From positions 1-22,491 of the IMG/VR virus record IMGVR_UViG_3300032285_003872: 22,491 nt of DNA, one strand, 5' to 3'. The DNA comes from a virus. Made by a program: the position numbers and the translations under genes. Below are positions 1 through 22,491 of this stretch, piece by piece; position 1 is the stretch's first letter; every line of letters begins with the position of its first letter. The notes beneath the pieces were generated by a model. The model worked only from the letters and a program-made list of their open reading frames with translations. It had not been told where the DNA came from and ran no database searches.

Positions 1-109
1 AGATAGATTAAACAAATTAGAAGACATTGGATTCTTCGCAGCACTAATGTTTGCTTCAATTATAATTGGATCTGAAATAGTGAGATTAATATTTAAATTT
101 CTTATGTGA
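1..109 (+). CDS. Partial hypothetical membrane protein (C-terminal end)
   Basis: The frame is open from the left edge (first full codon at base 2) and stops at TGA 107-109. The 35 visible residues are a short polar stretch (DRLNKLEDIGFF) and then a hydrophobic segment rich in A, I and L ending IFKFLM. This looks like a C-terminal transmembrane helix with a short tail. The stop overlaps the ATG of the next gene (TGATG), so the two are probably translated together. The start and the rest of the protein lie outside the window, and no family can be named. Confidence 0.6.
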   Translation, partial: DRLNKLEDIGFFAALMFASIIIGSEIVRLIFKFLM

Positions 110-333
110 TGATAGGAGCGAGGTATGGATGGGATAAAAATATAGCAACAAGACATAAACCAAAATATAGTGAGTATGAACAAGACATGGCTACGATTGT
201 TGGATTGGAATTAGAGATGACAATGGCAATATCAGGTGGACATAAGGCAGCGGATAATGATAAGTTTAAACAACATAGAGAAACATTAAAGCAATTGAGG
301 GAAAAACATAATTTAAAACGACGTGCACAATGA
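109..333 (+). CDS. Hypothetical protein, 74 aa
   Basis: A small soluble protein, not recognised. The ATG at 109 overlaps the upstream stop, and a GTG one codon earlier (106) is possible. The C-terminal third is strongly basic and helical (KFKQHRETLKQLREKH, ending LKRRAQ), preceded by an acidic and hydrophobic central part. Its end overlaps the next start by four bases (ATGA at 330), so it belongs to a translationally coupled run of small genes. No signal peptide, membrane segment or catalytic motif is visible. Confidence 0.6.
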   Translation: MIGARYGWDKNIATRHKPKYSEYEQDMATIVGLELEMTMAISGGHKAADNDKFKQHRETLKQLREKHNLKRRAQ

Positions 334-557
334 GATTTAAAACATGTTATACATGTAATATTAAGTGGCCATTGTTTATGTTTAAAACAGACAGACGTAA
401 GTTTCAACTTAAAATAGCATTAGGTAAAGTTAGAAACTGTAAAATATGTTCACACAAGGAGTCAAGGCATGAGGTAGTTAGGTATAACTTTGATATAAAA
501 AAATTTGAGATAGTTAAACTAACTTGGAAACAACGATTAAAAGAATTAATAAAATAA
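330..557 (+). CDS. Small CxxC-containing protein, possible zinc ribbon
   Basis: The 75-residue product has CYTC near residues 6-9 and CKIC near residues 37-40, a spacing that fits a four-cysteine zinc-binding knuckle. A further basic helical stretch at the C-terminus ends in WKQRLKELIK. Small phage proteins of this shape are often nucleic-acid binding or HNH-like remnants, but no HNH residues follow the second CxxC here except a possible H43 (CSHK). The gene starts inside the preceding stop codon (ATGA overlap). Zinc binding is inferred from the cysteine spacing only. Confidence 0.6.
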   Translation: MRFKTCYTCNIKWPLFMFKTDRRKFQLKIALGKVRNCKICSHKESRHEVVRYNFDIKKFEIVKLTWKQRLKELIK

Positions 558-564
558 ACCAATA

Positions 565-780
565 ATGAAAAACAAAATCATCGCATTAGTAATCATATTA
601 ACAATTAGCAGTTGCTCGTTGTTTAATAAATCATATACAACGTATAGCGAATGTCCGGTTAACACACCACGTTATTTCTTTAAGAAAAATGGGACGAGAA
701 TGACTTGGCAATATAAACAACAATCAATAACACATGGTTATAGAGCATTAAATAGATATAAACGTAGAGTAAATAAATAA
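565..780 (+). CDS. Small lipoprotein, 71 aa
   Basis: The N-terminus is a classical type II signal peptide: MKNK, then a hydrophobic core (IIALVIILT), then a lipobox ISSC with the lipidated cysteine at residue 17. The mature part is about 54 residues, rich in Y, R and K, with no recognised domain. It should be exported and anchored in a membrane of the infected cell. Phage lipoproteins of this size can act in superinfection exclusion or as Rz1-like spanins. A spanin role is not supported here, because no endolysin or i-spanin gene is adjacent (the lysis pair is near 21.5 kb). Confidence 0.65.
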   Translation: MKNKIIALVIILTISSCSLFNKSYTTYSECPVNTPRYFFKKNGTRMTWQYKQQSITHGYRALNRYKRRVNK

Positions 781-783
781 GTT

Positions 784-996
784 ATGACAACAGAGCAAAT
801 TAAAGCACTAGCTGAAAAACAATGGACGTACCAACATGGATTTGAGGAGAGTGATAAACAACTATGGATGAATGGATTTGCTGTTGGTTATTTAAATGCT
901 AGAATTGATAGAATTGATCAAGACATACAAATGTCTCGAGATAAAATAACAACAATATTAGTGAATGGGAATAATAGTAGCGTGCCTAATAATTAA
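784..996 (+). CDS. Hypothetical protein, 70 aa
   Basis: A soluble small protein. The central part (FEESDKQLWMNGFAVGY and what follows) resembles the short phage proteins that carry a 'YEAGF...GY' helix, but no family can be named with confidence. The C-terminal half is a helix (RIDRIDQDIQMSRDKI) with a heptad-like pattern, then a polar tail. The last 32 bases overlap, in another frame, a candidate 35-residue membrane peptide starting at 965. Confidence 0.6.
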   Translation: MTTEQIKALAEKQWTYQHGFEESDKQLWMNGFAVGYLNARIDRIDQDIQMSRDKITTILVNGNNSSVPNN

Positions 997-1072
997 TAGT
1001 TTGTTTCTATCATTTACAATTACTCAAGTGTATCATGATAACGATATAACAGATTGGCCTATACCTAAATAA
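965..1072 (+). CDS. Candidate overlapping membrane peptide, 35 aa
   Basis: The frame begins with ATG immediately after an in-frame TGA at 962-964 and runs to TAA at 1070-1072. The product starts MGIIVACLIINSLFLSF, a signal-anchor-like hydrophobic segment with a cysteine at residue 7, followed by a polar tail (YHDNDITDWPIPK). It overlaps the end of the previous gene by 32 bases in a different frame and fills the gap before the next peptide gene at 1079. Hydrophobic start, polar tail and tight packing support coding. The short length keeps confidence low. Confidence 0.4.
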   Translation: MGIIVACLIINSLFLSFTITQVYHDNDITDWPIPK

Positions 1073-1078
1073 TAAATT

Positions 1079-1174
1079 ATGAAAATAGTATTAGCAATAG
1101 CATTAGTATTACTAGTAACAGTAGCGATAGTTGGAACAATTGATATGTTTAAACAAATTAACCGTATAAAATAA
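1079..1174 (+). CDS. Single-helix membrane peptide, 31 aa
   Basis: The 31-residue frame (ATG 1079, TAA 1172-1174) has one strongly hydrophobic segment (IVLAIALVLLVTVAIVGTI) and a short basic C-terminus (KQINRIK). The leader AATAAATT before the ATG matches the A-rich leaders used by its neighbours. Residue pattern and spacing between flanking genes support a real gene, but nothing indicates a function. Confidence 0.5.
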   Translation: MKIVLAIALVLLVTVAIVGTIDMFKQINRIK

Positions 1175-1182
1175 ATAAAACT

Positions 1183-1323
1183 ATGAATAGCAAAACAGCA
1201 GAACAACTGGATAAAATAGAGCAAACTATAGAAGAAATACAAGAAATGATACGTGACATGAATACCCAGGTAAGCGAGATGGTAGATCTATTAACGGACG
1301 TACGTAATAACGATAACAAATAA
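1183..1323 (+). CDS. Coiled-coil peptide, 46 aa (paralog of 1966-2169)
   Basis: The frame ATG 1183 to TAA 1321-1323 encodes a 46-residue helical peptide with heptad-spaced hydrophobics. The core LDKIEQTIEEIQEMIRDMN aligns almost residue for residue with LDKIERTVEEIKNIIRDMN in the gene at 1966-2169. The stop overlaps the next ATG (TAATG), giving translational coupling. It probably forms homo- or hetero-oligomeric coiled coils. The function is unknown. Confidence 0.6.
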   Translation: MNSKTAEQLDKIEQTIEEIQEMIRDMNTQVSEMVDLLTDVRNNDNK

Positions 1324-1571
1324 TGGCACGACAGCGAGTAACTAAAATACACGTTAACCAACATAACGTTAGGTCGAATAAGCAACACGGAACAAAATTA
1401 CCTGTGATAACAATTAAACAAGGTAAAACAAACACGTATTGTAATGAGGTAGAGATAATGGGACCGAGTAGGATAGTGTATGGTGGTGATGGGACGGATG
1501 CTAAGCCGTTGTTGAGTTGTGGGGCGAGGGTAGTAATTGAGACGACGGCTGATATAAAAATAGTGCGGTAG
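1323..1571 (+). CDS. Conserved-looking phage protein, 82 aa
   Basis: The N-terminal part (KIHVNQHNVRSNKQHGTKLP, then VITIKQGKTNTY) matches a pattern I recall from short uncharacterised proteins in many phages ('IHVNQH...N...G...PVITVK'). The central YCNEVEIMGPSRIVYGGD looks like beta strands, and the C-terminus SCGARVVIETTADI is also strand-like. The likely fold is a small beta-rich domain. The gene starts within the previous stop codon. No catalytic residues can be assigned, and the family resemblance is from memory and unverified. Confidence 0.65.
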   Translation: MARQRVTKIHVNQHNVRSNKQHGTKLPVITIKQGKTNTYCNEVEIMGPSRIVYGGDGTDAKPLLSCGARVVIETTADIKIVR

Positions 1572-1600
1572 AAATGTTATAATCAAACAAATAATAAACT

Positions 1601-1969
1601 ATGAACAAAGAAGAAGCTAAAAAAAGAGCAGCTAATTATATGTCATTAAAAGGTGTTTTAGAATCTAAAAATTCTCAATATGTAGATTTTAGTAATCCTA
1701 ATGCTGATAAAATAACTTCAGGGACTACGACTACAAATAAACCTATGAAAAATAGAAAACAAACAGCAGTAGAATGGTTATTGGAAAATGCACATATAAT
1801 ACCAAAGTTTGAATTATCTGTACAAGATATATTTGAAGAAGCCAAAGCAATGGAGCAATTAGAAATATACACAGCGTATGAGACAGGTTGGGTTAATGGT
1901 GATTTAAAGAAAGCACCACGTTATGGTAAGGATTATTATAATAAAATACATAAATTAATTAAACCATGA
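1601..1969 (+). CDS. Hypothetical phage protein, 122 aa
   Basis: The N-terminal 50 residues are polar and low in order. The C-terminal domain (AVEWLLENAHI, then VQDIFEEAKAMEQLEIYTAYETGW, then KDYYNKI) resembles a motif often seen in uncharacterised phage proteins of Bacteroidota ('...AVEWL...FEQAKEMEKEQI..AY..G......AE.YYN..'). The helix around residues 78-105 is amphipathic and could mediate protein contacts. It ends by overlapping the next start (ATGA at 1966). The function is unknown. The start at 1601 follows an A-rich leader (AATAATAAACT). Confidence 0.7.
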   Translation: MNKEEAKKRAANYMSLKGVLESKNSQYVDFSNPNADKITSGTTTTNKPMKNRKQTAVEWLLENAHIIPKFELSVQDIFEEAKAMEQLEIYTAYETGWVNGDLKKAPRYGKDYYNKIHKLIKP

Positions 1970-2169
1970 ATTATAACACAATGCAAAAACTGGATAAAAT
2001 AGAACGTACGGTAGAAGAAATAAAAAATATAATACGTGATATGAATAACCAGATGAATGAGATAACAAGTGCACTAACGGAGACGGCGACGACAATAGCT
2101 AATACGGGTGAGGAAAACGCTAAAACAGCGCTTAAGCCAATGACTCCCAAGCGTGACATACATTACTAA
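1966..2169 (+). CDS. Coiled-coil peptide, 67 aa (paralog of 1183-1323)
   Basis: The helical core LDKIERTVEEIKNIIRDMN is shared with the 46-residue peptide at 1183-1323, as is the spacing of the following acidic/polar helix. This copy has a longer, threonine- and alanine-rich C-terminal extension ending TPKRDIHY. The two look like a duplicated pair separated by two unrelated genes. It is the last gene before a 244-base non-coding stretch, so it may end a transcription unit, but no convincing T-tailed hairpin follows. Confidence 0.6.
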   Translation: MNYNTMQKLDKIERTVEEIKNIIRDMNNQMNEITSALTETATTIANTGEENAKTALKPMTPKRDIHY

Positions 2170-2413
2170 CGGATGACAAACGGGTGAGTTAAACGGTGGT
2201 ATACGGCGTATAGGAAACATGAGGGACATATTGGTATGTGATAAGTGATTAGAGTATGGGTTATAACGGTGTTGTGTCACGTTCCCCCCTTTTGGGCACA
2301 CCTCCAAGCCTTCCACTACAGGGACTCTATATAAGTATATATCTTGAGTTTGGCTACCGGATAAAATGATGTTATATTATATTATATTAAATGTTAAAAT
2401 AAAACAAACAGTT
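2170..2413 (+). other. Non-coding spacer, locally GC-rich
   Basis: There is no convincing gene here. The centre (2268-2318) is unusually GC-rich for this genome, with a run of six C followed by TTTTGGG and flanking GGTGT/ACACC complements (2268-2272 and 2298-2302) that could close a weak hairpin. Near 2332 lies TATATAAGTATATAT, almost a palindrome and close to the reverse complement of the element at 3887-3901. A degenerate match to the 16-spacer promoter family (ACCGG at about 2356, TATATTAT about 17 bases later) lies about 30 bases before the gene at 2414. The stretch probably holds the end of one transcription unit and the start of another. Confidence 0.4.
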
Positions 2414-2644
2414 ATGAGTTATCAAACAAAAGTGAGGGCTAATTACCTCAATCGTACAGCGAAATTGTCATTTTTTACTCACCGTAAGCGCACTGGCGAC
2501 GTAACTCGCATCGCAGACGAGACAGGGTATTCACCAAGCCACATTAGTAATATGATTAGTGGCGCACGTAGGGTAACAGACACAGTTGCAAATGCAATGT
2601 ATATGTTGACTCGCAGACGTCAGAAGAACGAGCAATTCGCTTAA
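2414..2644 (+). CDS. Small helix-turn-helix DNA-binding protein, 76 aa
   Basis: Residues about 28-55 (GDVTRIADETGYSPSHISNM and the following ISGARRV) have the form of an XRE/Cro-type helix-turn-helix: 'IADETGYS' as helix 2 with its turn, 'PSHISNMISG' as the recognition helix. The rest is basic, with a C-terminal TRRRQK. This start (MSYQTK) is preferred over an upstream in-frame ATG at 2366 because it follows the typical A-rich leader (AAAATAAAACAAACAGTT). It is likely a phage transcriptional regulator acting on early promoters. Its target is unknown, and the palindromic segments nearby are candidates. Confidence 0.7.
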   Translation: MSYQTKVRANYLNRTAKLSFFTHRKRTGDVTRIADETGYSPSHISNMISGARRVTDTVANAMYMLTRRRQKNEQFA

Positions 2645-2665
2645 TTTAATCTGCCATGATGGGGA

Positions 2666-2692
2666 GCGGCGGCCACTTCGGAGGCTGACCGC
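2666..2692 (+). other. GC-rich hairpin with C(TTCG)G loop overlapping a promoter
   Basis: GCGG 2666-2669 pairs with CCGC 2689-2692, GGCC 2671-2674 pairs with GGCT 2683-2686 (one G-T), and C2676-G2681 closes a TTCG loop. As RNA this is a C(UUCG)G tetraloop, one of the most stable known. No T-run follows, so it is not a standard intrinsic terminator. The right arm coincides with the CTGACC box of the promoter at 2685-2711. It could protect the 3' end of the upstream mRNA or be a protein-binding dyad. Confidence 0.45.
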
Positions 2693-2711
2693 AACCCCTA
2701 TGCTATCTTTA
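2685..2711 (+). promoter_or_regulatory. 16-spacer family promoter
   Basis: CTG-ACC then 13 bases then TATCTTTA at 2704-2711, followed by TTATATAATAAG. The box ends 17 bases before the ATG at 2729. It shares TATCTTTATTATATAA with the promoter at 7089-7115, which also precedes a tiny membrane peptide. Confidence 0.65.
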
Positions 2712-2728
2712 TTATATAATAAGAAAAT

Positions 2729-2821
2729 ATGATAACAATATTCGAAGCGTTAATTATTAGTGTAGTAAGCTTATTCATCTATGTCGTGGTTAAAGCCGCT
2801 TATCAAACATGGTTCAAATAA
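2729..2821 (+). CDS. Single-helix membrane peptide, 30 aa
   Basis: The frame ATG 2729 to TAA 2819-2821 encodes a 30-residue peptide with one long hydrophobic helix (LIISVVSLFIYVVV) and a short tail (KAAYQTWFK). It has its own promoter (2685-2711), and the next promoter begins five bases after its stop. This makes a one-gene unit and argues that the small frame is real. It is probably inserted in the inner membrane of the infected cell. The function is unknown. The arrangement repeats at 7137-7196. Confidence 0.55.
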   Translation: MITIFEALIISVVSLFIYVVVKAAYQTWFK

Positions 2822-2825
2822 TTGA

Positions 2826-2852
2826 CTGACCGCAACTAGTTAGCTATATTTA
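2826..2852 (+). promoter_or_regulatory. 16-spacer family promoter
   Basis: CTG-ACCGCAACTAG then TATATTTA at 2845-2852, exactly 16 bases after CTG, followed by ATTATAATAAAA. It lies 21 bases before the ATG at 2874. Confidence 0.7.
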
Positions 2853-2873
2853 ATTATAATAAAAATTTAAAAT

Positions 2874-3131
2874 ATGAATTACACAAATAACAGGATGGAT
2901 TTAACACAAGTATGTAATTGGTTAACAGAGAAAGATTACGAAGACTTAGCTAATATAATATCAGATAAGTTCAGTAAACATACATGGACAGTGGATGGTA
3001 TGATCAGAACGGATATATTAGAAGAGATATTCGAACGCGTATATGGAACAGTTGATATGTTCAGAGCAATGGAGTGTGATGTAACAACACATATACAATT
3101 CATTCCAGCATATGAAGTACACGTTGATTAA
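2874..3131 (+). CDS. Hypothetical acidic protein, 85 aa
   Basis: An acidic helical protein: WLTEKDYEDLANIISDKFS and then DGMIRTDILEEIFERVYG suggest two or three amphipathic helices with no membrane segment. It is single-gene, with its own promoter, and the next promoter starts five bases after its stop. Its size, charge and early-type promoter would suit a host-interaction protein, but nothing in the sequence identifies one. Not recognised. Confidence 0.65.
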   Translation: MNYTNNRMDLTQVCNWLTEKDYEDLANIISDKFSKHTWTVDGMIRTDILEEIFERVYGTVDMFRAMECDVTTHIQFIPAYEVHVD

Positions 3132-3136
3132 TTTGC

Positions 3137-3163
3137 CTGACCGAACTGAACTCAGTAAATTTA
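3137..3163 (+). promoter_or_regulatory. 16-spacer family promoter
   Basis: CTG-ACCGAACTGAACTCAG-TAAATTTA (box 3156-3163), followed by AATATAAATAAATAATAAAC. The leader to the ATG at 3203 is the longest of the family (39 bases). Confidence 0.65.
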
Positions 3164-3202
3164 AATATAAATAAATAATAAACACAAACAAAAATCAAGG
3201 TT

Positions 3203-3436
3203 ATGTCTAAAAAAACAGAAACAACAACACCAGTAAAACGTGGCCGTCCAACAGTAGAAGGTTCTAAGCGCCAGGCAGTATTAGCAATGCGTGCAGCTAA
3301 AGTAGCAGCAGGCGGAACGATACAACGTGGCCGTCCAAAGAATCCAGTCACGATTCAAGTAGATGTAGTAGCTAAAACAAAGACTGTTAAGTCTAAGGCG
3401 CCTAAGGCTGAAGTAGCTACTGACGAAACAATTTAA
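3203..3436 (+). CDS. Double AT-hook protein, 77 aa
   Basis: Two AT-hook cores are visible: VKRGRP (residues 11-16) and QRGRPKNP (41-48), separated by a basic helix (KRQAVLAMRAAKVAAGG). The AT-hook binds the minor groove of AT-rich DNA, which would suit this genome. The C-terminus is lysine- and alanine-rich and then acidic. I recall similar short 'RGRP...IAAGG...RGRPK' proteins from Bacteroidota phages, unverified. Likely roles are genome compaction or architectural regulation. The same hook occurs at the N-terminus of the RadA-like protein at 7243. Confidence 0.7.
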   Translation: MSKKTETTTPVKRGRPTVEGSKRQAVLAMRAAKVAAGGTIQRGRPKNPVTIQVDVVAKTKTVKSKAPKAEVATDETI

Positions 3437-3458
3437 GTCGGGGAACAGGTGTTCACGC

Positions 3459-3488
3459 AGGTGGGGGTGACGTTAGTCGCTCCTACCT
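3459..3488 (+). other. Strong 13-bp hairpin in spacer
   Basis: AGGTGGGGGTGAC (3459-3471) and GTCGCTCCTACCT (3476-3488) pair over all 13 positions as RNA (ten Watson-Crick, three G-U), with a GTTA tetraloop. A smaller hairpin GAAC-AGGT-GTTC lies just upstream (3443-3454). The G-U pairs favour RNA on this strand. No T-run follows, so it is either a stabilising 3' end for the AT-hook mRNA or a 5' leader structure for the gene at 3513. Confidence 0.5.
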
Positions 3489-3512
3489 TATATGTATGAT
3501 TAAAAATAAACT

Positions 3513-3761
3513 ATGGATAATAACTTTAAACAGTCATTGAACGAATTAAAGGCTGAACTACAGGAGCTATATGAGACGCTAGATAATGAATTACGTAACA
3601 CTGATAACCAGGACCTAATTGATGATTCATATCATACAGTAACATCTAAATTAGAATCGGCATTATCTGAATTCGATACACTAATAAACGATATCGATCA
3701 GGGTGTATATCAGAGGTCGCTCGATCAAGACGATATGTTAGAGGCAGAAGAAGATTTATAA
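3513..3761 (+). CDS. Acidic coiled-coil protein, 82 aa
   Basis: Almost entirely helical and strongly acidic, with heptad-like hydrophobics (LNELKAELQELYETLDNEL, and later LESALSEFDTLINDI) and an acidic tail ending EAEEDL. It has no membrane segment or catalytic motif. Such acidic coiled-coil proteins can mimic DNA or bind basic partners; this is speculation from composition. The start follows an ATTAAAAATAAACT leader. The last 26 bases contain the first of three TGTTAGAGG repeats. Confidence 0.65.
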   Translation: MDNNFKQSLNELKAELQELYETLDNELRNTDNQDLIDDSYHTVTSKLESALSEFDTLINDIDQGVYQRSLDQDDMLEAEEDL

Positions 3762-3793
3762 CGCAGATGTTAGAGGTGAAAGGGTGTTAGAGG
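3736..3793 (+). repeat. Three direct copies of TGTTAGAGG
   Basis: The 9-mer occurs at 3736-3744 (inside the end of the preceding gene), 3768-3776 and 3785-3793. A partial copy AATAGAGG follows at 3803-3810. Spacing is uneven (32 and 17 bases between starts). It could be a regulatory binding array, or a chance of G-rich composition. Confidence 0.5.
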
Positions 3794-3925
3794 ACCCCCG
3801 GTAATAGAGGTCCATCGACGTCAGTGGTTGACCCGTGTAAAAAGGTGCTGTATTCACCGCTCGCAACAAACCTCTCGCATCGACGCATATATACTTATAT
3901 ATTAATAATTAAAATTAAATAAACT
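3762..3925 (+). other. Non-coding spacer with possible branched RNA fold
   Basis: No gene is seen. AGAGGT 3772-3777 can pair with ACCTCT 3870-3875, enclosing three short stems: GGACC/GGTCC (3792-3796 with 3809-3813), GTCA/TGAC (3820-3823 with 3829-3832) and GGTG/CACC (3844-3847 with 3855-3858). It is not a tRNA: arm sizes and conserved bases do not fit. CATCGACG occurs at 3813-3820 and 3878-3885. ATATATACTTATATATTAA from 3887 on may be the promoter of the next gene. Confidence 0.35.
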
Positions 3926-4096
3926 ATGACAGTTACAGTAAACTTTGAAATTGGTTCATTATCGGGCCAACCAGAATTATTTCCAGGAACAGACACATTT
4001 GAACAATCAGTTAAACACGCTTTAGAACACGCTATTGATGATGGTGATGAAGAAGCATTACAGTGGTTATGTGATAATATATATCGTATAAACTAG
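3926..4096 (+). CDS. Small acidic protein, 56 aa
   Basis: The frame ATG 3926 to TAG 4094-4096 encodes 56 residues. The N-terminus is strand-like (MTVTVNFEIGSL) and the C-terminus is an acidic helix (ALEHAIDDGDEEALQWLCDN). It follows an A-rich leader (AATTAAATAAACT) and is closed by a clear terminator 20 bases downstream, which makes a single-gene unit and supports the call. Not recognised. Confidence 0.6.
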   Translation: MTVTVNFEIGSLSGQPELFPGTDTFEQSVKHALEHAIDDGDEEALQWLCDNIYRIN

Positions 4097-4115
4097 ACAT
4101 CCCAGCCTAAATTTT

Positions 4116-4165
4116 GGATTTACCCCCTTGTAATAAAATGTGAGGGATAGTAAATCCTTCTTTTT
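4116..4165 (+). terminator. Rho-independent terminator
   Basis: GGATTTAC (4116-4123) is an exact reverse complement of GTAAATCC (4150-4157), with inner CCCT/AGGG pairing (CCCT ending 4128, AGGG from 4143) and a T-rich tail TTCTTTTT directly after. It ends the unit containing the gene at 3926. Confidence 0.7.
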
Positions 4166-4214
4166 AGGATTTTTTCATCGACGGGACAATATATATTTAT
4201 CTCAAAATATAATC

Positions 4215-4322
4215 ATGGCAAAAGCAAAACACACATGGCGTCCAATGAAATCCAGAAAAAATGGTTTGAAACACAAGAAGCGTATTGAACAAAATAACGC
4301 GATATTGAAACAATTTAGGTAG
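4215..4322 (+). CDS. Very basic small protein, 35 aa
   Basis: The product is 35 residues starting MAKAKHTWRPMKSRKNGLKH, with about a third K or R. It probably binds nucleic acid or an acidic partner. The start at 4215 is chosen over 4140, because 4140 lies inside the preceding terminator and 4215 follows ATATATATTTATCTCAAAATATAATC, a promoter and leader-like stretch. A strong terminator follows 24 bases after the stop, so this is a separate unit. Function unknown. Confidence 0.6.
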   Translation: MAKAKHTWRPMKSRKNGLKHKKRIEQNNAILKQFR

Positions 4323-4346
4323 TATAAATTTTCATACTATATAGAG

Positions 4347-4372
4347 GCCGGCCAATTATGGTCGGCTTTTTT
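4347..4372 (+). terminator. Rho-independent terminator
   Basis: GCCGGCC (4347-4353), loop AATTAT, GGTCGGC (4360-4366), then six T (4367-4372). One G-T pair, otherwise perfect. It ends one base before the next promoter begins. Confidence 0.85.
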
Positions 4373-4373
4373 A

Positions 4374-4400
4374 TTGACCGTAACTCAATTGCTATTTTTA
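4374..4400 (+). promoter_or_regulatory. 16-spacer family promoter
   Basis: TTG-ACCGTAACTCAATTGC-TATTTTTA (box 4393-4400), then ATTATATGAAAAATAAG. It follows directly on the terminator at 4347-4372. The first ATG (4406) is only five bases after the box, where transcription itself would begin. Confidence 0.7.
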
Positions 4401-4405
4401 ATTAT

Positions 4406-4564
4406 ATGAAAAATAAGAACGTAAATATTGAGTTAAGTTTTAAGCGCCGAGATATGGTCAGCCAAGGAGCGTATGATGGAAGATTCCGTAATAGAATGGT
4501 TATGGATAAAAAGAAACATAGTAGTAAAATGGGTGCTCGGAAATGGAAAATTGACCGCGACTAG
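4406..4564 (+). CDS. Basic phage protein, 52 aa, possibly leaderless
   Basis: From ATG 4406 the product is MKNKNVNIELSFKRRDMVSQ, then GAYDGRFRNRMVMDKKKHSS and a basic tail. I recall a 'GAYDGRF..RVV.DKKK' pattern in short uncharacterised phage proteins, unverified. The longer open frame to 4358 is excluded because it lies in the terminator and promoter. ATG 4454 is the alternative (36 residues) and would leave a normal leader. The strand-like VNIELSFKRRD before it looks coding, which favours 4406 and a transcript with almost no leader. The promoter of the next gene overlaps its last codons. Confidence 0.6.
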   Translation: MKNKNVNIELSFKRRDMVSQGAYDGRFRNRMVMDKKKHSSKMGARKWKIDRD

Positions 4565-4577
4565 CTATGTATATTTA
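4551..4577 (+). promoter_or_regulatory. 16-spacer family promoter
   Basis: TTG-ACCGCGACTAGCTATG-TATATTTA (box 4570-4577), then ATTATAAATAAAAA and the ATG at 4594. The TTGACCGCGACTAG part also encodes the last residues and stop of the preceding gene. Confidence 0.75.
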
Positions 4578-4593
4578 ATTATAAATAAAAAAT

Positions 4594-4818
4594 ATGCACA
4601 CACAAATCAAACAATTTCTTTCTATTAATTTTCCAAAACAATTTATCTATTACAATAACAAATCTTCCATTAAAATTCAATTACCCACATCTATTTCACA
4701 ATCTTTAATTAATTATTTACAATCCCAGGGTATTATATTTACTTATACTACACCCGAATATATTATACATTCACTCCAATTTTATTCAAATTTCACCGAA
4801 ATTAAAATTAAAAAATAA
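4594..4818 (+). CDS. Hypothetical protein, 74 aa
   Basis: Codon use is unusually rich in C-ending ATT/ATC and TCT/CCA compared with its A/T-ending neighbours. The product is rich in I, S, Y and N, with alternating hydrophobic residues (KSSIKIQLPTS, GIIFTYTTPEYIIHSLQFYS), so a small beta-rich fold is likely. It has no signal peptide or transmembrane run. It is a single-gene unit with its own promoter (4551-4577), and the next promoter starts two bases after its stop. Not recognised. Confidence 0.65.
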   Translation: MHTQIKQFLSINFPKQFIYYNNKSSIKIQLPTSISQSLINYLQSQGIIFTYTTPEYIIHSLQFYSNFTEIKIKK

Positions 4819-4819
4819 A

Positions 4820-4846
4820 TTGACCACAACTAATTCGTTATATTTA
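4820..4846 (+). promoter_or_regulatory. 16-spacer family promoter
   Basis: TTG-ACCACAACTAATTCGT-TATATTTA (box 4839-4846), then GTTATAAATAAAAATTAAAAG and the ATG at 4870. Confidence 0.75.
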
Positions 4847-4869
4847 GTTATAAATAAAAATTAAAAGTT

Positions 4870-5316
4870 ATGCAAAATCTAATCAAAGTTAACACCGGAC
4901 ATTTAGCAAGTGAAGTATTTTATGGTTCAATAAGAATTAATGGTCAAGAAATTAGTGTATCTAATCATTTAAAAGAAGATGTTGTTTATAATTTCAGAAT
5001 GACTGCTAAATCAAAAGCCGGTTTTCAAACCATCAGAGATGTAAGTTGTGCAGGTAAAGATTTAAGTTTAGTTATGTCTAAACATACAACTGTAGTTGAA
5101 GTTGAAAGATTAATTGATGGTAGGTCATATTGGTTTCATGTATTAACAACTAAAGGTGGTAAATGGTATTCAATTGACAAAGCGATTTTAGAAAGTATAA
5201 CCGTAGGTGACATGCACAATGCATTTTCTAAAATGATTGATTGGAATATTTGGAACCAGGTAGGTGCAAAAACACACGCTTGTAAATCATTTGTAAACAA
5301 TAAAAAAGCCGCTTAA
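4870..5316 (+). CDS. Hypothetical protein, 148 aa
   Basis: The largest protein of the accessory region. The first 95 residues read as successive beta strands (VFYGSIRINGQEISV, VVYNFRMTAKS, TVVEVERLIDGRSYWFHVLT), suggesting a beta-barrel or sandwich. The C-terminal 50 residues are helical (SIDKAILESITVGDMHNAFS), with W-rich DWNIWNQ. Three cysteines occur but form no CxxC pair. It forms a two-gene unit with the gene at 5318, one base downstream. No family recognised. Confidence 0.7.
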   Translation: MQNLIKVNTGHLASEVFYGSIRINGQEISVSNHLKEDVVYNFRMTAKSKAGFQTIRDVSCAGKDLSLVMSKHTTVVEVERLIDGRSYWFHVLTTKGGKWYSIDKAILESITVGDMHNAFSKMIDWNIWNQVGAKTHACKSFVNNKKAA

Positions 5317-5317
5317 T

Positions 5318-5518
5318 ATGAAAATAGAAATTGGTAATTGGATTACAATCGGCCAACAAGAAGAACAATACGAGGTCATTAAAATGGACGGTAGCGGGAG
5401 TATTTGGTTTAAAATACCAAATGGAATTGGGCAGACAGCTGAATGTGTAATAAGTAAGGTATCTACTACTAAAGTAGAACCGCCTAAAAAACCAAGAAAA
5501 AACGCTAAAACTAAATGA
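5318..5518 (+). CDS. Small protein with basic tail, 66 aa
   Basis: The N-terminal 45 residues look like a small beta barrel (IEIGNWITIG, YEVIKMDGSGSIWFKI), in the style of an SH3- or Tudor-like fold. The last 16 residues are proline- and lysine-rich (VEPPKKPRKNAKTK), a likely nucleic-acid contact. It begins one base after the previous stop and is co-transcribed with it. The TGA stop is part of the following promoter box. Not recognised, and the fold suggestion is from residue pattern only. Confidence 0.65.
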   Translation: MKIEIGNWITIGQQEEQYEVIKMDGSGSIWFKIPNGIGQTAECVISKVSTTKVEPPKKPRKNAKTK

Positions 5519-5541
5519 CCTCAATTAATTAACTATATTCA
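5515..5541 (+). promoter_or_regulatory. 16-spacer family promoter
   Basis: ATG-ACCTCAATTAATTAAC-TATATTCA (box 5534-5541), then TATATAAATAAGAAG and the ATG at 5559. The box has C in place of T at position 6, as in the promoter at 5699-5725, which has an identical downstream run. Confidence 0.7.
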
Positions 5542-5558
5542 TATATAAATAAGAAGTT

Positions 5559-5702
5559 ATGGTAAACGTTAGCGAATTTAAGAAATTAGTTGAAACTCAA
5601 AAAGAATTAGGTGAGGTGTTAGCAAAATTAGCCGCCGCTAAAATTAAAGCGGGCTATAGAAAAACACCAAATGGTAAGTACATAATTACATTTTTCATTT
5701 AA
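5559..5702 (+). CDS. Hypothetical protein, 47 aa
   Basis: ATG 5559 to TAA 5700-5702, 47 residues. The N-terminal half is a helix (VSEFKKLVETQKELGEVLAK) and the C-terminal half has short strands (YRKTPNGKYIITFFI). It has a good promoter and leader upstream, and the next promoter overlaps its stop, so it is a private unit. Its size suits an early host-interaction peptide, but no function can be read from it. Confidence 0.6.
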   Translation: MVNVSEFKKLVETQKELGEVLAKLAAAKIKAGYRKTPNGKYIITFFI

Positions 5703-5725
5703 CCGAAATTAATTTAGTATATTCA
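5699..5725 (+). promoter_or_regulatory. 16-spacer family promoter
   Basis: TTA-ACCGAAATTAATTTAG-TATATTCA (box 5718-5725), then TATATAAATAAGAAAAC and the ATG at 5743. TTA replaces the usual nTG, but ACC, spacing and box are kept. Confidence 0.65.
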
Positions 5726-5742
5726 TATATAAATAAGAAAAC

Positions 5743-5979
5743 ATGAGTAAAGAAGTCGGAATAAATCTTAGCCAACAAGAACTTAATGATTTGTATTATT
5801 GTGTTGAAATGGTTTGTCGTAAAGAACTTAATGACGTGTTTAAAAAAAGATTAGATTTATTAAGTGATAAGATTGGAGAAGAAGTTTATAAATTGGCTAA
5901 GGAGCAACAACTCGAAGAAGATAAGCTTAGACATGAAATGAATTTCAAACGTGCGTTTGTTAGACATGGTGATTATTAA
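5743..5979 (+). CDS. Helical hypothetical protein, 78 aa
   Basis: A nearly all-helical charged protein: LSQQELNDLYYCVEMVCRKE, then VFKKRLDLLSDKIGEEVYKL and a mixed-charge tail. It looks like a helical hairpin or coiled coil. It has its own promoter (5699-5725), and three or four more small genes follow in the same direction without a 16-spacer promoter, so it may head an operon reaching 6991. Not recognised. Confidence 0.65.
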   Translation: MSKEVGINLSQQELNDLYYCVEMVCRKELNDVFKKRLDLLSDKIGEEVYKLAKEQQLEEDKLRHEMNFKRAFVRHGDY

Positions 5980-6010
5980 AATATTTATATAAAACAAAAA
6001 CAATAAAAGT

Positions 6011-6250
6011 ATGGGATTCTATTACGACAAACACTCCGACCAAGAAAGAATGATTGGTAAATTTGAAAAGACAGTTAAACGTAACAAACAAGAGATGAAT
6101 GAAGATCATCCGGATTTTACTCCTACAATGTTACCACTTGCTGAACAATTTAAGTATTGGGAAAGAATGAATGCTAAGAAGAAAGCTCAAAAAGAAATTG
6201 AAGACGCTAGATTGAAAAAAGTAGATACACGAGTAACATATTATAAATAA
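6011..6250 (+). CDS. Hypothetical protein, 79 aa
   Basis: Charged and helical (ERMIGKFEKTVKRNKQEM, and KYWERMNAKKKAQKEIEDAR), with a central loop HPDFTPTMLPLAEQ. The start is preceded by AATATTTATATAAAACAAAAACAATAAAAGT, which contains ATATTTATA (5981-5989), the element found before late genes. Here, in an AT-rich gap, that may be chance. It is the second gene of the run 5743-6991. Function unknown. Confidence 0.65.
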   Translation: MGFYYDKHSDQERMIGKFEKTVKRNKQEMNEDHPDFTPTMLPLAEQFKYWERMNAKKKAQKEIEDARLKKVDTRVTYYK

Positions 6251-6265
6251 AATAAAATAAAGATT

Positions 6266-6463
6266 ATGGTTTTGAATTTTGATTATACATTAGAAGAATG
6301 TTTAGGTGAACAGGTTTGTGTTAGGATATTTCAAGAAGATGATCATGTTGATACAGCTTTAGAAATTTGGCAAATAGCTAAACCTGCTGATTATGAGGAG
6401 CTTAAAAAACAAATTAAGCAACTTATTGAAACAGATATGTTAAAGGAATATTTTATATGCTAA
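6266..6463 (+). CDS. Acidic hypothetical protein, 65 aa
   Basis: An acidic protein with strand-like QVCVRIFQEDDHVDTALEIW and a helical C-terminus (YEELKKQIKQLIETDMLKEY). There is no signal or membrane segment. It follows the previous gene by 15 bases with a typical A-rich leader (AATAAAATAAAGATT). Its end overlaps a possible upstream ATG (6457) of the next gene. Not recognised. Confidence 0.65.
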   Translation: MVLNFDYTLEECLGEQVCVRIFQEDDHVDTALEIWQIAKPADYEELKKQIKQLIETDMLKEYFIC

Positions 6464-6474
6464 AAAATAAGTTT

Positions 6475-6684
6475 ATGAAAATGCAAGTAGTTGATTATGC
6501 TCAGTATATAACTAGAAGATGGTTAATTGATTGGAAAGGAGAAGAATATAAAATTAATTTTGCTGAAGGAGACATTTATGATGATTGGATGATTATAAAT
6601 AGTGAAGGATTAGAATTAGATATCGAATCAGAAACAGCTCAAAAATTAATTGAATTTTGTGAAGAACAACTCGAAAAAGAATAA
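6475..6684 (+). CDS. Acidic hypothetical protein, 69 aa
   Basis: The start at 6475 is preferred because AAAAAATAAGTTTATG matches leaders of neighbours (for example AATAAAGTTTATG before 6803). The longer alternative starts at 6457 and adds six residues. The product has aromatic-rich strands (YITRRWLIDWKGEEYKINF, DIYDDWMIINSEG) and an acidic C-terminal helix (AQKLIEFCEEQLEKE). It resembles a small alpha/beta phage protein, but no family can be named. A further small frame follows at 6707. Confidence 0.6.
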   Translation: MKMQVVDYAQYITRRWLIDWKGEEYKINFAEGDIYDDWMIINSEGLELDIESETAQKLIEFCEEQLEKE

Positions 6685-6706
6685 ATCAGAAGAACCAAAA
6701 ATTATA

Positions 6707-6793
6707 GTGGTGAAATATAAAGGTAAAAAACCTAAATATCATCGATCACGATTAAAATTAAATAAAGACGGTTCAATAACAATTTACGAATAA
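6707..6793 (+). CDS. Candidate small basic protein, 28 aa (GTG start uncertain)
   Basis: A frame without ATG ends at TAA 6791-6793. From GTG 6707 it reads VVKYKGKKPKYHRSRLKLNK and then DGSITIYE. This looks protein-like: a basic strand region followed by a turn and a strand. The frame stays open upstream to about 6653 and overlaps the end of the previous gene in the +1 frame, so a GTG at 6659 or a +1 frameshift from that gene is also possible. Spacing fills the otherwise empty gap before 6803. Confidence 0.35.
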   Translation: MVKYKGKKPKYHRSRLKLNKDGSITIYE

Positions 6794-6802
6794 ATAAAGT
6801 TT

Positions 6803-6991
6803 ATGAATATTACAATCGAACGATTAGAGCAAATCGAAAATGAAAGAAACAAAACAATGGGAGATAAACATTTCCAACAATGGATGAGAGATTTAAATGT
6901 GTCTCAATCATGCCAAGATAAAACTCCTATTATACGAGCTTATGATATCATTAAACAATACGATTATAGTGATTTTAGGTTAGCTAATTAA
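6803..6991 (+). CDS. Hypothetical protein, 62 aa
   Basis: A small helical protein (IERLEQIENERNKTMGDKHF, then QQWMRDLNVSQ) with a C-terminal segment PIIRAYDIIKQYDYSDF. It has no membrane segment or motif. It is the last gene of the run from 5743. A structured, G-rich spacer with two promoters follows. Function unknown. Confidence 0.6.
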   Translation: MNITIERLEQIENERNKTMGDKHFQQWMRDLNVSQSCQDKTPIIRAYDIIKQYDYSDFRLAN

Positions 6992-7004
6992 TAATTAACG
7001 CTCT

Positions 7005-7055
7005 ATAAAGTGGAGGACTCGGTTTTTTTGACCGGGATACCTTAAATAACTTTAT
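7005..7055 (+). other. Inverted repeat enclosing a promoter-like element
   Basis: ATAAAGT (7005-7011) and ACTTTAT (7049-7055) are exact reverse complements. Between them CGGT (7020-7023) and ACCG (7031-7034) can form an inner stem with a T-rich loop. The left half, with TTTTTTT at 7023-7029, could serve as the end of the upstream operon. The right arm overlaps the -7 box of the promoter at 7028-7054. Confidence 0.35.
7028..7054 (+). promoter_or_regulatory. 16-spacer family promoter with no close gene
   Basis: TTG-ACCGGGATACCTTAAA-TAACTTTA (box 7047-7054) keeps the family spacing. Unlike the other members it has no start codon nearby: the next ATG is 7137, 82 bases on, past a strong hairpin (7070-7099) and a second promoter (7089-7115). 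It may make a short structured RNA or give the tiny gene a second, longer transcript. Confidence 0.5.
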
Positions 7056-7069
7056 CACAATTTGGTGAA

Positions 7070-7099
7070 GCCCCGTGAGTCAGTTTAACTGACCGGGGC
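7070..7099 (+). other. Strong hairpin overlapping a promoter; possible small RNA
   Basis: GCCCCG (7070-7075) pairs with CGGGGC (7094-7099). Inside, GTCAG-TTTAA-CTGAC (7079-7093) is a perfect palindrome, with only TGA (7076-7078) unpaired. No T-run follows. The right arm contains the CTGACC box of the promoter at 7089-7115. It is either an operator-like dyad or the body of an RNA started at 7028-7054. Confidence 0.5.
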
Positions 7100-7115
7100 T
7101 CTCTTGCTATCTTTA
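7089..7115 (+). promoter_or_regulatory. 16-spacer family promoter
   Basis: CTG-ACCGGGGCTCTCTTGC-TATCTTTA (box 7108-7115), then TTATATAAG. Box and downstream sequence match the promoter at 2685-2711. It lies 21 bases before the ATG at 7137. Confidence 0.65.
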
Positions 7116-7136
7116 TTATATAAGAAATTAGGGTAT

Positions 7137-7196
7137 ATGGTGATTATAATATTATGGATTTTGTTAATGTATAGTTTGTTAAGTAAAAAGAAATAA
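7137..7196 (+). CDS. Tiny membrane peptide, 19 aa
   Basis: ATG 7137 to TAA 7194-7196 encodes MVIIILWILLMYSLLSKKK, a single hydrophobic helix with a positive C-terminus. Its promoter resembles that of the 30-residue membrane peptide at 2729, and the promoter for the RadA-like gene begins at the base after its stop. Context is the main support, since a frame this short could arise by chance. If real, it would sit in the inner membrane. Confidence 0.45.
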   Translation: MVIIILWILLMYSLLSKKK

Positions 7197-7223
7197 TTGA
7201 CCGCAACTAGTATATTAAATTTA
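7197..7223 (+). promoter_or_regulatory. 16-spacer family promoter
   Basis: TTG-ACCGCAACTAGTATAT-TAAATTTA (box 7216-7223), then TTAGATAAAATAAAAAAGT and the ATG at 7243. This drives the RadA-like gene. Confidence 0.75.
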
Positions 7224-7242
7224 TTAGATAAAATAAAAAAGT

Positions 7243-8070
7243 ATGAATACAATTAAGAAAAAAAGAGGTAGACCATCAAAAAATCAAGTAGCTAATTTTA
7301 ATGTTTCTATTTCAACTCCACTTAGTTTAGACATTGTTAAGTTGAATCGTTTGGATATTGATCCTAGGATGATGGAAACTATGAAAAGTGGAATGGCAAT
7401 TGATGATTTAATTTCACATGAAGGTGGTGTTCCATGTGCAACTAATATTATGTGTATAGGTGATCCAGGTGTAGGTAAAACAACTGTACTATTAGATTTA
7501 TTAGCTTCAATTAACAATAAAGGTAGAAAATGTTTGTTTATTTCAGGTGAAATGGGTAAAAAACAAATGTTCAAATACACACAACGTTTTCCACAATTCG
7601 GAAACATTCAAACATTGTTTATGGCTGATTATTTAGAACACAATACAAAAGACGTAATTGAAAAAGTTATGGATATGGGTTGGGATTTGATATTAATTGA
7701 TTCAATTGCTGAAATAATAGAAGGTGTACGTGACGATAATAAATGGGATAGAAAACAAGCCGAATCATGGTTAGTTGATATGTGTATCAAGAATAATAAA
7801 GGTGAAAATGATAAAGATTTGTTCACATCGTTTTTACTAATTCAACAAGTAACTAAATCAGGTGAGTTTGTAGGTTCAAATAAATTGAAACATATGACGG
7901 ATGCAATGATGGAAATGAGAAGAAGAAGTGACCGTGATGGTGGTGGCACATATATGAACTTCATTAAGAATAGAAACGGGGATGTGAATATGCAATTCAA
8001 TTATGAATTACAAAACAACGGAATATATTACGGCACAATTACAAGAGCAGAAGATGATGATGCCGAATAA
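7243..8070 (+). CDS. RadA/Sms-like RecA-fold ATPase with N-terminal AT-hook
   Basis: A 275-residue RecA-fold ATPase. Visible motifs: AT-hook KKRGRPSK (6-13), Walker A GDPGVGKT (73-80), SGEMGKKQ (101-108; bacterial RadA has SGEES..Q), Walker B LILIDSI (149-155), QQVTKSGEFVG (201-211; compare the HVTKEG of RadA), LKHMTDAMM (215-223) and KNRNG (242-246; the RadA signature is KNRFG). It lacks the RadA N-terminal zinc finger and C-terminal Lon-like domain. RadA promotes branch migration in recombination, and phage RecA-fold proteins of this size often act in UvsX- or helicase-like roles. A recombination or repair role on phage DNA is inferred, and the AT-hook should add DNA affinity. Confidence 0.85.
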   Translation: MNTIKKKRGRPSKNQVANFNVSISTPLSLDIVKLNRLDIDPRMMETMKSGMAIDDLISHEGGVPCATNIMCIGDPGVGKTTVLLDLLASINNKGRKCLFISGEMGKKQMFKYTQRFPQFGNIQTLFMADYLEHNTKDVIEKVMDMGWDLILIDSIAEIIEGVRDDNKWDRKQAESWLVDMCIKNNKGENDKDLFTSFLLIQQVTKSGEFVGSNKLKHMTDAMMEMRRRSDRDGGGTYMNFIKNRNGDVNMQFNYELQNNGIYYGTITRAEDDDAE

Positions 8071-8072
8071 TT

Positions 8073-8099
8073 TTAACCTCAATTCAATTATTAAATTAA
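8073..8099 (+). promoter_or_regulatory. 16-spacer family promoter
   Basis: TTA-ACCTCAATTCAATTAT-TAAATTAA (box 8092-8099), then ATAAAATATAAAAT and the ATG at 8114. TTA replaces nTG, and ACC, spacing and box type are kept. Confidence 0.6.
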
Positions 8100-8113
8100 A
8101 TAAAATATAAAAT

Positions 8114-8308
8114 ATGATTAAGACAATATTAGAATTTATAGGTTTACTTTGTATAGTAGCTGTATTATTAGGATATCCACTTATGTTACTTTGGAATTGG
8201 TTGATGCCTGATTTATTTAATTTACCTGTAATTAGTTTTTGGCAAGCAATAGGATTGAATATTTTATCAAGTATACTTTTTAATCACTCAACTATAAAAA
8301 ATAATTAA
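8114..8308 (+). CDS. Two-helix membrane protein, 64 aa
   Basis: Two hydrophobic segments are seen: residues about 3-30 (ILEFIGLLCIVAVLLGYPLM, followed by LLWNW) and about 40-56 (VISFWQAIGLNILSSILF). They are joined by a short loop with MPDLFNLP. Similar short 'FWQAIGLNILSSILF' membrane proteins are common in Bacteroidota phages as far as I recall. The gene shares a promoter with the unknown 380-residue gene, which starts one base after its stop, so a functional link is possible but unproven. Confidence 0.65.
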   Translation: MIKTILEFIGLLCIVAVLLGYPLMLLWNWLMPDLFNLPVISFWQAIGLNILSSILFNHSTIKNN

Positions 8309-8309
8309 T

Positions 8310-9452
8310 ATGTTAAATAGAATAGCATCAGTTTATTTTGGAGAATGGAGTAATTATAAAAAAAATAAAACTATAAATGGTGTAGGGTTTAAACCAGCAC
8401 AATATTGGGGGAATGATGATTTTTTCATTAATAGTACAGACAGTGTTAAATTTAAAAAAGCTTTTAAAGTAATTAATAATAGTAAACCCGAAAATATAAA
8501 GAAGAATAGTATTGTATATGCTTCTAGAGCAAGTGAAATACCACGATTCAAATTAAAAGAATATATTAAAGACAATAATTTTAAAAAAACGTCTAAAGTA
8601 GATAGTGCAGATATTATTATAATAAATAAAGGATACTTTAATGATATAGTCAAAAAATTACATTTTAGTAACCACTCATTTATTAATGAAGATTTTATTG
8701 TCAAACACGCTAAAACAATTTTTGAATTAAATAATAACAGCCCAGCAAATGAAAATATTATATATAGTAGTACTGATAAAAACAATGTTGCTTATATAGA
8801 TGAAAGTAGAATGAAAACTGTTGATTGGAATTCATTAAATAAAAAACAACCAGGAAGTAAAGATTTATTTGATAGTAATACACATACAACTGAAGGGATT
8901 ATTTTTCAAACATATAGAGAAAATAAATTAGTTGAATTAGTAACATTAATAGATAAACAAGTTGATAGGATTATTAGTGGTGATGTCAAATTTATTTTTG
9001 ATGAAGAATTGTTTGTTGAATTAAATAAAGAAGGAATTGAATTGGATGATGAATATCTTCAAACACTTCGTGATATGTTATTTAGTAAAGATGAATCTAA
9101 TGTTAAGTTAGGTTTTGAAATGATGTCTAATTTAGTTTTAAATCAATCAACATTATTAACAATAGCATTTTTATTAAATGAAATGTTTCATACAACTAGA
9201 TTCAGACCTAGTTATTATACAAATAATAATTCCAACCTTAAAAGTCTTTTAAAACTACTAAGAACTAAGGGTATAATGTGGGAACGTGATTGGAAATCGT
9301 TTGGTACTGGGTTGAGACTGAATTTTAAAACGGGTAAAGAAGGTGATATTGTCAGAAAGTTTTTACTTGATAATATTAATCGTGAGTTTAAATTAAGTAA
9401 CTCAGCTGCTGAAGCTATTGTGGATGTTGTTTTCTCGACCGAGATTAAATAA
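8310..9452 (+). CDS. Unknown 380-aa protein upstream of MoxR/VWA pair
   Basis: A soluble protein of 380 residues with no recognised domain. The N-terminal half is lysine- and asparagine-rich, with a Rossmann-like feel (SIVYASRASEIP, then DSADIIIINKGYF at about 98-110). The C-terminal half is helical, with repeats reminiscent of an armadillo-type layout (YLQTLRDMLFSKDESNVKLG, FEMMSNLVLNQSTLL). It lies in an operon with the small membrane protein before it, and its 3' end contains the promoter of the metallopeptidase-VWA gene. Context suggests it works with the MoxR/VWA machine, perhaps as substrate or adaptor. This is inference. Confidence 0.7.
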   Translation: MLNRIASVYFGEWSNYKKNKTINGVGFKPAQYWGNDDFFINSTDSVKFKKAFKVINNSKPENIKKNSIVYASRASEIPRFKLKEYIKDNNFKKTSKVDSADIIIINKGYFNDIVKKLHFSNHSFINEDFIVKHAKTIFELNNNSPANENIIYSSTDKNNVAYIDESRMKTVDWNSLNKKQPGSKDLFDSNTHTTEGIIFQTYRENKLVELVTLIDKQVDRIISGDVKFIFDEELFVELNKEGIELDDEYLQTLRDMLFSKDESNVKLGFEMMSNLVLNQSTLLTIAFLLNEMFHTTRFRPSYYTNNNSNLKSLLKLLRTKGIMWERDWKSFGTGLRLNFKTGKEGDIVRKFLLDNINREFKLSNSAAEAIVDVVFSTEIK

Positions 9453-9461
9453 ATAACTTAA
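9435..9461 (+). promoter_or_regulatory. 16-spacer family promoter inside gene end
   Basis: TCG-ACCGAGATTAAATAAA-TAACTTAA (box 9454-9461), then AATAAAATTATAATAT and the ATG at 9478. The upstream box is within the last codons of the 380-residue gene, so the VWA gene can be expressed separately. Confidence 0.55.
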
Positions 9462-9477
9462 AATAAAATTATAATAT

Positions 9478-10719
9478 ATGATATCAGACATGCATAGTGA
9501 AATAGCCAAACATTCAAAAACATTAATGTTCAAAGAACCGTTTTATGGTTTGTTTTTAATTGGCCTTAATAAAGAAATAAATGATGCTGTTCAAACCGCT
9601 TGTGTAGCTAAAGATGGTATCAATACTAAATTAGTTATTAGTCCTAAATTTTGGAATACAATAGGTGATAAATGTAAAGTAGCTGTTTTGAAACATGAAT
9701 TGTTACATATTGCTTTTAAACACCTTTATATGTTTGATGAATTTGACAATAAAGAATTATTGAATGTAGCAGCTGATTTAGAAATTAATCAATACATACA
9801 AGATGAGTATAAAGATGAAACATGGGATGGTTTAGAAATAACTAATGAACCTTGGGCTGCTTTAAAATTACCTGTAAAAGCAGGTACTAGAAAGTATTAT
9901 GAACTAATTAAAAAAGAAGAACAAGACAATCCAGATGGTGATGTAGCTAAGTTTATTCAAGCAATGAAAGATGCCAATGGTGATGGTGAAGCAAGAGAAA
10001 TAACATTAGGAGATGGTACTAAAGTAAATGTTAAAGCAACTCATGAATTTTGGAAACAATTTGAGGGTATGGATGAGGCAGAAAAGAAGTTGATGGAGAA
10101 ACAAATTGAATATCAACTTAAAGAAACAGCTGAACAAGTACAAAAAATGAGAGGTACTATACCTGGTGAGTTAAAAGAATTAATTGATAATTTATATGTA
10201 AGTGAAGAAGCTGTTATTGATTGGAGAGCTTATTTGAGACGTTTTAATGGTATGGCTTCTAAAGTATATACTAAAAAAACAAGACGCAAACCAAATAAAC
10301 GTTTTTATGGCAATCCAGCTCTAAAGATTAAACAAAAGAAAAATACATTAGTTGCTATTGATACTTCAGGTTCAGTTAGTAAGGATGATTTGAAAGAGTT
10401 TTTAAGTGAAATATATCATATTTGGAAAACAGGTACACAAGTAACTGTTGTTGAATGTGATGCTCATATTGGTCGTGTTTATGAATATAAAGGTAAGACA
10501 GAAGAAGCTCTTGAAGTAACAGGTAGGGGTGGTACAAGTTATGAACCAGTACTTGAATATTTACTTGACAATAGAGATAAGTATCAAAATTTAATTTATC
10601 TAACTGATGGGGAGTGTTCAGTTGAATCAACACCTTGTAAGCCTACATTATGGGTTCATTGTTCAGGACGAAGTATTAATAATGAATTGCCCGGAGCTAA
10701 AATACAAATTAATTCATAA
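9478..10719 (+). CDS. Metallopeptidase-like plus VWA domain protein (DUF2201 type)
   Basis: 413 residues in two parts. The N-terminal part has KHELLHIAFKH with the HExxH zinc motif at H73-H77, then AADLEINQYI (98-107), the typical third-ligand region of the DUF2201 metallopeptidase-like domain. A charged helical middle follows (190-260). The C-terminal part is a VWA fold with an intact MIDAS: DTSGS (295-299), GGTSYEP with T353, and LTDGE with D377. It should bind zinc N-terminally and magnesium C-terminally. Such proteins pair with MoxR-type AAA+ ATPases, and one is encoded 50 bases downstream. Proteolytic activity is not proven, and the pair may remodel complexes instead. Confidence 0.85.
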   Translation: MISDMHSEIAKHSKTLMFKEPFYGLFLIGLNKEINDAVQTACVAKDGINTKLVISPKFWNTIGDKCKVAVLKHELLHIAFKHLYMFDEFDNKELLNVAADLEINQYIQDEYKDETWDGLEITNEPWAALKLPVKAGTRKYYELIKKEEQDNPDGDVAKFIQAMKDANGDGEAREITLGDGTKVNVKATHEFWKQFEGMDEAEKKLMEKQIEYQLKETAEQVQKMRGTIPGELKELIDNLYVSEEAVIDWRAYLRRFNGMASKVYTKKTRRKPNKRFYGNPALKIKQKKNTLVAIDTSGSVSKDDLKEFLSEIYHIWKTGTQVTVVECDAHIGRVYEYKGKTEEALEVTGRGGTSYEPVLEYLLDNRDKYQNLIYLTDGECSVESTPCKPTLWVHCSGRSINNELPGAKIQINS

Positions 10720-10746
10720 GTGACCTCAATAAATAAACTAAATTAA
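10720..10746 (+). promoter_or_regulatory. 16-spacer family promoter
   Basis: GTG-ACCTCAATAAATAAAC-TAAATTAA (box 10739-10746), then AGTATAAATAAAAAATAAAGTA and the ATG at 10769. It starts at the base after the VWA gene's stop, and is the last clear member of the family in the window. Confidence 0.65.
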
Positions 10747-10768
10747 AGTATAAATAAAAAATAAAGTA

Positions 10769-11965
10769 ATGGCAAAAAGTAAAGCAACAACAACCGCAAA
10801 CGCATCAGTATCATTGAATGTACATGAATTAAAAGATTTTCTAAAACACATTATTGACAACAACCGTTACCTACAAGAAAATAAAAAGCCTATGGTTAGT
10901 ACCGAGGTAGTAGGTGATTCGGGTATTGGTAAAACATCATCTATTATTCAATTAGCAGATGAGTTAGGTTTAAATTTTGTTAAATTGAACTTAGCACAAA
11001 TTGAAGAAATAGGTGACTTGGTTGGTTTTCCAATCCGTCAATTTGAAATGAAAGATAAAAAAACATCTGAATGGGTAGATGAGAATTCAGTTGAAGACTA
11101 CCGTAAGAAAGGATTTGAATCAACTGGTTTGAATCGTATGAGTTATTGTCCACCTGAATGGATTAGTGGTAAAACAAATGGTGGTATTCTATTATTGGAT
11201 GACTGGAATAGAGCTGATATGAGGTTTATTCAAGCTGTAATGGAGCTAATAGATAGACAACAATATATAAGTTGGAAACTACCTAAAGATTGGCATATTA
11301 TTCTTACATCAAATCCTGACAATGGAGATTATTTAGTTAATAGTATTGACAACGCTCAAAAAACGAGGTTCATTAGTGTTAATTTAAAGTTTGATCTTAA
11401 ATGTTGGGGTAAATGGGCTGAAGAAAATAAGCTAGATGGTCGTTGTATTAACTTTATGTTGATGCATCCAGAACTAGTTACTAAACAAGTTAATAGTAGA
11501 AGTGTTAGTATGTTCTTTAATAGTATTAGTTCAATTAAAAGTTTTGAAGAATCGTTACCGTTGATTCAGATGATTGGAGAAGGTAGTGTTGGTAATGAGT
11601 TTAGTACTTTGTTCACAATGTTCATTAATAATAAATTGGATAAGATGATTTCACCAGAAAATATCTTAACACAAGATGAACAGTATGTAACTAATACGCT
11701 TAAGAGTTTAGTTGGTAAAGATAAAGAATATAGAGCTGATATTGCCGCTACATTAGGTACTAGATTGTCTAACTATTTGGAATTCTATTCTAAAGAAAAT
11801 GCGATTGAAAAACCACTTATAGAACGTATAAGTAAGATTGTTACCGAGAAAATATTTGCTACGGATGTAAGTTATAATATGGTTAAATCGATTTATAATA
11901 GTAATCCAAACAAATTTAAATTGATGATGTTGAATAAAGAATTGGTTAAATATATAACTAAATAA
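10769..11965 (+). CDS. MoxR-like AAA+ ATPase
   Basis: 398 residues. Walker A GDSGIGKT (49-56), Walker B GILLLDDWNRA (139-149), sensor 1 ILTSNPDNG (178-186) and a likely arginine finger in NAQKTRF (195-201) give the AAA+ core. RADMRFIQAVMELIDRQQY after Walker B is typical of MoxR-type proteins. The C-terminal 170 residues are helical. MoxR ATPases work with VWA proteins to assemble, disassemble or activate other complexes, and the DUF2201-VWA partner is the preceding gene. In the phage this pair may act on host or virion assemblies, but the target is unknown. The gene has its own promoter and is followed after two bases by the gene at 11968. Confidence 0.85.
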   Translation: MAKSKATTTANASVSLNVHELKDFLKHIIDNNRYLQENKKPMVSTEVVGDSGIGKTSSIIQLADELGLNFVKLNLAQIEEIGDLVGFPIRQFEMKDKKTSEWVDENSVEDYRKKGFESTGLNRMSYCPPEWISGKTNGGILLLDDWNRADMRFIQAVMELIDRQQYISWKLPKDWHIILTSNPDNGDYLVNSIDNAQKTRFISVNLKFDLKCWGKWAEENKLDGRCINFMLMHPELVTKQVNSRSVSMFFNSISSIKSFEESLPLIQMIGEGSVGNEFSTLFTMFINNKLDKMISPENILTQDEQYVTNTLKSLVGKDKEYRADIAATLGTRLSNYLEFYSKENAIEKPLIERISKIVTEKIFATDVSYNMVKSIYNSNPNKFKLMMLNKELVKYITK

Positions 11966-11967
11966 TT

Positions 11968-12186
11968 ATGGTACAAACAATACATGAAATTGAAAACCCG
12001 TTTGATGTTGAAACACCTTTAGGTTATGGAGTAGCGTTATTTATGATTGCAGGTTCAATTCATTCAAACCCACAATTTATAATTAGATTTTATAACACAG
12101 GAGAAGTTAGAACGGTTGATCAAAATGATATTAAGATATATGGTAATCCAACAGCAGGAGAAAAACTTACACCATGCAGTCCTTAA
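11968..12186 (+). CDS. Hypothetical protein, 72 aa
   Basis: A beta-rich small protein: ETPLGYGVALFMIAGSIHSN, then QFIIRFYNTGEVRTVDQNDI, reads like an SH3-like barrel of the kind found in small phage proteins. There is no signal peptide. It starts two bases after the AAA+ stop, and its last 13 bases overlap the next gene in another frame, so the three are probably co-transcribed. Function unknown. Confidence 0.65.
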   Translation: MVQTIHEIENPFDVETPLGYGVALFMIAGSIHSNPQFIIRFYNTGEVRTVDQNDIKIYGNPTAGEKLTPCSP

Positions 12187-12668
12187 AAAGAATAACAACA
12201 GAAGATGCTCACTTTTATAAATGGTTAGATCCAAGTATGTTAACCTCAGAGCAAGTTTGTAGAAAAGCAGTTGCCTTTACTTTAACTCCTGATCCGGATA
12301 GTCCGGGTTGGGAGTTAGTAAATTATTACCAGGATAGCCCCTTAGATAGAGATGGTAATATGGTTCCAACCGAATATGTTTATGTACTTGTAAATAAGTC
12401 AATGCCTGACATGGTTAAAATAGGAATGACAATTCGTGAAGTAGAAGAACGAGCAAAAGAAATTTCAGGCGCAACAGGTGTTCCCACACCATGGGTACCT
12501 ATTTTTTCTTTTAAATGTTTTAATTCTTATAAACTTGAACAAGAAATTCATGAACATTTAGATGCGGTTCGAGTCGCGGGTAATAGAGAAATGTTTTATA
12601 TGCATTCAAAAGACGCTATCGATACCATAAAAAAATTAGGCGATAAATACACTATATCCCCACTTTAA
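12174..12668 (+). CDS. T5orf172-type GIY-YIG domain protein
   Basis: The C-terminal 100 residues fit the T5orf172/MUG113 branch of GIY-YIG nucleases: EYVYVLVN (67-74) as the first strand, VKIGMT (81-86) in place of the YIG half, R88 and R93 after it, EQEIHEHL (122-129) with the candidate catalytic glutamate, and NREMFY (137-142). The first 65 residues are unlike the family and may bind DNA or a partner. These domains occur in phages as nucleases or regulators, and some GIY-YIG genes are mobile. No intron or flanking repeat is seen, so homing is not supported directly. It overlaps the previous gene by 13 bases. Confidence 0.8.
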   Translation: MQSLKRITTEDAHFYKWLDPSMLTSEQVCRKAVAFTLTPDPDSPGWELVNYYQDSPLDRDGNMVPTEYVYVLVNKSMPDMVKIGMTIREVEERAKEISGATGVPTPWVPIFSFKCFNSYKLEQEIHEHLDAVRVAGNREMFYMHSKDAIDTIKKLGDKYTISPL

Positions 12669-12824
12669 ACGGTTATCTCTTATGATTCATATATATTTAT
12701 ATAGTAAACAATACCCCGTTAAAGCCCGGGTAAAGGCCGTTGGATTAATTTGGATGACCGCTATAAAGAGTTTGGAATCCCAAGATTTTTTCCATATTTT
12801 TTTAAAGCACTAAATAAGTAAATA
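12669..12824 (+). other. Spacer with late-type element and an orphan reading frame
   Basis: ATATTTATA lies at 12693-12701. It is enclosed by CTTTAAACGG (12663-12672) and CCGTTAAAG (12716-12724), complementary apart from one bulged A. From 12750 to TAA 12819-12821 a frame with no ATG encodes LDDRYKEFGIPRFFPYFFKA and then LNK, which looks like a real protein end. The stretch TTTTTTCCATATTTTTTTAAAG (12786 on) resembles the TTCCATATTTATA late element. Possible explanations are a decayed gene or a non-ATG start. Confidence 0.35.
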
Positions 12825-13142
12825 ATGAGTGAAATAGGAGAAAAGGAGGAAGTAGGAGTTAGGTTATTGACGTTACGTGACTGTGATTATTGCAGTTGGT
12901 TGAAGAGTGAGTTAGACGGGAAAGGAATAACCTATACTAATATTGATGCTGATGAACATAATGATTTCTCAACAGCTATAGAACAGAAATTTAAAACGGA
13001 TACATATCCGATAGTATTCATTGACTTAGGTTCAACAGTAATTACTATAGTTGGAGAGACAAAGTTGGAAACATCAGATACATTACGTACATTCGATACT
13101 ATACCACATTTAGTAGGTATCATAAAACAATATATAAAATGA
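12825..13142 (+). CDS. Glutaredoxin-like protein
   Basis: 105 residues with the thioredoxin-fold redox motif CDYC (residues 20-23, after LLTLRD), then a helix (SWLKSELDGKG), strand ITYTNIDAD, and TYPIVFID (about 59-66) holding the cis-proline. This matches glutaredoxins, which reduce disulfides with glutathione or another thiol and in phages often feed ribonucleotide reductase. No RNR gene is in this window. The first 13 residues are an acidic extension. It ends in an ATGA overlap with the next gene. Confidence 0.8.
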   Translation: MSEIGEKEEVGVRLLTLRDCDYCSWLKSELDGKGITYTNIDADEHNDFSTAIEQKFKTDTYPIVFIDLGSTVITIVGETKLETSDTLRTFDTIPHLVGIIKQYIK

Positions 13143-13318
13143 GATATAAACAAGCCGCAGAAAAAAAATTAGACCAATTGGAGAATATGTTAACTGGATT
13201 TGCTTCTAGATTTCTAGATCCTGCTTTTAACATTAATATCGCTAAAGACATGGTAGTTGTAATGAAAGAAAAAGTTGAAGAAATCAGACAATTAATAAAT
13301 AACGAACAACAAGATTAA
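13139..13318 (+). CDS. Small helical protein, 59 aa
   Basis: ATG 13139 overlaps the glutaredoxin stop, and TAA is 13316-13318. The product is helical: AAEKKLDQLENMLTGFASRF, then a short loop (LDPAFNI), then DMVVVMKEKVEEIRQLIN. A two-helix hairpin is likely. Its place between coupled genes and its clean amphipathic pattern support coding. Not recognised. Confidence 0.6.
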   Translation: MRYKQAAEKKLDQLENMLTGFASRFLDPAFNINIAKDMVVVMKEKVEEIRQLINNEQQD

Positions 13319-13320
13319 TT

Positions 13321-14094
13321 ATGATAGTAGCTGAAATGATTCAATCCAATTGGACTAAGTTTTTGCATAACATTGATACTTACATTCCAGGTGAACGAGG
13401 TGAAAATCTTAAAGAATTCTATCTCAGACATGAAGAACGTTTTATGATGATGCCTGCGTCTCATAAATCTCAATATCATAATTGTTTTCCAGGTGGTTAT
13501 ATTGACCATGTAAATCGAGTTGTTGAAGCAGCTTTACAACTAGATGCTGTATGGCGTGGATTTGGAATGGCTGATACTTATACAACTGAAGAACTCATAT
13601 TCTCAGCTATCAATCATGATTTAGGTAAGTTCGGAGATGAAAATAACGCTTCATATATTGAACAAACAGATCAATGGAGACGAGATAAGTTAAATGAAAC
13701 TTATATGTTTAATGATCGTCTTGAATATATGACTGTACCTGATCGTGGTTTATTTCTACTACAAGAAAATGGTATTCCATATACTAAAAATGAATTCTTA
13801 GCTATCAGAACTCATGATGGTTTATATGATGAAGCTAACAAATCATATCTTTACTCATTCGCTCCAGAAACTAAACCTAGAACAGCAATTATGTTAGTAC
13901 TACATCAGGCTGATATGTTGGCTGCTAGAGTTGAATTTGAAAGAGAATGGTTACCTAAATTAACCGGTGAAAAAAAAACCGAAGTTAAAAAAGAATCAAC
14001 ATTTAATTTAAATAAAAATAACTCGGCTATTAAGCAAAAAGCATTAAAGAAAATGACTAATCCTGCTTTAGCCGAACTAATGAAAAATATATGA
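13321..14094 (+). CDS. HD-domain phosphohydrolase
   Basis: 257 residues with the HD metal-binding set: H63 in GGYIDHV, the HD pair in INHDLGK (H99, D100, K103), H165-D166 in RTHDGLY, and D198 in LHQADMLAARVE. This is the arrangement of HD/HDc phosphohydrolases, which cleave phosphate esters of nucleotides or cyclic nucleotides. A role in nucleotide metabolism or in removing host signalling nucleotides is possible; the substrate cannot be read from the sequence. The C-terminal 40 residues are lysine-rich. The end overlaps the next gene (ATGA). An internal start (MIQSN, 13336) is possible. Confidence 0.8.
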   Translation: MIVAEMIQSNWTKFLHNIDTYIPGERGENLKEFYLRHEERFMMMPASHKSQYHNCFPGGYIDHVNRVVEAALQLDAVWRGFGMADTYTTEELIFSAINHDLGKFGDENNASYIEQTDQWRRDKLNETYMFNDRLEYMTVPDRGLFLLQENGIPYTKNEFLAIRTHDGLYDEANKSYLYSFAPETKPRTAIMLVLHQADMLAARVEFEREWLPKLTGEKKTEVKKESTFNLNKNNSAIKQKALKKMTNPALAELMKNI

Positions 14095-14363
14095 TACTAG
14101 GAATTATATCAATCGTTTTATGGGTAGCCACTATAGTTGGTTACATCATTTGGAATTTAAATAATAAAGTAGCTAAATTAGAACAAATAGCTACTCAACA
14201 AAAAATAATTATAGATAGTGTAGCCGCTATTGTTGATGAATCAAATAAACAACTTAATGCAGTTGAATTAACTGAGGCTTTTAAATCTGATGATCAAATT
14301 GGATTCTTTTTTAAGAGTTTAAAGGCTATACAAGACTCATTAAACCATTACCTTAAGAATTAG
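14091..14363 (+). CDS. Membrane-anchored coiled-coil protein, 90 aa
   Basis: An N-terminal hydrophobic helix (ILGIISIVLWVATIVGYIIW, residues 2-21) is followed by a coiled-coil stretch (NNKVAKLEQIATQQKIIIDS) and a helical tail. The layout is that of an i-spanin (an N-terminal anchor and a periplasmic coiled coil), but the lysis genes are 7 kb away and no lipoprotein follows. Such small anchored proteins also occur beside gp55-like genes in T4-like phages. It overlaps the HD gene by four bases and precedes the sigma gene by five. Confidence 0.65.
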   Translation: MILGIISIVLWVATIVGYIIWNLNNKVAKLEQIATQQKIIIDSVAAIVDESNKQLNAVELTEAFKSDDQIGFFFKSLKAIQDSLNHYLKN

Positions 14364-14368
14364 ACATA

Positions 14369-15124
14369 ATGAAAGAAGAAGAAGTAATTGAACTGACTAA
14401 GAAAGGTACTGTACGTAAACGCAAACCAAAAAAAGCTAATATATACTTTACTCAAGAAACTGAGGACGCTATTATTGAGTATTTAATAACTAAAGATCCG
14501 ACTAAACGAAATCAGATATTCAATGAAAAAATTAATTATTCATTTCATAAGCTGGCTGAAAATATCATTCATACTTTTAAGTTTTATTATACAGAGGTCG
14601 ATACAATCCCTGAGTTACAACATGAAGTTGTCGCTTTCCTCCTCGAAAAGTTACACTTATATAATCAAAACAAAGGAAAAGCTTTTTCTTATTTTGGTAC
14701 TATTGCTAAACGTTACCTTATTTTATATAATAATGCGAACTATAAAAAATTAAAAGATAAAGCACCTGTTGAAGCAGTTGATGAAGATAAATCAATATTC
14801 ATAGATTTAACTAATAATGGTAAAGAAGTATACATTGATGAAGTACCTTCATATATGAAACAATTTACTAAGTATGTTGATGTTAATTTATTTGAGTTAT
14901 TTCCAAAATCAAACGATGCTCGAATAGCAGATGCGATAGTAGAATTATTTCGTAAAAGTGAAAATTTAGATATATTCAATAAGAAAGCATTGTATATCTA
15001 TGTTAAAGAAATGACTGAAGCATCTACCCCACAAATAACTAAGATAATTAAACGTTTAAAATTAATATACGTTAACAAATATAACGAATATTATGAACAT
15101 GGACATATAACGTTATCAATCTAA
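14369..15124 (+). CDS. Putative late-transcription sigma factor (gp55-like)
   Basis: 251 residues. After a basic N-terminus, the stretch INYSFHKLAENIIHTFKFYY (from about residue 55), then ELQHEVVAFLLEKLHLYNQN and KGKAFSYFGTIAKRYLI (to about 117), has the shape of sigma region 2: helices with a 'G.AFSYF..IAKR' end, as in gp55-like late sigma factors of T4-like phages. The C-terminal helices (QITKIIKRLKL) could be a recognition part. It probably directs host RNA polymerase to late promoters. Its position just before the late block fits, and ATATTTATA in that block is the candidate target. Confidence 0.7.
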   Translation: MKEEEVIELTKKGTVRKRKPKKANIYFTQETEDAIIEYLITKDPTKRNQIFNEKINYSFHKLAENIIHTFKFYYTEVDTIPELQHEVVAFLLEKLHLYNQNKGKAFSYFGTIAKRYLILYNNANYKKLKDKAPVEAVDEDKSIFIDLTNNGKEVYIDEVPSYMKQFTKYVDVNLFELFPKSNDARIADAIVELFRKSENLDIFNKKALYIYVKEMTEASTPQITKIIKRLKLIYVNKYNEYYEHGHITLSI

Positions 15125-15135
15125 CTCTTTCTACC

Positions 15136-15148
15136 TTCCATATTTATA
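15136..15148 (+). promoter_or_regulatory. Putative late promoter TTCCATATTTATA
   Basis: TTCCATATTTATA lies 12 bases before the ATG at 15161, in the first spacer after the sigma gene. The same 13 bases occur at 22295-22307, and the ATATTTATA core also precedes 18718. TATTTATA is the reverse complement of the T4 late box TATAAATA, so identity with the T4 system is not claimed. Confidence 0.55.
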
Positions 15149-15160
15149 TTAAACACCGAT

Positions 15161-15508
15161 ATGGATTTTAATCAAGTTTTATTTAAGGACAAATCTTTCT
15201 CAAGTCTATTAGAAGACATATATAAAAACGCAAACCGTAAAGAGAAAGAAATTAAAGCATTAATTGACCAACTGAAACCTATGATACAGGAGCCAGGTGA
15301 CGCAATGATGCTTGTTCCATTGTTGAAAGAATATATGGAATTAGCCATTAAAAATGATGATGCGTTAATTAAAATGGCTGGTATTGTTCAACGTGCTATG
15401 ACAGCTCCTAATCAAGGAGGTGATGATGGTATGTTAAGTGAACGTGATAAAGAATTGTTGTTTCAAGAAATAAACACTATTGGTGTTAAACAAATTGAAA
15501 ATAAATAA
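15161..15508 (+). CDS. Conserved-looking late protein, 115 aa
   Basis: A helical protein: FSSLLEDIYKNANRKEKEIK, then LIDQLKPMIQEPGDAMMLVP and LLKEYMELAIKNDDALIKMA, with a C-terminal helix after a Gly/Asp-rich loop (NQGGDDG). It is the first gene of the late block, in front of the baseplate genes and coupled to the next gene by TAATG. Proteins of this size and place occur in many distant T4-like phages. The role (assembly factor or minor virion protein) is unknown. Confidence 0.65.
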   Translation: MDFNQVLFKDKSFSSLLEDIYKNANRKEKEIKALIDQLKPMIQEPGDAMMLVPLLKEYMELAIKNDDALIKMAGIVQRAMTAPNQGGDDGMLSERDKELLFQEINTIGVKQIENK

Positions 15509-16293
15509 TGGGTAAGGAAAATACTATACGAACAGGTACTACCACTAAAAAAACACACAATGGGTTATCAATAAACTCAAATAGTTTATCTAGTCTAGCT
15601 CCATCATCTGTATTTCAATATGGTGTTGTAGCAGCTGTTAACCCAACAACTAAAGAAATAATATATAATATTATTGAAGATAATGTAGTTGTAAACCATC
15701 CAGGTAAAGCACTTCCTTTATATAAAAATAAAATACAACTACCTGGTATTGATTATATAGTTCCTTTATTAAGAGGACCAAATACTGATATTAGTGTTAA
15801 TGGTGGACAATATGCTAAGACAGCTTATTATTTAGATCCAATAGGTATTTGGCAAACTGTTGAACAAAATAAAATTGAAAAAACAGCTTATGAATTTAGT
15901 AACCCACCTGAAGATAATGTTACTAATATTAATATTAATAAGGCTGAAGTAGGAATACCATTCAATTCACCTGTGTTAGAACAAACAACAGTTGATGCAG
16001 CTCAAAGACCATTACCTTCACCTTCATCAGTTATAATACCTACTTCTATAACACCCCAACCTTCACCTGCTCCTCAATCTCCTCCTCTTTCTAATTATAC
16101 ATTTAAAATTTCATTAAATTATGAAACTTGGGAAGCAGATATATATAACAATAATGTTTTAATATATACAAAAAAATATGTATTTGTTAATTATACTCAA
16201 GAATCTATAAGAGAAAATTTAGTATATGAAGGTAAATATTTTGGTTTTTATGATGGTCATCAATTTTATCCACCACAACCTGATTTAGTATAA
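15508..16293 (+). CDS. Putative baseplate-associated structural protein, 261 aa
   Basis: Residues about 33-130 form a beta-rich domain (VFQYGVVAAVNPTTKEIIYN, PGKALPLYKNKIQLPGIDYI, GGQYAKTAYYLDPIGIWQ) that looks like an OB-fold-type hub or spike domain. A Pro/Ser/Thr-rich linker follows (about 167-195), then a 65-residue strand-rich tail domain. The next protein has a similar linker. TAATG overlaps and the position before the M15 peptidase and spike-like genes place it in the central baseplate. I recall similar 'NHPG.ALPLY' proteins in distant T4-like phages, unverified. Confidence 0.65.
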   Translation: MGKENTIRTGTTTKKTHNGLSINSNSLSSLAPSSVFQYGVVAAVNPTTKEIIYNIIEDNVVVNHPGKALPLYKNKIQLPGIDYIVPLLRGPNTDISVNGGQYAKTAYYLDPIGIWQTVEQNKIEKTAYEFSNPPEDNVTNININKAEVGIPFNSPVLEQTTVDAAQRPLPSPSSVIIPTSITPQPSPAPQSPPLSNYTFKISLNYETWEADIYNNNVLIYTKKYVFVNYTQESIRENLVYEGKYFGFYDGHQFYPPQPDLV

Positions 16294-16294
16294 T

Positions 16295-17293
16295 ATGGAT
16301 AATAAATATTTTTCAAAACAAGATCTAACTGATTTCTCAATACAATCTGAGGATGGAGGAGGTATTTTACTTACTAAAACTGGAAAATATATTTTTGGAT
16401 CTAAACAAGAAGATATTACTAAACAACTTAATGAAGATGGATACACCGGAAACGTTGATATAAGTCCTAATACCAACTCATCATTTATAGGTATAATGAA
16501 TGAAAATAGTGAACCTGTTGAAGTTAACATACCTAATACTAATCAGTATTCAATATTCCAACCTCAAGATTCAAATATTATACAACCAAATCAAAATAAT
16601 ACACCCTCTCCTACATTATCTCAAACTTTAATAAATATAACTCCTACTCCTTCAACTACACCTCAACCAACTCCTCCTGTATCTAAAACATTTAAAGAAA
16701 TAGAAGAAGACATTTATGAAGCTAATTTCTTACCAGCTGTTGAAGATACTGGTTCACAAATTTTTGAAGCTATATATGCTGAAGATCCAAGATTAAATGA
16801 AAATATTGTTGATTTAACTAATAAAGGAATTATCAAATCTACAACTATTACAACTGGAGATACACCTGTAATTTATAATTTATCAGACGTTAGTCTTAAT
16901 GAAATTTCTACATACGTTAAATTCTCATCAGGTGGTGCTTTAAATGATTGGAAAAATGGTTACATTAATCCTGGTTTAGTAAAAGATTTAGCTACTGCTT
17001 CTAAAGCAGTAGGAATAGTAATTACTATAACTACCGCTAAAACAGGACATAATGAAACCACAAAATCTGGTGCTACAAGTAGACATATGAATGGTACAGG
17101 AGTTGATATAGCTATACTTAATTTAGGATTTAGTTATGGTAGTCCTGAGTTTAAAAAATTAGGAGATAAACTTAAAGATGCTCTTGTACAATTAGGTTAT
17201 AAATGGAATATAGAAAGTGGTTTTAGCAAAGCTGTATTATGGCAAACAAAAGATCACTACAATCATCTTCATGTAAGTAATATTAATAAATAA
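16295..17293 (+). CDS. Baseplate peptidase, M15-type (D-Ala-D-Ala/VanY-like fold)
   Basis: 332 residues. The C-terminal domain carries the M15/Hedgehog-fold zinc set: SRHMNGTGVDIAI, with H264 and D271, and YNHLHVS, with H326 as third ligand (H324 also present). The N-terminal 90 residues are an unknown virion-type domain, joined by a Pro/Thr-rich linker (about 100-130). Peptidoglycan peptide cleavage during DNA injection is the likely role, comparable to the gp5 lysozyme of T4 but with peptidase chemistry. It overlaps the spike-like gene (TAATG). It differs from the GH19 endolysin at 21683, so two different wall-cutting activities are encoded here. Confidence 0.8.
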   Translation: MDNKYFSKQDLTDFSIQSEDGGGILLTKTGKYIFGSKQEDITKQLNEDGYTGNVDISPNTNSSFIGIMNENSEPVEVNIPNTNQYSIFQPQDSNIIQPNQNNTPSPTLSQTLINITPTPSTTPQPTPPVSKTFKEIEEDIYEANFLPAVEDTGSQIFEAIYAEDPRLNENIVDLTNKGIIKSTTITTGDTPVIYNLSDVSLNEISTYVKFSSGGALNDWKNGYINPGLVKDLATASKAVGIVITITTAKTGHNETTKSGATSRHMNGTGVDIAILNLGFSYGSPEFKKLGDKLKDALVQLGYKWNIESGFSKAVLWQTKDHYNHLHVSNINK

Positions 17294-17745
17294 TGGCTAC
17301 AAACGATATAAAAACATATAAAGGAGAACAAGTTGTATTATCATCAGGACGATTAGTACTTAATGCTCGTTCTAATGATATATATCTTAATTCTCAACGT
17401 TATATTAATCTATCAGCAGGTGATAAAGTAACTATTGATGTTGGTAGTATAGATAGTGATAATGAGCAAAATATGTTTTTAGTTAATGCTCCTAAAATGC
17501 AACTTGGATTAGAAAGATATGGAGTGCCTGAACCTATAGTAAAAGGAGAACAATTAGATTTATTACTAACTGATTTGTTAGATACTTTATCTACATATAG
17601 TGATTTAGTTCAAGCAGCAGCTGTTGTACCTGGACCATTAATGGCTGTAATGTTACAACCAGCAACTGCTTATTTAAAAGGAAGAATACAACAAATTAAG
17701 ATTAATATTGATAATTTCAAATCAGAAAAATCATTTACAATATAA
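17293..17745 (+). CDS. Spike-like beta-repeat protein (gp5 C-terminal-like), 150 aa
   Basis: The first 75 residues repeat short strands: QVVLSSGRLVLNARSNDIYL, then YINLSAGDKVTIDVGSI and NMFLVNAPKMQLGLE. This resembles the beta-helix of gp5/VgrG-type spikes (short repeated turns with alternating hydrophobics). The C-terminal half is helical with GEQLDLLLTDLLDTLSTY, a segment that often follows such helices in phage baseplate proteins. It likely trimerises under the tail tube. It sits between the M15 peptidase and a helical structural protein, coupled by TAATG on both sides. Confidence 0.7.
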   Translation: MATNDIKTYKGEQVVLSSGRLVLNARSNDIYLNSQRYINLSAGDKVTIDVGSIDSDNEQNMFLVNAPKMQLGLERYGVPEPIVKGEQLDLLLTDLLDTLSTYSDLVQAAAVVPGPLMAVMLQPATAYLKGRIQQIKINIDNFKSEKSFTI

Positions 17746-18701
17746 TGGTCGATCAAACAAAAATATCATCTAGTATAGATAAGATTAAAGGTCAACAACA
17801 AGCTAAAGCTGATAATTTAAAAAAATCACTTGATGATAAAACTAACTTTATAAAAGAAGAAGCTAATACTAGTCCATCAGACGCTAAAAAAGCTATAGTA
17901 GGCATAATTTTACCTCTACTAACTAAATTTATCAAAGCTGAAAAATCAGCCAATGTTATATTAAATAAAATAATAAACGATACAAAACGTAAATTAAAAG
18001 ATAAAGGCCGAGTTGAAGTAGTAAATGGTGCTATAACTTTTGTTCCTAGAAATCCTGGCAATTATGATCAATTTAAAAAAGATTTTGACCGTAAAGTTAG
18101 TAATTTAAAAAAACTTATCAAAATACTTAAAACACTAGTTGATTCTATACTTGTAGTACTTAAAATACTCAAAACAGGTTTAGTTGCTCTTAAATTAAAA
18201 TTATCCATTGCTAAAAAGAAATTACAAGCCCAAGCATTAGCCGCATCAGCAGATCTAGCTAGCCCTTCTCCTGCAAAACCAGCAGCATCAACATATACAG
18301 TAGCTGATAGAATTGATAGTGATTATGGAAAAGAGTTGGAAGATAAAATAAATAATTATATATTAATGATTGGATTTATCCAAACTATATTAGGTATATT
18401 CCAAAAAATGATTAACGCTATTAAGATTAAATTAGATACATTAAGTCTAACAATATCTAATACTTCTCAAACTCCATTAATTTCATTAAGTACAACCATA
18501 AAAGAATCAATAATTCCTTCAGAAATTGAATATACTGACGGAAATAAAGAGTATGTGATTAAAGTTGAAACTACACTTTCAGGAGCATTACAAGCTATAG
18601 CTTATGATAAATTTACTAAACTTAAAATAACTCAAACAGCTCCTAGTAAAACTCGCAAAGCTGATGAATTAATTGATGAACTTAAACAAATATTAGGATA
18701 A
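17745..18701 (+). CDS. Helical virion protein in baseplate cluster, 318 aa
   Basis: Mostly long lysine-rich helices: an N-terminal coiled coil (DKIKGQQQAKADNLKKSLDD), a hydrophobic helical pair around residues 120-165 (LVDSILVVLKILKTGLVALK), an Ala/Ser/Pro linker (175-190), then another hydrophobic stretch (ILMIGFIQTILGIFQKMINA, about 205-225) and an alpha/beta tail. The hydrophobic helices could insert into a membrane or pack as a bundle. The place between spike and gp25 genes suggests a hub or tape-like role. It is too short for the main tape measure of a myovirus tail. No family named. Confidence 0.6.
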   Translation: MVDQTKISSSIDKIKGQQQAKADNLKKSLDDKTNFIKEEANTSPSDAKKAIVGIILPLLTKFIKAEKSANVILNKIINDTKRKLKDKGRVEVVNGAITFVPRNPGNYDQFKKDFDRKVSNLKKLIKILKTLVDSILVVLKILKTGLVALKLKLSIAKKKLQAQALAASADLASPSPAKPAASTYTVADRIDSDYGKELEDKINNYILMIGFIQTILGIFQKMINAIKIKLDTLSLTISNTSQTPLISLSTTIKESIIPSEIEYTDGNKEYVIKVETTLSGALQAIAYDKFTKLKITQTAPSKTRKADELIDELKQILG

Positions 18702-18705
18702 TAAA

Positions 18706-18714
18706 ATATTTATA
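18706..18714 (+). promoter_or_regulatory. Putative late promoter ATATTTATA
   Basis: ATATTTATA in the 16-base spacer between two virion genes, three bases before the ATG at 18718. If it is a -10-type box, transcription would begin at or inside the start codon. Confidence 0.4.
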
Positions 18715-18717
18715 ACT

Positions 18718-19194
18718 ATGAAAGCGGATACATTTATTAAATTACTACGTAAAGTTGTACGCGAAGAAGTACAACAAGTAGTAAGAGAAGAGTTAGGATT
18801 ATTGCTTGAAACACCAACTCCTAAACAAACTGTAGTAGAAACTAAAAAACCTACTATGAAAAATTCACTAGTTGATTCAATCAAACCAGCTGCTTATAAA
18901 CAACCTACCAAACCGGCATCATTTACTAACAATAGTGTATTAAATGATATATTAAATGAAACAGCACAAGGTGGAGAATGGCGTTCAGTACTTGATGGTC
19001 AATCACATATGGCTCAAGGATTCAACCCATCAATGGGAGAATATAGTCATTCAACTGAACCTATGGTAGTAGAAAATGTAGATCAAATGTTAGCTAATAC
19101 TAGACCCGCAGGAGATATTAACGCTGTTAAAATTGATGTAGTACCTGACTTTAGTGGATTAATGAAAACAATGAAAGAAAAAGGACAAATATAA
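18718..19194 (+). CDS. Putative virion/baseplate protein, 158 aa
   Basis: The N-terminal helix is strongly charged and repetitive (FIKLLRKVVREEVQQVVREE), followed by a Pro/Lys-rich region (33-65) and a polar, low-order C-terminal half with short conserved-looking patches (GEWRSVLDGQ, MVVENVDQML, VPDFSGLMKTMKEKGQ). I recall similar 'KVVREEV...VREEL' proteins just before gp25 in distant T4-like phages, unverified. Low order suggests a flexible scaffold or wedge-joining role. It overlaps the gp25 gene (TAATG). Confidence 0.6.
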   Translation: MKADTFIKLLRKVVREEVQQVVREELGLLLETPTPKQTVVETKKPTMKNSLVDSIKPAAYKQPTKPASFTNNSVLNDILNETAQGGEWRSVLDGQSHMAQGFNPSMGEYSHSTEPMVVENVDQMLANTRPAGDINAVKIDVVPDFSGLMKTMKEKGQI

Positions 19195-19616
19195 TGTTAA
19201 ATAGACCAACATATAAACTTAATCCTCAAGATGTAGGACAACCTAGAGGTATAGGTATTAGTGTTTTATTTAATAATGGTACTAATGTTTTTAATCAAAC
19301 ATTTACCACTAAAGACCAAGTGAAATCAAATTTAATCAATTATATATTAACTGATAAAGGTGAGCGTCTTTTTAATCCTACATTTGGTGGAAACTTAAGA
19401 GCATCTCTTTTCCAACCAGACACAGATTTTGATAACGTAACTGCTAGATTAGAACAAGAAATATACGCTTATGTACCTAATATTATTATTAAGAATATAG
19501 GAGTTAAAAAATTTTCTGATGAAAATACAGTTAATATAATTTTAGATTATTCTATAAATAATCAAGATGATAATTTAGTTATAAATGTTTCAACAAATGA
19601 CTTAACCAAACAATAA
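19194..19616 (+). CDS. Baseplate wedge protein, gp25-like
   Basis: 140 residues with the gp25/GpW pattern: an N-terminal strand region (IGISVLFNNGTNVFNQTFTT), the helix VKSNLINYILTDKGERLFNP and the hallmark TFGGNLRASLFQPD, then helix TARLEQEIYAYVPNIIIKNI and strand pairs to the end. T4 gp25 is about 132 residues and joins the wedge core to the sheath start. The neighbour gp6-like gene directly follows with a TAATG overlap, the usual order in contractile tails. Confidence 0.9.
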   Translation: MLNRPTYKLNPQDVGQPRGIGISVLFNNGTNVFNQTFTTKDQVKSNLINYILTDKGERLFNPTFGGNLRASLFQPDTDFDNVTARLEQEIYAYVPNIIIKNIGVKKFSDENTVNIILDYSINNQDDNLVINVSTNDLTKQ

Positions 19617-21490
19617 TGGCAAACACACCAGATATAAAATATTTCGATAAAGACTTTAGCACATTAAAGTCAGACTTAATTAATTATGCTAGAACTTATT
19701 TCCAAAATAGCTATATGGATTTCAGTCCATCTGCTCCTGGTAATATGTTTATTGAAATGGCTGCTTATGTAGGTGATGTTTTATCATTTTATACTGATAC
19801 TCAATTACAAGAGACATTATTATTATATGCCCAAGAGAGAAAAAACATTATAGCTTTAGCTTATGCTTTAGGATATAGACCAAAAGTAATAACAGCCTCT
19901 TCAGTGACATTAAATGCTTATCAATTAGTACCATCTGATGGTTTTCCTAATTATAATCCTGACTATAGATATGCTTTAAGAATTGAAAAAAATGCCACTG
20001 TTAAATCAATATCAAAACCAAACATAACATTTGTTACTCAAGATTCAGTTGATTTCCATCATTCATCTTCATTTGATCCAACAGATGTTACTATATATCA
20101 ATATTATACTAATACATCTAACCCACAATATTATCTACTTAAAAAACAAGTAGAAGCTATATCAGGACAAATGAAAACTGCATCTTTTACTTTTTCTATT
20201 CCTGAACAATTTCCTGTAGTTACAATTAATGATTCAAATATTATTGAAGTAATTAATGTTGTTGATAGTGATAATAATCAATGGTATGAAGTTCCTTATT
20301 TAGCTCAAGATACAGTATTTGATGAATCTTTAAATATACCAACAAACGAACCTAATTATTATAATGATGATGATAGTGCTCGTTTCTTATTACGTGTAAA
20401 AAAAGTACAAAGGCGTTTCGCTACTCGTTTTGACGATGATAATAATTTAATGTTAGAATTTGGTAGTGGAGTTACTTCCTCACCTGATGAAGTTATCATC
20501 CCAAATCCAGATAATGTAGGTTTAGGCTTAGTAGATGGGATTAGTAAATTAAATATGGCTTATGATCCATCTAATTTTCAATATACAAATGAATATGGTA
20601 TAGCACCTTCAAATACTACTCTGACTGTAACTTATTTAGTAGGTGGAGGTAGTGAAGCAAATTTACCAACAGACGATATTGGATTAAATGTGAATGTTCC
20701 AACAACAATAAATTCATATAATTTAAACACCACACTTGTTAATTTAATATCAGGATCAGTTAGATTTAATAATGATACTCCTTCATCAGGAGGTGGACCT
20801 GGAGAAACAACAGAACAAATTCGTTTACAAGCATTAGCTAATTTTCCAACTCAAAATAGAAATGTAACTAAGGCTGATTATTTAGTTAGAACACTTTCTA
20901 TGCCTGCTAAATTTGGTTATATAAGTAAAGCTTATGTAACACAAGATTATTTAGTAGCTAATGATATAGATAAACAAAATTTTATAAATAATAATCCATT
21001 AGCACTTTCAGTATATATTTTATCAACTAATATTGATGGTAAATTAACTACAGCTTCTAATGTAATTAAACAGAATTTAAAAACATACTTATCATACAAT
21101 AAAATGATGAGTGATGCGATATTAATTAAGGATGCATATTATGTCAATATAAAAGTGAATTTTGACATATCAGTTTTACCAGCTTATAACTCACAAGATG
21201 TATTAACTAGTTGTATTAGTGCTCTAAAAGATTATTTTGATATATCTAAATGGCAAATTAATCAACCAATAATATATTCGGATATATATAATATGATTGG
21301 AGCTATTAAAGGAGTTCAATCAGTACTTAAAGTTAATATTATTAATTTGGCTAGTGGTAATTATTCTTCATATGGGTATGATATACAGGCAGCAACTAAA
21401 CAAGGAGTTATATATCCTTCAATAGATCCTTGTATTTTTGAGGTGAGATACCCAGATACAGATATTTATGGCCGTATAGTTACTTATTAA
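19616..21490 (+). CDS. Baseplate wedge protein, gp6-like (Baseplate J family)
   Basis: 624 residues. The N-terminus has DFSPSAPGNMFIEMAAYVGD, then VLSFYTDTQLQETLLLYAQE (about 37-76), a signature of gp6/gpJ wedge proteins. The middle has repeated beta regions (ALRIEKNATVKSISK, and later LTVTYLVGGGSEANLP). The Baseplate-J core occurs near residues 390-470 (GGGPGETTEQIRLQALANF, then RNVTKADYLVRTLSMPA). The C-terminal part (LKTYLSYNKMMSDAILIKDA, then YYVNIKVNFDISV) is the usual end domain. gp6 forms the ring of wedge dimers. Length is close to the 660 residues of T4 gp6. Confidence 0.9.
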   Translation: MANTPDIKYFDKDFSTLKSDLINYARTYFQNSYMDFSPSAPGNMFIEMAAYVGDVLSFYTDTQLQETLLLYAQERKNIIALAYALGYRPKVITASSVTLNAYQLVPSDGFPNYNPDYRYALRIEKNATVKSISKPNITFVTQDSVDFHHSSSFDPTDVTIYQYYTNTSNPQYYLLKKQVEAISGQMKTASFTFSIPEQFPVVTINDSNIIEVINVVDSDNNQWYEVPYLAQDTVFDESLNIPTNEPNYYNDDDSARFLLRVKKVQRRFATRFDDDNNLMLEFGSGVTSSPDEVIIPNPDNVGLGLVDGISKLNMAYDPSNFQYTNEYGIAPSNTTLTVTYLVGGGSEANLPTDDIGLNVNVPTTINSYNLNTTLVNLISGSVRFNNDTPSSGGGPGETTEQIRLQALANFPTQNRNVTKADYLVRTLSMPAKFGYISKAYVTQDYLVANDIDKQNFINNNPLALSVYILSTNIDGKLTTASNVIKQNLKTYLSYNKMMSDAILIKDAYYVNIKVNFDISVLPAYNSQDVLTSCISALKDYFDISKWQINQPIIYSDIYNMIGAIKGVQSVLKVNIINLASGNYSSYGYDIQAATKQGVIYPSIDPCIFEVRYPDTDIYGRIVTY

Positions 21491-21494
21491 AAGT

Positions 21495-21683
21495 ATGCCT
21501 AAATTTATTACAGCAATGATTAATTCACCGGAAGCTAACACATTAGGTGTTACAGCAACATGTTTAGCCGCCCTAAATAGTTTTTTTCAGGTATTTAATC
21601 CTTTAATAACAGGAGTTTTTTATATAGCCTCTATAACTTGGCTATGCGTTCAAATTTATTATAAGATTAAAATTAAGAAATAA
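21495..21683 (+). CDS. Small membrane protein, candidate holin
   Basis: 62 residues with two hydrophobic stretches: LGVTATCLAALNSFFQVF (17-34) and ITGVFYIASITWLCVQIYY (38-56), and a basic C-terminus (KIKIKK). A two-helix small protein with a charged tail, coupled by TAATG to an endolysin gene, is the usual form of a phage holin. Holin families are too diverse to name from this. It follows the gp6-like gene by four bases. Confidence 0.65.
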   Translation: MPKFITAMINSPEANTLGVTATCLAALNSFFQVFNPLITGVFYIASITWLCVQIYYKIKIKK

Positions 21684-22282
21684 TGAATCTAGAAAAATTA
21701 AAAGGACACATACCTGATACAGTAATCGCTCAACTTCCAGATACAATCACTAAGTTTGAATTAAATACACCACTTCGTCTAGCTCATTTTTTAGCTCAAG
21801 CAGGACATGAATCAGGTGGATTTAAATTGGTTAAAGAAAATTTAAATTACGGCGCTAAAGGTCTTCGTGGAATTTTTGGAAAATATTTCCCTACTGACGA
21901 AAAAGCTCTTTTATATGAAAGAAAACCTGAGAAAATTGCTAACTTGGTTTATGGCGGTAGGATGGGAAATGGTCCTGAGACCTCTGGTGATGGTTTTAAG
22001 TATTGTGGTCGTGGTTACATTCAGCTTACTGGTAAAGATAACTATAAAGCTTTCGACACTGTTGTTGCCGAAAACATAACTGAAAATCCAGATCTAGTAG
22101 CTACTAAATATCCATTATTATCCGCTGCTTGGTTTTTTCATAAGAATAGTTTACATAAGATTGCTGATAAAGGAGCTACTGATGCTGTTGTTACTGAAGT
22201 AACTAAACGTGTTAATGGTGGTAATATTGGTTTAGCTGATCGTATTAAACATTTTAAAGAATACTACACTTTACTAGCTTAA
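21683..22282 (+). CDS. Endolysin, GH19 (chitinase-like) glycosidase
   Basis: 199 residues covering one GH19 domain. LAHFLAQAGHESGGF (33-47) holds the first catalytic glutamate (E43), KENLNYGAKGLRGIFGKYFP (51-70) is the typical second block, and GDGFKYCGRGYIQLTGKDNY (102-121) is the family signature. LSAAWFFHKNSLHKIAD and VTKRVNGGNIGLADR complete the fold. GH19 endolysins cut the sugar backbone of peptidoglycan at the end of infection. No signal peptide is present, so release needs a holin, and the gene before it is a candidate. Confidence 0.92.
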   Translation: MNLEKLKGHIPDTVIAQLPDTITKFELNTPLRLAHFLAQAGHESGGFKLVKENLNYGAKGLRGIFGKYFPTDEKALLYERKPEKIANLVYGGRMGNGPETSGDGFKYCGRGYIQLTGKDNYKAFDTVVAENITENPDLVATKYPLLSAAWFFHKNSLHKIADKGATDAVVTEVTKRVNGGNIGLADRIKHFKEYYTLLA

Positions 22283-22294
22283 ATTTTATAAACA

Positions 22295-22307
22295 TTCCAT
22301 ATTTATA
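22295..22307 (+). promoter_or_regulatory. Putative late promoter TTCCATATTTATA
   Basis: Identical over 13 bases to 15136-15148, in the spacer after the endolysin and 20 bases before the ATG at 22328. Confidence 0.55.
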
Positions 22308-22327
22308 CTAGAATAATACTAATATAA

Positions 22328-22491
22328 ATGGGTGTTTTTAAAATATTTCCATCACAGGATACTACAATTTATACAGACTACGAAACCTTAAATGCAGGAT
22401 TGGACTCAATTTTAGATTTATCTAAAAACGCTCCATATCTTTATCCTTCATCTTCAACTAGTCGTATATTAATTAAATTTGATAATGCTGA
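22328..22491 (+). CDS. Partial virion protein (N-terminal end)
   Basis: The ATG at 22328 follows a late-type promoter and leader (AATACTAATATAA), and the frame is open to the right edge. The 54 visible residues (MGVFKIFPSQDTTIYTDYET, then LNAGLDSILDLSK and TSRILIKFDNA) resemble the start of the DNRLRE-type beta domain ('DTTIY...N.G....L.....SR.LIKFD'), which is common in secreted and phage structural proteins and may bind carbohydrate. The C-terminus lies outside the window. Confidence 0.65.
   Translation, partial: MGVFKIFPSQDTTIYTDYETLNAGLDSILDLSKNAPYLYPSSSTSRILIKFDNA

Follow-up and report, generated by a model that had tools for sequence, protein, structure and literature searches.

Architecture of the locus

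We analyzed a virus record of 22,491 bases (the window; G+C 30%) in which a short stretch between a small ORF and a gene for a RecA/KaiC-like ATPase holds three promoter-like sequences, two stem-loops, and a tiny hydrophobic ORF (Table 1). Stem-loop 1 has its stem beginning about 21 nt past the stop codon at 6991, and the first boxes of promoters 1 and 2 are 61 nt apart. Transcription starts were inferred by placing the −7 box at −12 to −5, the position reported for F. psychrophilum sigma-A in PMC9723704. The initial annotation had described promoters 1 and 2 and stem-loop 2, with the first box of promoter 2 inside the right arm of the hairpin, and we recovered each of these in place. Its remark that promoter 1 has no nearby start codon also holds, as none occurs before 7137, while the stem-loop over the promoter 1 box, the 19-codon ORF, and the hairpin-free promoter 3 had escaped it.

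Table 1 Features at the boundary upstream of the RecA-like gene, in window coordinates.
Feature	Position	Strand	Details	Basis
Final gene ahead of the boundary	6803–6991	+	62-aa ORF	ORF list; no Pfam match
Stem-loop 1	7013–7043	+	Over the promoter 1 box; core stem 7018–7036	Fold; counterpart in L002 and L003
Promoter 1	7028–7054	+	TTGACC-N13-TAACTTTA; boxes TTGACC (7028–7033) and TAACTTTAT (7047–7055); start expected near 7059	Pattern
Stem-loop 2	7070–7099	+	GCCCCG-tga-GTCAG-TTTAA-CTGAC-CGGGGC, 3-nt bulge in left arm; 3′ arm carries the promoter 2 box	Fold; pairing kept in relatives
Promoter 2	7089–7115	+	CTGACC-N13-TATCTTTA; boxes CTGACC (7089–7094, within right arm of stem-loop 2) and TATCTTTAT (7108–7116); start expected near 7120	Pattern; orthologues in relatives
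Tiny hydrophobic ORF	7137–7196	+	19 codons, MVIIILWILLMYSLLSKKK	Similar peptide at the equivalent place in L001, L002, L003, L007, L008 and L012
Promoter 3	7197–7223	+	TTGACC-N13-TAAATTTA; hairpin-free, ahead of the RecA-like gene	Pattern
RecA/KaiC-like ATPase gene (UvsX-like)	7243–8070	+	Downstream unit	Pfam, PHROG

The RecA-like gene matches KaiC (2.2e-9) and RecA (1.4e-6) in Pfam and a UvsX-like family in PHROG (3.1e-5), where DnaB-like matches score better. Its protein matched 20 phage records, at best at 34%, and the DNA of 6800–8200 showed no similarity to phage records. Tiny hydrophobic ORFs behind the hairpin promoter fall into kinds unrelated to one another among phages, being MVIIILWILLMYSLLSKKK in the window and a 34–35-aa kind elsewhere (MIIWLFIILVIVINVIEVVKDVIDIIRLIINRIFK in L015), and none was found at this place in L004, L010, or L018. 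Codon changes in ten pairs of the 19-codon ORF (0–3 synonymous versus 2–6 replacing) give no sign of translation, and that such peptides act on the membrane is a guess.

The baseplate wedge protein of the window matches that of Flavobacterium phage immuto at 46%; this match and the promoter type suggest that the host is probably Flavobacterium-like, with a Microcystis phage record close behind at a nearly equal 45%. The four stretches of immuto contained no TGACC-N13 promoter and one TTTGG-N19 match. A tRNA/tmRNA scan of the window found none, and GC skew, considered as a sign of a replication origin, keeps its sign at the hairpin.

A promoter family with fixed spacing

The pattern TGACC-N13-TAnnTTTA occurs nine times on the forward strand of the window and never on the reverse strand, a reversed-pattern control gave no match, and the pattern was present in all 20 records searched. 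When gaps of 10–16 were allowed, the gap was 13 in all of the matches listed except those of L027 and L030, which belong to a distant group. A scan of 5000–10000 for E. coli-type promoters was uninformative (30 promoter-like sites versus 33.7 expected), and a search of genome contigs for the promoter pattern returned 12 stretches with no relatives among them. The promoter box itself differs among related phages: the group of the window uses TTGACC-N13-TA, whereas 33 distant loci (in the group L021–L056) use TTTGG-N19-TA, a spacing found in 73 of 86 plus-strand pattern matches.

In T4 middle promoters, an activator protein binds a MotA box at about −30; by analogy, a MotA-like phage activator could possibly act at the nearer TTGACC box. 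Bacteroidota sigma-A promoters, as set out in parts of PMC7366714 and PMC9723704, carry TTTG at about −33 and TAnnTTTG at −7. The phage family shares the TAnnTTT core of this −7 element, although it reads TAnnTTTA where the Bacteroidota type reads TAnnTTTG, a final letter fixed by the search pattern itself. Unlike the Bacteroidota type, it places TTGACC at −31 to −26 of the inferred start, at fixed spacing and nearer than −33, and the window promoters have no TTTG near −33. The TTTGG-N19-TA of the distant relatives sits close to the usual Bacteroidota sigma-A place.

Stability of the hairpins

Stem-loop 2 (7066–7104) folds at −20.4 kcal/mol (z = −4.67), a value equalled by none of 200 shuffles, and is the fourth best separate place in a scan of 11,226 plus-strand windows of 40 nt (mean −2.96, s.d. 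2.56). The longer stretch 7060–7140 stands out less (z = −1.91, with 10 of 200 shuffles as good). Stem-loop 1 reaches −15.1 over 7000–7060 (z = −2.89, 3 of 200 shuffles as good) and −13.0 kcal/mol over the promoter 1 box.

The hairpin in related phages

When virus contigs were searched with the RecA-like protein, 57 loci were recovered, 24 of them at 79% identity or more. Five of these do not cover the region (L001, L005, and L019, with L055 and L057 reaching only the gene end), leaving 19. In 17 of these 19 loci, the leading promoter in the 450 nt ahead of the RecA-like gene has its box covered by a hairpin of −12 kcal/mol or lower; for L006 and L013 the distance from this promoter to the gene is 288 nt and 370 nt, respectively, and further promoters lie in the interval. 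L015 and L016 keep the leading promoter without a hairpin. Since several loci are alike (L010/L011/L020/L051, L002/L003, and L015/L016), the independent cases number fewer than 19.

From the retrieved sequences we compiled 145 non-redundant promoters, leaving out near copies (no more than 6 differences per 100 nt) as well as sites lying too close to an end. An over-box fold of −12 or lower was found in 19 of them (13.1%), compared with 4.6% after exchange of left arms, and for the 15 distinct hairpins the mean native pairing was −18.0 against −14.2 when permuted, with none of 20,000 permutations as good. That 4.6% of exchanged arms reach the threshold is what chance pairing around a promoter box has in its favor; set against the native count, the permutations, and the recurrence at 17 of 19 related loci, we regard chance as a highly improbable explanation.

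The initial annotation had looked to relatives for conserved pairing with compensatory changes, and there the pairing is kept while the arm letters differ. At the orthologous site, position 5 of the 3′ arm is paired in 13 of 13 hairpins with four Watson–Crick types, and position 8 is likewise paired in all 13, as C-G, T-A, or T-G, these pairs being derived from folding and so biased towards pairing. In six in-register hairpins, both partners have changed at one column pair, and a single sequence breaks one pair with A-C. RNAalifold found no consensus structure for all 16 aligned hairpins, which we attribute to arms and bulges lying out of register. The native left arm was the best partner of its own right arm in only 3 of 15 hairpins, a foreign arm often pairing better. 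The exact letters of the hairpin at 7070–7099 had no match in virus contigs, in agreement with varying arm letters.

These data also bear on control at the DNA level, in which the inverted repeat over the box would serve as an operator or extrude as a cruciform to regulate the promoter. The repeat does cover the promoter box itself, and the stem of the window copy is about equally stable on both strands, slightly favoring the opposite one (−21.2 versus −20.4 for the hairpin at 7090). The arm letters, however, differ among phages and loci, which is not expected of an operator for a single protein and is the reason we place the operator reading second among the rivals. Moreover, 16 of the 19 over-box hairpins fold better as plus-strand RNA (one tie, two opposite, the window copy among the latter), a count that is inflated by selection on the plus-strand fold and by the fixed G of TGACC. 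Regulation of this kind seems improbable to us.

Hairpin position relative to upstream genes

Hairpins are placed after ORFs, at a particular range of distances. Where the promoter box lies 30–110 nt behind the upstream ORF (28 aa or more), a hairpin was found in 27 of 32 promoters, 19 of them over the box, compared with 3 of 87 promoters within 20 nt of the ORF and none of 24 beyond 110 nt; these bins were chosen after the gap distribution was known, and two of the 145 promoters fell outside them. In 16 of the 19 over-box cases the box is 33–50 nt past the upstream stop codon, and the second box in the window, L002, and L003 lies 97–98 nt from the upstream ORF. In eight of the 24 promoters of the far bin, the end of a tiny ORF is no more than 25 nt from the box, and in five of these the peptide is of the window kind.

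The over-box hairpin is restricted to the TGACC promoter family. Among 74 promoters with near spacing from the 33 distant loci (60–72% identity), a fold of −10 or lower occurred in 6 of 16 at gaps of 30–110 nt versus 8 of 31 at short gaps, a link so weak that we read the strong hairpin–gap association as a trait of the group of the window.

Other hairpins were seen near promoters and gene ends. An ordinary-looking terminator (GCCGGCC-aattat-GGTCGGC followed by TTTTTT) lies within window 4341–4400, its tail abutting a promoter box at 4375. A further hairpin promoter at 2661–2733 (box 2686) precedes a 30-aa hydrophobic ORF (MITIFEALIISVVSLFIYVVVKAAYQTWFK), and a promoter of similar make on the L002 contig (L080 13803) has different hairpin letters. 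Between an ORF end at 3436 and an ORF start at 3513, window 3449–3488 forms a strong hairpin (−23.7) without a T-run; in L083, L087, and L091, hairpins of other letters follow a similar ORF. Upstream of the hairpin promoter, L010, L015, and L043 carry, by eye, tandem palindromes like ACGTTGAAAATCAACGT, sometimes at least two in a row, which end near a TATA-rich stretch and are perhaps another boundary hairpin.

Possible termination or processing at the boundary

We asked how these hairpins compare with intrinsic (Rho-independent) terminators. Like such terminators, the window feature is a stable, GC-rich stem-loop soon past a stop codon and directly upstream of the next promoter; unlike them, its stem contains a promoter box, and the tail of stem-loop 2, TTGCTATCTTTATTA, carries the promoter −7 box in place of a U-run. 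The tails of the 19 over-box hairpins are T-richer than background (1.66 versus 0.90) with a U-run in none, and a terminator score was below zero in all 19 (best −0.1). This score is rough, as the hairpin before 4375 also scored below zero, its fold having swallowed the T-run. An E. coli-type terminator pattern scan of 5000–10000, as uninformative as its promoter counterpart, found no site against 0.9 expected. Hairpins without a U stretch behind stop codons are common in bacteria, according to part of PMC8355165. Termination at the hairpin is plausible.

With tails that have no proper U-run, RNA processing or stabilising is the main rival. Here the stem-loop in read-through RNA would be cut by an RNase III-like activity or would protect the upstream mRNA at its 3′ end, with the polymerase not stopped. 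A strong stem just past a stop codon would suit such a site, although ordinary terminators occupy comparable boundaries in the same phages; we consider this explanation rather unlikely.

A proposed boundary element sharing bases with the next promoter

The reading we prefer, to which we give about an even chance, is a boundary element: RNA from the preceding unit would be ended or trimmed at the stem-loop, whose 3′ arm also supplies the promoter box for the following unit. A GC-rich RNA stem-loop can form once transcription passes the upstream stop codon, and the DNA bases of its 3′ arm are those of the TTGACC box, at −31 to −26 of the following promoter. The hairpin would most likely stop or destabilise upstream read-through, leaving the next unit (the tiny hydrophobic peptide and the RecA-like gene) to its own promoter. 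The sequences themselves show that the hairpin is present, that its pairing survives changes of letters, that it is placed in the gap behind an upstream ORF, and that it is confined to this promoter family. Firing of the promoters, action in RNA and not in DNA, and termination in preference to processing are what we infer.

The recurrence of the over-box hairpin in related loci, its excess over exchanged and permuted arms, its concentration at the 30–110-nt gap, and the narrow 33–50-nt spacing from the stop codon all argue for a boundary element. So do the U-run-free hairpins near bacterial stop codons and the ordinary hairpin-plus-T-run terminators that stand, as separate hairpins, directly before promoters in the same phages (window 4341–4374; L091 and L095). 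Against it stand the missing U-runs with negative scores and the empty pattern scan, the hairpin-free promoters of L015 and L016, and the weak gap link in distant relatives. The frequent advantage of foreign arms, the RNAalifold result together with the single doubly changed and single broken pair in register, the slight opposite-strand preference of the window copy, and the bins fixed after the distances had been seen also count against it.

In the window the element occurs twice in tandem. Promoter 1 is part of the first of these copies, and RNA made from it would start near 7059 and at once enter the hairpin of the other. The initial annotation had proposed a small RNA, or interference of the first promoter with the second. 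Promoter 1 is indeed aimed at stem-loop 2 with no intervening start codon, and 24 of 24 letters at 7046–7069, running from the last part of promoter 1 to the base of the hairpin, are shared by the window, L002, and L003. The tandem arrangement, however, was found only in L002 and L003 among the 19 relatives, so a small RNA would not be generally conserved. Rfam gave no match for the whole window at gathering score, and, with a promoter pattern present, the tail of the hairpin makes a poor terminator. Thus the pairing that the proposal expected in relatives is there, the upstream promoter mostly is not, and a small RNA or interference cannot be the general reason for a hairpin found in 17 of 19 loci, while it could still operate in the window, L002, and L003; as an account of the feature we think it quite improbable. 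Because the tandem is so rare, we read promoter 1 as a sublineage copy, which looks like the product of a tandem duplication.

A bolder version of the boundary element, which we hold to be doubtful, is a dual-coded element in which about 16 bases act as a promoter box in the DNA and, in the RNA, complete a hairpin for stopping or processing by forming its closing arm, so that the start sequence of one unit would shut off the preceding one; in the tandem sublineage this would add a phage RNA of about 50 nt, from promoter 1 to hairpin 2. If the boundary reading is true, it shows how compact phage genomes let neighbouring transcription units meet in a single shared sequence, the element would be an easily scored landmark for splitting the uncultured phage genomes of this group into transcription units, and the apparently orphan promoter would be explained with no special small RNA needed.

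Comparison with known systems

A literature term search, narrow and confined to open-licence papers, found no precedent for a phage promoter box that forms part of a hairpin. RNase III sites beside T7 promoters and the intercistronic hairpins of T4 are, as here, RNA hairpins at the boundaries of phage units; to our knowledge, they share no bases with a promoter box. The ESAS of Cluster K mycobacteriophages, as described in part of PMC3203893, resemble the present element in that inverted repeats closely precede a short conserved motif found ahead of a subset of the numerous small phage genes. In that account the ESAS repeats have a consensus sequence and sit by translation starts, whereas in the group of the window the arm letters vary with no consensus repeat, the pairing is kept, and the partner of the hairpin is a promoter.
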